The position numbers and the translations under genes were made by a program. A DNA stretch of 64,000 nt from Synechococcus sp. WH 8101 (GTDB lineage Bacteria > Cyanobacteriota > Cyanobacteriia > PCC-6307 > Cyanobiaceae), in the NCBI RefSeq assembly GCF_004209775.1, contig NZ_CP035914.1, positions 1,054,001 to 1,118,000 on the forward strand, given 5' to 3'. A model generated the notes under the pieces. The model saw nothing but the letters and a program-made list of their open reading frames with translations, did not search any database and was not told where the DNA came from. Below, piece after piece: positions 1 through 64,000 of this stretch. The first letter of the stretch is position 1; each line of letters starts with the position of its first letter.

Positions 1-1994
1 CCATCGACAATCCAATATTGATGTTGCTCGCTGTCGTATCCGCTTGTGTTCGCCGGGATCGGCACCGACACCAGATAGGGCTCTCCCCAGAGCTGCAGAA
101 AGGGCGCCAGGGCTTTCACTCGGCTTTTCACATCCCGACGCAGCAACAGCCGGGATTCCGAGGTCAAGGAGCCGGTGTTCAACAGGCGCGGTTCCTTCAA
201 GTACACCGCTGCCGCGACCCGATCCATGCCGGTGCGCAGAGGCACCCCTGCAGCTCCGGAGTAGTGGTTGTAAATGTTGCGATCGCCTTCGGGGAAATCA
301 AATTCCTCCACCGTCGTCGGTGCCACGGCATAGGGCGATGGCAACAAGCCGAAATAGAGCGCGGCCCGACCGATCGGCACATGCTCTTTCACGTCGGCGG
401 CGCTGATCTGCAGGGCGGGGTTGCCTTCAATTCGGGTCGAGAGGCCCAGATCGCTGATGAAATATTCCGGCAGGCCATCGGCGGCCCGGGTGTTCACCGG
501 GCTCATCGTGAAGCCGAAGCCATGGGTGAACACGAAATGGCGGTTCAGCCAGGTGCGGGAGCGATCGGGCAGGGAGGCCTGATCCAGCTCCCGGGCCGCC
601 AGGATCACCTGCTGGCGGTTGTCGGTGTCGTTCTGGAGTTGATAGCGATCCACCGCCGCGTTGGAGAAGCGGTAATACACCCGCAACTGCTGCAACTGGC
701 GGTTGGTGGCCAGCAGCGGTTGGCTGTCCCAGAGGCGGATGTTGCGCAGGGTGCTCGCCCCTGTCTCCAGATCGGCCGGTTGCAAGCGCGAGGAGGGATT
801 GATCTCGCGGCTGCTGATCGCGTCGAGTTGAAAAGCCCGTCGAGTGGCGGCAATCGCCCGCTCCAGATAGGGCGTTTCCAGCATCAGTTCCCGCGGCTTC
901 ACGACCAGCCACTGCATCGGTGGCACCAGCAACAGTTCCGCCAACAGCGCCAGCGCCGCCACGGTTGCCACGATCAGGCGCAGGCGTCGGCGCCGGATCG
1001 CAGCCGGGATCGGCACCACCAGAACCGCCAACAGGGCAAAGGCGATCGCTGCCAGTTGCCGCAGGGGCAGCACCAGATGCACATCGAGCCAGCCGGCGCC
1101 AGCCACCACGCCATCCTGTGACCAGAGCAACTGATGGCGCGACAGCCAGAGCAGGGCTGCGAACAACAGGCACACCAGGGCGAGCAGGGGACGTAGACGT
1201 TGTCGTTCGGCCCGGTTGAGGCCCGGAAAGGCCCAATCCGTCAGTCCGGGGATGCGGCTGAGACGGGCCCAGAGGCTGGTGCTCAGGGTGAGCAGCAGTT
1301 GGATCAGCAGCAGTTCGAGCCCGAGGGCGATCGCCGAATAGCGTCCGAGGCCGAAGCTCACATCGGCGCCGAGCAGGGGTTCGCGTTCGCCCAGGGATGG
1401 GATCGTCAGGGCCAGCGCCCAGAGCCCCCAGGCGCGCCCCGCCGTGATGCAGAGGCAGACGCTGCCGAGCCCATGGGCCAGCTGCAGGCCACCTTTCGGC
1501 CTGAGGCCCAACCCCAGGCTCACACTCAGGAGCACCAGGGCCAGTCCGGCCGGCCAGCCGGGCTGGATCGGCACGCTCCACCACTGACTCAGGGCAAAGG
1601 GATCGACCAGGGCCAGCCAGGTGAGCCGCAGCACCATCGTCAGACTCGAGGCCGCCACCAGCAGACAGGCGGCGAGGGCGAGTCCGTAGCGCCAGCCCTG
1701 CAGGGCCCACAGTCCCGGAGTCGTGGCCTGCGCAATGGCCTGTCTGGGGTGGGGGTCAGGCTCGGCGAGCCGCAACCAGCGCCAGCGCCACAGCAGCGTG
1801 GCAGCGGCGATCAGGGCGGCTCCAGCGAAGGCGAGGGTCTGGAGCAGCCAGCGCAGAGCGAGCACGCTCTGCAATTGGAATTGGGCAAACCAGGCCCATT
1901 CGATTCGCAGCCGCAACAGCAGCCACACCACGAGTAGGGCCAGGGCCATCCATGCACCGACTCGCAGGGCTCCGGTCCGCTTCCTGATCAGCAC
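1..1994 (-). CDS. UPF0182 family large membrane protein (3' end cut by the window edge)
   Basis: Reading minus-strand codons from a GTG at 1994 gives an uninterrupted frame of about 664 codons that runs off the left edge. The start is a positively charged stretch, then a long hydrophobic helix followed by RIEWAWFAQF, which is the UPF0182 (COG1615) N-terminal signature. The last codons in the window read EQHQYWIVDG, matching the conserved soluble domain of the family. Members are about 900 residues with seven or so N-terminal membrane segments and a large extracytoplasmic part; the function is unknown. A TTG at 2009 is an alternative start; a TGA lies just upstream of it. It follows ftsH on the same strand by about 30 bases. 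Family assignment is firm, function is not. Confidence 0.85.
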   Translation of the reverse strand, partial: MLIRKRTGALRVGAWMALALLVVWLLLRLRIEWAWFAQFQLQSVLALRWLLQTLAFAGAALIAAATLLWRWRWLRLAEPDPHPRQAIAQATTPGLWALQGWRYGLALAACLLVAASSLTMVLRLTWLALVDPFALSQWWSVPIQPGWPAGLALVLLSVSLGLGLRPKGGLQLAHGLGSVCLCITAGRAWGLWALALTIPSLGEREPLLGADVSFGLGRYSAIALGLELLLIQLLLTLSTSLWARLSRIPGLTDWAFPGLNRAERQRLRPLLALVCLLFAALLWLSRHQLLWSQDGVVAGAGWLDVHLVLPLRQLAAIAFALLAVLVVPIPAAIRRRRLRLIVATVAALALLAELLLVPPMQWLVVKPRELMLETPYLERAIAATRRAFQLDAISSREINPSSRLQPADLETGASTLRNIRLWDSQPLLATNRQLQQLRVYYRFSNAAVDRYQLQNDTDNRQQVILAARELDQASLPDRSRTWLNRHFVFTHGFGFTMSPVNTRAADGLPEYFISDLGLSTRIEGNPALQISAADVKEHVPIGRAALYFGLLPSPYAVAPTTVEEFDFPEGDRNIYNHYSGAAGVPLRTGMDRVAAAVYLKEPRLLNTGSLTSESRLLLRRDVKSRVKALAPFLQLWGEPYLVSVPIPANTSGYDSEQHQYWIVD

Positions 1995-2022
1995 CCGCCG
2001 GCCGCTCAATGACCCAGCTCAA

Positions 2023-3828
2023 CTACCCAACGGTAGGGGCGGTGGCGGTTTCGTCGATGCCTGCCAGGGCGAGAAAGCGGTCGGTGTGCAGGGTCTCCTC
2101 TTCGATCAGGGCCTCCACCAGCCGATCCATCACCTCCCGTCGACAGCGCAGGAGCGCCATCGCCTGATCCAGCGCCGCCTGGGCCAGCTGGCGCACCTGC
2201 AGATCGATTTCCCGACCCGTGCGCTCGGCGTAGGCCGGACGGGTTTGGATCAGATCGCGGCCGAGAAACACCTCATGGCCGGCGCCCTCGAGGGCCACCG
2301 GACCGAGGCTGGAGAAGCCGAAGCGGGTCACCATTTCCCGCGCCAGTTGACTCACCATCTGCAGATCGCCCGAGGCTCCCTGGGTCACTTCGCTGAGGCC
2401 GAAGACCACGGTTTCCGCGGCCCGACCACCCAGGGCCACCACCAGGCGGGCCTGCAGGGTGGCGCGGCTGATCAGGCCGGAATCGAGTCGCTCTTCATCG
2501 GGCCAGAAGCGAGTGAAGCCGCCCACGCCGCCACTGCGTGGCAACAGCGTCACCTTGTCGACCCTGTCGGCATGGGGGGTGAGCGCCGCCACCAGAGCGT
2601 GGCCGATTTCGTGATAAGCGATCAGGCGCTTCTTGGCGCTGTCCTGCAGCGGTGCGGCGGTGAGCCCCATCGTGATCCGCTCCAGGGCGGCCTCGATCTG
2701 GGCATCACCGATCGCGCTCACCTCTTGCCTTGCCGTGAGGATCGCCGCCTCATTGAGCAGATTGGCAAGGTCGGCGCCGGAGAAGCCCGGGGTGCGCCGG
2801 GCCCAGTCTTGAAGCGAGACCTCTGGAGCCAGGGGGCGGGTGCGGGCATGCACCCCCAGGATCGCTTCGCGGCCCTTGCGATCGGGAAGGTCGACGTGGA
2901 TGCGCCGATCAAAACGGCCCGGGCGCATCAGGGCCGTGTCGAGCACGTCGGCCCTGTTGGTGGCCGCCAGCAGGATCACACCGGAGTTGTCGGCGAAACC
3001 GTCCATTTCGGTGAGCAGCTGGTTGAGCGTCTGCTCCCGCTCATCGTTCCCGCCGCCGATGCCGGCGCCGCGCTGACGCCCCACCGCATCGATCTCGTCG
3101 ATGAACACGATGCAGGGAGCTTTCTCTTTGGCTTTTTTGAAGAGATCTCGGACGCGGCTGGCGCCCACGCCCACAAACAACTCCACGAATTCGGAGGCGG
3201 CCATCGAGAAGAACGGCACGCCCGCTTCACCGGCGATCGCTTTGGCCAGCAGGGTCTTGCCAGTGCCGGGGGGGCCCACCAACAACACGCCGCGGGGAAT
3301 CTTGGCGCCGATCTGAATGAAGCGTTCCGGTGTCTTCAGGAAGGTCACAACCTCCTGCAGTTCTTCTTTGGCTTCATTGATGCCGGCCACATCTTCAAAG
3401 CGGATCGTCACCTCCTCCTGGGATTTCACCCGCGCCTGGCTGCGACCGAAGCCCATGGCGCGATTGGCCACCTGGGCGGAGCGCCGCAACAGCAAGGAGA
3501 GCCCCACCACGATCAGGGCGATCAGGGCGAGATTGCCGGCCAGGCCTGCGAGGGCCTGCTCCTGGCGGACATCTTTCACCGTGAGCGGGATGCCCGCCGC
3601 CTCGGCGGTGCGCAGCACCTGCTGGTCGTTGGCAAAGATCGGCACGGTGGAGGAGCGCCCATCCGGGTAGTGCACGATCACTTCGCGCCTGGCGGGAACG
3701 AGCTGCAGATCTTTCACCTTGCCGGCCTTGATCTGGCTGAGAAGCTCGCTGTAGGTCGGTGGCGGCTCGGGCTTGAAACGTGCCAAGGGATCTGCACGCT
3801 GTGCGGGGTCCGGTTGACCTGAACTCAC
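2023..3828 (-). CDS. ftsH: FtsH-family ATP-dependent zinc metalloprotease
   Basis: Membrane-anchored AAA+ protease that extracts and degrades membrane proteins; in cyanobacteria FtsH complexes turn over damaged photosystem II subunits. About 601 residues from GTG 3828. One predicted membrane helix lies near residues 97-114. Walker A GPPGTGKT is near 185-192, Walker B VFIDEID near 241-247, the second region of homology around RPGRFDRR near 302-309, and the zinc site HEIGH near 406-410. The usual alanine of HEAGH is isoleucine here. Only one membrane helix is visible where many FtsH have two, so this resembles a short-N-terminus paralogue. Longer upstream starts are rejected because they would run through rpmF on the opposite strand. 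Which FtsH1-4 paralogue it is cannot be settled by eye. Confidence 0.93.
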
Positions 3829-3914
3829 GGCAACACTGCGTTGGCGGCAGCCTAGCGATTTGACGGAGAGACTCTCGGCAGGAGAAGATCGTCGTTTGGC
3901 AGAAATCGCCGGCG

Positions 3915-4091
3915 ATGGCCGTACCCAAGAAGAAAACCTCCAAGAGCAAGCGCAACCAGCGCCACGCCGTGTGGAAAGCAAAAGCGGCCACCGCAGCCCA
4001 ACGGGCTCTCTCGATCGGCAAATCGGTGCTGAGCGGTCGTGCCCAAGGGTTCGTGTATCCCGTTGATGAATCAGCCGACGCTGACGCCTGA
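3915..4091 (+). CDS. rpmF: 50S ribosomal protein L32
   Basis: A 58-codon frame begins [17 protein letters not shown] and ends DESADADA, a clear bacterial/plastid L32. It is a small basic protein of the large ribosomal subunit near the peptidyl transferase centre. It is divergent from ftsH, and the 86 bases between the two starts must hold both promoters. The usual zinc-binding cysteine pairs of some L32 proteins are absent, as is common in cyanobacteria. Confidence 0.95.
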
Positions 4092-4099
4092 CCGGTTGC

Positions 4100-5083
4100 T
4101 CACCTGAGCTGCACCTCACGAACCCGGCGGGTTTCCGTGAGGTGCACCACGACAGCCACATCCCTTGGGTTTTGCAAGACCGTTTCAGGGATGGCCGTTT
4201 CAATCATCCGTACAAAACCCTCCAGTTCCTCTGCAGGGAGACGGATGCCGGTGCGTTGCTCCATCGCCTGTTCCTGCTCTTCCTTCCAGCGGCGCGATGC
4301 GCTTGGAGAGGGAGCCTTCAAGTGCCAGAGCTCGTCGAGGCAATCCCAGATCGGCTGGTAGCGCTCCAGTTGGCTCAGGGCCTGCGCTCGCCACTGCCGT
4401 TCGGCGTCGCTCAACAGCAACGTGCTGATCGCCTCGAAGGGCTCCGTCGTGGCGTGCCCCGGGCTGGCGCCGAGAAACCAGCCCTCCAGTAGCACAACCT
4501 GGGCGCTTTGCTGATGCCAACCGCTGCGGTCGCCTCGGCCTGCGCGCAGCGATTTTTCAAACTGCGGCATCCTTAACTCACCGCTGCGCCGCCAGCGCTC
4601 CAGGCTGGCGTCCAATAGCCCCAGGTCATGGCTGCCTGGCAAGGCGCGGGGCACGCCCCAGGGGTTCCCAGCCATCGCCTGCTCCAGCTGCTCCCCCGGC
4701 CAGTAGAAATCGTCGATGGACACCACGGCGACCGGTAGGTCCAGGACGGCTGAGGCGCTGGCCAGCCACCGCGCCAGGGTGCTCTTGCCGCAACCGGGTA
4801 GGCCGCTCAGCCCGACCAAATGGCGCTCCCCATCACGGCAGTGCCGCTCCAGCGCCGTGAGCAGGGGCAGGGCGACGGCCCAGACCCATGGCTCCGCCAC
4901 CGGATGCCCCCAGGCTTGGTGCTGAAACGCTGCGCCACCCCGTTGCTGCCAGCGCTCGAGCCAGCGGTCGGCATCCTCCACCTCCAGGGCCGCGAGCAGA
5001 TCCGCCAGTCCGGGAACGGCATCGATGGCGAAGCTGGGCTGGCGTTCAGGACCCAAGTTTGTAGGCCTCCAGCACCACGGCAT
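4100..5083 (-). CDS. D-glycerate 3-kinase (GLYK-like P-loop kinase)
   Basis: P-loop kinase of the uridine-kinase-like fold. The nucleotide loop GLPGCGKST lies near residues 94-102, followed by VSIDDFYWPGEQL and PGSHDLGLLDA, the pattern of plant/cyanobacterial GLYK, which phosphorylates D-glycerate to 3-phosphoglycerate as the last step of the photorespiratory pathway. Length of 327 is typical. The start is uncertain: ATG 5083 overlaps the upstream Ycf20-like gene by 38 bases, while TTG 5056 overlaps by 11 and also looks plausible. It is the last gene of a minus-strand run HAD phosphatase - Ycf20-like - kinase. A phosphatase and glycerate kinase together suggest a carbon-salvage context, which is inference. 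Confidence 0.82.
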   Translation of the reverse strand: MPWCWRPTNLGPERQPSFAIDAVPGLADLLAALEVEDADRWLERWQQRGGAAFQHQAWGHPVAEPWVWAVALPLLTALERHCRDGERHLVGLSGLPGCGKSTLARWLASASAVLDLPVAVVSIDDFYWPGEQLEQAMAGNPWGVPRALPGSHDLGLLDASLERWRRSGELRMPQFEKSLRAGRGDRSGWHQQSAQVVLLEGWFLGASPGHATTEPFEAISTLLLSDAERQWRAQALSQLERYQPIWDCLDELWHLKAPSPSASRRWKEEQEQAMEQRTGIRLPAEELEGFVRMIETAIPETVLQNPRDVAVVVHLTETRRVREVQLR

Positions 5084-5378
5084 ACACCACGCCGATGCGC
5101 AGATTGTCGAGGGCGAGCCAGGCCAGGGGCCAGGGTTCCGCCTGAACGCGGGTGCGCAGCCGCACCATCACCTCGATCATCGCCACCAGGCCGAACACCA
5201 CCAGCGGACGCTGACCGATTTTCTGCAGGTAGTAGCTGGTGAGGTTGTTGCCAAGAAAAAAGCCGATCAGCAGGGTGAGCACGCCCACACTGCGCCGTCG
5301 CCACGGCCCCACAAAGCTCAGCAGCACGTGGTTGCCCAGGCGTTCCTGAAGCCGTTCGTAGCGGGTGAGCTGCGGCAC
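5046..5378 (-). CDS. Ycf20-like (DUF565) membrane protein
   Basis: From a GTG two bases after the stop of the upstream phosphatase gene, 110 codons read MPQLTRYERLQERLGNHV, then PWRRRSVGVLTLLIGFFLGN, the characteristic DUF565/Ycf20 core, followed by one or two more hydrophobic segments. The family is found across cyanobacteria and plastids; a role in thermal energy dissipation has been reported for algal and plant members. Length matches the family. Longer versions of this frame upstream are antisense artefacts of the phosphatase gene. Confidence 0.8.
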   Translation of the reverse strand: MPQLTRYERLQERLGNHVLLSFVGPWRRRSVGVLTLLIGFFLGNNLTSYYLQKIGQRPLVVFGLVAMIEVMVRLRTRVQAEPWPLAWLALDNLRIGVVYAVVLEAYKLGS

Positions 5379-5380
5379 GA

Positions 5381-6172
5381 TCAGTTGCCGTCGGCCAGAA
5401 GGGACTGCAGATACTCCAGCGTCACCACCCCGCTCGGGCAAGGGGGCCCTGACCATTGCCGCGCTGGTGCCTCCGCTTCGCCGAGATGCTCGAAGGCAGC
5501 TGGATGGGATGCACCGGCTGGTGCACCGTTGCGGAGCCTGGCCTGCAATCGCTCCTCCCAGGCAGAGGGGGTGAGCAGGCAGCGCAAGCCCGCTGCGCTG
5601 GCGGAGAGCAGCCCCGCCTCGGAATCCTCGATCGCCACCACGCCCTCGCAGGCCACACCGCTGCGTTCCAGGGCGAGTTGATAAGGGGCCGGATCGGGCT
5701 TGGCGACAGCGACATCGTCGGCGCTGATCAGGCCCGCGAAGGGATGCCCCTCCGCTGCAAAGACCCCTGTCAGCAGGGCGTGCACCGAGGCGGCGCCGCT
5801 GCTGGTGACGATCCATTGCCTCACCCCCGCCTCTTGCAGCGCTGCGATCAGGCGCGCCACCCCCGGCCGCAGAGCGATCGCGCCGCTACGGGAGCGCGCC
5901 AGGTAGTGCTTCTGCTTCAAGGCGCGCAACTGGTCGAGTCGTGTGGCGTCGAGCGCTTCCCCCCGCTCGGCGGCATAGGCCGCCATGCGCTGGCGCCCCC
6001 CTGCAATCGCGAGCAGCTCGGCGTAGAGGGTTCGGTCCCAATGCCAGTCGAGCCCCGCCTCGTGGAATGCGGCATTGAAGGCGGGGCGATGTCCCTCCAG
6101 TTCGGTGTCTGCCAGCGTCCCATCCACATCCCAGAACACGGCCTGCAGTTCAGCCACTTGGATCCCCCCCAT
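5381..6172 (-). CDS. HAD-superfamily phosphatase, CbbY/Gph-like
   Basis: Haloacid-dehalogenase hydrolase, subfamily with an N-terminal helical cap. Motif I FWDVDGTLADTE is at the N terminus, motif II is the serine region VTSSGAA, the lysine of motif III falls in VAKPDPAPYQLAL, and motif IV is VAIEDSEAGLLSA. Family members dephosphorylate small phospho-sugars such as phosphoglycolate or xylulose-1,5-bisphosphate; the substrate cannot be read from sequence. ATG 6172 is chosen; ATG 6211 and GTG 6157 are alternatives. It is divergent from recJ and heads the run with the Ycf20-like and glycerate kinase genes. Confidence 0.82.
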   Translation of the reverse strand: MGGIQVAELQAVFWDVDGTLADTELEGHRPAFNAAFHEAGLDWHWDRTLYAELLAIAGGRQRMAAYAAERGEALDATRLDQLRALKQKHYLARSRSGAIALRPGVARLIAALQEAGVRQWIVTSSGAASVHALLTGVFAAEGHPFAGLISADDVAVAKPDPAPYQLALERSGVACEGVVAIEDSEAGLLSASAAGLRCLLTPSAWEERLQARLRNGAPAGASHPAAFEHLGEAEAPARQWSGPPCPSGVVTLEYLQSLLADGN

Positions 6173-6226
6173 CGGAAGGCCAGCTTGAAGCAGGACCCAC
6201 AATGCAGGCACGTTCAGGCGTGGACC

Positions 6227-8131
6227 TTGGCTGCAGCAACCCAGGGATCACGCCATCCACAGGTCTGGCAGCTGCCCCCCGCCTGCGGTGAGGATCCCCT
6301 TGCGGGTGTGCCCCTGCCCCTGCCGCTACGGGCCGTGCTGGCCAGGCGCGGCCTGAACCGGGCCCAGGTGGAGGAGTTGCTCCAGATGCCGCCTCTCCCT
6401 GAGGCCACCGAGCACTTCCCCCAGCTCGCCGTTGCTGTCCGTCGCCTGCGCCGCGCCTGCGACGGCGCTGAAGCGGTGGCGATCTGCGGCGATTACGACG
6501 CCGATGGCATGACCAGCACCGCCCTGTTGATCCGGGCCCTCCGCGCGCTCGGTGCCCATCCGGTGGCGGCGATCCCCAGTCGCATGGACGATGGCTATGG
6601 CTTGAACCCGGGCATGGTCGAGCGCTTGCACGGCGAGGGGATTCGCCTGCTGGTGACAGTCGACAACGGGGTGTCCGCCACTGAAGCGCTGATGGCAGCA
6701 GCCCAGCGCGGTATGGAGGTGATCCTCACGGACCACCACACCCTGCCCTCCCCGCCACCGGAGGCTCTGGCTTTGATCCATCCGGCCACCACCCCCGAGG
6801 CGTCGCCCTATCGCGGTCTGGCTGGGGTGGGGCTCGCCTATGTGCTCGGCCATGCGCTCGCACAGGCGATGGGGCAGCTGGAGGCGATCGAGACGGCGCG
6901 CGATCTGTTCTGTGTTGGCACCATCGCCGATATGGCACCGCTCACTGGAGCCAATCGCAGCTGGTTGCGCCAGGGTTTGGCCACGCTCCATCGCAGTCGT
7001 TGCGAGGGGCTGCGCGCCTTGCAGCAACTCGCCGGCCTGGAGGAGACGCCCCTGCGCGCTGATGCCATCGGCTTTCAGATCGCGCCTCGGATCAACGCGG
7101 TGGGCCGGCTCGGCGATCCCCGCCTGGTGGTGGAGCTGCTCACGGCCGACGACCCCGGGGAAGCGATCGAGCTGGCGCGTCAATGCGATGCCCTCAACCG
7201 GCAGCGGCGGGAATTGTGTGATGCGATCGAGGCGGAGGCGCTGGCGCTGTTGGATGCCGATGGCGACAGCCTGGCGCCGTTTCTGCTGCTCGCCCAGGGG
7301 CATTGGCACCATGGCGTCATCGGCATCGTCGCTTCTCGCCTGATGGAGCGCTTCCAACGCCCGGTGGCCCTGCTCGCGGGGGAGGGCGAGGGGCGCCTGC
7401 GCGCCTCCGTGCGGGCACCGGAGGGTTTTGCCGTCGATCAGGCGCTCACCACTTGCGCCGAGCACCTCGAGCGTTACGGCGGCCATCCCGCTGCGGGAGG
7501 ATTCACCGTGCGGGCGGAGGCGGTGCACGCGCTGCACGACCAGCTCAACGGCCTCGCCCTGGCCTGGCAGCAGAGCCAGCCCCTGGGCCAACCGGTTCGC
7601 CCGGAAGCCCTGCTGACGCTGGACCAGATCGATCGACGCTTCTGGCAGCAACTGCTCGCCCTGGAGCCTTTCGGTGTGGGCCATCGCTCCCCAGTGTTCT
7701 GGGCGCGCGACTGCCAGGTGCTCGAGGAGCGGCGATTGCGCGGCGGTCACCTGCGCCTGAGCCTGCGGCAGGGTGAGGCCCGCTGCGAAGGAATCGCCTG
7801 GCGATGGGAGTCGCCCGGGCCCGTTCCCGAGCGGCTGGATCTCGCCTTTCGCGTCGGTCTGAACCGCTGGAACGGTGAGGAACGGCTGCAGTTGGAGATC
7901 CTGGCCCTGCGCCAGCATCACCCCGAGATCCGTCTGCAACGCGCCAAGCAGACCTATGTCTGCCGGCGCTGTGGTGAGCAGCAACTGGAGCTGCGCAACC
8001 CCTCGGGGGATCGGATCCACGCCCATCGGCTGCCGAATGGCGCGATCCGCAGCGATGACTGTCGCGCCGAGCACGCCTACGTGGCCGGACTGCTGCAAGA
8101 TGCGGCCATCGGACTCGGTCTTCAACCATGA
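6227..8131 (+). CDS. recJ: Single-stranded-DNA-specific exonuclease RecJ
   Basis: DHH-family 5'-to-3' single-strand exonuclease of recombination and mismatch repair. Motif I ICGDYDADGMTSTALL and the DHH motif LTDHHTLP are present, followed by the DHHA1 GGHPAAGGF motif and a C-terminal OB-like region. No ATG is available near the conserved N-terminal segment VWQLPPACGEDPL; TTG 6227 is the best start (about 634 residues). The reading frame is open much further upstream, but that part is antisense to the HAD gene. The C-terminal 50 residues carry CRRCGEQQLELR, a possible extra zinc knuckle common to cyanobacterial RecJ. The stop overlaps the ClC start by four bases. Confidence 0.9.
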   Translation: MAAATQGSRHPQVWQLPPACGEDPLAGVPLPLPLRAVLARRGLNRAQVEELLQMPPLPEATEHFPQLAVAVRRLRRACDGAEAVAICGDYDADGMTSTALLIRALRALGAHPVAAIPSRMDDGYGLNPGMVERLHGEGIRLLVTVDNGVSATEALMAAAQRGMEVILTDHHTLPSPPPEALALIHPATTPEASPYRGLAGVGLAYVLGHALAQAMGQLEAIETARDLFCVGTIADMAPLTGANRSWLRQGLATLHRSRCEGLRALQQLAGLEETPLRADAIGFQIAPRINAVGRLGDPRLVVELLTADDPGEAIELARQCDALNRQRRELCDAIEAEALALLDADGDSLAPFLLLAQGHWHHGVIGIVASRLMERFQRPVALLAGEGEGRLRASVRAPEGFAVDQALTTCAEHLERYGGHPAAGGFTVRAEAVHALHDQLNGLALAWQQSQPLGQPVRPEALLTLDQIDRRFWQQLLALEPFGVGHRSPVFWARDCQVLEERRLRGGHLRLSLRQGEARCEGIAWRWESPGPVPERLDLAFRVGLNRWNGEERLQLEILALRQHHPEIRLQRAKQTYVCRRCGEQQLELRNPSGDRIHAHRLPNGAIRSDDCRAEHAYVAGLLQDAAIGLGLQP

Positions 8132-9495
8132 GCCTGGATACACGACGAAGCAAGGGGCTCTTCCCGGGCCTGATCGAGAGCCCTGCTTCGGCGCTTCCTT
8201 CGCTCATCCGCCACCTGATCGGTCTGATCGTGGTGGGGTTGCTGATCGGCCTCGCCTGCTGGCCCCTCAATCTCACCGACACGGTGCAGGACCAGCTTTA
8301 TCGCCTGCTTCCCACCCGCAGCGATCGCCCCTGGAGCCTGGTCGGCGTCTTGATCGCCTTGATGCCGATCGTGGTGATGCCTGTTCTGCTGTTGCTGCAG
8401 CGCGGCCCTTGGAAGGATGGCGCCGGTTCTGGAATTCCCTCCACCATGAATGGCCTGGAGGACCCCAGCAAACTGCCCAAGGCGATGGCGGCAGCGGGAA
8501 CCGTGCAGCGGGGTGTGCTCTGGGGAATCGCCACCGTGGCCATGTTTCCCCTCGGCCGGGAGGGTCCCGTGGTGCAGTTCGGTGCCGCCGTGGCCCGTGC
8601 TGCCCACCAACGCCTGGCGGGCTGGTTGCCGAGTCTCACCGAGCGTCAGATGGTGGCGATCGGCGGTGGTGCCGGCCTGGCCGGTGGTTTCAACACACCC
8701 TTGCTCGGGGCGGTGTTCGCCCTGGAGGAACTCACCGCCGACTATTCGATCATCACGCTCTGGCCCGCCCTGGTGATCAGCGTCGCCGCCGCGGGTTTCA
8801 GCCATTGGGGCGGTGAGCCGATCTTCGGTCTCGGTGTGATCAATGTGATGGTTCCAGAGGAGGAGCAGCTGTTGATCGCCCTGCCGGTGGGTCTCGTGGG
8901 CGGCCTGGTGGGCGGCTTCTTCAATAAGGGCCTGGTCTGGTCCACCGGCCGATTGATGGAGGTGGTGAAGCGCCGGCCGATCCGCGTCGGTGTGTTGCTC
9001 GGTGGTGGGCTGGCGCTTCTGGCGCTGCTCAGCTGGGGCACCAGCAGCTCCGATGGCGAAGCGCTGATTCGCCAGTTGATGGATGAAGGACTCCCCAACA
9101 TCGATCCCGCCGGCGGACAGATCGCGGCGGGCCTCACCAGCCTCTGGATCACCGTGGTGCGCGTGATCGCTCCGATGATTGCCCTCGCGCCTGGGGTGCC
9201 TGGCGGTCTGATCGACCCGTCACTCACCTTTGGGGCAGTCGTGGGCTACACCGTCTGCGCCATTCTCGGCGTCAGTCAGCATCTCGGCATTGCCCTGGGC
9301 ATGGCAGCGGGTCTGGCGGGAGCGACCCAGCTGCCGTTGGTATCGATTGTGTTTGCCTGGCGACTCACTGGAGACCAGCAACTGTTTGCCGGTGTGGTGC
9401 TCGCCGCTGTGATCGCCGCCTATGTGGGCCGGCTTGTGGCACGCCAGCCCGTGTATCACGCCCTCGGCGCGCTTCAGAGGGCGCCGCGACGGTAG
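8128..9495 (+). CDS. ClC-family chloride channel or Cl-/H+ antiporter
   Basis: A 455-residue polytopic membrane protein with the ClC anion-pathway motifs [16 protein letters not shown] and a GxxxP-type motif in [11 protein letters not shown]. The glutamate in GREGP corresponds to the gating glutamate of antiporters, and another glutamate follows in [12 protein letters not shown], so proton-coupled exchange is possible. There is no C-terminal CBS domain. The start ATG overlaps the recJ stop (ATGA), suggesting translational coupling. The 3' end overlaps the antisense psb30 gene by 22 bases. Confidence 0.88.
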
Positions 9496-9581
9496 AAGAG
9501 GATAAAGATCACGGCGGGGCCGGCCAGGGTGATCAGGGCCAGGGCAGCGAAATTGGCGATCAGGTGAAAATCGATTCCCAT
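9474..9581 (-). CDS. psb30: Photosystem II reaction centre protein Psb30 (Ycf12)
   Basis: A 35-codon minus-strand frame starts [19 protein letters not shown] and ends in a [15 protein letters not shown] tail. The single membrane helix followed by GPAVIF and RRG-L at the C terminus matches Psb30/Ycf12, a peripheral low-mass PSII subunit next to cytochrome b559 and PsbJ. It is too short for usual ORF cut-offs. Its last 22 bases lie opposite the end of the ClC gene, so transcripts converge. Confidence 0.85.
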
Positions 9582-9671
9582 TGGATGGCGCGGTGAAGCG
9601 GTGCAATCGTCGCATCAGGCTACGGGGCCTGCAGCCTTAGGCCGGCCCGCTCGCCCTGCCACTGTGATGGC

Positions 9672-10055
9672 TTGTCACAGCGACTGCTGATGCTCGATGG
9701 ATCCGGCACCTGGCGCTGTCTCCACCAGTGCGGGGCTTGCTGCCGTCTCGCGCCGGAGGAGCGGCCGGAGGCCCTGGAGGCCCTCGATGACGCCCAGCGT
9801 CAGCTCTACCTGGAGATGGCCGGTCCCGATGGCTGGTGCCGGCACTACGACAGCGGTGGTCGTCGCTGTCGGATTTATGAGGAGCGCCCGGACTTCTGTC
9901 GCGTCAGCAACCTCGCCGAGCTCTTTGCGGTGGAGGCGAGCGACGCGGAGGCCTTTGCGATCGCCTGTTGCCGCCAGCAGATCCGCTCGGTCTATGGCGG
10001 CAGGAGTCTGGAACTGCGTAAGTTCAATCGATTGTTGCGAGCAGGCGATGAGTGA
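9672..10055 (+). CDS. YkgJ-family cysteine cluster protein
   Basis: A 127-residue cytoplasmic protein with cysteines spaced as in the putative zinc/iron-binding cluster family (CxxxCGACCR near residues 16-24, then WCRHY, CRIYEERPDFCR, and IACCRQQ). The biochemical role of the family is unknown. TTG 9672 is the first start; ATG at 9690 is an alternative. Its end overlaps the start of the first UPF0016 gene by 8 bases, so it is probably co-transcribed with that transporter pair, which raises the idea of a metal-related function (inference). Confidence 0.75.
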   Translation: MSQRLLMLDGSGTWRCLHQCGACCRLAPEERPEALEALDDAQRQLYLEMAGPDGWCRHYDSGGRRCRIYEERPDFCRVSNLAELFAVEASDAEAFAIACCRQQIRSVYGGRSLELRKFNRLLRAGDE

Positions 10056-10392
10056 TCACCCCGTGTCCGCCGGCGACGAGGGGCTGTCGCTGAGCTTCAC
10101 CGCTGTGATGCTGAGCACGTTCACCACCGTCTTTCTGGCGGAACTGGGTGACAAGACCCAGCTCGCCACCCTGTTGCTGTCGGCCCAGTCCGGTCAGCCC
10201 TGGCTCGTGTTCGTCGGAGCCGCCCTCGCCCTGATCAGTTCCAGCCTGGTGGGGGTGCTGGTGGGCCGTTGGCTCTCGCGCATCCTGCCGCCGGAGCGGC
10301 TTGAGCAGATGGCCGGCCTGTTGATGGTGGGTCTCGGTCTATGGCTGGGCGTGCAGGCGGTGCAATCGTTGCTGCAGGCGGAGGGCCTCTGA
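10048..10392 (+). CDS. Half-size UPF0016 (Gdt1/TMEM165-like) cation transporter, subunit 1
   Basis: A 114-residue membrane protein with one copy of the E-x-G-D-K-T motif (AELGDKTQLATLLL) and three hydrophobic segments. Full-length family members (plant PAM71, cyanobacterial Mnx, yeast Gdt1) have two such halves and move Mn2+ or Ca2+, so two half-size proteins are expected to pair. The second half follows 6 bases downstream. The true start is ATG 10048; longer upstream readings are out-of-frame artefacts over the Cys-cluster gene. Confidence 0.85.
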   Translation: MSDHPVSAGDEGLSLSFTAVMLSTFTTVFLAELGDKTQLATLLLSAQSGQPWLVFVGAALALISSSLVGVLVGRWLSRILPPERLEQMAGLLMVGLGLWLGVQAVQSLLQAEGL

Positions 10393-10398
10393 ATCGCC

Positions 10399-10725
10399 AT
10401 GGACATCACGCTGCTCCTCTCCACCTTCGTCACCGTGTTTCTGGCGGAGCTGGGCGACAAGACCCAGCTGGCCACCGTGGCGATCAGCGGCACCTCGAAT
10501 CGCCCCGTCGCCGTGTTCATCGGCTCCGCCAGCGCCCTGGTGCTCGCCAGCCTGATCGGTGCGATCGCTGGCGGCTCGATGGCCAGTGTGATCCCAGCCG
10601 ATCTGCTGCAATTGCTCGCGTCGATCGGTTTTCTGGTGATCGGCCTGCGGTTGCTCTGGCCCCTGTTGCAGAACGCCACCAGTCCGGCCGCCCTGAACGA
10701 TGACGAGGCGTCCCCTAAAGTCTGA
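10399..10725 (+). CDS. Half-size UPF0016 (Gdt1/TMEM165-like) cation transporter, subunit 2
   Basis: A 108-residue membrane protein that starts MDITLLLSTFVTVFLAELGD and repeats the KTQLAT signature found in its neighbour. It is similar to the upstream protein, as expected for an ancient duplication, and the two probably make a heterodimer equivalent to the single-chain exchanger. Manganese export from cytoplasm is the best guess for a photosynthetic cell; calcium is possible. Confidence 0.85.
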   Translation: MDITLLLSTFVTVFLAELGDKTQLATVAISGTSNRPVAVFIGSASALVLASLIGAIAGGSMASVIPADLLQLLASIGFLVIGLRLLWPLLQNATSPAALNDDEASPKV

Positions 10726-10813
10726 GTTCACCAGGATGGCGCTGCATCGTCTCCGGACACGTCCCGGGTGATCGTTCCCCCGGCCCTGAAGGCCGGTAAG
10801 CCCACGTTCCACG

Positions 10814-13069
10814 ATGAAATTCACGGTCGCTGACCTGCTCGACCAGCTCCCAGCCGAGGGGTCCATCGACACCGGCACCCTGGAGAAGATCTTTCGCCTG
10901 AGCAACCGCTCTGAGAAAGACAGTCTCCAACTCGCCATCACCGGCCTGGAAAAGATTGGCGTGATCAGCCGCGACGGCGACGCTGCCGTGCAGCGTTCGG
11001 AGGATGAGGGGTTGATCGAGGCACGTCTGCGCTGCAGCAGCAAAGGCTTCTGCTTTGCCATTCGCGAAGACGGTGGCGAAGACATTTACATCCGTGATCA
11101 CCAGCTCAACCACGCCTGGAATGGCGACCGGGTGCTGGTGCGGATCACACGGGAGGGCGGGCGACGTCGCTCACCGGAGGGTGGGGTGCAGTGCATCCTC
11201 GAGCGCCAGACCACGAGCCTCTTGGCCCATCTCGATCAGCAGGACGATCGCTGGGTGGCGCTCCCCCTCGACGATCGCCTGCTCGCCACGATCGAAGTGC
11301 CAGAGGGCACAGAGGAGACCTCGGCGCTGGTGGAGGTCAAGGTCGACCGCTACCCCGTGGCCCAGTTCCCCGCCCGCGGCCATGTCGCGCGCCCCTTGCC
11401 TCTCGATGCCGGCCCCGCCGGTGATCGCGATCTGCTGCTCACCAAGGCGAATCTGCATGAGCGGCCCGATCCGCCGCGCAGCAGCCTCAAGGCCCCCAAT
11501 GCCAAGAAGCGCCACGACCTCACCGCCCAACCGGCGTTGCTGTTGCGCAGTTGGCGTGCCGAACTGGCACCGGATCTCCCCGCCGTGCACGTGGAACCCC
11601 ATGACGGCGGGACCCGGCTCTGGATCCACAGTCCCACCCTCGCGGAACGACTCAGCCCGGGGAATGCCCTGGATCTCTGGCTGCGCGATCAGGCTGAAGC
11701 GATCTGCCTGGGCGATGTGTGGCAGCCCCTGCTCACCAAGGCGCTGATCGACGCTTCCCGCTTTGCGGTGGGAGAAGCTCAGGATGCGATCAGCGTGCGG
11801 CTCGATTGCTCCGCTGATGGTGAGCTGCGCGATTGGTCGTTCTGCCTCAGCCGCATCCAACCCGTTGCCTGCGTCGATGCCGAGGCGCTTCAGGCCCTGG
11901 CCGCTCGCAAGCCCAAGGCGCGCACGGTGCCCGCCGTGCTCAAGCCGATCAAAGATCAGATCGGTCAGCTGGAGACGCTGCTCTTCTGTGCCCGTTCGCT
12001 GCAGGCGGATGCCTTACGCCGTGGTGGCATCGAGCTGGATCTGCCCGCCCCCGAGCTCGAGAGCCTTGGGGATCTGCGCGACGCCTGGCCCGACCCCGGT
12101 CGCCATGGCTGGCTGCCCCCCTTCAATCCGGAGGATCCCCAGGCGATTCTCTCCCTGCTGCTGGAGGCCGCCGCACGGGCTTGGGCCCTGCATCGCCAGG
12201 ACCTGAAGCTGCCTGCATTAGAGCTGCGGGCCCCCGAGGCCGATGCCTCAAGTCTCACCGATGTGGCCAAAACCGCCGTCGCCCTAGAGCTACCTCTGGA
12301 GCTGGATGACGAGGGCAGCCCCGCAGCCTCGGAGCTGGCGGAGGTTTTCCGCGACAGCCCCTTCCGGCGGGTGCTGGATCAGCAGTTGCGCCAGGCCCTC
12401 CCCGATCCGCTGTTCACGCTCGCCCGCAGCGAGGAGGCCGAGCAGGGCCAGGAGGCCAAGGCGGTGGAGGCGGCCCTCGCGCCCTGGTGTTGCCCCAGCC
12501 TGCAGGTGGCCGATCTGATCAACCAGCAGGTGATCACCAGCCTTCTTCTCGATGGCAAGGATCGCCCCACCGTGCGTCACAAAGACAAGGTGCCCCTGGG
12601 GGATCGTGGCGTCGGCAGTCGCATAGACTGGCCCTTGTTCACCCAGAGCCTGACCCAGAAGGTGCACGACTGGTTCAGTGATCGGCTGGTGCAGCGGCTG
12701 AATGCGCGTCGTCGTCAGGTGACGGATCTGCAGCGGGACGTGGTGGCGATGATGCAGGCCCGCAGTTGCGAAGCCCTGGTGGGGCAGGAGCACAGCGGCG
12801 TCATCAGCGGTGTGCAGAGCTACGGCTTTTTCGTGGAGATTCCGCCGTCGATGGTGGAGGGGCTCGTGCACGTGAGCTCTCTCAACGACGATTGGTACGA
12901 GTACCGCTCACGTCAGAACCGCCTGGTCGGTCGCCGCCATCGGCGTCGCTTCCAACTGGGCGACACGGTGACGGTGCGGATCATCAAAGTTGATGTGCTG
13001 CGCAACCAGATTGATCTGGAGGTGGTGCCCGAATCCCTGCAGCCGCTCCCGGATGACGCCGCTTCCTGA
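10814..13069 (+). CDS. RNB-family (RNase II/R-like) protein with degenerate catalytic motifs
   Basis: A 751-residue protein with an N-terminal cold-shock-like RNA-binding part (about residues 60-110, with DIYIRDHQLNHAWNGDRV), a central RNB-like region, and a C-terminal S1 domain (about 660-740, GQEHSGVISGVQSYGFFVEI). The RNB core is recognisable at TRLWIHSPTLAERLSPGN, but the aspartate cluster DxxxxxDxDDA that should precede it is absent, and the TSPxRRYxDL motif has become CPSLQVADLINQQ. Hydrolytic activity is therefore unlikely; a scaffold or RNA-binding role is inference. Length and domain order match cyanobacterial RNase II/R. The end overlaps ubiX by 17 bases. Confidence 0.8.
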   Translation: MKFTVADLLDQLPAEGSIDTGTLEKIFRLSNRSEKDSLQLAITGLEKIGVISRDGDAAVQRSEDEGLIEARLRCSSKGFCFAIREDGGEDIYIRDHQLNHAWNGDRVLVRITREGGRRRSPEGGVQCILERQTTSLLAHLDQQDDRWVALPLDDRLLATIEVPEGTEETSALVEVKVDRYPVAQFPARGHVARPLPLDAGPAGDRDLLLTKANLHERPDPPRSSLKAPNAKKRHDLTAQPALLLRSWRAELAPDLPAVHVEPHDGGTRLWIHSPTLAERLSPGNALDLWLRDQAEAICLGDVWQPLLTKALIDASRFAVGEAQDAISVRLDCSADGELRDWSFCLSRIQPVACVDAEALQALAARKPKARTVPAVLKPIKDQIGQLETLLFCARSLQADALRRGGIELDLPAPELESLGDLRDAWPDPGRHGWLPPFNPEDPQAILSLLLEAAARAWALHRQDLKLPALELRAPEADASSLTDVAKTAVALELPLELDDEGSPAASELAEVFRDSPFRRVLDQQLRQALPDPLFTLARSEEAEQGQEAKAVEAALAPWCCPSLQVADLINQQVITSLLLDGKDRPTVRHKDKVPLGDRGVGSRIDWPLFTQSLTQKVHDWFSDRLVQRLNARRRQVTDLQRDVVAMMQARSCEALVGQEHSGVISGVQSYGFFVEIPPSMVEGLVHVSSLNDDWYEYRSRQNRLVGRRHRRRFQLGDTVTVRIIKVDVLRNQIDLEVVPESLQPLPDDAAS

Positions 13070-13691
13070 ATCCCGCCGGGATCCTCCCTATGTGCTGGCG
13101 GTGACTGGGGCATCGGCCCAGCCGCTGGCCGAGCGCTCCCTGCAGCTGTTGTTGCGCAACGGCCGCCAGGTGCACCTGATCCTCAGTCGCGGCGCCCATG
13201 AGGTGTGGACTGCGGAAACCGGGGTGAGCATTCCCGTGGATCCGGAGCAGCAACAGCGGTTCTGGCGTGAGCGGTTGGCCGTGGACACCGGTGCTCTCAC
13301 CTGTCATCGCTGGAACAACCAGGCCGCGAGTATCGCCAGCGGCAGCGTGCGCACCCGGGGCATGGTGATCGTGCCCTGCAGCATGGGAACGGTGGGCCGG
13401 ATCGCCGCCGGGGTCGCCACCGATCTGGTGGAACGCTGCGCTGATGTGCATCTCAAGGAGGGGCGCCCCTTGGTGATCGCCCCACGCGAGATGCCCTGGA
13501 ATCTCATCCACCTGCGCAATCTCACCACCCTGGCGGAGGCCGGGGCGAGGATTGCCCCACCGATCCCGGCCTGGTACACCCAACCGAAGAGCCTCGACGA
13601 CATGGTGGATTTCCTGGTGGTGCGCCTCTTCGATGGGTTGGATGAGGATCTGGCGCCGTTGCAGCGCTGGGGCGACAGCGACGCGCGATGA
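13053..13691 (+). CDS. ubiX: UbiX-family flavin prenyltransferase
   Basis: About 212 residues; the N terminus has the flavoprotein pattern VLAVTGASAQPLAERSLQLL, and later come PCSMGTVGRIAAG and RPLVIAPREMPWNLIHLRNL, the dimethylallyl-phosphate and FMN-binding signature. UbiX makes the prenylated FMN used by UbiD decarboxylases. ATG 13053 is inside the end of the preceding RNB gene in another frame, and the stop overlaps the next gene by four bases, so the three are likely one transcript. Confidence 0.88.
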   Translation: MTPLPESRRDPPYVLAVTGASAQPLAERSLQLLLRNGRQVHLILSRGAHEVWTAETGVSIPVDPEQQQRFWRERLAVDTGALTCHRWNNQAASIASGSVRTRGMVIVPCSMGTVGRIAAGVATDLVERCADVHLKEGRPLVIAPREMPWNLIHLRNLTTLAEAGARIAPPIPAWYTQPKSLDDMVDFLVVRLFDGLDEDLAPLQRWGDSDAR

Positions 13692-14233
13692 CGGCATTGC
13701 AACGGCTGTTGCTGAGCGCTGGCCTGGCGCCGCTGCTACTCATGGCCTTGGTGGCTGGGCTCAACCTGCGCCGGAGCGTGTCGTTGCGGGTGCTGGTGTG
13801 GCGTTCCCCCTCACTCCCGGTGGGGGCGTGGATCGCCATCGCCACCGGAGGTGGCTGCGCCCTGAGCTGTCTGGCGGGCTTGGCATTGCAGCCGGGAACA
13901 GCGCCGCTGCAGCGGCAGGTGCATCGACGCCAGGAGGCGGATCGCCCCGAGGCTGGCTGGGCCGACAGGCCCTGGCCGGGGCCTGAGCCGCAGGCGAACC
14001 ACCGCGCCACCCCCTTTCCTGAGCGCGATCTGCGCGATCCCGCTCCCACCGTTGCCGTGCCCTACCGGGTGATTCAGCGCGGAACAGGGCGCGCCGCTGA
14101 GGCCACAGCTCCATCGCCCACCCCCGCTGCGTCCACAGCCGAACCGCCCACCGCATCGGCATCCTCCCCGGCGCCTAGCGCTGCACCGTCAGATCACGAC
14201 GACTGGTCCGTTGTCCCCAGCGAGGACTGGTAA
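13688..14233 (+). CDS. Membrane-anchored Pro/Ala-rich protein of unknown function
   Basis: A 181-residue protein with two N-terminal hydrophobic segments (about residues 7-25 and 45-68), then a charged middle and a low-complexity tail rich in Ala, Pro, Ser and Thr that ends in acidic-aromatic DDWSVVPSEDW. The start ATG overlaps the ubiX stop (ATGA). I do not recognise a family. A similar small membrane protein after ubiX would be worth checking in related genomes. Confidence 0.6.
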   Translation: MTALQRLLLSAGLAPLLLMALVAGLNLRRSVSLRVLVWRSPSLPVGAWIAIATGGGCALSCLAGLALQPGTAPLQRQVHRRQEADRPEAGWADRPWPGPEPQANHRATPFPERDLRDPAPTVAVPYRVIQRGTGRAAEATAPSPTPAASTAEPPTASASSPAPSAAPSDHDDWSVVPSEDW

Positions 14234-14278
14234 GGGTCTCCGCGCACTGATTACAGTTCCGCCAGCGAAGAGCTTCCG

Positions 14279-14731
14279 GTGAGCGACACCCCAGCAGCGG
14301 CCACGCCTGATCCCGCGGAGAAGCCTGCGGCTGCGGCGAAACCGGCACCCCAGGCCAAGCCCAAGCCTCCGAAGCTGGAGGACAAGCCCTTCGCTGCGTT
14401 CATCGCTGAAGACTTTCTGCCTGGATTGCGCAAGGGCCTCGCTGACCATGGCCTCACCCCCACCAGCCTCGATCTGATCCAGGGGGAACGCCCCGTGGTG
14501 GGAGGGTCCTGTTGGATGGTGTGTGGTGAGCTTCCTCCCGGGCGGCGCTTCTGGCTTTGCTTCAACGAGGCGGCGATTCAGTCGGGGAAGACGATCGCCC
14601 TGGCGGATCCCGGCACCGAACCGAGCCTGATCGAGTCGTTTCTGATCGATGAGAAGCGCATCACCCTGCCTCTGCTGCTCTCGCGCCTGTTGCAGCGTCT
14701 CAATGGTCAGAAGTGGTTGGGAGGCAACTGA
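14279..14731 (+). CDS. DUF2996 family protein
   Basis: A 150-residue soluble protein from a GTG start. A Pro/Ala/Lys-rich N-terminal tail (first 40 residues) precedes a globular domain with FAAFIAEDFLPGLRKGL, and ends with IESFLIDEKRITLPLLLSRL and LQRLNGQKWLG, which I recognise as the cyanobacterial/plastid DUF2996 signature. Function is unknown. It lies just upstream of acsF in the same direction. Confidence 0.75.
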   Translation: MSDTPAAATPDPAEKPAAAAKPAPQAKPKPPKLEDKPFAAFIAEDFLPGLRKGLADHGLTPTSLDLIQGERPVVGGSCWMVCGELPPGRRFWLCFNEAAIQSGKTIALADPGTEPSLIESFLIDEKRITLPLLLSRLLQRLNGQKWLGGN

Positions 14732-14799
14732 GCCGTTACACGGCCCGACGACGTCAGGACGACGCCACCTACGATGGTGCTCACTGAAGATCAGAATCG

Positions 14800-15885
14800 A
14801 TGGTGCCTCCCACCGCTGTTTCGGAAGCCGCGCCCTCAGCCGATTCCGCCGTCGCCATCAAGGATCCGGTCAAGGACACAATCCTCACGCCTCGGTTCTA
14901 CACCACCGACTTCGAGGCCATGGCCGCCATGGATCTCCGCCCGAATGAGGCGGAGCTCGAAGCGATCTGTGAAGAATTCCGCAAGGACTACAACCGCCAT
15001 CATTTCGTTCGCAACGACGACTTTGATGGTGCCGCCGACAAGCTGGATCCCGACACCCGCAAGGTGTTTGTGGAATTCCTAGAGCAGAGCTGCACTTCTG
15101 AATTCTCCGGATTCCTGCTCTACAAGGAGCTGAGCCGCCGGATCAAAACCCAGAACCCGCTGTTGGCAGAATGCTTTGCCCACATGGCCCGGGATGAGGC
15201 TCGCCATGCCGGCTTCCTTAATAAAGCGATGAGTGATTTCGGGCTTCAGCTCGATCTTGGCTTCCTCACCGCCAACAAGAAATACACCTTCTTCAAGCCG
15301 AAATTTATCTTCTACGCCACCTATCTCTCTGAGAAGATCGGCTACTGGCGTTACATCACCATTTTCCGCCACCTCGAGCAGAACCCCGACAGCAAGATCT
15401 TCCCGATTTTCAATTTCTTCGAGAACTGGTGTCAGGACGAAAACCGCCACGGTGATTTCTTCGATGCCCTGATGAAGGCGCAGCCCGACACCGTGCGTGG
15501 TTTCACTGCTCGTCTGTGGTGCCGGTTCTTCTTGCTCGCCGTGTTCGCCACCATGTATGTGCGCGATGTGGCCCGTAAGGAGTTCTACGAAGCCCTTGGC
15601 CTTGATGCCCGCACCTACGACCGTGTGGTGATCGACAAGACCAACGAAACCTCAGCGCGGGTCTTCCCCGTGGTGCTCGACGTGAAGAATCCCCGCTTCT
15701 GGGATGGTCTGGAAGCCCTCGTGAGCAACAACGCCGCCCTCACGGCCGTGGATGAAAGCGCTGCACCCGCCCCGCTGAAACTGCTGCGCAAGCTTCCCCA
15801 CTGGATCGCCAACGGTGTGCAGATGGCGTCGCTGTTCCTGATGGCACCGGTGCGCAGTGAGGCCTATCAGCCGGCTGTGCGCTGA
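14800..15885 (+). CDS. acsF: Mg-protoporphyrin IX monomethyl ester oxidative cyclase (aerobic)
   Basis: Di-iron oxygenase-like enzyme that forms the fifth ring of chlorophyll using O2. The 361-residue protein has the N-terminal motif [16 protein letters not shown], and two E-x-x-H iron-binding motifs in [10 protein letters not shown] and [10 protein letters not shown]. The family also needs a small Ycf54 partner, which is not in this window. ATG 14800 is the first start after a 68-base gap that may carry the promoter. Confidence 0.96.
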
Positions 15886-15920
15886 TTCAGGCGGCTGTTC
15901 GCCGCGTCAGTTGCCCATAA

Positions 15921-17390
15921 TTGACGCTGACGCAAACGAGGGGCTTGGTCGCTACCCATCCCGCTCCACTCCAGGTGGTTGGCCTGGATCCCCAACGCAG
16001 TCCGATTCAGGCCCAGCTCGAACACCTCCTCACAGAGGGGCGACGGGCTGGCGCTGATCTTGTTGAGGTGTTCCTGGAACGCACCGACCACATCGGTGTT
16101 CTGGTTGAACAGGATCGGATCACCAGCGTCAGCCCTTCCTTTTCGATGGGGGCCGGGATTCGGGTCTTCAAGGGAGGTCGCGATGGGTTCGTGAGCACCG
16201 ATGACCTCGGCGACGTGGGTCTGCTCAAAGCCCTAGATCAGGCGCTGGCGATGTTGGGGCTCGAGCGTTCCGCTCTGGCATCCTCTGAAGGATTTGAAGG
16301 CCTTCAGCCCCTGCGCGATTTTGGCGCTGTCAAGCACGACTGGTTGCAGCGGTCTCCCGACCTGCGCACGAGCACCGACCGCTTGCTGGAGGGCACCGCT
16401 CTGTTGGAGCGGCTCGGCCAGCATCTGGAGGTGCGCCGTGGCAGTTATGCGCGCGACTGGCAGGAGGTGCTCGTCGCCGCCAGTGATGGCACCTTTGCCC
16501 GCGACATCCGCTTGCATCAGTCCAGTGGCCTGAGCGTGCTCGCCGCCGATGGCGACCATCGCGCCAGTATTGGGCGCCGCTACGGCTCTTCGGATCGCCC
16601 CGACGATCTGCGCGAGTGGGACCTGGAGGCCTCGGCTGCGGAGGTGTGTCAGAGCGCCGCCACGATGTTGCGCGCCGACTACGTCGACGGCGGCCAGATG
16701 CCCGTGGTGTTGGCCAATCGCTTCGGCGGGGTGATCTTCCATGAGGCCTGCGGCCACCTGCTCGAAACCACTCAGGTGGAGCGGGGCACCACCCCCTTCG
16801 CAGACAAGGTGGGTGAGTTGATCGCCCACCCGGCTGTTACCGCAATCGATGAGGGTCTCAGCGCCGGCGCCTTCGGCTCCCTCTCCATGGATGACGAGGG
16901 GATGGAAGCACAGCGCACCGTGTTGATTGAGAACGGTGTGTTGCAGCGGTTCCTTAGTGATCGTGCCGGCGAGATGCGCACCGGCCATGCCCGCACCGGC
17001 AGTGGTCGGCGCCAAAACCACGGTTTCGCTGCCGCCAGCCGGATGCGCAACACCTACATCGCCGCCGGTCCCCATAAGCCCGAGGATCTGATCGCTTCGA
17101 TCGACCAGGGGTTGTATTGCAAGTCGATGGGGGGCGGCAGCGTCGGCCCGACGGGCCAGTTCAATTTCTCTGTGGAGGAGGGTTACTTGATTGAGAACGG
17201 CAAGCTGGGCAAGCCGGTGAAGGGGGCGACCCTGATCGGCGAAGCCAAGGAGGTGATGCCACGCATCTCCATGTGCGCCGATGATCTCGATCTCGCGGCG
17301 GGCTTTTGCGGCTCCGTGAGCGGCAGCATCTTCGTCACCGTCGGTCAGCCCCACGTCAAGGTGGAGTCCATCACCGTTGGAGGCCGCTGA
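15921..17390 (+). CDS. TldD/PmbA-family metalloprotease, TldD-like subunit
   Basis: 489 residues from a TTG start. The zinc motif HEACGH is in GGVIFHEACGHLLETTQ, and downstream SGRRQNHGFAAASRMRNTYI and GGGSVGPTGQFNF are typical TldD features. TldD carries the active site; TldE is the inactive partner, and together they process small unfolded peptides such as microcin precursors and PQQ or LanA-type leaders in other bacteria. The partner gene starts two bases after the stop. Confidence 0.9.
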   Translation: MTLTQTRGLVATHPAPLQVVGLDPQRSPIQAQLEHLLTEGRRAGADLVEVFLERTDHIGVLVEQDRITSVSPSFSMGAGIRVFKGGRDGFVSTDDLGDVGLLKALDQALAMLGLERSALASSEGFEGLQPLRDFGAVKHDWLQRSPDLRTSTDRLLEGTALLERLGQHLEVRRGSYARDWQEVLVAASDGTFARDIRLHQSSGLSVLAADGDHRASIGRRYGSSDRPDDLREWDLEASAAEVCQSAATMLRADYVDGGQMPVVLANRFGGVIFHEACGHLLETTQVERGTTPFADKVGELIAHPAVTAIDEGLSAGAFGSLSMDDEGMEAQRTVLIENGVLQRFLSDRAGEMRTGHARTGSGRRQNHGFAAASRMRNTYIAAGPHKPEDLIASIDQGLYCKSMGGGSVGPTGQFNFSVEEGYLIENGKLGKPVKGATLIGEAKEVMPRISMCADDLDLAAGFCGSVSGSIFVTVGQPHVKVESITVGGR

Positions 17391-17391
17391 G

Positions 17392-18783
17392 ATGACATCC
17401 ACACCTCAGACCGCTCAGGCGGAGTTGCAACCGATCGATGTCGCGGCCCTGCGCGACCACTTGCAGAGCTACGCCAGCCGGGAAGGGATTCGTCAATGGG
17501 ATCTCGGCGCCAGTCGCAGCACCAGCGCCTCGGTGCAGGTGGATCGCGGTGAGGCCAAACAGTTGAAGGCGGCCCAGCGCAGTTCGATCACGGTGCGGGT
17601 CTGGAACGACCAGGGACTGGTCGGCATCACCAGCTGCACGGATCTGTCCCCCGCCGGGCTGGAGCGAGCCCTCGCCGGCGCGCGGGACGCGAGCGCCTTC
17701 GGCAACAGCGAGGAGATTCCAGCCTTCTCCCCCCTCGCCAAGGCGCCCACGCCCGAGCTGGAGCGCCCGCTGCAACCGGCCCGCGGCATTCAGTCGCTCC
17801 TGCACACGCTCAAGGATGCGGAGCGGCAGCTGCTGGCGCGCCATAGCGCCATGAACACCGTTCCCTACAACGGTCTCAGTGAGGGGTGCAGCGAGCGCCT
17901 CTATCTCAACAGTGAGGGGGCCCTGCGTCAGATGCAGCGCACTCAGGCCAGCCTCTATCTCTATGCCCGGGCGGAGGAAGCTGGCCGCAAGCCGCGCAGC
18001 GGTGGAGCCGTGCGCCTGGCCCTTGGCAGCGATCAGCTCGATGTCGCTGGTTGTATCGATGAAGCGGCCAACCGCACCATCAGCCACCTCGCGTACCAAC
18101 CGGTCCCCACCGGTCGCTATCTGGTGTGTTTCACCCCAGAGGCGTTTCTGGATCTGCTCGGAGCCTTCAGCAGCATGCTCAATGCACGGGCGGTGCTCGA
18201 TGGCGTCAGCCTCAGCAAGTCGGAGTCGATCGGTGAGCAGGTGGCCGTGCCCTTCCTCTCCCTCCACGACAACGGGCTCCATCCCGGTCATGTCGGTGCT
18301 GCACCCTTCGATGGCGAGGGCACACCCACCCGGCGGCTCAGCCTGATCGAGCAGGGCCGCTTGGTCAGTTTTCTCCATTCCGAAGCGACGGCGCGCCATT
18401 TCGGCGTCGAGCCCACTGGCCATGCCGGCCTGGGCGCCAAGGTCTCCGTCGGGCCGGATTGGTTCGAAGTGGGCACCAGCGATGGCATGAGCAGTGGTAC
18501 CAGTCATCTGCATCACGCCCGCAGCACCGACACGTTTGTGTTGATCGAAGGCCTCAACGCTCTCCATGCCGGTGTCAAAGCCAGCCAGGGTGCTTTTTCT
18601 CTGCCCTTTGATGGTTGGTTGGTGCAAGGGGGCGAACGGATTTCGGTGGAATCGGCCACCGTGGCCGGTGACATCCGCGAGCTACTCAAGGGGATCGTGC
18701 ATCTGGAGGAGCCGGTGGTCACCCACCAGGGGGTCAGTCCCCATGTGTGGGTGGAGGGCCTCGCCATCACCGGTGATGCCTGA
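17392..18783 (+). CDS. TldE/PmbA-like partner subunit
   Basis: 463 residues from ATG 17392. It shares the PmbA fold but lacks the HExxxH zinc motif, as TldE does. Conserved segments include VTVRVWNDQG-like sequence near the N terminus, FLSLHDNGLHPGHVGAAPFD, EGTPTRRLSLIEQGRLVSFL, and FVLIEGLNALHAGVKASQG at the C terminus. Its immediate position behind TldD supports a TldD/TldE heterodimer. GTG/ATG starts further upstream would overlap TldD. Confidence 0.88.
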   Translation: MTSTPQTAQAELQPIDVAALRDHLQSYASREGIRQWDLGASRSTSASVQVDRGEAKQLKAAQRSSITVRVWNDQGLVGITSCTDLSPAGLERALAGARDASAFGNSEEIPAFSPLAKAPTPELERPLQPARGIQSLLHTLKDAERQLLARHSAMNTVPYNGLSEGCSERLYLNSEGALRQMQRTQASLYLYARAEEAGRKPRSGGAVRLALGSDQLDVAGCIDEAANRTISHLAYQPVPTGRYLVCFTPEAFLDLLGAFSSMLNARAVLDGVSLSKSESIGEQVAVPFLSLHDNGLHPGHVGAAPFDGEGTPTRRLSLIEQGRLVSFLHSEATARHFGVEPTGHAGLGAKVSVGPDWFEVGTSDGMSSGTSHLHHARSTDTFVLIEGLNALHAGVKASQGAFSLPFDGWLVQGGERISVESATVAGDIRELLKGIVHLEEPVVTHQGVSPHVWVEGLAITGDA

Positions 18784-18795
18784 GCGATTCAACCC

Positions 18796-19809
18796 GTGAA
18801 GATCCTGTTCTGGGGAACGCCGCGCTACGCCGTTCCCAGCCTCGAGGCCCTGCATGCAGCCGGGCACACGATCGTGGCGGTGGTGACCCAGCCCGACCGC
18901 CGTCGCGGTCGGGGCAAGGCGTTGCAGCCCTCTCCTGTCAAGGAGAGGGCATTGCAACTGGGTGTGCCGGTGTTCACGCCAGAGCGGATCCGTCGCGATC
19001 CGGAGATGCAGCAGCAACTCGAGGCCCTCGGCGCCGATCTCTCCGTGGTGGTGGCCTTCGGCCAGATCCTGCCGCCGGAGATTCTGCAGCAACCGCCGCT
19101 GGGCTGTTGGAACGGCCATGGCTCCCTCCTGCCCCGCTGGCGCGGCGCCGGTCCGATCCAGTGGTGCCTGCTCGAGGGCGACGCTGAAACCGGCGTCGGC
19201 ATCATGGCGATGGAGGAAGGCCTCGACACCGGTCCGGTGCTGTTGGAACGTCGCCTCGGCATTGGGTTGCTGGAGAACGCCGAGCAACTGGCCATGCGCC
19301 TGAGCGCGCTGACGGCGGAACTGATGGTGGAAGCGATGCCTCGCATTGAAGCGGCTGGCCCCGGTCCGGAGCCCGAGCGCTGGCAGCGGTTGGGGCTGCG
19401 CCCCCAGGCCGCCGACGGCATGACCTACGCGCGCATGCTCAGCAAACAGGATGCCCAGATCGATTGGAGCGCCTCGGCTCTGGCGATTCATCGCCAGGTG
19501 ATGGGGCTCTATCCCAACGCGGTGAGCCAGTGGCAGGGCAAGCGCCTGAAGATTCTCCAGACCGAGCCCCTGATCGAGCGTCTGTCAGCCCAGCTCTCCA
19601 GCGATGCCCGGGAGTGGCTGGGGCGCTGGCCCACCGGGGGGCACGCCCCGGGAACAGTGCTCGCCTGTCCACCCGGTCTTGGGGTGGTGGTCAGCAGCAG
19701 TGGCTGCCCGCTTTTGATCCGGGAAGCGCAGCTGGAGGGCAAGGGACGCTGTGGCGGTCAGGCCCTGGTGCAGCAACTTCAGGCTCGGCCCGGTGATCGC
19801 CTCGGCTGA
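18796..19809 (+). CDS. fmt: Methionyl-tRNA formyltransferase
   Basis: Formylates Met-tRNAi for initiation. The 337-residue protein starts [18 protein letters not shown] and has the folate-binding core [18 protein letters not shown] with the catalytic Asn-x-His, and the catalytic Asp in [10 protein letters not shown]. The C-terminal OB domain is present. HGSLLP replaces the commoner HASLLP. Its end overlaps the convergent DEAD-box helicase gene by 31 bases. Confidence 0.95.
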
Positions 19810-21104
19810 TGTCTGTTGCGGCGCTGGGGGCTGCGGCGTCCCCGGCCACCACTGAGATCCAGCGGTGGGGCGCTGAGCACCGTCGGCTCGAAGCCCTGAA
19901 TCTCCACCCGGGGCAGGGCCTCACCGGTGAGCCGTTCAATCGCTTTCAGCAGCAGGGCTTCTTCGGCGGCCACCAGAGAGATGGCATGGCCGCTTTCGCC
20001 GGCGCGACCCGTGCGGCCGATCCGATGCACATAGTCTTCCGCCACATTGGGCAGATCCAGGTTCACCACATGGGGGAGCTGTTGGATGTCGATGCCCCGC
20101 GCCGCGATGTCGGTGGCGACGAGCACGCGCACGGACCCGTCCTTGAACCCTTGAAGGGCCCTGGTGCGGGCGCCCTGACTTTTGTTGCCATGGATCGCCG
20201 CTGCGACCAGGCCCTCCTGGTTGAGTCGGTCGGCCACCTTGTTGGCACCGTGTTTCGTGCGTGAGAACACCAGCACCTGCTGCCAGTCTTCCGATCGAAT
20301 CAGGTGCGTGAGCAGGGCGGCCTTGCGGCCCATGTCGCAGGGGTGCACCGTCTGTTCAACGGAGCGGGCGGTCTGGTTCGCCGGCGCCACCTGGATCTGG
20401 AGGGGGTGATGCAGCATCCCCTGCGCCAGTTTGCGAATCGGGGCACTGAAGGTGGCGGAAAACAGCAGGGTCTGACGCCGTTCGGGAAGGCGCGACAGCA
20501 GACGACGGATGTCGTGGATGAAGCCCATGTCGAGCATCCGGTCGGCCTCATCCAGCACCAGGCACTCCACCGCCTCAAACCGCACTGCCCCCTGCTGGTG
20601 CAGATCGAGCAGTCGACCGGGGGTGGCGACCAGCACATCCACTCCCTGGGCGAGCCGCTGGATCTGGGGATTGATCTTCACCCCACCGAACACCACCTCG
20701 CTGCGCAGGGGCAGATGGCAGCTGTATTGCCGCACGTTGTCGAGCACCTGAGCCGCCAGTTCCCGGGTTGGCGTGAGCACCAGGGCCCGGATCTGGCGTC
20801 GCCCGGCGCGAGCGCCATGGCAGAGCCTCTCGAGCATGGGCAGGGTGAACCCGGCCGTTTTGCCCGTGCCTGTCTGCGCTGCCGCCATCACATCCCGCCC
20901 GCTGATCACCGCCGGAATCGCCTGCGCCTGAATCGGAGACGGGGTGCTGTATCCCTTGTCTTTCAGGGCGCGGAGCAGCGGTTGGCTGAGCCCGAGGCTG
21001 TCAAAACCGCTGCTGGTGGCGGTGTCGGCCGCGCTCCTGTCGGCGGGCGTTGTGCGGGAGGCAGGGCTGGATGCAGTGATGATCGAAACGCGCTGGAGCT
21101 TCAG
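19779..21104 (-). CDS. DEAD-box ATP-dependent RNA helicase (start uncertain)
   Basis: Core helicase motifs are all present: Q motif ([12 protein letters not shown] ... TPSPIQ), motif [10 protein letters not shown], Ia PTRELAAQ, Ib [36 protein letters not shown] and [13 protein letters not shown] basic [16 protein letters not shown] tail may bind RNA. It belongs to the RhlE-like group, probably a cold or ribosome-assembly helicase. Between the end of the upstream gene (21119) and the Q motif there is no ATG, GTG or TTG in frame. The coordinate given uses a CTG at 21104; the nearest usual start is GTG 21215, which would overlap the upstream gene by 97 bases. Confidence 0.85.
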
Positions 21105-21118
21105 CCTACGGGCGGGGC

Positions 21119-21787
21119 TCAGGGCTCTCCGTAGAGCTGCTTCGCCTGCTGCCAGACCCGCTCCAGATCGGCATCTGCCAGGGCCAGCGCTTCCGGATGC
21201 AGCGCCTGGAGCCACTGACGCCGCGCCGCGGGTGTGTCGTTGATGAAGAAGCTGGCCTCCGCCGCCAGCACCCGGAACTTGAGGAACTCCAGCAAGCGGG
21301 CCCGCAGCCGTACGCCATCGAGCAGGCGCAGGCGTGAGCGGGGATCCCGCAGCTCCAGCGCTGCCCCTGGCTTCAGGCCCGGAATCCAGGCGGTGAGCAG
21401 TTCCACCGTGGTGGCAGGTTGCCAGTGCCGTTGCTTGGTTTCCGGATGGGGGTAGTAGATCCAGCCCATCTGCACTCCGCCGGCGCTGCGCAGCTCCACC
21501 CGCCAGAAGGAGAAGGTCTCGGGAGGATGGCGATCGGTCCAGCTCACGGCCTTGAAGCAGTGATCCGGATCGCGCAGCTGCAATTCCAGGGGCGCGAAAC
21601 TGAGGTTGAGTGTGCCCGGCCAACAAGCACTGAGATCCAGGCCGAGGCGCTGAAAGATGGGCCGTTGCATCGCGATCGTTCCCGCCGGATAGGGAGACGC
21701 GTCGCTGCGGCCGGAGGCGACACCATGACCTGCGTTGATTCGCCCCTGCCACCAATCGGATGCCTTTTCGGCGCTGTCGTGGGGCAT
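21119..21787 (-). CDS. Unassigned protein resembling CTP-dependent riboflavin kinase (DUF120)
   Basis: 222 residues from ATG 21787. I do not recognise a bacterial family, but the N-terminal half reads [12 protein letters not shown] ... SPYPAGTI ... IFQRLGLDL ... WPGTLNLSF. That order matches the G-x-GxG ... LGF-x-P ... GTLNL pattern of archaeal CTP-dependent riboflavin kinases. A second conserved patch, [15 protein letters not shown], is followed by [15 protein letters not shown] and a charged C-terminal helical part with [13 protein letters not shown]. It starts 2 bases after the stop of the DUF6464 gene and ends 14 bases before the helicase's assumed start, so it sits within a minus-strand run. 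The functional suggestion is resemblance only. Confidence 0.5.
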
Positions 21788-21791
21788 GGCC

Positions 21792-22130
21792 TCAGCGCTC
21801 CAGGCGGTGGACGCACCGCTCACAGGGGCCATCGGGCATCACCGCACAGCGCAGCAGAGGGCTGAGGGCATTCAGCTTGCAGGTCGGGTCTCCGATCACC
21901 CAGCCATGCCGCCAGCGGCGGGCATCGGCCGGCCGGCGCTCGGGTTTGACCAGCAGCACCAGGCTGCTCAGCTGATAGCGGCCAGAACGCAGGGTGTAGC
22001 GATGGCGGCGTTGCAACACCAGAAAGCTGCGCTCGCCATGCTCGAACCAGAGACCCGGGTGGGGAGGCTCCTCCAGCTCGAGCCGATCGATCAGTCGTTC
22101 CGAACCCGCCTGTTTCAGTTCCACCAGCAT
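21792..22130 (-). CDS. DUF6464 family protein
   Basis: A 112-residue protein with PHPGLWFEHGERSFLVLQRR, then HRYTLRSGRYQLSSLVL and a cysteine-containing C-terminal part WVIGDPTCKLNALSPLLRCA ... GPCERC. The three C-terminal cysteine positions and the overall pattern match a cyanobacterial DUF6464 family. No biochemical role is known. It follows terC by 4 bases on the minus strand and is probably co-transcribed. Confidence 0.65.
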   Translation of the reverse strand: MLVELKQAGSERLIDRLELEEPPHPGLWFEHGERSFLVLQRRHRYTLRSGRYQLSSLVLLVKPERRPADARRWRHGWVIGDPTCKLNALSPLLRCAVMPDGPCERCVHRLER

Positions 22131-22134
22131 CGGT

Positions 22135-22890
22135 TCAGGGTTCCTCCACCAGGGCCATGGCGCGACGTGAGAACCCCCAGAGCACCAGGCTCGCCACCAC
22201 CACCAGCGTGAACCACTCGGGCAGGGGCCAGCCAGGCAGAAGCAGGGCCAGGATCAGTTTCAGCCCCACGAATCCCACGGCGGTGTAGCCAGCCGTTTCC
22301 AGGCGCGGGTAGAGCTCGAGCCAGCGCACGAACAACCCGGCGGTGAAGCGCAGGGCGATCACACCGATCAGGGCACCACTGATCACCAGTAGCAGCTGGT
22401 CGCTGATCGCCACGGCGGCCGCAACGCTGTCGATCGAGAAGGCCAGGTCGGTGAGGGCCAGGGCCAGCACGGTGCGAGCCATGCTCGGTGCCACCAGCGC
22501 GGCAACATGACCGCTGCCAACTTCAGGGCTTGCACTGGCCTGGTTGGTGATGAGCGGATCGCCTGAGCTGGTCTGGCGCCAGTGGCTGAAGAACAGCCAG
22601 AGCAGGTAGGACCCGGCCAGCCATTGCAGGGGCTGGAAGGCGAGCACCCATTGGGCCATCAGGATCAGACCGATGCGCAGCACAAAGGCGAGCGCGATGC
22701 CGACGTTCAAGGCCCGTTGTTCCCGTTGCTGATCGTTCTGTTGCCTGGCGATCGCCGCCAGGGCAATGGCGTTGTCGGCCGAGAGAATCAACTCCAGTGC
22801 CACGAGCACCGGGAGCAGGGGAAGCAGCTCTCCCCAGCGATCGACGCCATCGAGCAGGGGCGTGAGCGAGGGAAGGGCGGCGGAATCCAT
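22135..22890 (-). CDS. TerC-family integral membrane protein
   Basis: 251 residues with seven or so hydrophobic helices. The conserved acidic membrane motifs are LILSADNAIALAAIAR near residue 40 and ALTDLAFSIDSVAAAVAI in the second half. TerC-family proteins are linked to tellurite resistance, manganese efflux (Alx/MntP-like) and, in chloroplasts, thylakoid biogenesis. ATG 22890 is preferred, since the frame upstream would run over the divergent gene at 22929. Substrate cannot be decided here. Confidence 0.85.
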   Translation of the reverse strand: MDSAALPSLTPLLDGVDRWGELLPLLPVLVALELILSADNAIALAAIARQQNDQQREQRALNVGIALAFVLRIGLILMAQWVLAFQPLQWLAGSYLLWLFFSHWRQTSSGDPLITNQASASPEVGSGHVAALVAPSMARTVLALALTDLAFSIDSVAAAVAISDQLLLVISGALIGVIALRFTAGLFVRWLELYPRLETAGYTAVGFVGLKLILALLLPGWPLPEWFTLVVVASLVLWGFSRRAMALVEEP

Positions 22891-22928
22891 AAAGCCCAGC
22901 CTAGAAATGGGCAACTCCCAGCAGTGAG

Positions 22929-23693
22929 ATGCGCACCCAGGCCCGCCTCTGCCACATCGATGAGCGGCGCTGCGTCGTGGAGGTGATGGTGATCGGGGCG
23001 GAGGGGGTGATCGCCAGTGCCCTGGGTCAGGGGGCTGATGCGGAAAGCGCCGAGGACCGTGCCCTGAGCCGTCTGCAGCAGCGTCTGGATGCAATTCCAG
23101 CCCCTCCTGCGGCAACACCGCCAGCCGCAACAGCGTCAACACCAGTGCCCCCACCAGCTCCCGCACCCACCGCGGCGCCTGTACCTGTCCCTGCGCCGGT
23201 GCCCGCTGCACCTGAGCCGGAACCGCCCAGTGAGGCCCCGACCGATCCGGAGGATTGGAGCGATGAACTGGCGGCGATCGATCTGGAGTTGCAGCGCCTC
23301 GGCTGGGATCGGCAACAGGAGCGTCTCTACCTCGAGCGGGCCTTCGGTCATGGCAGTCGCCATCGACTCACGCGCTATAGCGACCTGGTGGCCTTTCTCA
23401 AACGCCTGCGCAGCCTCGAGCCGGGCATCAGCGCCGACAGTGCTCCCGTGCCGTTGCGCCGCAGTGACCTGATCAGCCAGGGCGATCAGATGCTGCAGAC
23501 CCTGCGCTGGAGCTCAGGCCAGGCCAGGGACTTCCTCCAACAGCACCTTCAGGCCTCCTCCCGTCAACAGCTGAGTGATGAACAGCTGCTGCAGTTCAAC
23601 ATGCTCCTCGAGGAGCAGTTGCTGGCGCTCACGCCGTCGCCTGGCTCCCCCTCTCCCCAGGCTGCAGCGGACCGGGCGGCGGCGGCGGGCTGA
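22929..23693 (+). CDS. Conserved cyanobacterial protein with Pro/Ala-rich linker, function unknown
   Basis: 254 residues in three parts: an N-terminal domain of about 55 residues (ARLCHIDERRCVVEVMV), a linker of about 65 residues almost entirely Pro, Ala, Val and Thr, and a helical C-terminal domain with IDLELQRLGWDRQQERLYLE, then HRLTRYSDLVAFLKRLR. The C-terminal domain looks like a DNA/protein-binding helical bundle. I do not recognise a named family. The last 65 bases overlap a convergent small gene on the minus strand. Confidence 0.65.
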   Translation: MRTQARLCHIDERRCVVEVMVIGAEGVIASALGQGADAESAEDRALSRLQQRLDAIPAPPAATPPAATASTPVPPPAPAPTAAPVPVPAPVPAAPEPEPPSEAPTDPEDWSDELAAIDLELQRLGWDRQQERLYLERAFGHGSRHRLTRYSDLVAFLKRLRSLEPGISADSAPVPLRRSDLISQGDQMLQTLRWSSGQARDFLQQHLQASSRQQLSDEQLLQFNMLLEEQLLALTPSPGSPSPQAAADRAAAAG

Positions 23694-23883
23694 ACAGGGC
23701 CGGCACCGATAACGCCACGAGGGCCGATCCCACTGCCACGAGCACCAGCAAGGGAATCGGCCGCACCAATGGCTGCTTCTCGAGCACCGTGCCGCAGCGG
23801 GAGCAGATCGGCGTGGCACCACGGGGAGGGCGGAGCACGATGGCGGGCCCGCAACAGCATTCCGGACAGCGAAAACGCGGCAT
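23629..23883 (-). CDS. Small zinc-ribbon membrane protein
   Basis: 84 residues starting MPRFRCPECC and with a second CxxC in ICSRCGTVLE, a zinc-ribbon. One hydrophobic helix follows (PIPLLVLVAVGSALVALSVP), then a proline-rich tail. Longer starts exist but begin before the conserved zinc ribbon. The 3' end is opposite the end of the preceding plus-strand gene. The role is unknown; such proteins are common beside mfd in picocyanobacteria as far as I recall, which should be verified. Confidence 0.6.
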   Translation of the reverse strand: MPRFRCPECCCGPAIVLRPPRGATPICSRCGTVLEKQPLVRPIPLLVLVAVGSALVALSVPALFSPPPPPGPLQPGERGSQATA

Positions 23884-23959
23884 GGGCCCATCGACTGGAT
23901 GACCCGCAGCGTCAGGCCATCGATTGCGACAATCATGCGTTGCCATCTGCCGCATCGCC

Positions 23960-26900
23960 ATGCCCCTCAGCTCCCTGGTGCGTCTGCTGCAGAGTTCGGC
24001 GCTCACCGGAGAGTTGCTGGAACGGCGCTCACGTGATCAGCGTCTGTTGCTCCGGGGTGGCCACAGGGCGGCGCGGGCCCTGGTGGCTACGGCGCTCGCC
24101 CGTCGCGCCGACCAGCCGCTGCTTGTGGTGGTGCCGACCCTGGAGGAGGCCGGTCGCTGGACGGCGTTGCTGGAGTTGATGGGGTGGAGCAGCACCCAGC
24201 TCTATCCCACCAGCGAGGGATCCCCCTACGAACCGTTTGACCCCACCACGGAGATCACCTGGGGCCAGCTGCAGGTGCTCAGCGAACTGCAGAGCGGCAG
24301 CGCCCGGCCGGATCTGGCGATCGTCGCCACCGAACGCTGCCTCCAGCCCCACCTGCCGCCGCCGCAGGCGTTGGCCGAGCGCTGCCGCAGCCTGCGCAAG
24401 GGCGACACGGTCGACCTGGAAGAGCTGGCCACCTGTCTGTCCCAACTGGGCTACGAGCGGGTGTCGAGCATCGACCAGGAGGGCACCTGGAGCCGTCGCG
24501 GCGACATCGTCGACATCTTTCCGGTGAGCAGTGAGCTGCCGGTGCGGCTGGAGTTCTTCGGAGATGATCTCGACAAGCTGAGGGAATTCGACCCCGCCAG
24601 CCAGCGCTCTCTCGATGCGATCGAGAGCCTCCGCCTCACCCCCACCGGCTTCAGCCCCCTGATTGCCGAGCAGTTGCGGGAGCGGATGCCCGATGGCCTG
24701 GAGGCCCTGCTCAGCGAGCAGGCCTTGCAGGAGTTGCTTGAGGGGGGCACCCCTGAGGGGATGCGCCGCCTGATGGGACTCGCCTGGGATGCCCCAGCCT
24801 CCCTGCTCGACTACCTGCCCGCCCATTGCTGCGTGGCGATCGATGAACGGCGCCACGGTCGCGCCCATGGCCAGCAATGGCTCGATTACGCCGAAGAGCA
24901 GCACGGGGAACTGACCGCTGAGCTGAGCCAGCCCCTGCCGCTCCTGCACCGTCCGATCGAGGCGGCCATGGCCTTGGCGGAAGCCTTTGATGGGTTTGAC
25001 CTGGCGGAGCTGCAGGAGAACGACAGCCACGCCAATGCCTTTGATCTCACCAGTCGACCGGTGCCGGCTTACCCCAACCAGTTCGGGAAGCTCGGGGAGC
25101 TGGTGAAGGGCTATCAGGCCGAGAAACAGTCGGTGTGGTTGCTCTCCGCCCAGCCCAGTCGCGCGGTCGCCCTGCTGGAGGAGCACGACTGCATCAGTCG
25201 GTTTGTGCCCAATGCCGCCGATGCACCGGCGATTGAACGGCTGGTGGAGCAGGGCACCCCCGTGGCGCTGAAAACGAAGGGAACGGCGGAATTAGAGGGA
25301 CTGCAGCTCCCCGCCTGGCGGGTGGTGTTGATCACCGATCGGGAATTCTTCGGGCAACACAACCTCGGCAGCAGCGGTTACGTGCGTCGACGGCGCAAGG
25401 CGGCCAGCCGCACGGTCGACCCCAACAAGATGCGCCCCGGTGACTACGTGGTGCATCGCAACCACGGCATCGGCCGTTTCCAGAAGCTGGAGAAACTGGC
25501 GATCAGCGGTGAGGTGCGCGACTACCTCGTCGTGCAGTACGCCGATGGCATCCTTCGGGTCGCCGCCGACCAGCTGGGCAGCCTCGGCCGCTACCGCGCC
25601 AACAGCGACACCCCACCCCAGCTCAGCAAGATGGGCGGCTCGGCCTGGGTGAAGGCGAAGGAGCGCGCCAGCAAGGCGGTGCGCAAGGTGGCGCTCGATC
25701 TGGTGAAGCTTTACGCCGAACGGCATCAGGCCCCGGGCTTCGCCTTCCCCGCCGATGGCCCCTGGCAGGAGGAACTCGAAGACTCCTTCCCCTACGAGCC
25801 CACGCCGGATCAGCTCAAGGCCACGGCGGAAGTGAAGCGCGACATGGAACAACCCCAGCCGATGGACCGGTTGGTGTGCGGCGATGTGGGCTTCGGCAAG
25901 ACGGAGGTGGCGATCCGGGCCATCTTCAAGGCGATCACCGCCGGCAAACAGGTGGCGATGCTCGCTCCCACCACCGTGCTCGCCCAGCAGCACTGGCGCA
26001 CGTTGTCGGAACGCTTTGCCCCCTATCCGATCAAGGTGGCGCTGCTCAACCGTTTCCGCACCGCCAGCGAGCGCAAAGCCATCCTGGAGGGTCTCAAACA
26101 GGGCACGATCGATGCGGTGGTCGGGACCCACCAGTTGCTGAGCAAGAGCACGAGCTTCGACAAGCTCGGCCTGCTGGTGGTGGATGAAGAACAGCGGTTC
26201 GGGGTGAATCAGAAGGAGAAGATCAAGGCCCTGCGCAAGGACGTCGACGTGCTCACCCTGTCGGCGACACCGATCCCCCGCACGCTCTACATGAGCCTTT
26301 CCGGGGTGCGGGAAATGAGTCTGATCACCACGCCGCCGCCGCTGCGTCGTCCGATCAAGACTCACCTGGCGGCCCTCGATGAGGAGGCGGTGCGCAGTGC
26401 GATCCGCCAGGAATTGGATCGCGGCGGCCAGGTGTTTTATGTGGTGCCCAGGGTGGAGGGCATTGAGGAGGTGGCGGCTCAGCTGCGCCAGATGTTGCCC
26501 GGTCTGAAGCTGCTCGTGGCCCATGGCCAGATGGCCGAGGGAGAGCTGGAGAGTGCCATGGTGGCGTTCAACGGCGGTGAGGCGGATGTGATGCTCTGCA
26601 CCACGATCGTGGAGAGCGGCCTCGATATCCCCAGGGTGAACACGATCCTGATCGAGGACGCCCATCGCTTCGGCCTGGCCCAGCTCTATCAGCTGCGCGG
26701 ACGGGTAGGACGCAGCGGCATCCAGGCCCATGCCTGGCTGTTCTATCCCGGCGATGCCTCTCTCAGCGATGCCGCCCGCCAGCGCCTGCGGGCGATCCAA
26801 GAATTCGCCCAGCTCGGCAGTGGCTATCAGCTCGCCATGCGCGACATGGAGATCCGCGGCGTCGGCAATCTGCTTGGTGTGGAGCAGAGCGGCCAGATGG

Positions 26901-27514
26901 AGGCGATCGGCTTCGACCTCTACATGGAGATGCTGCAGGAATCGCTGGCGGAGATCCAGGGTCAGGACATTCCGGCGGTGGACGACACCCAGGTGGACCT
27001 GCAGGTGACCGCCTTCATCCCAGCCGACTGGATCACCGACTCCGACGAGAAGATGGGGGCCTATCGCGCTGCGGCCGAGTGCACCAGCGCCGAAGCGCTG
27101 GTGGACCTGGCGGCCACCTGGGCGGACCGCTATGGCGCCCTGCCTGGTCCGGTGCAGTCACTGCTGCAGCTCATGGACCTCAAGCTGCTCGCCAAGCGCT
27201 GTGGTTTTTCCCGGATTCGCCCCGAGAAACCAAACATCGCCTTGGAGACCCCGATGGAGGAGCCGGCTTTCCGTTTGTTGCGCCAGGGGCTGCCCCAGCA
27301 CCTGCATGGCCGACTGGTGTATCAGGCCGGCACGGGCACCAGCGCCAAGGTGCTCGCCCGCGGTCTTGGTGTGTTGCCGATGGAGAAACAGCTGGAGGAG
27401 CTCAAAGGCTGGCTGGAGCAGATGGCAGCCCAGATTCCCGATGCTGATGGGTTCACCGCCGAGCAGCGACAGGAGCAGGACAAGGCCCGCAACGAGGCGG
27501 TGCTGTCGGTGTGA
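23960..27514 (+). CDS. mfd: Transcription-repair coupling factor Mfd
   Basis: 1184 residues. Mfd removes RNA polymerase stalled at DNA lesions and recruits UvrA. Order: UvrB-like N-terminal module (YPTSEGSPYEPFDPTTEI, then TWSRRGDIVDIFPV), the CarD-like RNAP-interaction domain (GDYVVHRNHGIGRFQKLE), SF2 helicase with Walker A CGDVGFGKTEVA, DEEQRFG, SATPIPRTLYM, and a C-terminal TRCF domain. ATG 23960 (MPLSSLVRLLQSS) is preferred to an ATG 36 bases upstream. Confidence 0.96.
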   Translation: MPLSSLVRLLQSSALTGELLERRSRDQRLLLRGGHRAARALVATALARRADQPLLVVVPTLEEAGRWTALLELMGWSSTQLYPTSEGSPYEPFDPTTEITWGQLQVLSELQSGSARPDLAIVATERCLQPHLPPPQALAERCRSLRKGDTVDLEELATCLSQLGYERVSSIDQEGTWSRRGDIVDIFPVSSELPVRLEFFGDDLDKLREFDPASQRSLDAIESLRLTPTGFSPLIAEQLRERMPDGLEALLSEQALQELLEGGTPEGMRRLMGLAWDAPASLLDYLPAHCCVAIDERRHGRAHGQQWLDYAEEQHGELTAELSQPLPLLHRPIEAAMALAEAFDGFDLAELQENDSHANAFDLTSRPVPAYPNQFGKLGELVKGYQAEKQSVWLLSAQPSRAVALLEEHDCISRFVPNAADAPAIERLVEQGTPVALKTKGTAELEGLQLPAWRVVLITDREFFGQHNLGSSGYVRRRRKAASRTVDPNKMRPGDYVVHRNHGIGRFQKLEKLAISGEVRDYLVVQYADGILRVAADQLGSLGRYRANSDTPPQLSKMGGSAWVKAKERASKAVRKVALDLVKLYAERHQAPGFAFPADGPWQEELEDSFPYEPTPDQLKATAEVKRDMEQPQPMDRLVCGDVGFGKTEVAIRAIFKAITAGKQVAMLAPTTVLAQQHWRTLSERFAPYPIKVALLNRFRTASERKAILEGLKQGTIDAVVGTHQLLSKSTSFDKLGLLVVDEEQRFGVNQKEKIKALRKDVDVLTLSATPIPRTLYMSLSGVREMSLITTPPPLRRPIKTHLAALDEEAVRSAIRQELDRGGQVFYVVPRVEGIEEVAAQLRQMLPGLKLLVAHGQMAEGELESAMVAFNGGEADVMLCTTIVESGLDIPRVNTILIEDAHRFGLAQLYQLRGRVGRSGIQAHAWLFYPGDASLSDAARQRLRAIQEFAQLGSGYQLAMRDMEIRGVGNLLGVEQSGQMEAIGFDLYMEMLQESLAEIQGQDIPAVDDTQVDLQVTAFIPADWITDSDEKMGAYRAAAECTSAEALVDLAATWADRYGALPGPVQSLLQLMDLKLLAKRCGFSRIRPEKPNIALETPMEEPAFRLLRQGLPQHLHGRLVYQAGTGTSAKVLARGLGVLPMEKQLEELKGWLEQMAAQIPDADGFTAEQRQEQDKARNEAVLSV

Positions 27515-27627
27515 CGCGCCTGGAGAGGCCGGCCCTGGGGATGGCGAGGTCGTGACCCGCAAAAATGAGAAGCGGCCGACACATTGCGCAATTCTTCGTT
27601 ACAGTTTCTGGAGTACGCGGAGTCGTC

Positions 27628-27792
27628 GTGGGTGAGTTCATCGATCCGATCAGCAGCGCTGGATCCATGGGCCTCTTCGGCAGCCTGATCGGCGCTGCCG
27701 CCCTCGGCGTGTATGCCCTCTGGCAGAACGACACCCAGAATGATGATGACGATTCCAATCCCGGTGGTGGCTTGATGCAACCGGTGGCCTGA
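27628..27792 (+). CDS. Small single-helix protein of unknown function
   Basis: 54 codons from GTG 27628: a short amphipathic start GEFIDPISSAGSMG, one hydrophobic helix (LFGSLIGAAALGVYALW), then an acidic DDDDS patch and a Gly-rich end. The pattern resembles small thylakoid or cytoplasmic-membrane proteins. An upstream ATG at 27565 would give a longer version without improving the fold. No family recognised. Confidence 0.5.
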   Translation: MGEFIDPISSAGSMGLFGSLIGAAALGVYALWQNDTQNDDDDSNPGGGLMQPVA

Positions 27793-27883
27793 CCCTTCAC
27801 ATCTGGTCATCCCTCTCCCCCGTTTGGGTGATTCTTTTTGAGCGGCAGTGGTCGACGGTGGAGATGTCCTCCGTCAGCACTGG

Positions 27884-28375
27884 ATGACTCCCCGCCTGTT
27901 GCGCTGTTTTGTCACTGCCTCTCTTGGCGTTGTGGCCCTGGCAGCAATTTCCCCTGTGGAGGCCAGATCCTGGTCGGCCATTGATGCGCTGCGCACCCGT
28001 CTGAGCCGCGAAGGGGTGCGCGTCGTTCAACGCGATTGTCCGCAGCGTGGTCTGCAAGGTCTGTATCACCCCCGGAGCGACACGCTTGTGGTCTGTCGCT
28101 CCCACCGCAGCGCCGCTCAGGTCTGGGACACCCTTGCCCATGAAGCGACGCACCGCATGCAGCAGTGCGCCGGTGGCGCGATCACCAAGCGTGATCAGCA
28201 CCAGGCGATGGTTGTTGCTCTCAACCGCAGCCATCCCGCTGAGATCGCTTCGCTGCGGGCCTATCCACGCGTTGAGCAGCTGGCTGAGCTGGAAGCCCGT
28301 TACACCGCAAAGCTTCCGCCTGATCAGGTGCTGCATCTGTTCGATCGCTACTGCGGTGGCCAGACACGCCTCTGA
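27884..28375 (+). CDS. Secreted protein with an HExxH-type motif
   Basis: 163 residues. MTPRLLRCFVTASLGVVALA with cleavage near SPVEARS is a likely Sec signal peptide. The mature part contains HEATHRMQQC in WDTLAHEATHRMQQ, the zincin-type HExxH, preceded by a pair of cysteines (DCPQRG, VVCRSH). Total length is short for a peptidase, and no third zinc ligand is obvious; I would call it a putative metallopeptidase-like protein only. A GTG-type upstream start (27848) would place 12 residues before the signal and is not favoured. Confidence 0.6.
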   Translation: MTPRLLRCFVTASLGVVALAAISPVEARSWSAIDALRTRLSREGVRVVQRDCPQRGLQGLYHPRSDTLVVCRSHRSAAQVWDTLAHEATHRMQQCAGGAITKRDQHQAMVVALNRSHPAEIASLRAYPRVEQLAELEARYTAKLPPDQVLHLFDRYCGGQTRL

Positions 28376-28441
28376 GGGCGCCATCGCTGCTGACGTTGTC
28401 ACCTCTCCGTTCGTCCTTTATCCGTTCTTCCTTCCATCCTC

Positions 28442-28930
28442 ATGAACCAACTGTTGATGCAACTGGCCCTCGCTGCTCTGGGGCAGTTCGCTGGTGGCGG
28501 CCTCGGTGGGGCGCCGATGGGCCTGCCGATGACTCCGATGGCTCCCATGTCTCCCATGGCTCCCATGTCTCCCATGGCCCCCATCACTCCGGTCCCCACC
28601 AGAGCCACGACCCCCTCCCTCCAATTGGCCTCCCTGGCCACGGCCACCTGCCTGTTGCGGGGCGGTGTCATCCAACGGGATCAGGCCCTGCAGATGATGC
28701 ACCATCAGGGCCAGACCTGGGGGTGGCGCCCCGACTGGGGCCAGCGCATCCCCCTCGCCCAGGTGGATCGGGCGATCGGTTCCGCCGGCGGCTGCACGGC
28801 TTTGCTGGAGCGGATGCAAGACGGCGAACGGGGTGGCAACAGGGTGGTTCCTGCCACCTACCCCAGCCCTTCAAGTGGGGCCAGCAGCTTCAGTGAGCGC
28901 GAAGGCTTCGGGCTGGCGCCCTATCGCTGA
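28442..28930 (+). CDS. Protein with Met-Ala-Pro repeat and conserved C-terminal domain
   Basis: 162 residues. After a short hydrophobic start (MNQLLMQLALAALGQFAGGG) comes a tandem repeat of the six-residue unit MAPMSP, encoded by near-identical 18-base units around 28538-28583. The C-terminal part has a cysteine pair (TCLLRGGV and GGCTALLERM) and a helical pattern. The first 20 residues may be a signal anchor. No family recognised. The 3' end overlaps the convergent Ctp gene by 10 bases. Confidence 0.6.
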   Translation: MNQLLMQLALAALGQFAGGGLGGAPMGLPMTPMAPMSPMAPMSPMAPITPVPTRATTPSLQLASLATATCLLRGGVIQRDQALQMMHHQGQTWGWRPDWGQRIPLAQVDRAIGSAGGCTALLERMQDGERGGNRVVPATYPSPSSGASSFSEREGFGLAPYR

Positions 28931-30276
28931 AGTGCCGACTTGAGATTGGCGGAGCCGGGCTTGTAGGCCCGGCCGCTGCTGGGAGCCGCCAGGGCTTTGA
29001 TCAGGGTTGTTTCGGCAACGCGGTACTGGCTGTCTTTGTTGGTGCCGAGGTCTTCCAGCTTGAGCGATTGGATTTCCTCCTCGCTCATCTCCACCTTCAC
29101 ATCCGGCTTGATGCCGTTTTTGTGAATGTCGGTGCCACTGGGCGTCAGATATTTGGCGATGGTCACCGTCATGCCGGACCCATCCGCCAGGCCGCGCACG
29201 GATTGCACCAGGCCTTTGCCGAAGGTTTTCTGGCCCACCAACTGGGCCCGGTGGTTGTCCTGCAGGGCACCGGAGAGGATCTCGCTGGCACTGGCGGAGC
29301 CTTCATTCACCAACACCACCACGGGACGCTGGGTCAGAGCACTGCCGGTGGCCCGCCGCACATCCTGAATGCCGTCGCGGGTCTTGGTGCTGACGATCGT
29401 GCCTTCATCGAGCCACTGGCGAGCGATGTCCACGCTTGCTTCCAGCAGGCCACCTGGATTGCTGCGCAGATCGAGCACGTAGCCATCTACGCCTTGCTCC
29501 TCCAGGCTGCGGATCGCCGCCCGCATCTCCTTGGCAGCGTTGGCATTGAATTGCTTGAGGCGGATATACCCCACCTTCTGACCGTTGGGCGCCTTGTTGA
29601 GCTGGCTGCTCACCGAGTGGATTTCGATGCGGGCCCGCACGAGGGGCACCTGCAGCACCTGGCCCTTGCGACGCAGGCCGAGGGTCACCTGTGTCCCTTC
29701 CTTACCGCGGATCAATTTCACCGCGTCTTCGGTGGTCATCCCCTTGGTGGAGGAACCATCGATCGACACGATCACGTCCTTCGGTTGCACACCGGCGCGG
29801 GAGGCCGGGGTGCCTTCGATCGGCGACACCACCACGATGTCTTTGGTTTCTTTATCGAGCGAGATCTGAATGCCCACCCCGGTGAGTTCACCGGAGGTGT
29901 CGATCTGCATCTCCTTGAATTCCTTTGGATCGAGGAACCGGGTGTAGGGATCATCGAGGCTGGCGAGCATGCCTCGGATCGCTTCATACGATTCCTGCGT
30001 GCCGTTGTAAGGCTTGGCGAGCAGGTTGCGGCGCAGGCTTTGCCAACGCTCCGGGTTGTATTCGCCGGTGGAGTCGAGGTAGTCGCGATAGACGATCTGC
30101 CAGACCTGATCGATCACCTCCTTCGGGCTGTCGGTGATCGCCGAGGACGTGCTGCTTGGGAGCCCCAGGCCGGGTGAGGCCACCGCCACGGCCGCTGAAA
30201 CGCCGCCCACTCCCAGAAGCACCATCCAGGTGCTGCGGCGATCACGCATGGAGCGGCGGTGCTGGGGGGAGGGCAT
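28921..30276 (-). CDS. Carboxyl-terminal processing protease (S41, CtpA/B/C-like)
   Basis: 451 residues: signal or anchor helix at the N terminus (WMVLLGVGGVSAAVAVA), a PDZ domain (about 125-205, GVGIQISLDKETKDIVVVSP), and the S41 core with catalytic Ser in NEGSASASEILSGAL and the Lys in GQKTFGKGLVQS. Family members mature the D1 protein (CtpA) or process periplasmic proteins; the paralogue cannot be assigned. ATG 30276 versus an ATG at 30249 is uncertain. Confidence 0.93.
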   Translation of the reverse strand: MPSPQHRRSMRDRRSTWMVLLGVGGVSAAVAVASPGLGLPSSTSSAITDSPKEVIDQVWQIVYRDYLDSTGEYNPERWQSLRRNLLAKPYNGTQESYEAIRGMLASLDDPYTRFLDPKEFKEMQIDTSGELTGVGIQISLDKETKDIVVVSPIEGTPASRAGVQPKDVIVSIDGSSTKGMTTEDAVKLIRGKEGTQVTLGLRRKGQVLQVPLVRARIEIHSVSSQLNKAPNGQKVGYIRLKQFNANAAKEMRAAIRSLEEQGVDGYVLDLRSNPGGLLEASVDIARQWLDEGTIVSTKTRDGIQDVRRATGSALTQRPVVVLVNEGSASASEILSGALQDNHRAQLVGQKTFGKGLVQSVRGLADGSGMTVTIAKYLTPSGTDIHKNGIKPDVKVEMSEEEIQSLKLEDLGTNKDSQYRVAETTLIKALAAPSSGRAYKPGSANLKSALQR

Positions 30277-30317
30277 GGGAAACGTCCCGTCAGGACTGAT
30301 CCTTCACCCTAACGAGT

Positions 30318-31529
30318 TCAGGCGGGTTCCACCCAGCGACCATCGTCTTTGATCAGCTGAATCAGGGCCTCCACCCCTTCGGATTCCGGCACCTTGCGGA
30401 TCTCGTCCCGGCCGCGATAAAGGGAGATCACCCCAGGGGTCTTGCCCACGTAACCGTAGTCAGCATCAGCCATCTCGCCCGGGCCGTTGACGATGCATCC
30501 CATCACGGCGATGTCGAGACCGGTGAGGTGGGAGGTGGCGGACCGCACCTGGTGCAGCACTTCTTCGAGATTAAACAAAGTGCGACCGCAGCTCGGACAG
30601 GCCACGTATTCGACCATCGTTTTGCGCAGCCCCAGGGCCTGGAGGATGGAGAAGCAGACGGGAATCTCTTTCTCCGGTGCTTCGGTGAGGGAGACGCGGA
30701 TCGTGTCACCCAGACCTTCCGCCAGCAGGGTGGCGATCCCGGCGGTGCTTTTGATCCGGCCGTAGTCACCATCGCCCGCCTCGGTGACACCGAGATGCAG
30801 TGGATAGCGGAACCCCTCCGCATCCATGGTGTCGGCCATCAGCCGGTAGGCCGCCAGCATCACCGGCGCCCGCGAGGCTTTCATCGAAATCACGATGTTG
30901 TGAAAGTCGAGCGCATCACAGAGCCGCACGAATTCCATCGCCGATTCCACCATCCCTCTCGGTGTGTCGCCGTAAGTGAACAGCATCCGTTCGGCGAGGG
31001 AGCCGTGGTTCACGCCGATGCGCAGGGCCTTGTTCTGCGCTTTCAGCACTTCCACCAGCGGGGCGAAGTCATCGCGGATGCGCGCGCCGATCGCATCAAA
31101 TTCCGCCTGCGTGAACTCCTGACGGCTGGGGTCGGGTTTATCGAACACAAACAGCCCGGGGTTGATCCGCACCTTGTCGACATGGTTCGCCACTTCCAGG
31201 GCGATACGAATGCCGTTGTGGTGCACATCCGCCACTAGGGGCACCGCACAGCCCTGGCTGCGCAGCGCCGCGCGGATCTCCTTCATCGCCTTGGCATGCG
31301 CCATCGAGGGGGTGGTGACCCGCACGATTTCGCAACCCGCATCGGCCAGTCGACGAATGCCGGCCACAGCCGCCTCGATGTCGAGCGTGTCCTCGTTGAT
31401 CATCGATTGCACCACCACCGGGTGCTCACTGCCGATCGGCACATCGCCCACCATCACGGTGCGGGTGACGCGGCGGTGGATCTGGGTGTCGTACCGACGG
31501 GACGAGCCGACAGAAGAGGTGGCGGTCAA
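30318..31529 (-). CDS. ispG: 4-hydroxy-3-methylbut-2-enyl-diphosphate synthase (IspG/GcpE)
   Basis: 403 residues from a TTG start. It converts MEcPP to HMBPP in the MEP isoprenoid pathway, using a [4Fe-4S] cluster. The cluster cysteines are in [16 protein letters not shown] and [16 protein letters not shown], and the N-terminal TIM-barrel carries [10 protein letters not shown]. The TTG start overlaps the stop of the upstream fusion gene as TTGA, so the two are probably translationally coupled on one transcript. Confidence 0.95.
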
Positions 31530-32551
31530 GGGGAGGGAGCGCCGAAAGCGGCTTCACCCTGACACAGACGCTCCCGGATCTGACGTAGATCCGACCGGGT
31601 CAGGTCGAGCGGTCGGCCTGGCTGCGTTGAGGGATTGCGAAGTAGATAGGAGGGATGGAACAGGGGCATCCAGGCCCGTCCATCCCGTTCGATCCACTGG
31701 CCACGCAGGCCGGTGATCGGCCCGCGTTCCTCCAGCACGGCCGCCAACGCCGTGGACCCCAGCAACCCCACCACGGCGGGATTGACCAAGGCGATCTGTT
31801 GCTCCAGCCAGGGGCGACAGGCGGCGAGCTCCTGGCGTTTCGGTTTGCGGTTGCCGGGCGGCCGGCACTTCACGGCATTGCAGATGTAAAGGTCATGGTC
31901 TGGGTTGAAGCCCGTTTCGCGCAGCAATTGATCGAGCAGGCGTCCGGAGCGCCCCACGAAGGGGCGCCCCTCAGCATCTTCTGACGCGCCCGGCGCTTCG
32001 CCGATCAACATCAGCGGAGCAGCAGCCGAACCACGGCTGATCACCACCTGGTTGCGACTGCCGGCTAGGTCACAGGCCTGGCATTGGCGGCAGGCCGTGG
32101 CGAGCGTGGAGTCGTTGGTGGTGTCGTCGTCGCTGTGGGGCTTGGCGGGCGACGCGGCTGTGCACAGGAGCAGCAGCCGATTCCCCTCCGGATCCGCCAG
32201 CCAGCATTCGGCGCCGAAGGGTTCTTGCCGCGCCGGTTCAACCACCGTGGCGCCGAGTTGGCGCGCGGCGTCCACCATGGCGTGGAGTGGCTCCAGCGGG
32301 TCATCTGCTGTGACGCCCACCTGGTGCTGCAAACAGGGTGCCAGAGCCTGAGCTGCAGTTGGCCTATCGCGAGTGCGTGAGGGGCGATAGAGCTGCAGAA
32401 CCCCACCACCAGGAAGGTCCACCAGCCAGTGCTGCTCCGCGACGCCTGGGCGATGGTTCGTCTGAAACAAGGCGCCGTAAAAGCGGGCCAGGGCCTCGGG
32501 TTGCTGGGCGGCCAGCACCCAACTGAGGCTGGTGGTGGGTTGGGCCGTCAT
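31526..32551 (-). CDS. Fusion of a VOC/glyoxalase-like domain and a family 4 uracil-DNA glycosylase
   Basis: 341 residues in one open frame. Residues 1 to about 135 look like a VOC (glyoxalase/bleomycin-resistance) domain: [20 protein letters not shown], then [15 protein letters not shown], and [17 protein letters not shown] at its end. After a linker ([14 protein letters not shown]) comes the uracil-DNA glycosylase: cysteines CQACDL, motif [43 protein letters not shown], and the C-terminal HPSYLLRN. The four Fe-S cysteines of family 4 UDG are all present. There is no ATG, GTG or TTG start between the domains that would make separate genes. What the VOC part does is unknown. Confidence 0.85.
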
Positions 32552-32645
32552 CGCAGCGCTGCGGGTGCTCCAGTCTGGTTGTCTGGAACACCAGATCAGG
32601 CAGGATGGGTCATCCCTGCGCACCCGCTGGAGGAGTGCCGCGTTG

Positions 32646-33830
32646 ATGTCAAGCCCGTCAGTTCTCTCCCATCGGGCTGTGGCCCTGAAGCCGTCACTGA
32701 CGCTTGCGATTAGCGCCCGTGCTCAGGCTTTGAAGGAGGCGGGCCGCGACATCTGCAGCCTCAGCGCCGGTGAACCGGATTTCGACACGCCTGAATTCAT
32801 TGTCGACGCGACGATGAAGGCGCTCCGCGATGGGATCACCCGCTATGGACCCGCCGCCGGCGATCCGCAGTTACGCGAAGCGATCGCCCGCAAACTCAGC
32901 AACGAGAACCGGGTGCCTACCGACGCCGCCCAGGTGCTCGTTACCAACGGCGGCAAGCAGGCGATTTACAACCTTTTCCAGGTGCTGCTCAATCCGGGCG
33001 ATCAGGTGCTCATCCCGGCGCCCTACTGGTTGAGCTATCCCGAGATGGCTCGACTGGCGGGTGCGGAACCGGTGGTGCTGCCTTCGTCTGCTGCGACAGG
33101 ATTCCAATTGGATCTGGAGGCACTCGACGCGGTGCTCACCCCGCGCAGCCGGCTGCTCGTGCTCAACACACCGAGCAACCCCACCGGCCGGGTGATGCAG
33201 CGGGCTGAGTTCGAGGCCCTGGCGGCATGGCTGCGACGCCACCCTGATCTGCTCGTGATGTGCGACGAGATCTATGAGTTCCTGCTGGCTGAGGGCGAAA
33301 CCCACCACAGCCTGGCGGCCCTGGCTCCCGATCTGGCGGAGCGCATTTTTATCGTGAATGGCTTCGCTAAGGGTTGGGCGATGACCGGCTGGCGCCTGGG
33401 CTATCTGGCTGGGCGCGCCGAGGTGATCAAGGCAGCAGCGGCGCTGCAGAGTCAGAGCACCAGCAATGTCTGCAGCTTTGCCCAGCGCGGTGCCCTGGCT
33501 GCCCTGGAGGGATCGCGCAGCTGCGTCACTGCGATGGCGGCGAGTTACAACGAACGCCGTCAGCAGATGATTGCGGGTCTGCAGGCGATCGATGGGCTGA
33601 CGCTGGTGCCGCCCCGGGGTGCCTTCTATGCCTTTCCCCAGCTTCCGGACGACACCACCGCGTCCGTGGAGTTCTGCCGTCTTGCCCTGGAAGAGGAGGG
33701 TCTGGCGTTGGTGCCCGGTGAACCGTTCGGGGATCGGCGATGCGTCCGGCTGTCCTGCGCTGTGGCTCGTGAGACGATTGCGGATGGTCTTGAGCGCCTG
33801 CAGCGATTGCTCGATCGCCTCAGGGGCTGA
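32646..33830 (+). CDS. PLP-dependent aspartate-type aminotransferase
   Basis: 394 residues, fold type I class I/II. The substrate-binding and PLP patterns SAGEPDFDTPEFI, GITRYGPAAGDPQLREAI, NTPSNPTGRV, CDEIYE and NGFAKGWAMTGWRLGYLAG (the lysine anchoring PLP) are all visible, and SCAVARE with a terminal Arg is near the end. It is most like aspartate aminotransferase (AspC/AspAT subgroup Ib) but could act on prephenate. It is divergent from the VOC-UDG gene. Confidence 0.9.
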   Translation: MSSPSVLSHRAVALKPSLTLAISARAQALKEAGRDICSLSAGEPDFDTPEFIVDATMKALRDGITRYGPAAGDPQLREAIARKLSNENRVPTDAAQVLVTNGGKQAIYNLFQVLLNPGDQVLIPAPYWLSYPEMARLAGAEPVVLPSSAATGFQLDLEALDAVLTPRSRLLVLNTPSNPTGRVMQRAEFEALAAWLRRHPDLLVMCDEIYEFLLAEGETHHSLAALAPDLAERIFIVNGFAKGWAMTGWRLGYLAGRAEVIKAAAALQSQSTSNVCSFAQRGALAALEGSRSCVTAMAASYNERRQQMIAGLQAIDGLTLVPPRGAFYAFPQLPDDTTASVEFCRLALEEEGLALVPGEPFGDRRCVRLSCAVARETIADGLERLQRLLDRLRG

Positions 33831-33866
33831 CACCACACCTCACTGTTCAAGCAACCCATTTCAGCC

Positions 33867-34766
33867 ATGCCCGCACGAGAACGTCGGGCCGTCGTGTGCC
33901 TTGGCCTGCTGGTCAGCCTCGTCACGACGGCCCTTCCCACCTGGGCGCAGCAGGTGCTGCGCATCGGCGCCATTCCGGATCAAAATCCGGAGCGCCTCAA
34001 TCGTCTGTACGGCGTCCTGGCGAAGCAGCTCAGCAGTGACCTGAAGGTTCCGGTCCGCTATGTCCCCGTCAGCAACTACCCCGCCGCCGTGACGGCTTTT
34101 CGCACCGGCAGCCTCGATCTGGTCTGGTTCGGTGGTCTCACCGGTGTTCAGGCCCGTCTGCAGACGCCCGGCGCCAAGGTGCTGGCCCAACGCGACATCG
34201 ACGCCAAGTTCCGCAGCGTCTTCATCGCCAACACCGCCAGTGGCCTGAAGCCGATCAGCAGTCAGAAGCAACTCACCACATTGCGCGGCAAGCGGTTCAC
34301 CTTCGGCTCGGAGAGCTCCACCTCCGGCCGTCTGATGCCCCAATACTTCCTGCAGCAGGCTGGCGTGTCGCCCAGTCAGTTCGCCGGTGGTCGCCCTGGA
34401 TTCAGCAAGAGTCACGACGCCACCATCGCTCTGGTGCAGAGCGGCTCTTACCAGGCCGGTGCCCTGAATGAACAGGTGTGGTCGACTGCGGTGAACGAGG
34501 GGCGCGTCGACCCGCGCAAGGTGCGCGTGATCTGGCGAACACCCACCTACGTGGATTACCACTGGGTTGTCCGTCCGGGTCTGGATCAACGCTTCGGCAA
34601 GGGCTTCACCACCCGTCTGCAGAAGGCCCTGCTCAACATCGATCGCACCACCGCCAACGGCAAAACGATCCTCGAACTGTTTGCTGCCGGGTCGTTCATC
34701 CCCGCCAAAGACAGTCAGTACCAGTCGATCGAACAGGTCGGCAGGCAGTTGGGCAAGATCCGTTGA
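33867..34766 (+). CDS. PhnD/PtxB-like phosphonate or phosphite ABC transporter, substrate-binding protein
   Basis: 299 residues with an N-terminal signal peptide (LGLLVSLVTTALPTWAQQ). The body has RIGAIPDQNPERLNRLY, DLVWFGGLTGV, RFTFGSESSTSGRLMP, and SHDATIALVQSGSYQAGALN, the pattern of PhnD-type periplasmic proteins. The family binds phosphonates, phosphite or phosphate in marine bacteria. The stop overlaps the ATPase start, and the permease gene follows, giving a complete transporter operon. Confidence 0.9.
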   Translation: MPARERRAVVCLGLLVSLVTTALPTWAQQVLRIGAIPDQNPERLNRLYGVLAKQLSSDLKVPVRYVPVSNYPAAVTAFRTGSLDLVWFGGLTGVQARLQTPGAKVLAQRDIDAKFRSVFIANTASGLKPISSQKQLTTLRGKRFTFGSESSTSGRLMPQYFLQQAGVSPSQFAGGRPGFSKSHDATIALVQSGSYQAGALNEQVWSTAVNEGRVDPRKVRVIWRTPTYVDYHWVVRPGLDQRFGKGFTTRLQKALLNIDRTTANGKTILELFAAGSFIPAKDSQYQSIEQVGRQLGKIR

Positions 34767-35473
34767 GCGCAGTGCTCGCCCTGGATCAGGTGTCCGTTGT
34801 CGGCCGTGATCTGCCGCGTCTCGATGCGGTCTCCCTGGTGTTGCACCAGGGAGAGCGGGTCGCCCTGCTCGGTCCGAGTGGTGCCGGCAAGAGCACCCTG
34901 ATCGCCGTGGCCAACGGCAGCCTGCGTCCCGATCGGGGCCAGGTGGTCTGGCCGCAGCAAAGACAGGGGCGGCGGCAACGGCGGGCGATCGGCACCCTCT
35001 GGCAAGACCTGCGCTTGGTGGAGGAGCTCTCGGTGCAGCAGAACGTCAACGCCGGCGCGCTTGGCCGGCGTTCGCTGGGCTGGGCCCTGCTCAATCTGCT
35101 CTTGCCTCTTGACACGCCCGCTTGTCGCCGCTGTCTGGAGGCGGCAGGGCTGGATCCGGGCCTGCTCGAGCAGCCCGTCTCCCGCCTCTCCGGGGGGCAG
35201 CGTCAGCGGGTGGCGATCGCCCGTCTGCTGCGCCAGGAACCGGAGTTGCTCCTGGCCGATGAGCCGCTGGCCAGCCTCGATCCCGCCCTAGTGGACGACA
35301 TCCTCCAGCGCCTGCTGCATCAGAGCGCGGCCACGGTGCTGATCAGTCTTCACCGCCCCGATCTGGTCGATCGCTTCGATCGGGTTGTGGGTCTGCGCGC
35401 CGGATCGGTCTGTCTGGATGCGGTTCCAGCTGAGCTCAGCCCGGAGCAACTGGAGCGGCTCTATCGCCCATGA
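34763..35473 (+). CDS. PhnC-like ABC transporter ATPase
   Basis: 236 residues from a TTG start that overlaps the PhnD stop (TTGA). Walker A is GPSGAGKST, the signature is LSGGQRQRVAIARLL, and Walker B is ELLLADEPLASLDP. The overall length matches PhnC, the ATP-binding subunit. No CelD-like extension is visible. It is in the middle of the transporter operon; its stop overlaps the permease start. Confidence 0.9.
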   Translation: MSAVLALDQVSVVGRDLPRLDAVSLVLHQGERVALLGPSGAGKSTLIAVANGSLRPDRGQVVWPQQRQGRRQRRAIGTLWQDLRLVEELSVQQNVNAGALGRRSLGWALLNLLLPLDTPACRRCLEAAGLDPGLLEQPVSRLSGGQRQRVAIARLLRQEPELLLADEPLASLDPALVDDILQRLLHQSAATVLISLHRPDLVDRFDRVVGLRAGSVCLDAVPAELSPEQLERLYRP

Positions 35474-37041
35474 AACTGCCTTGGCCAAGCGCGCCCTTGC
35501 TATGTCTGTTGCCGGCCCTGGCCCTCGTTCCAGTGCTGGTGGTGGTGTTTCCTGCCCTCCATGCCGGTGGTCTCGCCACCTGGGGGGCCTTCCTGTTGGG
35601 CGCCCTGAGGCCCAGCTTGGAGCCGGCGGTGCTCAATTCCGTGTTCCACGGTCTTCAGGTGACGCTCGCCACCGCTTTGCTGAGCTGGGCACTGAGTGTG
35701 CTGATCGGTGCGGTTCTGGCCCTGATCAGCGCCGATGTGCTTTGGCTCAGTCAGGGCGGCTCGCCCTGGCCTGGTCGCGCCTTGCGTGTGGCGCTGGCCC
35801 TGCCCCGTTCGATCCACGAGCTGATCTGGGGGTTGTTGTTGCTCCAGGTCTTCGGGCTGCACCCCTGGGTGGCCGTGCTCGCGATTGTGATTCCCTACAG
35901 CGCTCTGGTCGCGCGGGTCTGGCGTGATCAGCTCGACAGCCTTGATCGACGCCGTCTCATCGCCCTGCTTCAGGGCGGCGCCGGCGCCCATGCCGCCCTG
36001 CTCACTGCGATGGCACCGGTGATGGCGCCGAGCCTGTTCAGCTACGGCGGCTATCGGCTCGAATGTGCGTTGCGCAGCGCCACCCTGCTGGGGGTGTTCG
36101 GCCTGGGTGGTCTGGGCACCGAACTGCAGCTGAGTCTTCAGTCGCTGCGCTTTGGGGAGTTCTGGACCGCCCTCTGGCCCCTTGTGCTGGTGAGTGTGGC
36201 CCTGGAGCAACTGCTCCGCCTCTGGCGCCTGCGTCGCGGTGGTGCTGACCGTTTCGTTGATCAGCGCCAGCAACTCGGGTGTGTGGTGGGACTGGTGGTC
36301 GCCGTCATCGGCGGCGCGCTTTGGATGCAGCAGTTGTTCCCGCCCGAGGTGGGGGCCCTGCCGTTGCAGTGGCCGCCGCTGCCGGATCGGGCGGCCCTGG
36401 TCGCCGCTGCCGGCGAGCTGCCCTGGCTCTCCCTGGTGGGAGACACCCTGCTCCTCACCGTTTTGGCTGCCGGTTTGGCCATCGGCCTGCCGCCGCTGGG
36501 TCTGCTGCTCTGGCATCGCGGCGGTGGCACCACGCTGCAGAGCCTGATCTGGATGGCGTTGCGACTGCTTCCCCCACCCTTGACCCTCCTCTTGCTGTTG
36601 CTCGCCAATCAACCGAGCTTGGCGCTCGCCGCCCTCGCCCTCGGGCTTCAGAACGCTGGCGTGCTCGGTCGGTTGCTGCTGGAGGGTCTGGAGCAGCAAC
36701 CCCCTGAGCGGCGCATCGCAATCGAGGCCACCGCAGCGCCGCCGGCCGCCAGCTGGCTCTACGGATCCCTCAGCGGCCAGAGCCATGCCTACCTGGCCTA
36801 TGCCGCCTACCGCAGCGATGTGATCCTGCGGGAGACGGTGGTGGTGGGCCTGGTGGGGGGCACAGGACTGGGCTGGGCCCTGATCGAAGCCCTGAGCTCG
36901 TTCCATTGGGCCGCCATCGCTCTGCTGATTGCCGCGTTCGCTGGGCTCACCCTGGTGGGGGAGTGGCTCAGCGAGCGCCAACGGGCCCACTGGCTGGAGG
37001 GCTCCGCACCGCGGGGGCCTGAAGTCCTGCTGCAAAGCTGA
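35470..37041 (+). CDS. Double-length PhnE-like ABC transporter permease
   Basis: 523 residues with about 12 membrane segments in two similar halves, each with the inner-membrane permease fold. The first EAA-like loop is near residue 165-185 (RRLIALLQGGAGAHAALLTA), the second near 415-440 (ERRIAIEATAAPPAASWLYG), followed by the PhnE-like VILRETVVVGLVGGTGLGW. PhnE is normally a single half; this looks like a duplication-fusion. The operon supplies its binding protein and ATPase, so one chain could form the whole channel. Confidence 0.87.
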   Translation: MKLPWPSAPLLCLLPALALVPVLVVVFPALHAGGLATWGAFLLGALRPSLEPAVLNSVFHGLQVTLATALLSWALSVLIGAVLALISADVLWLSQGGSPWPGRALRVALALPRSIHELIWGLLLLQVFGLHPWVAVLAIVIPYSALVARVWRDQLDSLDRRRLIALLQGGAGAHAALLTAMAPVMAPSLFSYGGYRLECALRSATLLGVFGLGGLGTELQLSLQSLRFGEFWTALWPLVLVSVALEQLLRLWRLRRGGADRFVDQRQQLGCVVGLVVAVIGGALWMQQLFPPEVGALPLQWPPLPDRAALVAAAGELPWLSLVGDTLLLTVLAAGLAIGLPPLGLLLWHRGGGTTLQSLIWMALRLLPPPLTLLLLLLANQPSLALAALALGLQNAGVLGRLLLEGLEQQPPERRIAIEATAAPPAASWLYGSLSGQSHAYLAYAAYRSDVILRETVVVGLVGGTGLGWALIEALSSFHWAAIALLIAAFAGLTLVGEWLSERQRAHWLEGSAPRGPEVLLQS

Positions 37042-37092
37042 GCCCATCTTCCAAAGTTCATCGTCCACCGCTCTCCTGGAAGTTCGCCCCCT

Positions 37093-37770
37093 ATGGAGGT
37101 TCGTCCCCGTCAACTGATCGTGATCGGCGACAGCGGTGTCTACGGCTGGGGCGATCGGGAGGGGGGCGGTTGGTGTGAGCGACTGCGCCGCGATTGGATG
37201 CGCAGTCCGCTCGCTCCTGTGCTCTATCCCCTCGGTGTGCGCGGCGATGGCCTGGAGAAGGTGGCGGAGCGCTGGCAACGGGAATGGGGCTGCCGGGGGG
37301 AACTGCGCCGTCAGCTGCCCGAAGGGGTGCTTCTGGCGGTGGGCCTCAATGACACCGCCCGGGTCGGCCGGGTCGATGGGCGTCCCCAGCTGTCGCTGGA
37401 GGCCTATCGCTTCGGCTGCGAGCAGCTCCTGCGCGCCATCACGCAGCGAAGCCAAGTGATGGTGCTGGGCTTGAGTGCCGTGGATGAGGCGGTGATGCCC
37501 TTTGCCGGGTGTCTCTGGTATGCCAACGACGCGGTCGCGGCCTATGAAGCGGCGCTGGAGGAGGCCTGCCTGGAGGTGGATGTTCCTTTTCTGTCGGTTC
37601 ACGCCGCCATGCGGGACGAACCGAACTGGTTGCGCTGGCTGGAGCCCGATGGCATCCATCTCAACGCCGAGGGGCATCACTGGTTGCACCAGCGGTTGAT
37701 GCACTGGCCGGCGTTGCAGCGTTGGGCAGGCTTCGAGCCGCTGCATCAGCGCACCCCGCTCGCGCTCTGA
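37093..37770 (+). CDS. SGNH/GDSL-family hydrolase
   Basis: 225 residues. Block I is VIGDSGVYGWG with the Ser nucleophile of GDS, block III is the Asn in VGLNDTARVG, and the block V Asp-x-x-His is in LEPDGIHLNAEGHHWL. These define an esterase/lipase-like hydrolase, cytoplasmic since no signal peptide is seen. Substrate is unknown. It is 51 bases after the transporter operon, separated by a possible promoter, and followed by a strong hairpin. Confidence 0.82.
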   Translation: MEVRPRQLIVIGDSGVYGWGDREGGGWCERLRRDWMRSPLAPVLYPLGVRGDGLEKVAERWQREWGCRGELRRQLPEGVLLAVGLNDTARVGRVDGRPQLSLEAYRFGCEQLLRAITQRSQVMVLGLSAVDEAVMPFAGCLWYANDAVAAYEAALEEACLEVDVPFLSVHAAMRDEPNWLRWLEPDGIHLNAEGHHWLHQRLMHWPALQRWAGFEPLHQRTPLAL

Positions 37771-37801
37771 TCGCGTTCTGATTCATCCGATCGGGTGAGT
37801 G

Positions 37802-37828
37802 CCAACCCTTCCCTCCGGGGAGGGTTGG
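37802..37828 (+). terminator. Strong hairpin after the SGNH hydrolase gene
   Basis: A 12-bp stem CCAACCCTTCCC / GGGGAGGGTTGG with a 3-base loop and one G-U pair. It begins about 30 bases after the hydrolase stop and ends about 35 bases before the sigma-factor start. No run of T follows, so it may be a stabilising or factor-dependent terminator. Confidence 0.5.
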
Positions 37829-37837
37829 GGTGTGGAT

Positions 37838-37863
37838 TTCACCGACGGTGAAGAGAGTTCACC
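37838..37863 (+). promoter_or_regulatory. Palindromic TTCACC operator-like site at the sigma-factor start
   Basis: The perfect palindrome TTCACCGACGGTGAA at 37838-37852 is followed by a third half-site TTCACC at 37858-37863, immediately before the GTG start. Its position overlaps or abuts the 5' end of the sigma-factor gene, which fits autoregulation or repression. Which protein binds is unknown. Confidence 0.4.
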
Positions 37864-38661
37864 GTGATTGCCATGACCCAACAGGCACCCACACCCAAGA
37901 TCCGACAAGGGCGCATCCGCCGCGAGTGGCGGCGTTCCCTTCCGGAGGCCATTCGCCAGCGCAACGGCGAGATCGTGAGCCATCTCGGCCTGGCCCATCA
38001 CGTCGCCGGGCGTCAGTCGACGCGTGGCCAAGGTGAGTGGGATGACCTGGTGCAGGAGGCGAGCCTGGGATTGATCGCTGCGGTTGAGGGCTTTGACAGC
38101 AGTCGTGGTCACCAGCTCAGCAGCTATGCCGTGAGTCGAGCCAACGGCCAGATTCTCCATTTCCGCCGGGATCGCCAGTCCACGATCCGTATCCCCTGGA
38201 GGCTGCGGTCGTTGTATGGCCGCGGCATGCGTCTGCAGGAGCAGCAGTGGCAGGCCCATGGCGCTCACCTCAGCGAGGATGCCCTGATCGCAAGGCTTGA
38301 GGTGAGCCGGGAGCGTTGGCGGCAGGCCGTCCAGGCTCATGAGCAGGAGGAGGTGCTCAGCCTCGATGGGCCGGGTGTCGAGCCAGGCGAAGCGGCCGAG
38401 GAGGTCGCGGTAGAGGATCCGCAGCGGCAGTGGTTGCACCAGGCTTTGCCCCAGCTGCCACCGGAGCAACGGCGCTGGCTGTTGACCCACTGGGTGGAGG
38501 GCGTGTCGTTGCGGGCCCTGGCGCGCCGGGAGGGAGTGCATCCGGCCATGCTTCAGCGTGTGCTGGCGACGGCCCTCGAGCAGTTGCGGAGCCTGGCTCA
38601 GGTGGCGGCTGAGCCGAGCAGGTTGAGCCCCATGGCCAACAGGGCGGCCAGGGCCGTCTGA
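37864..38661 (+). CDS. Group 3 (alternative) RNA polymerase sigma factor
   Basis: 265 residues. Region 2 is clear: WDDLVQEASLGLIAAVEGFD ... GHQLSSYAVSRANGQILHFR, and the C-terminal region 4 helix-turn-helix is near 215-245 (LRALARREGVHPAMLQRVLA). No region 1.1, so it is a short sigma factor of the SigF/B type. GTG 37864 or ATG 37873 are both possible; the GTG follows a palindromic operator-like sequence. The 3' end overlaps the convergent DUF92 gene by 64 bases. Confidence 0.88.
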   Translation: MIAMTQQAPTPKIRQGRIRREWRRSLPEAIRQRNGEIVSHLGLAHHVAGRQSTRGQGEWDDLVQEASLGLIAAVEGFDSSRGHQLSSYAVSRANGQILHFRRDRQSTIRIPWRLRSLYGRGMRLQEQQWQAHGAHLSEDALIARLEVSRERWRQAVQAHEQEEVLSLDGPGVEPGEAAEEVAVEDPQRQWLHQALPQLPPEQRRWLLTHWVEGVSLRALARREGVHPAMLQRVLATALEQLRSLAQVAAEPSRLSPMANRAARAV

Positions 38662-39362
38662 ATCCCGTTCACCATCTCATTGCTGAGCCAGGCCACTCTT
38701 CCTTGGACGAGCGCCCCGAGCACGCTCTCCAAAAGGGTGGCCACGACGCCCACGCATGCCACCAGGGCGGCGACAGCCGGGGAGGCGATCAGACCGAGCG
38801 CGAGCACCAGGGCTGTCATCAGGACGCTGCCCACCACGCTGGCCAGGGTGCCCTCGAGGCTGATGGCGCCTTCGGTGCCCGCAGGCACGCGATGCAGGTT
38901 GGTGATCAGCACCGTGGTGCGCCCCCAGCGCTTGCCGATCTCACTACCGAAGGTGTCCGCCAGCTTGGCGGCGAAACTGGCGGCGAAACCGATCAGCAGC
39001 AACCTTTCGCTGCCCACACCCATCCCGATCAGCAGGGCGAGAACCGCACCGGTGAGGGCTGATCCCCACACGTTCGCCGGCCCCCGCTGCCCGCCTCGCG
39101 CCTCGGCCAGGCCAGCGGCTTGTTTCTGGGCGAATCCCAGCTTGGTCACAAGCGAGCCCAGGGCGAGGTAAAGCACCACCGCCAGCCAGCCCCGCCAGCC
39201 CAGGCAACCCCAGAGAATCGTCCCGAGGGCACCGGCATGGATCCAGCCGTTGCGCGTCAGCAGGGGCAGGCGTTGGGCCAGAGCGATCAGCAGGGTGTTG
39301 ATCAGCAGGGCTGTCAGCCATTGGGCCCCGTCGGCCGCCTGTCCAGGCATCGGCTCGAGCAT
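38598..39362 (-). CDS. DUF92 membrane protein, phytyl-phosphate-kinase (VTE6)-like
   Basis: About 255 residues with 6-7 membrane segments. Conserved motifs are NGWIHAGALGTILWGCLGW near the N terminus, AKLADTFGSEIGKRWGRTT and HRVPAGTEGAISLEGTLAS. The plant VTE6 and its cyanobacterial counterparts in this family phosphorylate phytyl phosphate to phytyl diphosphate for tocopherol and chlorophyll side chains, with CTP or another NTP. ATG 39362 or 39377 are both possible. Most of the sequence is on the strand opposite the sigma-factor end. Confidence 0.82.
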   Translation of the reverse strand: MLEPMPGQAADGAQWLTALLINTLLIALAQRLPLLTRNGWIHAGALGTILWGCLGWRGWLAVVLYLALGSLVTKLGFAQKQAAGLAEARGGQRGPANVWGSALTGAVLALLIGMGVGSERLLLIGFAASFAAKLADTFGSEIGKRWGRTTVLITNLHRVPAGTEGAISLEGTLASVVGSVLMTALVLALGLIASPAVAALVACVGVVATLLESVLGALVQGRVAWLSNEMVNGIQTALAALLAMGLNLLGSAAT

Positions 39363-39447
39363 CGCTCTGTGTTGCACTGCCCTAAGGATCGACCGTCAGG
39401 GTCCCGGTGCAGCGGATAATCGAGCCACCCCCGGTTCCGATCCAGGC

Positions 39448-39849
39448 ATGGTGCTGAAGCGCAAAGGGTTCTTCCTGAACCTCGAGGAGTCCGCCGATGC
39501 CGGCTCCACCCCGCCGGTTCAGGTGGCTCCGGTGAAGGCCCCAGCAGCCAAAGAAGCCAGCGGCAACAAGACGTCTGCCGTGAAAGCCGTGCCGACCCCA
39601 TCGGCTCCTGCCACGGGCGCATCGGATCCGGCTCCCGCAGCTGACACCGGCAGCAAGCCCGCCCTCACCACCGCGGAAGCGATCGCGGTCGAACTCGCCG
39701 CCGCCGAAGCGGCACGTCCGGCGATGACGATCGCCAACTATGCCCCCGAGGCGCTACGGCCCGATCAGGCGCTGCGCCCCCAACGCCGCCGTCCTGGGGC
39801 CAACCTCAAGGGGTTCCGCAGCATGGCCGCCGATCTGTTCAAGAGCTGA
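39448..39849 (+). CDS. Conserved Ala/Pro-rich picocyanobacterial protein, function unknown
   Basis: 133 residues: a conserved start MVLKRKGFFLNLEES, a long low-complexity middle (Ala, Pro, Lys, Thr), and a conserved end MTIANYAPEALRPDQALRPQ followed by basic RRRPGANLKGFRSMAADLFK. The ends are the well-formed parts, suggesting two short interaction motifs joined by a disordered linker. I do not know its role. Upstream frames are antisense artefacts of DUF92. Confidence 0.6.
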   Translation: MVLKRKGFFLNLEESADAGSTPPVQVAPVKAPAAKEASGNKTSAVKAVPTPSAPATGASDPAPAADTGSKPALTTAEAIAVELAAAEAARPAMTIANYAPEALRPDQALRPQRRRPGANLKGFRSMAADLFKS

Positions 39850-39871
39850 GCTCAGCCGGCTCGGGACCCCT

Positions 39872-40618
39872 TCAGCAGCGCTGATCACGCCAGCTCGCCA
39901 TCAGGGCGACGGCACTCACCGCAGCGGTGGAGGTGCGCAGGATCGATGCGCCGCAGCTGACGGGCGTCCACCCTGCTGCTTCCGCTGCCCGTTCTTCGTC
40001 GGGCGTCCAGCCCGCCTCCGGACCGATCGCCACCCAGACCACGCCAGCCTGATCGGGCTGTTGGTTCAGCCAGTGCGGCAGGCACGGCAGCCCTTGCCGG
40101 CGCGTGGTCGCCAGCGCTTTCACCGCATCACTGGGTGGCTCTCCCCACCAGTCATCGACGTCGCGACAGGGCAGCAGGCTGGGTTGCCAGAGGCGCTCAC
40201 ACTGCTCCACGGCCTCATCCAGGATCAGTTGCCAGCGTTGTGGTCGCTCCTCGGCCTGCACCGTGCGCCAGTGCGAGCGCAGCGGCTGAATCCGATCGAC
40301 GCCCAGCTCGCAGGCCATCCGCATCAGCTCATCCATGCCGCGGCGCACCCCCACCACGGCCAGACCCAGCAACGGGGATGGGGCTGGTGCCGGATCTGAG
40401 GCCGCCATCGGATCGAGCGCCAGCTCCGCCGGAGAGCAGAGGCCTCCGGTCCAAAGCCCACCTTCTCCATCCACCACGGCCACGGCATCGCCTGGCCTGA
40501 GCCGGAGAACGCGGCGGAGGTAGTGGCCTTCCCGATCATTGAGGGACAGCCGTCGGTTGGTGTTCAGGCAAGGCTCCAGCCGGGAGCGCTGGATCAGCAG
40601 CCGACGCAACTCCGCCAA
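39872..40618 (-). CDS. rsmE: 16S rRNA (uracil1498-N3)-methyltransferase RsmE
   Basis: 248 residues, SPOUT fold with an N-terminal PUA-like part. HYLRRVLRLRPGDAVAVVDG near residue 33 and the knot region AIGPEAGWTPDEERAAEAAG and ASILRTSTAAVSAVALM at the C terminus are the family signatures. It methylates U1498 of 16S rRNA. The motif reads GPEAGW rather than the commoner GPEGGF/W, and CGASILRTSTA rather than LGxRILRTETA, both small departures. Confidence 0.88.
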   Translation of the reverse strand: MAELRRLLIQRSRLEPCLNTNRRLSLNDREGHYLRRVLRLRPGDAVAVVDGEGGLWTGGLCSPAELALDPMAASDPAPAPSPLLGLAVVGVRRGMDELMRMACELGVDRIQPLRSHWRTVQAEERPQRWQLILDEAVEQCERLWQPSLLPCRDVDDWWGEPPSDAVKALATTRRQGLPCLPHWLNQQPDQAGVVWVAIGPEAGWTPDEERAAEAAGWTPVSCGASILRTSTAAVSAVALMASWRDQRC

Positions 40619-40627
40619 GGTCTGCGC

Positions 40628-41077
40628 TCAGTTGAACGAGGGGAAGAGGCTGTCGGGGTGCTCTTCCACCGGCCAGTCTTCGTTCTCACCACCAATGAGC
40701 AGTTCCTCCAGCTGCACCACATCGCTGTCGAGCTGACGCAGGGCGTTGATCAGCACATCGAGGCCGAGGGCATCGCTGGTGCCCAGATCGACCCAGCAAC
40801 GGGCCCAGTCCTGGTGGTATTCCAGCTGGCCCATGTTGTGCATCAAGGCCGGCATCGCCGAGGTGGCCTCATCGTTGTCGTAGGCCATCCAGCTGAGTTC
40901 ATCCCCCTCCTCGTGCGCCTGGAGGTTCTCGGCATTGAAGCCGCCAAGGCGACCGATCACATACCAGCTGTCGAAGATGCCATCCACATAATTGCGCTCG
41001 CCCTGGCTGGGCACATCGGCGAAGCGCAGCCAGAGCCAGCAGTTGAAGGGATCCACTTCGCGGAATCGAACGTGCAT
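40628..41077 (-). CDS. DUF3531 family protein
   Basis: 149 residues, soluble. The pattern HVRFREVDPFNCWLWLRF, VPSQGERNYVDGIFDSWYVI, LGGFNAENLQ and LDVLINALRQLDSD with IIGGENEDWPV-like end is the DUF3531 signature of cyanobacteria and plastids. Function is unknown. It lies 9 bases upstream of rsmE on the same strand. Confidence 0.82.
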   Translation of the reverse strand: MHVRFREVDPFNCWLWLRFADVPSQGERNYVDGIFDSWYVIGRLGGFNAENLQAHEEGDELSWMAYDNDEATSAMPALMHNMGQLEYHQDWARCWVDLGTSDALGLDVLINALRQLDSDVVQLEELLIGGENEDWPVEEHPDSLFPSFN

Positions 41078-41171
41078 GGCCGGGCTGCAACCACCCCATC
41101 ATCGCTGCCCCGAGCGGTGATCGACCAAGCTGTTCCCAGAATCGTGCGCAGAGCGGGGCTGGCCGGGCACC

Positions 41172-41828
41172 ATGCTGGAGCTGAAGGATGTGGTGTACAG
41201 GCCGGCCACGGCGGAAACCGCCGTGCTTCAGGGCATCGATCTGCAGGTGTGCGGCGGCCAACCGCTTTTGATCTCCGGCGCCAGTGGCAGTGGCAAAACG
41301 AGCCTGCTGGAGGTGATCAGTGGCTTGAGTGGGCAGCGCCGGGGCCAGGTGCTCTGGAATGGCTCCGCACTGAATCAGCGGCAGCGACGTTGGCTCTGCG
41401 GTGTGGTGTTTCAGTTCCCTGAACGTCATTTCCTCGGACTCACCGTGGCGCAGGAGCTGAAGCTGGGCCATCGTCGCCTTGCCAGCGAGGCCCTGGATCG
41501 GGTCTTGGCCCAGGTGGGGCTGCGCGGCATCGATCAACGTCAGGCACCGGAACGCCTCAGTGGTGGCCAGCAGCGTCGCCTTGCTCTGGCGGTGCAGTTG
41601 CTGCGTCAACCGAAGGTGCTGTTGCTCGATGAACCCACCGCCGGCCTCGATTGGTCGGTGCGGCAGGAGGTGTTGGAGTTGCTCCACGGCCTGGCCCGGG
41701 ATCGGGTGCTGGTGGTGGTGACCCATGAACCGGATCTGTTCGCGGATTGGGGCTGGGCCCACCAGCAGCTCCACGACGGCAGGCTGCGCCCTCTGGCACC
41801 ATTGCCCCCAGCTGCACCATCGCCATGA
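41172..41828 (+). CDS. ECF/CbiO-like ABC transporter ATPase
   Basis: 218 residues. Walker A is SGASGSGKT, the signature is [16 protein letters not shown], and Walker B is [13 protein letters not shown], with [20 protein letters not shown] resembling the Q-loop of energy-coupling-factor ATPases (VFQxPExQxF). No S or T component is adjacent. Plastid homologues of the ABCI group exist. Its stop overlaps hslO by four bases. Confidence 0.85.
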
Positions 41829-42742
41829 GCGATCGCCTCGTTCGGGCCACAGCAGCGGCTGGAGGCATTCGTCTGGTGGCCGTGACCACCACGGAAGCCA
41901 CCCGGACCGCCCGCGAGCGCCATGGCCTGTCGTATCTCACCACCGTGATGCTCGGTCGGGCGATGGGGGCGGGTCTGCTGCTCGCCAGTTCGATGAAGGT
42001 GGCCCACGGGCGGGTGAATCTGCGGGTGGGGTCCGATGGCCCCCTCAAGGGTCTGATGGTGGATGCCGGTCGCGATGGCACGGTGCGCGGCTACGTGGGC
42101 AACCCGCAGCTGGAGCTGGATCCCATTGCGGATGGCGAGGGGCACTACAGCTTTGATTTCGCCGCTGCCGCCGGCACCGGGTATCTGCATGTGGTGCGCG
42201 ATGAGGGCAAGGGGGAGCCGTTCAGCAGCACCGTGGAACTGGTGCGTGGCGGAATTGGGGAGGATGTGGCCTCCTATCTGCTCCATTCCGAGCAGACCCC
42301 ATCCGCTGTGTTCGTGGGGGAGCGCATCAACCGCGACGGTCTGCAGTGCAGCGGTGGCCTTCTGGTGCAGGTGCTGCCGAAGGCGGCTGAGGAGCCGGCG
42401 TTGGTGGCGCTGCTCGAAGAGCGGTGTCGGGAGATCGAGAATTTCAGTGCCCGGCTCGACGCCTGTCAGACCAATCTGGAAGCCCTGCTTCAGGATGTGT
42501 TTCCCGATCTCGATCCCCGGCCGATCCCGGCCGGAGAACCGAGCCAGGTCGTGCGCTTCCATTGCCCTTGCAGCCGCTCCCGCAGCCTTGGAGCTCTGAA
42601 GCTGCTCGGTGCCGAAGAACTCACCACCATGCTGGCCGAGGATGGCGGCGCCGAACTCACCTGCCACTTCTGCAGTGCGGTGTATCAGTTGGATGGCGGC
42701 GACCTGCGTCAGCTGATCCAGGAACTGGAAACGGTCGTCTGA
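41825..42742 (+). CDS. hslO: Redox-regulated chaperone Hsp33 (HslO)
   Basis: 305 residues. The N-terminal domain has [20 protein letters not shown] and [20 protein letters not shown], and the C-terminal zinc site is the CxC...CxxC set in [11 protein letters not shown] and [11 protein letters not shown]. Hsp33 is activated by oxidation and holds unfolded proteins. ATG 41825 overlaps the ATPase stop, so the two are translationally coupled. Confidence 0.95.
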
Positions 42743-42754
42743 TCGCAGCCTGAA

Positions 42755-43447
42755 TCAGGCCAGCAGCAGGGCACCGGCCCAGAGCAACAGCGCGGCCGGC
42801 AGGGCCTGGACCTGTTCGGGGCTGAGCCAACCGATGGCAGCGGCTCCGGGCACTAGCGCGAGCAAGCTGGCACCCAGCACGAGCCCCACGCTGAGCAGGA
42901 GCACGCTCCAGCCGAGAGCGGCGAGAGGACGCCGGCCGCGGCGGATCTGGCTGAGAAACACGCCGATCGTGCCGATCGACAACACCAGCTCGGCGCTGCC
43001 TACCGCAAAGAGCAGCAGACCCAGGCCGGCGGCCCCCGCCAGGCCTCGCACCATCAACCCCTGGCCCTCCACCAGGCTCAGTTCCGGCATCCAACTGCCC
43101 GCCTGGGCGGCGGAGCTGGGCAGGGAGAACTGGCGCAGGCGGGTGAGCAGAGCTCCAGGCACACCGCGATCCATCGGCGCGGCAGCTTCCACCTGCTGCT
43201 CACGCTGAGAAGCGGTCGCGGCTGCTGAACTGACGCGGCCCGATTGACGCTCACGCAGGCGCTCCATCAACACGGCGTCGTAGGCGGCTTCAACCCGAGC
43301 CCGCTCCTGGGGATCGTCACCTGCTGCGGCAAGGGCTCGGTCCCGGGCTTGTTGTACCCCTTCAAAAATGGCATCTCGTGAGATGCTCAGGCGCCCGTAG
43401 GGATCCTGGGAGCTGGAATCGGAGCCGGAATCAGTCCCGGAAGCCAT
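42755..43447 (-). CDS. CPP1-like (DUF3353) membrane protein
   Basis: 230 residues. The N-terminal DnaJ-like region reads DPYGRLSISRDAIFEGVQQA and RARVEAAYDAVLMERLRERQ, and the C-terminal half has three or four hydrophobic segments. This is the CPP1 (chaperone-like protein of POR1) family, in plants a stabiliser of protochlorophyllide oxidoreductase. It ends 12 bases from the convergent hslO stop. Confidence 0.8.
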   Translation of the reverse strand: MASGTDSGSDSSSQDPYGRLSISRDAIFEGVQQARDRALAAAGDDPQERARVEAAYDAVLMERLRERQSGRVSSAAATASQREQQVEAAAPMDRGVPGALLTRLRQFSLPSSAAQAGSWMPELSLVEGQGLMVRGLAGAAGLGLLLFAVGSAELVLSIGTIGVFLSQIRRGRRPLAALGWSVLLLSVGLVLGASLLALVPGAAAIGWLSPEQVQALPAALLLWAGALLLA

Positions 43448-43519
43448 GGAAGCCTCGTTCTCTACAAGGAGCGTATCGAGCCAATCATGCCGCCGACGGT
43501 TTTGCCCCGAACTGGATGA

Positions 43520-43765
43520 TCAGAACAGCGGTGGACCGTGCCGGTAGCCCTGCTGTTGTTCGAATTCGCGACGGCAGTCGCTCAACTGATCGCAGCCGAT
43601 CCAGCGGCGTCGCTTCAGCAGGGGCATCTGGGGGGGAAGGTGGTGCCCCTCCAGCAGTTCGATCTGCCCCTTCTGGGGATGGCGGAAACAGATGTAATCG
43701 ATGCCCCCATCCCGGCCGGGGCGATGCAGCCAGATGTTGTCCACGGTGGCGGACCGGACGATCAT
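43520..43765 (-). CDS. Small conserved-looking protein, function unknown
   Basis: 81 residues from ATG 43765: IVRSATVDNIWLHRPGRDGG, then ICFRHPQKGQIELLEG, and a basic-aromatic end KRRRWIGCDQLSDCRREFE. It follows prfC by 37 bases on the same strand. An upstream ATG at 43828 would overlap prfC. The pattern resembles short picocyanobacterial DUF1651-type proteins, but I am not sure. Confidence 0.5.
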   Translation of the reverse strand: MIVRSATVDNIWLHRPGRDGGIDYICFRHPQKGQIELLEGHHLPPQMPLLKRRRWIGCDQLSDCRREFEQQQGYRHGPPLF

Positions 43766-43802
43766 CTGATTCTGGCGAGCGCAGCGAGGAGCTGCGAGGC
43801 GC

Positions 43803-45458
43803 TCAGAGGCTGATCGGTTCGACCCCACTCACCACCGGTGCGACGGCGCTGAGTTCGAGGGATGGATGCTCCTCTTGCAGCTGGTTGAGATTCCAGCTGT
43901 TCTTGAACAGCAGCACCGGCCGAGACCAGGCGTCCTGCACGGTTTTGCAATTGAAGATCCGACCCACCGTCTCCAGGGCCGGCCAGCCGCCACTGACCCA
44001 GCGCGCCACTTGGTAGCCCATCGGTTCGAGCCGGGTGGCGACGCCGTATTCATGCTCGAGTCGGTGCTGCACCACCTCCAGCTGCAGTTGGCCCACCGCC
44101 GCCAGGATCGGGTCCCGACGGCTCTGATCGGTGTCGTAAAGGATCTGCACCGCCCCCTCTTCCCGCAGCTCGTTGACCCCTTTGCGGAAGTTCTTGAACG
44201 CCGAGGGATTGGGGTTGCGCAGCCAGCTGAAGATCTCCGGGCTGAAGCAGGGAATTCCTTCAAATTCCACCTTTGAGCCGGTGTAGAGCGTGTCGCCGAT
44301 GGCAAACATCCCCGGGTTGTTGAGGCCGATCACGTCGCCGGGGTAGGCGTCGTCCACCACGGCACGGTCCTGGCCGAACAGCTTCTGGGGTCGCGACAGC
44401 CGGATCGTTTTGCCGGTGCGGGCATGGCGCACGGTCATGTCTTTTTCGAAGCGGCCGCTGCAGACCCGCACGAAAGCGACCCGATCGCGATGGCGCGGAT
44501 CCATGTTGGCCTGCAGTTTGAACACGAAGCCACTGAATTCCGGGCGCAGTGGATCGATCAGGCCATCGTGGCCGCGGCCATCCAGCCCACTGCGGGCCGT
44601 CGGTTTCTGGGCCATCTCCAGAAAGGCATCCAGAAACGGCCTCACACCGAAGTTGGTCATGGCCGAACCGAAGAACACCGGCGTGAGTTCGCCGGCATGC
44701 ACCAGTTCAAGGTCGAGCTCCGCGCCGGCGGCTTCCAGCAGCTCCAGTTCCTCCACCGCCTGCTCCAGCAGCTCCGGTTCCACCAGCTCGGCCAGCTCCG
44801 GATCGTCGAGGTGCAACAGGCGTTCCTCCGACTGGCGCCCCCGCTCGGCCCGGCTGAACAGCACCACATCACGACTGCGCCGGTCGATCACACCGCGGAA
44901 CTGTTCACCACTGCCGATCGGCCAGTTCACGGCCCAGGGGGTGAGGCCGAGTTCGGCTTCGATTTCATCGAGCAGGGCCAGGGGCTCCCGCCCGGGCCGA
45001 TCCATCTTGTTGATGAACGTGAAAATCGGGATCTGGCGCATGCGGCAGACCTCGAACAGCTTGCGCGTCTGGGGCTCGAGCCCCTTGGCGGCGTCCTCGA
45101 GCATGACGGCGTTGTCGGCGGCCGCCAGGGTGCGGTAGGTGTCTTCTGAGAAATCCTGGTGCCCCGGGGTGTCGAGCAGGTTGATCGTGTTCGGGCCGTA
45201 GTCGAACTGCAGCACCGTGGAGGTGATCGAGATGCCCCGTTGTTTCTCCAGTTCCATCCAGTCGGAGGTCACCTTGCGCTGCTCCCCGCGGGCTTTCACC
45301 GCACCGGCCTGTTGGATCGCACCGCCGTAGAGCAGCAGTTTCTCGGTCAGGGTGGTCTTACCCGCGTCCGGGTGGGAAATGATCGCGAAATTGCGACGAC
45401 GCTCCACCGCCTGGGCCAGATCCTCGCTGGCGGTGTTGGTGGCGGGAACCGTGGTCAT
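43803..45458 (-). CDS. prfC: Peptide chain release factor 3
   Basis: 551 residues. RF3 is a GTPase that removes RF1/RF2 from the ribosome. G1 SHPDAGKTT, the switch region, G3 [14 protein letters not shown], and G4 NKMDR are intact, and the C-terminal domains have VASSGSK-like sequence replaced by the usual [14 protein letters not shown] and [20 protein letters not shown]. The ATG at 45458 is the first good start. Confidence 0.95.
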
Positions 45459-45516
45459 GGGCCTCAGGTGCTGAGCACAGCCTGCCAGCTGACGGGGCCT
45501 CGGGTGTCCCTGTGGT

Positions 45517-46200
45517 TCAGCCGAGCCGGCCCCGCACCTCCAGATAGCGATCCTCCAGCTCCACCACCTCCAACGTCTGCAGTCCGGCGTTGGCCAGTTG
45601 CTCCCGCACCTCTTTGGCGGTGAAAGCGGCGTGCAGGGAGTTGAGGTAGTCCTGCTGCAGGACAGCCGGTGCGTCGGAACAATGGCGCTCCCGCAGGGCC
45701 AGCGCTTGCTCCGGGCTGTCCGGTCGGCGCAGGTCCCGGTGCAGCACGAGGGCGCCAGTGCTGCCGTGGCGTTGATGCAACCGCCAGAGATCCTGGGGAT
45801 CGTGGAGATGGTGCAGGAGGCTGTTGCTCACGATCACAGTGGCCTCCAGGCTCGGAGCGCTGGTGAGATCCTGCATAGAAGAGGCCTGGTAGCGCAGTCG
45901 CTGCAGTCGAGGCTGATCCTGCTGACGGCGTTGCTCCGCAAGCGCGAGCATGCGGGCTGCCGCATCGACGCCGATCACGTCGGCGTTGGGCCACTGCCGT
46001 GCCAGCCGCTCGCTGATGTTGCCGGGCCCGCAGCCCAGATCGAGCAGGCGGTCACCGGCAGCCAACTCGCGCTCGTTGGCCAGGCAGAGCTGCTGCAGGG
46101 CTTCGATCAGGGCCGCATCGCTGCGACTGAAATCGGCGGCTCCATAGGCGGCGACCTGCTCGAGATCGTTCATCAGCTCCTGTTCGGGGGTGCGTTGCAT
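45517..46200 (-). CDS. SAM-dependent methyltransferase, class I
   Basis: 227 residues with the Rossmann-type motif [17 protein letters not shown] near residue 55, and [16 protein letters not shown] and [17 protein letters not shown] as post-motifs. Substrate unknown; cyanobacterial homologues are annotated only as methyltransferases. Its start codon is fused to the stop of the upstream MscS channel (TGATG), implying translational coupling. Confidence 0.75.
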
Positions 46201-48383
46201 CAGCTCTTGTGCAGCATCAGGGTCTGGGTGGGGAAGGGGATTTCAATGCCCTCCGCCTCGAGGGTGCTGATCACACGCCGGTTGAGGTCGTGGAGGCTGT
46301 CTTCGAAGGCGTCGTGATTGGTGTGGATGGAGCTGAACTCGAGCACGTGGTCGTAGCTGAAGGCGGCAATCCGCTCCAGCCGGCAGGCGCCATAGCGCAG
46401 CTGGGGGTCTTGCTCCACGGCGGCTCGCATCAGTTCGGGCACACGTGCCAATTGGTCGGCGGCGGTGCCGTAGGCGATCCCGATAGGGATTTCGGAGAGC
46501 TGGGCCCGCTCCACCACCTCCTCCAGTTGCAACAGCAAGGTTTCGCGCATCTGCAGGTAGGCGGGCCAGCCGTGCAACTCCACCATCGCAAACACCACCA
46601 GCACTGGTGACGACTCGCTGGGTCGCTCAAGGCTGACCAAAGGATCGTCCAGCCCGGGGAAGGCGGCGAGGGTGCGGCGGGCCTGATGGAGCACTTCCTC
46701 CAGTTGGAAAGGGGACCATTCCCCCTCCAGATCGAGCCGGAGTTCCAGCCCCTGCATCGGGGAGCTGTTGCCGGGCAAACCGCGGCGGGAGAAGTTGATG
46801 ATCGTTGCCTCATCCACCACCGAGTTGGGGATGGTGACGCGACTTTCGAGCGTTTCCAGTTCGAGCGAGCGCAGACCGATCCGGGTCACGAAGCCCAGGT
46901 TGTCGCCGACCCGGCAGAACTCGCCGACCCGCAGGGGGCGATCGGTCTGAATCGAGAGGCCGGCGAACAGATTGCCGAGCAGCTTCGAGGCGCCCAGACC
47001 GATCGCCAGACCGGGCACGGCCGAGAAGGCAAGCACGGTGCTCGAGGGCAGTCCGAGCAACAGCAATAAGCGGTAAACCAACACCACGGCCACCAGGCCG
47101 CCGATGGCGCGGCAGAGGGGCATCACCAGATTGCTGACCCGTTGCAGCTGTAGCGGGGTGCCGCCACCCCTCAGCTTCACCAGCCACTCCGAGCCGGTGC
47201 GCCCCACCGCCTCGAACACGAAGAACATGAACACCCCAGCCGTGAGATACCAGATCACGTAGAGCGCGTAGGTGATCACCGCCAGGGGCAGGCCGGTGAA
47301 ATTGACAACATCGTCGATGAACACCTCGGTGAAGCGGGTGAGGGGCAGGATCGGCAGCACGATCAACACCCGCCTCCAGGCCAGTCGGTCCTGGTTCCAG
47401 GGATCCCCCCCCGGTGCCTGGCTGGCCCGCTCCCGGTAGGTCTGCAGCATGAAGCTGCCGAGCCAGGCGAGAAAAAGCAAATACAACACGATGGCCAGAG
47501 CGGCACAGGCGATCTGGAACAGGGTCTGATCGCTGATGGGCACTTCGATCAGCTCGCGTACGTTCCGGGGCAGGGCCAGATACCAGGCGGGCGGCACCAG
47601 ATAGCCCGGGGTGTACACGAAATCCCGGTAGAACACGGGCGTGGCGAACGGTTGATCCACCACCGGGAAGTCGCGGATTTCCTGATACATCTCCGAGATC
47701 GCCGCCACGGTGTCTGCGGAGAACAGGTAATCGTGATTGCCGGGATCATTGCTGATCTCGGTGGTGAGGGTGATCGCAGTACCGGGGATCCGCCAGGCAT
47801 CGGCGGGTTTGGTGCGCTCATCGTTGATCGTCTTCATGCCGGCGGCATCGGGAATGACGATCGGCTGATGGCTATGGGTGAAGACGTAATCGAGCACATG
47901 CTTGAGCTGAATCGCCGCCTCATCCGCCATGTCGGTGCGGACACTTTCTGGGAACACAGACGCATCCAGCGCTTTGACCGCGAGCTGGAAGAGAAGCGAG
48001 GTGTCGTCGATCTGCTCGCGGCGTTCCAGGGCCTGGGCGTCGCTGTTGGGCAGGGAGGCAACGCGTCCGAGCCGATCGGCTCGCCGTCCCACCTCGGCCA
48101 TGACGGCATAGAAGTTCAGCAGCGTGGCCCTGGGGCTGTCGCCCACCACCTGGTCGAGCACCACATCCGACCAGCCCGCAGCGATGGCTTCGAGTTCGGC
48201 AAAGAACGGTTGCTCCTGAATTGGGATCACCCGGCCCTGACCCGGGCGCTGGTTGCTCACGGCGGGGCGACCGGCGCCGGCCGGCGCTGCCTGCAGGGCG
48301 CCACCCATCTGCACCACCAGCAGCAGCGTGGTGGCGAGCAGGATCACGTGGGATCGCAGACGCCTCAGGCGATTCCGCTGCAT
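46200..48383 (-). CDS. MscS-family mechanosensitive channel, large
   Basis: 727 residues. The N-terminal part is a signal peptide (ILLATTLLLVVQMGGALQAA) and a long, mostly helical extracytoplasmic region of about 250 residues. Several membrane helices follow, then the MscS pore helix (FSAVPGLAIGLGASKLLGNL) and the beta domain (DNLGFVTRIGLRSLELETLE, VTIPNSVVDEATIINFSRRG). Pressure-gated ion efflux is the family role. ATG 48383 is preferred, since upstream residues do not fit the signal. Confidence 0.87.
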   Translation of the reverse strand: MQRNRLRRLRSHVILLATTLLLVVQMGGALQAAPAGAGRPAVSNQRPGQGRVIPIQEQPFFAELEAIAAGWSDVVLDQVVGDSPRATLLNFYAVMAEVGRRADRLGRVASLPNSDAQALERREQIDDTSLLFQLAVKALDASVFPESVRTDMADEAAIQLKHVLDYVFTHSHQPIVIPDAAGMKTINDERTKPADAWRIPGTAITLTTEISNDPGNHDYLFSADTVAAISEMYQEIRDFPVVDQPFATPVFYRDFVYTPGYLVPPAWYLALPRNVRELIEVPISDQTLFQIACAALAIVLYLLFLAWLGSFMLQTYRERASQAPGGDPWNQDRLAWRRVLIVLPILPLTRFTEVFIDDVVNFTGLPLAVITYALYVIWYLTAGVFMFFVFEAVGRTGSEWLVKLRGGGTPLQLQRVSNLVMPLCRAIGGLVAVVLVYRLLLLLGLPSSTVLAFSAVPGLAIGLGASKLLGNLFAGLSIQTDRPLRVGEFCRVGDNLGFVTRIGLRSLELETLESRVTIPNSVVDEATIINFSRRGLPGNSSPMQGLELRLDLEGEWSPFQLEEVLHQARRTLAAFPGLDDPLVSLERPSESSPVLVVFAMVELHGWPAYLQMRETLLLQLEEVVERAQLSEIPIGIAYGTAADQLARVPELMRAAVEQDPQLRYGACRLERIAAFSYDHVLEFSSIHTNHDAFEDSLHDLNRRVISTLEAEGIEIPFPTQTLMLHKS

Positions 48384-48403
48384 CTCTGAGCCCGAAAAAC
48401 TCA

Positions 48404-48517
48404 ATGCATGCTGGCAGCCGGTCTCGCACCGCGCTGGCACTGCTTGTGGTGGTGGTGACCCTTGCTGCCACCACCAGTGGCGTTAGGGTGCGGGAACGCC
48501 TGACCGACCACCCGTGA
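48404..48517 (+). CDS. Possible small coupled ORF upstream of nrdJ
   Basis: 37 codons from ATG 48404, sequence MHAGSRSRTALALLVVVVTL followed by AATTSGVRVRERLTDHP. The end TGA overlaps the nrdJ GTG start in the arrangement GTGA, a classic coupling overlap. The hydrophobic core resembles a short signal or membrane helix. Within it lies a potential 9-bp hairpin (TGGTGGTGG at 48447-48455 with CCACCACCA at 48468-48476). It could be a leader peptide or chance. Confidence 0.35.
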   Translation: MHAGSRSRTALALLVVVVTLAATTSGVRVRERLTDHP

Positions 48518-50874
48518 CCCTCAGCCCCAGCCGAACGGAGGCCGGCTCCATCGAGACCTCCAGCACCACTGCGATCAGCCTCGGCAACAGCTTGTCGAGT
48601 GATTTCCCCCTGACGGCCCCCGCCGCCAATCCGGTCTTCTATCGCACCTACAGCCGTCGCACTGCTTCCGGTCGGGAGAGTTGGAGTGAGGTGGGCGCTC
48701 GCAACCTCGGTGGCCTTCAGAAGCTCGGTCAGCTCAGCCCGGAGGAAGTGGCGTTGTTGGCGCGGATGCAGGCCGAGAAAAAGGCGCTTCCCTCCGGCCG
48801 CTGGCTCTGGATCGGTGGCACGCCCTGGATTGAGCAACCTGAAAACTTCTCCGGTGCCTACAACTGCACCTCCACCAACCTGGTGGATTGGCAGGCCTTC
48901 GGCCTGATGATGGATCTGGCGATGATGGGCTGCGGCACCGGCGCCATCATCGAGCCCCATCTGATCGAGCGGTTGCCTGTGGTGCGCAATCCGATCGAGG
49001 TGGTGTCGGTCACCGACATCGGCCTGACGCCGGCGGGGCAACGTCAGGAGCACACCAGCCACAGCATCGACGGTGACCGGGTGGCGATCAAGGTGGGCGA
49101 CACCCGACGCGGCTGGGTCGACAGTTATCAGTTGCTGCTCGAGCTGAGCAGCGATGCTCGCTTTGAGGGACGCACCGTGCAGGTGGAGGTGGACCTCTCC
49201 GATGTGCGGCCGGTGGGCGAGACCCTCAAGGGCTTCGGCGGCATGGCCAATCCTGTGAAGCTAAAGGATCTCTACGGCCGCGTCGCCCGTCTGCTCGGCA
49301 AGGCCGTTGGGCGTCGCCTCAATTCCGTCGAGTGTTGTTTGCTGATCGACGAAGCGGCGGTCACGATCGTGGCAGGCAATATTCGTCGCAGCGCCGGCAT
49401 GCGTCAGTTCGCTGCCAATGATCACGTCGCTGCTGGCGCCAAGGACAACCTCTGGCAGCAGGATGCGGAGGGCAACTGGCGCATCGACCCGGAGCGGGAT
49501 GCGTTGCGGATGGCCAATCACACCCGCGTGTATCACACCAGGCCCAGCCGCGAGGTGCTGCTGGAGGCGGTGACCAAGCAGTTCCACAGTGGGGAGGGCG
49601 CGATTCAGTTCGCTCCCGAAGCGATCGCCCGCTCCAATGCCGACCTGCTCACCACCCCGGAGCTGCGCAAGGAATTCATCGACATCTACTGCGATCAGGG
49701 CCGAGAGGAGGCCGGACGCTGGTTGAGCCTTAACCATGGTCCGATTGCTGCGGATGAGTTGGAGCACCGATTGGGTCGCTACGGACTCAACCCCTGTGGC
49801 GAGATCCTTGGGGCTGATTTCCACTGCAACCTGGCTGAGATCCATCTCAACCAGATTGATCCCAGTGACGAGGAGGGCCAGCGTGACGCCTTCCGCGCCG
49901 GTGCCCTGTCGGTGGCTTGCCTGCTCAACCACCGCTTCGAGGTGGAGCGTTACCGCCAGAGCCGCGCCTGGGATCCGATCGTGGGGGTGAGCTTCACGGG
50001 GCTGTTCGATTTCTTTGTGCATGCCTTCGGCACTCCCTGGCTGCGCTGGTGGGAGGCCGGTCGCCCCGACAGTGAAGAGGGTCGCGCCTTCAAGCAACAG
50101 GAGGCGGCCTACCTGAGCCGCTGGAAGCGCATCGTTAACGAGACCGTCTGGGACTACTGCGATCGCCATGGCCTGCGTCGTCCCAACCGGTGCACCACGG
50201 TGCAACCGGCAGGCACCAAGAGCCTGCTCACCGGTGCCGCGCCGGGATGGCATCCGCCCAAGGCGCAGCGCTTCATCCGCCGGATCACCTTCCGCAAGAA
50301 CGATCCTGTCGCGATGGCCTGCATGGACTACGGCTACACCGTGGTGCCGTCCCAGTCGGACAAGGACGAGCAGGGCCGTCTGCTCGACGATCCCTTTGAT
50401 CCCCGTTGCACCGAGTGGTTGGTGGAGATTCCCACGGAAGTCAGCTGGGCCAACCTGCCCGGAGCCGATGCGGTGGACATCAACGCCTTCTCGGCAATGG
50501 CCCAGTTCGATTTCTACATGCAGGTGCAGACGCACTACACCGCCCACAACACATCGGCCACGATTGAGTTCCGCGAGCACGAGATCGAACCGCTCACCGA
50601 CGCCCTGCATCAGACGATCGAGCGCGGTGATGGCTACATCTCCGCGGCGTTGCTTGCCCGTTTTGATGCCAACGCCACTTTCCCCCGCCTGCCCTTCGAG
50701 CCGATCGATGCCGCCACCTATGAGCGGATGCAGGAGGAGGTGATGCAGCGGCGTGTGAGCCAGAACTTCTTCGAAGCTCTGCAGCGCTACGACGGCGGTG
50801 AGCTCAGCGAGGCTGGGCCCGCCGGCTGCGATTCCGACAAGTGCCTGTTGCCCCTCGCCAAGCCCCAGGGCTGA
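48514..50874 (+). CDS. nrdJ: Ribonucleoside-triphosphate reductase, adenosylcobalamin-dependent (class II)
   Basis: 786 residues. The class II monomeric reductase converts NTPs to dNTPs with coenzyme B12. The active-site pieces are visible: YNCTSTNLVDWQAFGLMMDL near the N-terminal part, NPCGEIL with the redox cysteine, LACLLNHRF-like sequence, PAGTKSLLTGAAPGWHPP, and C-terminal CDSDKC. A GTG start at 48514 fits. It is single-copy in this window, and there is no intein. Divergent from the MscS gene, it is followed by a hairpin and tRNA-Ser. Confidence 0.93.
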   Translation: MTLSPSRTEAGSIETSSTTAISLGNSLSSDFPLTAPAANPVFYRTYSRRTASGRESWSEVGARNLGGLQKLGQLSPEEVALLARMQAEKKALPSGRWLWIGGTPWIEQPENFSGAYNCTSTNLVDWQAFGLMMDLAMMGCGTGAIIEPHLIERLPVVRNPIEVVSVTDIGLTPAGQRQEHTSHSIDGDRVAIKVGDTRRGWVDSYQLLLELSSDARFEGRTVQVEVDLSDVRPVGETLKGFGGMANPVKLKDLYGRVARLLGKAVGRRLNSVECCLLIDEAAVTIVAGNIRRSAGMRQFAANDHVAAGAKDNLWQQDAEGNWRIDPERDALRMANHTRVYHTRPSREVLLEAVTKQFHSGEGAIQFAPEAIARSNADLLTTPELRKEFIDIYCDQGREEAGRWLSLNHGPIAADELEHRLGRYGLNPCGEILGADFHCNLAEIHLNQIDPSDEEGQRDAFRAGALSVACLLNHRFEVERYRQSRAWDPIVGVSFTGLFDFFVHAFGTPWLRWWEAGRPDSEEGRAFKQQEAAYLSRWKRIVNETVWDYCDRHGLRRPNRCTTVQPAGTKSLLTGAAPGWHPPKAQRFIRRITFRKNDPVAMACMDYGYTVVPSQSDKDEQGRLLDDPFDPRCTEWLVEIPTEVSWANLPGADAVDINAFSAMAQFDFYMQVQTHYTAHNTSATIEFREHEIEPLTDALHQTIERGDGYISAALLARFDANATFPRLPFEPIDAATYERMQEEVMQRRVSQNFFEALQRYDGGELSEAGPAGCDSDKCLLPLAKPQG

Positions 50875-50904
50875 ATGGCGGCAGCGCGCCGCTTAAACTG
50901 ATGA

Positions 50905-50927
50905 CCTGTCTGGTCTGACCAGGCAGG
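50905..50927 (+). terminator. Hairpin between nrdJ and tRNA-Ser
   Basis: Ten-base stem CCTGTCTGGT / ACCAGGCAGG with a CTG loop and one G-U pair, 31 bases after the nrdJ stop and 5 bases before the tRNA. There is no T tract, so termination strength is uncertain; it may also protect or process the tRNA 5' side. Confidence 0.5.
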
Positions 50928-50932
50928 TGCAG

Positions 50933-51017
50933 GGAGAGGTGGTCGAGTGGTTGATGGCTCTGGTCTTGAAAACCAGCGAGGTGCAAGCCTCCGTGGGTTC
51001 GAATCCCACCCTCTCCG
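50933..51017 (+). tRNA. tRNA-Ser (anticodon TGA)
   Basis: Cloverleaf of 85 bases: acceptor stem GGAGAGG pairs with CCTCTCC at 51010-51016, discriminator G at 51017, anticodon loop CTTGAAA with TGA, a long variable arm typical of serine tRNAs, and T arm GTGGG-TTCGAAT-CCCAC. The CCA end is not encoded. A run of T follows, probably its terminator. Confidence 0.95.
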
Positions 51018-51039
51018 TTTTCTTTCCTACATCTGCTGC

Positions 51040-51294
51040 TCAGTAGAGCAGGAATCCCGGCCCGAAGCCCTCATCGGGCCAGAAGCCATCATCGCCGACT
51101 TGCCATTGATCCGCTGGGATCGGCCCGGAGCTGGGTTGGCTCCCATCGATGCAACCCTCCGGCGTAGTGAAGCCGGAGCTGAAGGTTTCGCAGTTGATCG
51201 GATCCGGCTGGGCGAGGTCAGGGTCCTGGGCGCGTGCGGCGGGGAGTCCAGGCAGAAGCAGGGCAAGGAACGCCAGCGGCATCAGGTCTCGCAC
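51040..51294 (-). CDS. Small secreted acidic protein, unknown
   Basis: 84 residues: a signal peptide LMPLAFLALLLPGLPAARA, then an acidic mature peptide with two cysteines (NCETFSSGF and GCIDGSQ) and a Gly/Phe-rich end GDDGFWPDEGFGPGF. It is convergent with tRNA-Ser. Another start in the alternative frame makes a less sensible protein and is rejected. No homologous family recalled. Confidence 0.6.
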   Translation of the reverse strand: MRDLMPLAFLALLLPGLPAARAQDPDLAQPDPINCETFSSGFTTPEGCIDGSQPSSGPIPADQWQVGDDGFWPDEGFGPGFLLY

Positions 51295-51326
51295 GGCATC
51301 TCGGGAGGGTGACTTCAGCGTAGGGC

Positions 51327-51713
51327 TCAGAGCTGACTCAGGGTTCCAAGCGGCCAGCCCAGGTTGCGGAGGTGGCGCACCAACACCCGTGAGGCCGCGA
51401 AGTAGTCCTGGCTGTAGGACGCCTTGAAGCCGATCTCCCCCAGGGTGAGCAGCAGCAAGCGATGCTCGCGCCGGGTGCCTTCTCGCTCCGCCAGCAAGGC
51501 AAACCCTCGCTGCTCCAGGTCATCGCGGAGTTCCTGATTCAGATCCGCAGTGAAGCCCACGTGAAGCACATGGTCGACCGCGCGATAGGCGGTAAACACC
51601 CTGGCGCCCTGATGCTCTTCGAGAAACTGATAGCGCTCGGTGACGGCGATCACCGCATCCATCACCGGGGCCTGCAGCGCCTGCTCGATCATGGCCAGAT
51701 TGGCCCCACTCAT
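51327..51713 (-). CDS. Partner protein of the ribbon-helix-helix gene, function unknown
   Basis: 128 residues, no signal or membrane segment. Visible elements are TERYQFLEEHQGARVFTAYR, VDHVLHVGFTADLNQELRDD, REGTRREHRLLLLTLGEIGF and RHLRNLGWPLG. The HVGFTADLNQEL segment with a following RREH invites comparison with the GIY-YIG nuclease fold, but I cannot place both GIY and YIG, so this is speculation. Its ATG overlaps the stop of the RHH gene by four bases, making a two-gene operon. Confidence 0.55.
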   Translation of the reverse strand: MSGANLAMIEQALQAPVMDAVIAVTERYQFLEEHQGARVFTAYRAVDHVLHVGFTADLNQELRDDLEQRGFALLAEREGTRREHRLLLLTLGEIGFKASYSQDYFAASRVLVRHLRNLGWPLGTLSQL

Positions 51714-51952
51714 GACGGCATCCCTCCGCCGGCAGCGAGTCGCTCCTCACAGGCCAGCTCATAATTGCGGATGGCGCCGGAGGGGATGGCGCCGCTGCTT
51801 TTGAGCTGACGCACGGACAGTTCCACGCACTGGAGCACCACGCTGGTGAGCTCGCGGCCCTCGCACTGGGCCCAGCTGCGCAGCAGCACGTGCAGGCTCG
51901 GCGGTACAGACACCGTGAGCTTCACCTGGTTTTCGCGGGGAACGGCCTTCAT
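51710..51952 (-). CDS. Ribbon-helix-helix (Arc/MetJ/CopG-like) DNA-binding protein
   Basis: 80 residues. A short beta-strand VKLTVSVP is followed by two helices, SLHVLLRSWAQCEGREL and TSVVLQCVELSVRQLKS, the pattern of dimeric ribbon-helix-helix proteins. It overlaps the partner gene by 4 bases. An array of nine 11-bp units occupies the whole 5' side of the gene (51977-52074), 25 to 122 bases upstream of the start, and is a natural candidate for its operator. It could be an autoregulator, an antitoxin, or a partition-type DNA-binding protein. Confidence 0.7.
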   Translation of the reverse strand: MKAVPRENQVKLTVSVPPSLHVLLRSWAQCEGRELTSVVLQCVELSVRQLKSSGAIPSGAIRNYELACEERLAAGGGMPS

Positions 51953-51976
51953 GCCGGCAGCTGTTGGGCCCTAGTG

Positions 51977-52074
51977 AGTGACCTGAGAGTAACCCTGGAG
52001 TTGCTCTGGGGCAACTTTGAAGTGACTCTGCGGGGTCTTCCAGTTGCTCTTGAGTGGCTGTGTGGATGCTCTTC
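51977..52074 (-). repeat. Array of nine tandem 11-bp units upstream of the RHH gene
   Basis: Plus-strand units with boundaries: 51977-51987 AGTGACCTGAG, 51988-51998 AGTAACCCTGG, 51999-52009 AGTTGCTCTGG, 52010-52020 GGCAACTTTGA, 52021-52031 AGTGACTCTGC, 52032-52041 GGGGTCTTCC (10 bp), 52042-52052 AGTTGCTCTTG, 52053-52063 AGTGGCTGTGT, 52064-52074 GGATGCTCTTC. Read on the minus strand the consensus is near NCAGAGYNACT. It fills the space between the methyltransferase stop and the RHH start almost completely. Spacing of one helical turn fits cooperative binding of RHH dimers along one DNA face. Confidence 0.75.
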
Positions 52075-52690
52075 AGCGTCGGAACAACAGGCAGAGGTTG
52101 TTCGCGGGCATCGCTTGCAGCTGCTCCAGCGTCAGCTCCGAGTCGCTGGCGAGTTGCTCCACAGCTTCCAGGTCGCGTACCCCCCAGCGGGGGTCGCGGT
52201 CCCGCAGGGATTGATCGAACGCGGCGTTGCTGTCACTGGTGTGCTGCCCGCCGCGCCGGAAGGGGCCATAGAGGATCAGGGCACCGCCGGCGCTGAGCCG
52301 ACCAGCCGCCTCCTGGATCAGGGCCTGGCAGCAGCTCCAGGGGGCGATGTGGATCAGATTGATCGCCACGACAGCGTCTAAGTGTTGCTCCAGCTTTTGA
52401 GGAAGCGGCCAGGGGCGGGATTCCACATCGAGTGCCAGCGGTTCGGGCAGGTCTGGCGCGCCTGGTGGATGGCGAATCCAGGCGCTGATGCTGCGGCGGT
52501 GGGCTGGATCCGGATCGCTGGTCTGCCAGTGGATGTCTGGGAGCTGCCGCTGGAACCAGAGGGCGTGTTCGCCGCTGCCGCTGGCCACTTCCAGCACCAC
52601 GGCGCCATAGGGGAGCCAGGTCTTGAGCGTGGCGGCGATCGGCTCCCGGTTGCGTTCGGTGGCCGGAAAGAACAGACGCGCATCCTCCAT
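52073..52690 (-). CDS. DUF938 SAM-dependent methyltransferase
   Basis: 205 residues. LEVASGSGEHALWFQRQLP is motif I, and GGALILYGPFRRGGQHTSDS plus AAFDQSLRDRDPRWGVRDLE and MPANNLCLLFRR are the DUF938 signatures. Substrate is unknown. It lies between the repeat array and arsR, both on the minus strand. It may be co-transcribed with arsR, with 10 bases between the arsR stop and this start. Confidence 0.8.
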   Translation of the reverse strand: MEDARLFFPATERNREPIAATLKTWLPYGAVVLEVASGSGEHALWFQRQLPDIHWQTSDPDPAHRRSISAWIRHPPGAPDLPEPLALDVESRPWPLPQKLEQHLDAVVAINLIHIAPWSCCQALIQEAAGRLSAGGALILYGPFRRGGQHTSDSNAAFDQSLRDRDPRWGVRDLEAVEQLASDSELTLEQLQAMPANNLCLLFRR

Positions 52691-52700
52691 GGTGCTGCTC

Positions 52701-53045
52701 TCAGTCGTTGCAGCCCGTGGCCGGGCGCTGGCAATGGGTCACCAGGGAGCCCAGCCACTCCTGCAGCGCCACCAGTTGGTCCGGTTTCAGGCGGTAATAC
52801 ACCCAGCGCCCACTCTGGCGATCGCTCAGCAGACCGGCTTCGCGCAGCACCTTGAGATGAAACGACAGGCGCGACTGGGAGAGGGCGAGTTCGCCGGTGA
52901 GGTCGCAGACACAGCGTTCGCCGTTGGCGAGGGTCTCGAGAATGCGCAGGCGCAAGGGGTCGGATAGCGCCTTGAGCAAGCTGCGGGCCTGTTCAGGCTT
53001 CAGCCGCTCGCTGGTGGGTCCGGTTGGGATCGCAGCGGCCTGCAT
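52701..53045 (-). CDS. arsR: ArsR-family repressor
   Basis: 114 residues, winged helix. RSLLKALSDPLRLRILETLA and LSQSRLSFHLKVLREAGLLS form the helix-turn-helix core, with the metalloid-sensing cysteine pair ERCVCDLT in the first recognition helix and a further C-terminal HCQRPATGC. It represses itself and the divergent arsenic genes and releases DNA when As(III) binds. The divergent intergenic region holds ATCAA-N6-TTGAT and other inverted repeats. Confidence 0.92.
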   Translation of the reverse strand: MQAAAIPTGPTSERLKPEQARSLLKALSDPLRLRILETLANGERCVCDLTGELALSQSRLSFHLKVLREAGLLSDRQSGRWVYYRLKPDQLVALQEWLGSLVTHCQRPATGCND

Positions 53046-53080
53046 GACCAGGGCTCCATCACGCCAGCTTTCAACTTATC

Positions 53081-53161
53081 GAGCAAGTGATCACGATTGA
53101 GCACGTGATCGAGACGACACCCCCACGGTTGCTGACGCATCAAGGGAGGTTGATCCATCAA
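53081..53161. promoter_or_regulatory. ArsR-type operator region between arsR and the GAPDH gene
   Basis: Contains direct repeats GAGCAAGTGATC (53081-53092) and GAGCACGTGATC (53099-53110), 18 bases apart, and ATCAAGGGAGGTTGAT (53139-53154), an ATCAA-N6-TTGAT inverted repeat, plus TTGATCCATCAA (53150-53161). The last two match the usual ArsR-box pattern. The sites sit between the divergent start codons (53045 and 53214), where both promoters must lie. Confidence 0.65.
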
Positions 53162-53213
53162 CTGTTTTTGATTTAGCGTTTGGCCTGACTTCGGGCCCTC
53201 GGCCATCGGACGC

Positions 53214-54239
53214 ATGCGCATCGGCATCAATGGATTCGGCCGCATCGGCCGGCTGGTGTTCCGCGCCCTCTGGGGCCGCCCTGGCATCGAGATCGTCCAT
53301 GTCAATGACCCCGCCGGTGACGCTCCCACCGCCGCCCATCTGATCGAATTTGATTCCGTTCACGGCCGCTGGGATCGCAGCCTCAACGCCGAGGCGTCCG
53401 GTTTCAGCGTGGATGGCCAAGCGGTGGGCTGGTCGCAGGAGCGCGCCATCACCGCGGTCCCCTGGCGCGAGCAGGGGGTGGAGATGGTGCTGGAGGCCAG
53501 CGGCAAGATCAAGACCCCGGAGGCTCTCCAGCCCTATGTCGATGCCATCGGTCTGAAGCGGGTGGTGGTGGCCTGTCCGGTGAAGGGGGTCGTGGCCGGC
53601 GCTGAAGCGCTGAACATCGTGTTTGGCATCAATCACCACCTTTATGACCCGGCCCGCCATCGTCTGGTCACGGCCGCTTCCTGCACCACCAACTGCCTGG
53701 CGCCGGTGGTGAAGGTGGTGCAGGAGCAGTTCGGGATCGTGCACGGCATGATCACCACCATTCACGACATCACCAACACCCAGGTGCCGATCGATGCGTT
53801 CAAAAGCGATTGGCGCCGCGCCCGCTCTGGTCTCAGCTCCCTGATTCCCACCACCACCGGGTCGGCGAAGGCGATCGCCATGATCTTCCCCGAGCTCCAG
53901 GGCAAGCTGAATGGTCATGCCGTGCGGGTGCCCTTACTCAACGGCTCTCTCACCGACGCTGTGTTTGAACTCCAGCGCGATGTGACCGTGGCAGAGGTGA
54001 ATGGTGCTTTCCAAGCCGCTGCTGAAGGGCCCCTCAAGGGAATCCTCGGCTACGAGGAGCGCCCCCTGGTGTCGTGCGATTACACCAACGACAGCCGCAG
54101 TTCGATCATCGATGCCCCCTCCACGATGGTGGTGGATGGCAACCAGCTGAAGGTGTTCGCCTGGTACGACAACGAATGGGGCTACAGCTGTCGCATGGCA
54201 GATCTCACCTGCCATCTGGTGGCGATGGAGGCGGCCTGA
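53214..54239 (+). CDS. Glyceraldehyde-3-phosphate dehydrogenase of the arsenate-efflux cassette
   Basis: 341 residues. N-terminal Rossmann [18 protein letters not shown], catalytic Cys in [16 protein letters not shown], and C-terminal [14 protein letters not shown] show an intact enzyme. With arsenate as co-substrate GAPDH makes 1-arseno-3-phosphoglycerate, which ArsJ exports. The gene lies between arsR and arsJ, which identifies this copy with the detoxification role rather than central metabolism. Confidence 0.9.
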
Positions 54240-54245
54240 TCGGTC

Positions 54246-55508
54246 ATGACGCTCTCCAACCTGCAGCAATACGGCATCGTCACCGCCAATTACTGGGCCT
54301 TCACGCTCACCGATGGCGCCCTGCGCATGCTCGTGGTGTTTCACTTCCACGCCTTGGGCTACTCCACCTTGGAGATCGCCTTTCTGTTTCTCTTCTATGA
54401 ATTCTTCGGGGTGCTCACCAATCTCTTCGGTGGTTGGATCGGCGCCCGCTATGGCCTCCGCCTCACCCTCTGGGTGGGCACGTTGTTGCAGATCCTGGCT
54501 CTGTTGATGCTGGTGCCCGTGGCGGCCAGCTGGCCGAAGCTGTTCAGCGTGATCTACGTGATGGTGGCCCAGGCGATCAGTGGAATCGCCAAGGATCTGA
54601 ACAAGATGAGTGCCAAGAGCGCCATCAAAACGGTGGTGCCCGAAACGCCCGACGACACGGAGCGGGGCGACCACCAGTTGTTCCGTTGGGTGGCCATCCT
54701 CACGGGATCGAAGAACGCCCTCAAGGGGGTGGGGTTCTTTCTCGGTGGTGTGTTGCTCACCGCCTTGAGTTTCAATCAGGCTGTCGCCTGGATGGCGGCG
54801 GGCCTGGCCGTGGCCTTTGTGCTCACCCTGGTGCTGCCTGGTGAGATCGGCAAGATGAAGGCGAAGCCGGCATTTTCGTCGTTGTTCTCCAAGTCGGAGG
54901 GCATCAACATCCTCTCTCTGGCGCGGTTCTTTCTGTTCGGAGCGCGGGATGTGTGGTTTGTGGTTGCCCTGCCCGTGTTTCTTGAGGCGTCTCTCGGCTG
55001 GGGCTTCTGGGAGATCGGTGGCTTTCTCGGTCTCTGGGTGATCGGGTACGGGATCGTCCAGGGCACGGCCCCCAGTCTGCGCCGTCTCTGGGGGCAGACC
55101 GCCAGCCCCGGTGTGTCGGCCGTGCAGTTCTGGAGTGGACTGCTCACTGCGATCCCTGCCCTGATTGCAGTGGCGCTCTGGCGTGAGGCTGATGTGACCA
55201 TCGCGATCGTGGCCGGGTTAGCCGCCTTCGGGGTGGTATTTGCGATGAATTCGTCGATTCACTCCTACATGGTGCTGGCCTACACCGATGCGGAGAGCGT
55301 CAGCCTCAACGTGGGCTTCTATTACATGGCCAATGCGGCGGGTCGCCTCGTGGGCACCCTGCTTTCCGGTGCGGTGTTTCTGATCGGCGGAACGCCATCG
55401 TCGGGCATGCAGGCCTGTCTGTGGTGTTCCTCGTTGCTGGTGCTGCTCTCCTGGCTCAGCAGCCTTCGCCTGCCCCCTGCCAGAACCAGGGCCACTGTGC
55501 CCGCGTAG
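54246..55508 (+). CDS. arsJ: Organoarsenical efflux MFS transporter ArsJ
   Basis: 420 residues, 12 membrane helices of the major facilitator type. The N-terminal NYWAFTLTDGALRMLVVFHF and the loop IAKDLNKMSAKSAIKTVVPE with the WVAILTGSKNALKGVGFFLG stretch are the ArsJ signature. It exports 1-arseno-3-phosphoglycerate made by the preceding GAPDH. A hairpin (ACCCGC-CTGA-GCGGGT) follows 19 bases after the stop. Confidence 0.9.
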   Translation: MTLSNLQQYGIVTANYWAFTLTDGALRMLVVFHFHALGYSTLEIAFLFLFYEFFGVLTNLFGGWIGARYGLRLTLWVGTLLQILALLMLVPVAASWPKLFSVIYVMVAQAISGIAKDLNKMSAKSAIKTVVPETPDDTERGDHQLFRWVAILTGSKNALKGVGFFLGGVLLTALSFNQAVAWMAAGLAVAFVLTLVLPGEIGKMKAKPAFSSLFSKSEGINILSLARFFLFGARDVWFVVALPVFLEASLGWGFWEIGGFLGLWVIGYGIVQGTAPSLRRLWGQTASPGVSAVQFWSGLLTAIPALIAVALWREADVTIAIVAGLAAFGVVFAMNSSIHSYMVLAYTDAESVSLNVGFYYMANAAGRLVGTLLSGAVFLIGGTPSSGMQACLWCSSLLVLLSWLSSLRLPPARTRATVPA

Positions 55509-55527
55509 CTTGAAGCCCTGATCCCTC

Positions 55528-55543
55528 ACCCGCCTGAGCGGGT
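55528..55543 (+). terminator. Short hairpin after arsJ
   Basis: Perfect 6-bp stem ACCCGC / GCGGGT with a CTGA loop, in the 46-base gap between arsJ and glnN. It is weak, without a T run, so it may attenuate rather than end transcription. It could also lie in the glnN leader. Confidence 0.4.
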
Positions 55544-55554
55544 TCGCCTGCACC

Positions 55555-57726
55555 ATGCCCCATCCCGCCCGTCTTGCCGCTTTGCAGGCCATCCAGCAGC
55601 GACAGCCGCTGGCCTGTGAGGCCACACCACCGCTGGCGAAGATCTGGGCCAGTGATGTGTTCACCCTGGGGCGGATGAAGAACGCCTTGCCCAAGGAGGC
55701 CTACAAGGCGGTCCGCAAGGTGATTCGCGATGGCGGCAAGCTCGACCTCGACGTGGCCGATGTGGTGGCCCAAGCGATGAAGGATTGGGCTGTGGCCCAG
55801 GGCGCCCACTATTACGCCCATGTGTTCTATCCGCTCACCAATTCCACTGCGGAGAAGCACGACGGTTTCATTAGCCCCCAGGGTGACGGCGATGCCATCC
55901 ACGAATTCTCCGGCAAGTTGCTGGTGCAGGGTGAACCGGATGGATCCTCGTTCCCCAACGGCGGCATTCGCTCCACCTTTGAAGCCCGCGGTTATACCGC
56001 CTGGGACATCACGAGCCCGGCCTATCTGATGCGCACCCCGAACGGGGTGACCCTGTGTATTCCCACCGTGTTCGTGAGCTGGACCGGTGAAGCCCTCGAC
56101 AAAAAAACACCCCTGCTGCGCTCCAACGCCGCCATGAACCGGCAGGCCCAGCGGCTGCTCCGCATCCTCGGCAACCAGGAGGTGGCTCCGGTGAACAGCT
56201 CCTGTGGCGCCGAACAGGAGTATTTCCTCGTGGATACCCAGTTCGCGACGCTGCGGCCCGATTTGCTCCTCGCCGGGCGCACTCTCTTCGGGGCGCCTTC
56301 ACCGAAGGGGCAGCAATTTGATGATCACTATTTCGGGGCGATCCCGGAGCGGGTGCAGGTGTTCATGCAAGACGTGGAGCAGCAGCTCTATCGCCTCGGC
56401 ATTCCGGCTAAGACCCGCCACAACGAGGTGGCGCCGGGGCAGTTCGAGATCGCGCCCGTCCATGAAGCCGCCAATGTGGCCACCGACCACCAGCAACTGA
56501 TCATGACCGTGCTCAAAGGCACGGCGAAACGCCATGGCTTCACCTGCCTGCTGCACGAAAAACCCTTCGCCGGCATTAATGGCTCCGGCAAGCATGTGAA
56601 CTGGTCAGTGGGGAACAGCACCCAGGGTAATCTGCTTGATCCAGGTCATACCCCCCACGACAATCTGCAGTTCCTGCTCTTCTGCGCCGCGGTGATTCGC
56701 GGCGTGCACCGCAACGGTCCCTTGCTGCGCGCTGTGGTTGCCACCGCCGGCAATGATCACCGCCTCGGGGCGAACGAAGCGCCACCGGCGATCATCTCGG
56801 TGTATCTTGGTCAGCAACTGGAGCAGGTGTTCCAGCAGATCCAGCGTGGCGAAGCCACCGGCAGCGCCAGTGGCGGCGTGATGCGGTTGGGGGTCGACAC
56901 CCTGCCCGAGTTCCCGAAAGACGCCGGAGACCGCAACCGCACCTCTCCTTTCGCCTTCACCGGCAACCGTTTCGAGTTCCGCGCCGTCGGCTCCGGCCAG
57001 TCCGTCGCTGGCCCGCTGGTGGCGATGAACACGGTGCTGGCTGATTCCCTCGAGTGGATTAGCGATCGCCTCGAGGCGGAGATGGCTTCAGGTCAGACCC
57101 TGGAACAGGCTGCCGCCGCCGTGCTCAAGCAGGTGATGGATCTGCATGGTGCGGCTGTGTTCGGGGGCGATGGTTATTCCGACGCCTGGCATCGGGAAGC
57201 GACCGAGCAGCGCGGATTGGAGAACCTCCGCAACACGGCGGAGGCCCTGCCCGTGCTCCGCCGTGATGACGTGCGCGAGCTCTTCCAGCGCCAGGCGGTG
57301 ATCAGCCCGGTGGAACTGGAGAGTCGTTATGAGGTGTACGGCGAGCAGTATGTGCTGGCCATTGAGGTGGAGGCCCGCGTCGCCCTTTCGATGGTGCGCA
57401 CCCAGATCAGCCCGGCGGTGGACAAACAGATCAGCAGCCTGGCGCGCAGCCTTCAGCAGCAGCACGCCCTCGGTCTCCAGCCTGATCAGCGCCGTTTGCA
57501 CCAGCTCAGTGAACTGCAACAACAAATGGAGGAGCACAGCCTGGCCCTGGAGGGCGAGCTGGATCAGTTGCACCACGGCGACACCGCCGCCTCGATGCAC
57601 GAGTGCGCCCAGGTGATCCTGCCCCGTTTGGCTCAACTGCGTGAGGCGGTGGATGGCCTGGAGGCCAGGGTTGATGACGATCGCTGGCCGCTGCCCTCCT
57701 ATCGCGAGATGCTGTTCGTGCGTTGA
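55555..57726 (+). CDS. glnN: Glutamine synthetase type III
   Basis: 723 residues, the length of GSIII. N-terminal [20 protein letters not shown] and [20 protein letters not shown] are specific to this class, and the catalytic part has [41 protein letters not shown] and [14 protein letters not shown]. It makes glutamine from glutamate and ammonium. Many picocyanobacteria carry glnN as a nitrogen-starvation enzyme alongside glnA. No GTA-N8-TAC NtcA site is visible in the short upstream gap. Confidence 0.94.
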
Positions 57727-57736
57727 GCGCGTTGCT

Positions 57737-58276
57737 GTGAGGCAAGCCAGGCAAGCCATCGCGGTGGCGTTCGGGTTGGCGGTGTGCACCGTCAGCCCTG
57801 CAGTGCTGGCCCAGTCGGGGGCTGTCGCACCACAAAAGTCCGTTCAGGTTCTGGCGGTCAACAACGGCCAGGAGTTATTGGTGGAGATCGATGGCCAGGG
57901 CCGCACCCTGCGTCTCAGTTGTTTGCAGGCCCCCAGGCCCCAGCAGCAACCCTGGGCCGAGCAGGCGACCGTGGCCCTTGCCAAGGAGGCCCCGGTGGGC
58001 AGCCGCTGGCAATTCCAGCTGCGCGCGCGCGATGTGTATGGGCGCCTGGTGGGCACCCTGCAGCGCAATGGGCAGGATCTGGCGGCACCCTTGCTGCGCC
58101 AGGGGCGCGTGTTTGCCTACGACGGTTTTCTGGGCCGCTGTGACGATCTGCCTTACGCCCGCTGGCAGCGGGAGGCGGCGGCGCAACGGCTCGGGGTGTG
58201 GAGTGTGCCGGGAGGGATCACGCGGCCTTGGGACCAACGGGAGCAGACCGCTGCAGCCGAGCGTTTGGCGCCCTGA
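57737..58276 (+). CDS. Secreted thermonuclease-like (SNase-fold) protein
   Basis: 179 residues from GTG 57737. A signal peptide (AIAVAFGLAVCTVSPAVLAQ) precedes an OB-fold nuclease-like region with GRTLRLSCLQAPRPQQQPW, VALAKEAPVGSRWQFQLR, DVYGRLVGTLQRNGQDL and a QREAAAQRLGVWS end. The arginines and the acidic metal site of true SNases are incomplete, so activity is uncertain. It follows glnN by 10 bases. Confidence 0.6.
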   Translation: MRQARQAIAVAFGLAVCTVSPAVLAQSGAVAPQKSVQVLAVNNGQELLVEIDGQGRTLRLSCLQAPRPQQQPWAEQATVALAKEAPVGSRWQFQLRARDVYGRLVGTLQRNGQDLAAPLLRQGRVFAYDGFLGRCDDLPYARWQREAAAQRLGVWSVPGGITRPWDQREQTAAAERLAP

Positions 58277-58359
58277 TCCAGCCGTTACCGCCAACGGTGT
58301 GCAATCGCACAGCATCGGTCCTCGCTGGCTGAGTGAATGGATGGATTGACTGATCCGCC

Positions 58360-58596
58360 ATGTCCTACGAACCCGGCAGCACCGATTGCCGTCTTTTGAT
58401 TGATGCCAAGCAACATCTCGAGGAGGCGATCCGCACTCTCAGCGGTCTGCCCCACACCGACCACATTCAGCGTCAGTTGAAAGCGGTGTACAGACAGCTG
58501 GAGGGGATGCATGATCTCAAGCGTGCCGGTGGCGCCGGCATCTCCCTTCGCAACGCTGACTGGTGTTCCGCAACGACCAACGCCCTGCCTGGCTGA
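58360..58596 (+). CDS. Small helical protein of unknown function
   Basis: 78 residues: CRLLIDAKQHLEEAIRTLSG, HTDHIQRQLKAVYRQLEGMH and a C-terminal DWCSATTNALPG. Two amphipathic helices suggest a coiled-coil interaction protein. No family recognised. The last 34 bases overlap the next small ORF. Confidence 0.5.
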   Translation: MSYEPGSTDCRLLIDAKQHLEEAIRTLSGLPHTDHIQRQLKAVYRQLEGMHDLKRAGGAGISLRNADWCSATTNALPG

Positions 58597-58673
58597 ATTG
58601 GCTGTTCCTGGCGATCTTCCTCTGGAGTTCCTGGCAGCTGGCCGGCTTCTGGTTTGCCCAGCTGCATGGCTGA
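58563..58673 (+). CDS. Possible 36-residue single-helix protein
   Basis: From GTG 58563, MFRNDQRPAWLNWLFLAIFL, then WSSWQLAGFWFAQLHG and stop. The Trp/Phe-rich hydrophobic segment with a short basic N terminus resembles small membrane proteins of cyanobacterial photosystems. It overlaps the previous ORF by 34 bases. Too short to be sure; conservation would decide. Confidence 0.4.
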   Translation: MFRNDQRPAWLNWLFLAIFLWSSWQLAGFWFAQLHG

Positions 58674-58722
58674 TGCACAACGACAGTCCCGTTAGGGTCG
58701 GGCCCAGCTGCGTTTCCGCTCC

Positions 58723-59115
58723 ATGCAACGTGTCCAAGCTGTCGCCTGGTTGCTCACCGCTGCTGCAGGTTTCAGTGTTGCGGCTTCTTCTGTCCAAGCG
58801 CAGAGCTTCAATCCGGCGGCTGCCGGTCGTGCGATCGGTCAATCCGCCGCGGCCAACTGGTGCAGTGGTGAGGCGATCAAGCCCGCTGTGGTCACGGCCG
58901 TGGCCAGCTATGTCGCCGACACCAACCCTCCCACCGGCGCCCTCAGTGATGCCGCCATGTTGGAGATGGGCGGGGAGATTGTGCTCGCTGGTCTCGGTTA
59001 TGTGTTCTGCAACTGCCCGGATCGGGCCGCCTCGGTGTTTCGTGCCCTCGGCGGTGATCTGGAGCGGCTGGCTGGTCAGCTCGATGTCGACATCAACAAG
59101 GTTCTGGGCAACTGA
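58723..59115 (+). CDS. Secreted protein of unknown function
   Basis: 130 residues. Signal peptide AVAWLLTAAAGFSVAASSVQA, then AGRAIGQSAAANWCSG, a cysteine cluster YVFCNCPDRAAS, and a helical C terminus. The Cys pair might bind metal or form a disulphide. No known family. Confidence 0.6.
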   Translation: MQRVQAVAWLLTAAAGFSVAASSVQAQSFNPAAAGRAIGQSAAANWCSGEAIKPAVVTAVASYVADTNPPTGALSDAAMLEMGGEIVLAGLGYVFCNCPDRAASVFRALGGDLERLAGQLDVDINKVLGN

Positions 59116-59141
59116 GCCAGGCTGACCAGCCCTTGATCGCC

Positions 59142-59477
59142 TCAGTCGCTATAGACGTTGAGGAGGCCCTGCTCGGTCACGAAGTAGGTGCCCTCCTCGT
59201 CGGTGTAGCGGCGCACCACGGCACCGCTGGCGTCCACGTAGCCACCGGAACCGTCGGCACTAAAGCTGAAGCGCTCCTCAGCCACGCTCACCTGCGTTGT
59301 TGTGGGTGTCTGGGACCACTGGCAGCGCTCCTGCAGGATGTTGCCACCGTTGAGCGGAAACCAGGAGCAGCGGGGCCCATCAGCATCGGCCCGGACCGAG
59401 GCACCAAGACCGATCAGGGCGAGGCTGCTGATCAGGGCTACACCCGCGCAGCGGCTGACTCGATGTCGCGTCATCAT
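59142..59477 (-). CDS. Secreted protein of unknown function
   Basis: 111 residues. Signal peptide VALISSLALIGLGASVRA is followed by CSWFPLNGGNILQERCQWSQ, with two cysteines likely disulphide linked, and a beta-rich tail (RFSFSADGSGGYVDASGAVV). It converges with the preceding secreted-protein gene, 26 bases between the stops. Confidence 0.6.
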   Translation of the reverse strand: MMTRHRVSRCAGVALISSLALIGLGASVRADADGPRCSWFPLNGGNILQERCQWSQTPTTTQVSVAEERFSFSADGSGGYVDASGAVVRRYTDEEGTYFVTEQGLLNVYSD

Positions 59478-59488
59478 CGATCGAAGGT

Positions 59489-60457
59489 TCAGCTGTAAGG
59501 GTATGCGTTGGGAACAAAAAATTGCTCATTGATCGGTGGCCGCACGTAGTCGCCCTGCTCCGGGCGGGGAGGCAGTTCGATCGCAGGGGGGGTCATGTCG
59601 TCCCAGGGCACCTTGCTGAGCACATGGCGCAGACAGTTGAGCCGGGCCCGCCGTTTGTCATCGGCCTCCACGGTGAACCAGGGGGCTTCCGGGATGTTGG
59701 TGTGGGCGAACATTTCATCTTTCGCCCGTGAGAATTCCACCCAGCGGTTGCGCGCTTCTAGATCCATCGGGCTCAGCTTCCAGCGCCGGGTCGGGTCATC
59801 GATTCGCGACTGAAATCGTGCTTCCTGCTCCTTGTCGCTCACGGAGAACCAGTACTTGAGCAGCAAGATGCCGCTGCGCACGATCATCCGCTCGAACTGG
59901 GGGCACGCCTCCATGAATTGATCGACCTGGTCGTCGCTGCAGAAGCCCATCACCCGCTCCACACCGGCGCGGTTGTACCAGCTGCGGTCGAACACCACGA
60001 TCTCGCCGGCGCTAGGGAAATGCTCCACGTAGCGCTGGAAATACCACTGGGTTTTTTGCTGATCCGAGGGAGTGCCCAGTGCCACCACCCGACAGCCCCT
60101 GGGGTTCATCGGTTCGGTCAACCGTTTGATCGTGCCGCCTTTGCCCGCTGCGTCGCGCCCCTCGAAGAGCACGATCATCCGATAGCCCGTCGCCTTGATC
60201 CAATACTGCATCTTGACCAGATCGGTCTGGAGACGCACCAGCTCCGACTCATAGAGCTTCTTGTTGAGCCGATCACCGTTGTGGTTGCGACCTTCCAGCA
60301 GGTCATCGAGCAGCTCGGATGGATGGTCGATGTCGGCTTCACTGCCATCGAGGGCCTCAAGCACGGTGTCGGGCAGCTTGCCTTTCACCGTTTTGTGCTT
60401 GCCGCTGCCCTTGTCCTTGTGATGGTGCTTGCCGTTGTCGTGCTTGTTTTTGGCCAT
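59489..60457 (-). CDS. ppk2: Polyphosphate kinase 2
   Basis: About 322 residues from ATG 60457. Basic low-complexity N-terminal tail (HHHKDKGSGKHK) then the PPK2 core: Walker A FEGRDAAGKGGTIKRLTEPM, then FDRSWYNRAGVERVMGF, and the lid-like region KQEARFQSRIDDPTRRWKLS-type sequence. It uses polyphosphate to phosphorylate nucleoside diphosphates or GMP. The length and single PPK2 domain fit class I. It is 11 bases downstream of the secreted-protein gene's start side, on the same strand. Confidence 0.9.
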   Translation of the reverse strand: MAKNKHDNGKHHHKDKGSGKHKTVKGKLPDTVLEALDGSEADIDHPSELLDDLLEGRNHNGDRLNKKLYESELVRLQTDLVKMQYWIKATGYRMIVLFEGRDAAGKGGTIKRLTEPMNPRGCRVVALGTPSDQQKTQWYFQRYVEHFPSAGEIVVFDRSWYNRAGVERVMGFCSDDQVDQFMEACPQFERMIVRSGILLLKYWFSVSDKEQEARFQSRIDDPTRRWKLSPMDLEARNRWVEFSRAKDEMFAHTNIPEAPWFTVEADDKRRARLNCLRHVLSKVPWDDMTPPAIELPPRPEQGDYVRPPINEQFFVPNAYPYS

Positions 60458-60526
60458 CGTGCGCGGGGCTGCCCTCCCCATTGGTGCCGCGATCCGTCGC
60501 CAGGACGCCGCAGAGCAAAGCTTTTC

Positions 60527-61834
60527 TCAACCATTGCGCGGCAAGGGCAGCGTAAGGGCGATGCCGAACCGCCCTGGAGCCGTTGGCGGCTCGCCATGCA
60601 GCCGTAGAAGTGAGCCGCCGTGGAGCTGGGCCACATGGGCAACGATGGCCAGGCCCAAACCGCAGTGTCCCTGCTGGCCTCGGGCTTCATCAAGCCTCTG
60701 AAACGGTTGGAGGGCCCGGTCCCATTGATGGGAGGCCATGCCGGCGCCCTGGTCCCACACTTCAACGGTGCAGTGCTGTGGTTGCTGTCGCAGGCGCAAC
60801 ACCACCGGTGGCTCGCCGTAGGTGAAGGCGTTGTCGATCAGGTTGGCCACAGCTCGCCCGAGGGCGACCGGTCGCACCACGATCGGCACTGGCTCAAGAT
60901 CCAGACGCAGCAACTCCGACGAATGGCTGCTCGACACCTCCGCCAGCAGCTGATCGAGGGGGAGATCCACCGGTTCCTCCGCATCGTTGCCACCGGCGAA
61001 GAGCAGAAACTGACCGGTGATTCGCTCCAGGGCCTGCAAATCGTTGGCGCAGCGCTCTCGCTCATCGGCATTGAGCTCCGGCAGGGAGAGGCGGAACTGC
61101 AGTCGGGTGATCGGCGCCCGCAAATCGTGGGCAATCCCCGCCAGCATCGTCGCCCTTTCTTGGCGGTTGGCCGCCAGTCGCCGCACCATCGCATTGAAGC
61201 GATGGGTGAGCCGCTGCACCTCCGGTGCGCCGCGCGCCGGGACCGCCGCCGGGTCTTCCCCATCGCCCACCAGGCGCAGGGCTTTTTCAAGGCCCCTGAG
61301 CGGTCGTTCCACCTCCAGCAGCAGGAACAGTCCAGCCCAGATCACCGCGGCCCCCACCAGCGACAGCCCCAGCAGGGTGGGCTCAGGTGGCCAGGCCATC
61401 GGTGAGCGCAGTTGCACGCGCAGCCAGACCGGTTCCAACGGGGAGATCAGCTTAATCCACGCCATCCGCCCCCGGGCGCTGGCCTGCACCATCGGGCAGT
61501 GGGCCAGCCGCTCACACAATTGTTGCTGCAGGGCCTCCGCCTGTCGCTGCATCGCCAGCGAGGGCGCTGGCGCAGCGGGTGGTCGAGGACGCACCGCCAG
61601 ATCCAGGCCGGTCAATTCGCTGACCAGATCAGGTGGGTAGCGCTCCAGTGTCAGTTCGGTGAGACGCACGTTCAGGGCCAATTCGCGCGCCAGCTGCACC
61701 GTTTGAAGAGCCTCGATCTGCTGGCCGAACAGGCCCTGCAGCACGACCAGGCAGAGGCCCCAGCTCGCCAGCGCCAGCCCGCCCCAGCCGAGGCCGGTGG
61801 CCAGGCGAGGACCCCAGCCGGCGCGGCTCTTCAT
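60527..61834 (-). CDS. EnvZ-type sensor histidine kinase
   Basis: 435 residues. Two membrane helices (LATGLGWGGLALASWGLCLV near 12-32 and VGAAVIWAGLFLLLEVERPL near 170-190) flank a periplasmic part of about 135 residues. HAMP follows, then the phospho-acceptor His in LAGIAHDLRAPITRLQFRLS, N box VANLIDNAFTYGEP, and G boxes WDQGAGM and GHCGLGLAIVAHVA. The start ATG overlaps the response-regulator stop (ATGA). Confidence 0.88.
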   Translation of the reverse strand: MKSRAGWGPRLATGLGWGGLALASWGLCLVVLQGLFGQQIEALQTVQLARELALNVRLTELTLERYPPDLVSELTGLDLAVRPRPPAAPAPSLAMQRQAEALQQQLCERLAHCPMVQASARGRMAWIKLISPLEPVWLRVQLRSPMAWPPEPTLLGLSLVGAAVIWAGLFLLLEVERPLRGLEKALRLVGDGEDPAAVPARGAPEVQRLTHRFNAMVRRLAANRQERATMLAGIAHDLRAPITRLQFRLSLPELNADERERCANDLQALERITGQFLLFAGGNDAEEPVDLPLDQLLAEVSSSHSSELLRLDLEPVPIVVRPVALGRAVANLIDNAFTYGEPPVVLRLRQQPQHCTVEVWDQGAGMASHQWDRALQPFQRLDEARGQQGHCGLGLAIVAHVAQLHGGSLLRLHGEPPTAPGRFGIALTLPLPRNG

Positions 61835-62556
61835 CGCGACCGGGGCGTGCCGTCGGGAACAAACACGTAGCCGTAACCCCAGACCGTCTGGATGTAACGA
61901 GGTCGGCTGGGATCGGGCTCCACCAGTTTGCGCACCCGCGACACCTGCACATCCATGCTGCGGGTGTCGGTGTCGCAACCCGGTCCGCGGGCCAGCTCGA
62001 TCAGGCGGTCGCGGGAGAGGGGGCGATGGGGATGTTGCACAAAGGCGGCCAGGAGGCTGAATTCTCCGCTGGTGATCACCGTGGCCTGGCCGTCCTTGCG
62101 CAGGGTGCGCGCGGCGAGATCGAGTTCGTTGTCGCCGAACTGGATCGATCCACCCTCCGCCAGGGGAGTGCCGGCGGGCATGGCGGTGCGGCGGCGCAAC
62201 ACCGCTTCGATGCGGGCGGAGAGCTCCCGGGGCAGGAACGGCTTGGCCAGGTAGTCGTCAGCCCCCTGCTCAAGTCCGATGATCCGATCGATCCCATCGC
62301 CTCGGGCGGTGAGCATCACCACCGGCAGGTCGTCGTCGGCATCACGCAGCCGGCGCAGGGCTGTGAGGCCGTCATCGCCAGGCATCATCAGATCGAGCAC
62401 CACCAGGTCGGGGCGCTGGAAGTCGAGGCGAGCCTCGAATTGCTTCACATCGCTGAGGCAGCGCACCTCGTAGCCCTGATCGATCAGGTAAGTGCCCACC
62501 ATCTGGCGCAGCTCTGGATCATCATCCACCACCCAGATCATCGAGGTGCGTGTCAT
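61831..62556 (-). CDS. OmpR-type response regulator
   Basis: About 241 residues. Receiver domain: acidic VVDDDP, phospho-Asp in DLVVLDLMMPGDDGL, Thr in VMLTARGDG, Lys in YLAKPFLPRELS. The C-terminal winged helix carries SGEFSLLAAFVQHPHRPLSRD and ends PRYIQTVWGYGYVFV. Together with the kinase it makes an EnvZ/OmpR-type pair; target genes are not known. ATG 62556 is preferred to 62574. Confidence 0.9.
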   Translation of the reverse strand: MTRTSMIWVVDDDPELRQMVGTYLIDQGYEVRCLSDVKQFEARLDFQRPDLVVLDLMMPGDDGLTALRRLRDADDDLPVVMLTARGDGIDRIIGLEQGADDYLAKPFLPRELSARIEAVLRRRTAMPAGTPLAEGGSIQFGDNELDLAARTLRKDGQATVITSGEFSLLAAFVQHPHRPLSRDRLIELARGPGCDTDTRSMDVQVSRVRKLVEPDPSRPRYIQTVWGYGYVFVPDGTPRSR

Positions 62557-62697
62557 CGCCGGGGCCGCTATCACTCGGAACTGATCGTATGGAGACCGGC
62601 AGCGCCTGTCCGCAGGAATCGGACCCTGTCACAGCTCGTGGGCTCTCGGTTGCGGATCAGACATGACCGGGCTTGGTGTCGTCCATAGGCTGGTGCT

Positions 62698-63147
62698 ATG
62701 TCGCGTGTTTCTGCCACCCTTCTGGCTGTCGGTCTGGCGCTGTGCCCCACCGCCGTTTCGGCCGCACCCGATGGCGTCCGTGCCTATGGCCGCCGCATGG
62801 AGGCTCTGTTCGTGCGGATGGATGCCAATCGCGATGGTCGGCTGGAGCTGCACGAGGTGCGCGGCCAGCCCTACCTGGAGCGCCGGGTGCTGCGCCGTGA
62901 TTCGCCCGGTTTTCTGCGCATGGAGGATCTGCGTGGTCCGGCAGGCGCCCCCAGCGGTCAACGGCTGCAACGCCGTTTTCGCCAGGCCGATCGCAACGGC
63001 GATGGTCGTCTCGATCGTCAGGAGGTGCGCCGGTTGCCCTGGTTGGCGCGTCACTTTCAGAGTCTTGACCTCAATCAAGACGGTGGCCTCACCCTGGCGG
63101 AGCTGTGGCTGTTGCAGCGCGCCCTTGCTCCTCGCCCCCAGCCGTGA
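62698..63147 (+). CDS. Secreted EF-hand protein
   Basis: 149 residues. Signal peptide ATLLAVGLALCPTAVSAA, then three calcium-binding EF-hand loops: DANRDGRLELHE, DRNGDGRLDRQE and DLNQDGGLTLAE. Glycine at the loop's sixth position in each supports true Ca2+ binding. Likely extracytoplasmic calcium-binding protein. Divergent from the response regulator. Confidence 0.82.
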   Translation: MSRVSATLLAVGLALCPTAVSAAPDGVRAYGRRMEALFVRMDANRDGRLELHEVRGQPYLERRVLRRDSPGFLRMEDLRGPAGAPSGQRLQRRFRQADRNGDGRLDRQEVRRLPWLARHFQSLDLNQDGGLTLAELWLLQRALAPRPQP

Positions 63148-63157
63148 TCCGCTGTGG

Positions 63158-63544
63158 CTAGCGCTGCGGTCGGCTGCGTTTCGCCGCTGGCGTCAGGGCC
63201 TGGCTGAAGGCCCGGAGGATGCGCACACAGCCGCTCACCAGGGCGATCAGGCCCACAAGGAGCAGCGCGGCGAGCAGCAGCACGGCGCCGATTCCGAGCA
63301 GGGCCTCGAGCAACTGGCTGAGGCCACGGATCAGATCGGCGATCGCTTCACTCACCACCACCAGGGCATCGATGCGTTGAGGCAACCAGCTCAGGAACGC
63401 GAGCAGGCCCACCCCCAGTGCCAGCAGCAGCACTCCCTCCAGACCCTGACGCCAGGGAGCACGCTGCCGTGGCCGAGGTCCCTTGGCGAACACCTTGCGC
63501 TCGCGACTCCGGGCTTGGATCGGTCCAGAACGACGCTGCTTCAT
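63158..63544 (-). CDS. Membrane protein of unknown function
   Basis: 128 residues: a basic N-terminal tail (about 30 residues), then a hydrophobic helix (LEGVLLLALGVGLLAFLSWL), a middle with possible helix, and another hydrophobic stretch (ALLGIGAVLLLAALLLVGLI), ending basic. No family recognised. ATG overlaps the stop of the upstream ORF. Confidence 0.6.
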   Translation of the reverse strand: MKQRRSGPIQARSRERKVFAKGPRPRQRAPWRQGLEGVLLLALGVGLLAFLSWLPQRIDALVVVSEAIADLIRGLSQLLEALLGIGAVLLLAALLLVGLIALVSGCVRILRAFSQALTPAAKRSRPQR

Positions 63545-63786
63545 ACCACCAACGGGTGCCCGGCGCCGCGCATCCAGCGCTCAAACTCCAGCACCACCAG
63601 TTCGTTGGGGCAATCGATCAAGGTCAGATCGCCGACTGTGCAGTCGCCGTAGCCGCTGTGATGCAGGGTGAGGTGATAGCCGGAGCCACTGAGTCCGCAC
63701 ACCTCAGGGTCACTGCGCACCACCACATCGAGTGCCGCACCGATGCGCGCCACCCGTCGCCTCAGATCTGACCAGCTGGATGCCAT
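63541..63786 (-). CDS. Small protein of unknown function
   Basis: 81 residues, no signal or membrane segment: WSDLRRRVARIGAALDVVVR, GSGYHLTLHHSGYGDCTVGD, and IDCPNELVVLEFERWMRGAG. Ends in ATGA overlap with the membrane-protein gene, suggesting an operon. I do not recognise it. Confidence 0.55.
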   Translation of the reverse strand: MASSWSDLRRRVARIGAALDVVVRSDPEVCGLSGSGYHLTLHHSGYGDCTVGDLTLIDCPNELVVLEFERWMRGAGHPLVV

Positions 63787-63819
63787 GGCAGGGTCCGGCG
63801 ACGACCCTAATTCTCTTCC

Positions 63820-64000
63820 TCAGGGGGCGTTCGTCAACGCTTCCTTGACCGCCTGCTCTGCTGCGGGCGGTGCGCTGGGGGGCTGCACCGGCACCATCAC
63901 CGCCACAACGGCCACGAGCGCCAGCGCCGAAGCGCCCAACAGGGGGGCGCCGAAGCGGCGTCCTGCGGGAATCGATTCGCTGAGGTCGCGGCGGGCCAGG
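63820..64000 (-). CDS. C-terminal part of a membrane-associated protein (5' end outside window)
   Basis: The reverse strand reads an open frame of about 60 codons ending at TGA 63820, with a membrane helix (LLGASALALVAVVAVMVPV) and a short Pro/Ala tail ending TNAP. The start is beyond the right edge. Too little is present to assign a family. Confidence 0.55.
   Translation of the reverse strand, partial: LARRDLSESIPAGRRFGAPLLGASALALVAVVAVMVPVQPPSAPPAAEQAVKEALTNAP

Follow-up and report, generated by a model that had tools for sequence, protein, structure and literature searches.

Operator arrays for ribbon-helix-helix (RHH) proteins are already known, for example omega/parS, ParR/parC and MetJ. 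The RHH repressor MetJ reads tandem palindromic met boxes of 8 bp (AG..CT) with a strand of the type K-x-T, and S-adenosylmethionine serves as co-repressor. For omega (ParB) of pSM19035, 7–10 contiguous boxes occupied by one dimer each are described, and ParA activation requires at least four contiguous boxes (PMC9499535). ParR of plasmid R1 requires at least two 11-bp repeats (PMC9426499). In cyanobacteria, the RHH protein TrcR of Anabaena has been described as an autorepressor with a site over its own -10 element; some picocyanobacteria, Prochlorococcus among them, lack it (PMC10272220). Here we describe an array of 11-bp units upstream of an RHH gene in Synechococcus sp. WH 8101, contained in a window, that is the whole stretch of DNA analyzed, of 64,000 nucleotides.

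The stop codon of a DUF938 methyltransferase gene (52073-52075, minus strand) and the ATG of the RHH gene (51952, minus strand) are separated by a gap of 120 bp, in which a preliminary description of the sequence had noticed nine 11-bp units with a single 10-bp step. We confirmed this array and place it at 51974-52071 on the minus strand, a phase shift of 3 bp relative to the earlier 51977-52074; its end lies 21 bp from the RHH ATG in the phase used here and 25 bp in the earlier one. It represents a predicted operator for tandem RHH dimers with the consensus RAGYNRCYCNN. Read on the minus strand, units 1–5 are GAGCATCCACA, CAGCCACTCAA, GAGCAACTGGA, AAGACCCCGCA and GAGTCACTTCA, followed by units 6–9, AAGTTGCCCCA, GAGCAACTCCA, GGGTTACTCTC and AGGTCACTCAC, with steps of 11, 11, 10, 11, 11, 11, 11 and 11 bp. 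Unit AAGACCCCGCA has one base in common with the preceding GAGCAACTGGA. When lags 2 to 44 were compared, self-identity of the array amounted to 0.47 (lag 11) and 0.50 (lag 22), the remaining lags ranging between 0.15–0.36 except for lag 43 (0.51), which is due to the 10-bp step. None of 1000 dinucleotide shuffles reached the value observed at this locus. The lag 11+22 score of 0.98 at the array is the highest of the whole window (130-bp windows), and the top score in a 400-kb sample of the same genome (2.63 Mb) was 0.80 among 397,420 windows. The array is absent from the output of Tandem Repeats Finder at scores of 30 and above, presumably because the units are too diverged. A search for chains of boxes stepped by exactly 11 bp, which covered about 458 kb (17%) of the genome, revealed no second array; the best four-box chain outside the locus and its DUF938 flank scored 15.9 in comparison to 38.7 in the array. 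Within the DUF938 coding region four more degenerate 11-bp-phased units are found on the plus strand at 52118-52161, scoring 21.0 versus 15.9 for the top site in the 400-kb sample, and may have arisen by chance in a Leu/Glu-rich stretch.

The preliminary description had made its reading depend on the 11-bp phase being kept in relatives, and this expectation was borne out. Two sets of loci sharing some strains were used: a whole-genome set of 30 loci, divided into 16 Synechococcus-type loci (including that of the window) and 14 Prochlorococcus-type loci, and a set of titled records comprising the best 80 of 200 loci from a scan of GTDB contigs, nearly all titled Synechococcus or Prochlorococcus. 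In the whole-genome set lag 11 ranked among the top four lags upstream of the RHH start at every one of the 30 loci; dinucleotide shuffles reached the observed value in 0–11 of 1000 cases at 29 loci and in 44 of 1000 at the remaining one (L024). Among the titled records 79 of 80 loci could be measured, one (L063) being too short, and the region preceding the RHH gene fell into the top 1% of 11-bp windows in each of the 79. It also outscored all remaining windows of its locus in 70 of 79 cases (20/20 Synechococcus-type, 50/59 Prochlorococcus-type). The number of contiguous units chained by script ranged from 5 to 10 in Synechococcus-type and from 3 to 6 in Prochlorococcus-type loci. One genome (G181) encodes an RHH protein identical to that of the window and has 5 contiguous units as compared to 9, suggesting that unit number changes fast while the 11-bp pitch stays constant. 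Unit number, unit sequence and upstream neighbor all differ across the Synechococcus and Prochlorococcus loci, the 11-bp phase being retained in picocyanobacteria of both marine and freshwater origin.

The RHH gene (51710-51952, minus strand, stop codon counted) encodes 80 amino acids and is followed in the same direction by a partner gene of 128 codons (51327-51713, minus strand), which overlaps its end by 4 bp (ATGA). A partner-like reading frame directly follows the RHH gene at all 30 whole-genome loci; in two of them (L002 and L010) the partner is likewise present, beside another, longer frame. Neighbors of the gene pair are the DUF938 gene, a tRNA-Ser gene and an nrdJ-like gene, the latter name being our assumption from its sequence. 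The tRNA-Ser gene (TGA anticodon) is located at 50933-51017 of the window, between the nrdJ-like gene and the RHH/partner pair. In 17 of 20 genomes nrdJ lies within 30 kb of the locus, so that this linkage is old, and the RHH gene is a syntenic, single-copy chromosomal gene inherited in place. The distance between DUF938 and the RHH gene is at most 1.2 kb in only 4 of the 20 genomes and exceeds 40 kb in the other 16. Sixteen of these 20 genomes belong to the 30-locus array set, and the array is present in all 16, including the 12 without DUF938 nearby. We therefore rejected the notion that the array belongs to DUF938.

Homologues of the RHH protein were detected in 46 of 201 genomes of the family and in 13 of 59 genera, one copy each (two of them weak, G030 and G134), and homologues of the partner in 42 of 201, including a weak match (G083) in a genome lacking an RHH match. 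Four of ten congeneric genomes (G034, G075, G101 and G123) showed neither an RHH nor a partner match; G075 gave a weak RHH match in a profile search. A phylum-wide set of 386 genomes yielded 39 RHH matches, 38 of them in the same family (two weak) and one weak match outside. The distant matches G030 and G075 were discarded, having different ORFs downstream; in the 4-kb stretches of G030, G075, G134 and G219 the best 11-bp windows reached 0.74–0.78, which is background level. One of the titled records (L042, Pelagibacteraceae bacterium TMED146) is a contig with the Synechococcus versions of these genes, closely resembling those of G162 (L009), and is probably misbinned. An origin from phages or mobile elements was rejected, since 50,697 phage records contained no match to either protein and IMG/VR none to the RHH protein. 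Matches of the partner to PHROGs were weak and scattered over 16 families, each found with at most 2 of 29 members.

Assignment of the 80-residue protein to the RHH (MetJ/Arc/CopG) superfamily is based on its predicted strand-helix-helix fold. The AlphaFold2 model of a single chain (pLDDT 84) shows an extended segment at residues 8–16, in which no strand is called, and helices at 18–31 and 35–53. Nearly all of the top 50 structural matches are RHH proteins (PutA, CopG, Arc, NikR, AmrZ, omega, MatP and antitoxins), with modest scores: the best Z is 5.1 and the best Foldseek E 0.027, the latter for Arc (1par, probability 0.96), while PutA (2gpe) aligns with Z 4.8 and an rmsd of 1.9 over 46 residues. 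Pfam contains no model above its cut-off for this protein; RHH_5 matched weakly (best E 0.0036, 3 of 26 members). PDB sequence searches with the RHH protein returned no chain, and a sequence relation to MetJ was accordingly not found. The RHH domain of the Prochlorococcus-type loci L017-L030 is preceded by about 75 additional N-terminal residues (MxRSW..RDEWLxKTS..), which are absent from the Synechococcus-type proteins.

Alignment of the units gave the consensus RAGYNRCYCNN for the 16 Synechococcus-type loci and TA(G/C)ANTCTATA-like for the 14 Prochlorococcus-type loci; 45 more Prochlorococcus loci with one strand type gave TANAATCTATA. Both groups thereby contain a symmetric consensus box, AGYNRCY in Synechococcus and A(G/C)ANTCT in Prochlorococcus, and in both (16 + 14 loci) the dyad is centered on position 5, as expected for a symmetric dimer. 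Symmetry of single units amounts to 1.63 of 3 pairs in the Synechococcus group, which is below the 1.84 of column shuffles and suggests that many units carry one better half, and to 1.93 versus 1.90 in the Prochlorococcus group. The predicted reading strand of the protein is KLTVSVP in all 20 Synechococcus-type and K(L/V)Q in all 59 Prochlorococcus-type loci, its Lys being invariant. KLTVSVP proteins are paired with AGYNRCY units at 16 of 16 loci, and KLQ/KVQ proteins with A(G/C)ANTCT-like units at 14 loci plus the 45 additional ones. The difference in boxes between the groups hence tracks Thr versus Gln in the predicted DNA-reading strand. This match reflects one evolutionary split; it is consistent with co-evolution but amounts to a single event, and supports, although it does not prove, that the RHH protein reads the boxes. 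Direct repeats of 11 bp are typical of PhoB-like regulators as well, and a different regulator with head-to-tail sites, such as a PhoB/OmpR-type response regulator, might read the boxes and control the RHH gene. We regard this as quite unlikely: response-regulator half-sites are not known to be symmetric, whereas the consensus is symmetric about position 5 (the single Synechococcus units lean towards asymmetry), box sequence and RHH strand change together, and a second array is absent from the sampled 17% of the genome.

The array covers or borders the likely promoter of the RHH gene. A putative -10 hexamer, TACTCT, is located at 51986-51991 (minus strand) in the eighth unit, the second from the RHH gene. 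A TANNNT motif is present 25–40 bp before the RHH start at all 16 Synechococcus-type loci and falls within the chained array at 13 of them. At the Prochlorococcus-type loci it occurs close to where the array ends on the gene side, its position being exactly -26 in 10 of 14 and -17 in 3 of 14, and it reads TATAAT in 6 of 14. The AT-rich DNA of Prochlorococcus contains many TANNNT hexamers, which makes the fixed distance the more telling sign.

We consider it likely that the array is an auto-operator of the RHH and partner genes, bound by tandem RHH dimers as predicted from these features. Each 11-bp unit would constitute a degenerate palindrome that one RHH dimer reads through its beta-ribbon. 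At a spacing of 11 bp successive dimers would be arranged along nearly one face of the helix and could touch, permitting cooperative binding over about 100 bp. Since the -10 element and the region upstream of it are covered or bordered by the boxes, full occupancy would be expected to close the promoter and thus to cause repression rather than activation. Both genes would be expressed from one transcript, and the partner may play a role as co-regulator or effector. Many weak sites in a row would produce a steep, self-limiting response to the level of RHH protein. Several observations count against the auto-operator: up to ten boxes exceed the need of simple repression, the single units of the Synechococcus group are less symmetric than shuffled ones, the match of protein and box reflects a single split, the structural scores of the RHH model are modest, TANNNT hexamers are frequent in Prochlorococcus, and the search for other arrays covered 17% of the genome. 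A multi-dimer filament or a wrapped complex on the array is possible.

The nature of the partner bears on further explanations. Its model (pLDDT 85, residues 1–30 near 60) has a predicted GIY-YIG/T5orf172/MUG113-like fold. VIA-align ranked the GIY-YIG nucleases Slx1 (Z 4.8, rmsd 3.0 over 82 residues) and At-HIGLE (Z 4.2) first, although the unrelated UreE (Z 4.0) is tied by the rule of the tool, and placed I-TevI at Z 2.6. Foldseek on the PDB yielded no match at E ≤ 0.001; among the viral models of BFVD there were 12 such matches, five named T5orf172, GIY-YIG or MUG113, one BRO-G and six without informative name. No match to the GIY-YIG/T5orf172/MUG113 families was found in Pfam, and a PDB sequence search returned four helical chains, the best being a designed coiled coil (E 0.0003, no stretch passing alone). 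In I-TevI the catalytic residues are the Tyr of YIG, an Arg and a Glu. In the partner, Glu83 is conserved in 28 of 29 members, the position of the Tyr is variable among the 29, and helix 60–68 contains no conserved Arg, residue 69 being R/K in 22 of 29. T5orf172 is a GIY-YIG subfamily with glutamate-dependent cutting reported in one case (PMC10448857), and the T5orf172 nuclease Gp88/Odn also is without the usual His/Tyr of helix 1 (PMC8263062).

A GIY-YIG-like protein encoded after an RHH protein could be the toxin of a toxin-antitoxin module, with the RHH protein as antitoxin and the array as an operator subject to conditional cooperativity. Gene order and the 4-bp overlap fit such a module, RHH antitoxins are among the folds closest to the RHH model, and this explanation is compatible with an operator. 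It nevertheless appears unlikely, as the gene pair is single copy and syntenic, PADLOC gave no match, Pfam and NCBIfam no convincing one, and neither protein matched the phage records, nor the RHH protein IMG/VR. Doubtful, too, is a chromosomal nucleoprotein complex on the RHH array, found solely in picocyanobacteria, with the GIY-YIG-fold partner recruited by or onto the coated array; beyond being an operator, the array would then be the assembly platform of a domesticated DNA machine resembling a homing endonuclease or a segrosome.

The preliminary description had left open whether the array is an RHH operator or a partition-like site. In the latter case RHH dimers would coat the DNA into a segrosome anchoring or moving this region of the chromosome, as is the role of ParR/parC or omega/parS on plasmids. 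The geometry would be suitable, with at least four contiguous RHH boxes at a pitch of 11 bp as in the parC repeats of R1; RHH-type plasmid partition systems are marked by contiguous repeats at their promoters, and such repeats are indeed found here. In each of 15 genomes the AT skew switches sign on going from about -350 kb to +340 kb relative to the locus, and in four of five others the switch in GC skew lies within about 200 kb or cannot be placed further by the samples. The GC skew of the 15 is less clear, however, being positive at -350 kb in 14 and negative at +340 kb in 8, and the Prochlorococcus genome G039 has its locus at a distance from the skew switch. Two genes served as controls. 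The unrelated nrdJ stays with the locus, so that proximity to the terminus is read as synteny; a glutamine synthetase gene, with a close homologue in just 3 of 20 genomes, was uninformative. For the same reason a MatP-like terminus-linked site was rejected: the locus is in the terminus half in 19 of 20 genomes (G039 less so), but the nrdJ control travels along. One 20-kb sample (G000:C1:1300001-1320000, L150) had a GC content of 48.8% compared with 56–67% in the other 19 samples and a negative skew, and is possibly a genomic island beside the terminus. There is no NTPase (ParA or ParM) beside the RHH gene at the locus, the adjacent partner being a GIY-YIG-like protein of 128 amino acids, and on this ground we class the array as an RHH operator array and not as a partition system. 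One array alone was seen in 17% of the genome. Taken together, partition is very unlikely. The operator part of the earlier proposal is supported by the conserved phase, the linkage to the RHH gene rather than DUF938, the overlap with the likely promoter, the symmetric consensus boxes and the matching difference in box and reading strand, while the partition part is opposed by the missing adjacent NTPase, the kind of partner, the single-copy syntenic chromosomal gene and an nrdJ equally near the terminus.

Prochlorococcus and Synechococcus have few transcription regulators, and the RHH protein with its array looks like a lineage-specific regulator with a readable code. Box sequence differs between the two groups and the 11-bp pitch is kept, which makes the co-evolution of RHH arrays directly testable. 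RHH and GIY-YIG-like proteins are encoded in adjacent genes conserved in both groups, and neither such a pair nor such an array was described in the literature searched. The locus shares with MetJ an RHH protein, tandem palindromic AG..CT boxes and a K-x-T strand, and differs from it in that the MetJ boxes are of 8 bp and S-adenosylmethionine is the co-repressor. TrcR is a cyanobacterial RHH protein as well; we rejected identity with it, TrcR being a different RHH with the motif ATACTACACTTGTATTAC, for which the description consulted mentions no array (PMC10272220). FciC of the Synechococcus chromatic acclimation island, compared by its description, likewise is a small RHH protein of marine Synechococcus, but has 55–67 amino acids and is encoded by an island gene adjoining fciA/fciB (PMC3877281). 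ParR/parC of R1 resembles the locus in having an RHH protein and 11-bp direct repeats around the promoter, and differs by its ParM motor, which is without counterpart here (PMC9426499). Common to omega/parS of pSM19035 and the locus are an RHH protein and contiguous short boxes over promoters of the own system; omega/parS has boxes of 7 bp on a plasmid, six arrays and ParA as partner (PMC9499535), whereas here the boxes are of 11 bp and chromosomal, with one array seen in 17% of the genome and a GIY-YIG-like partner.
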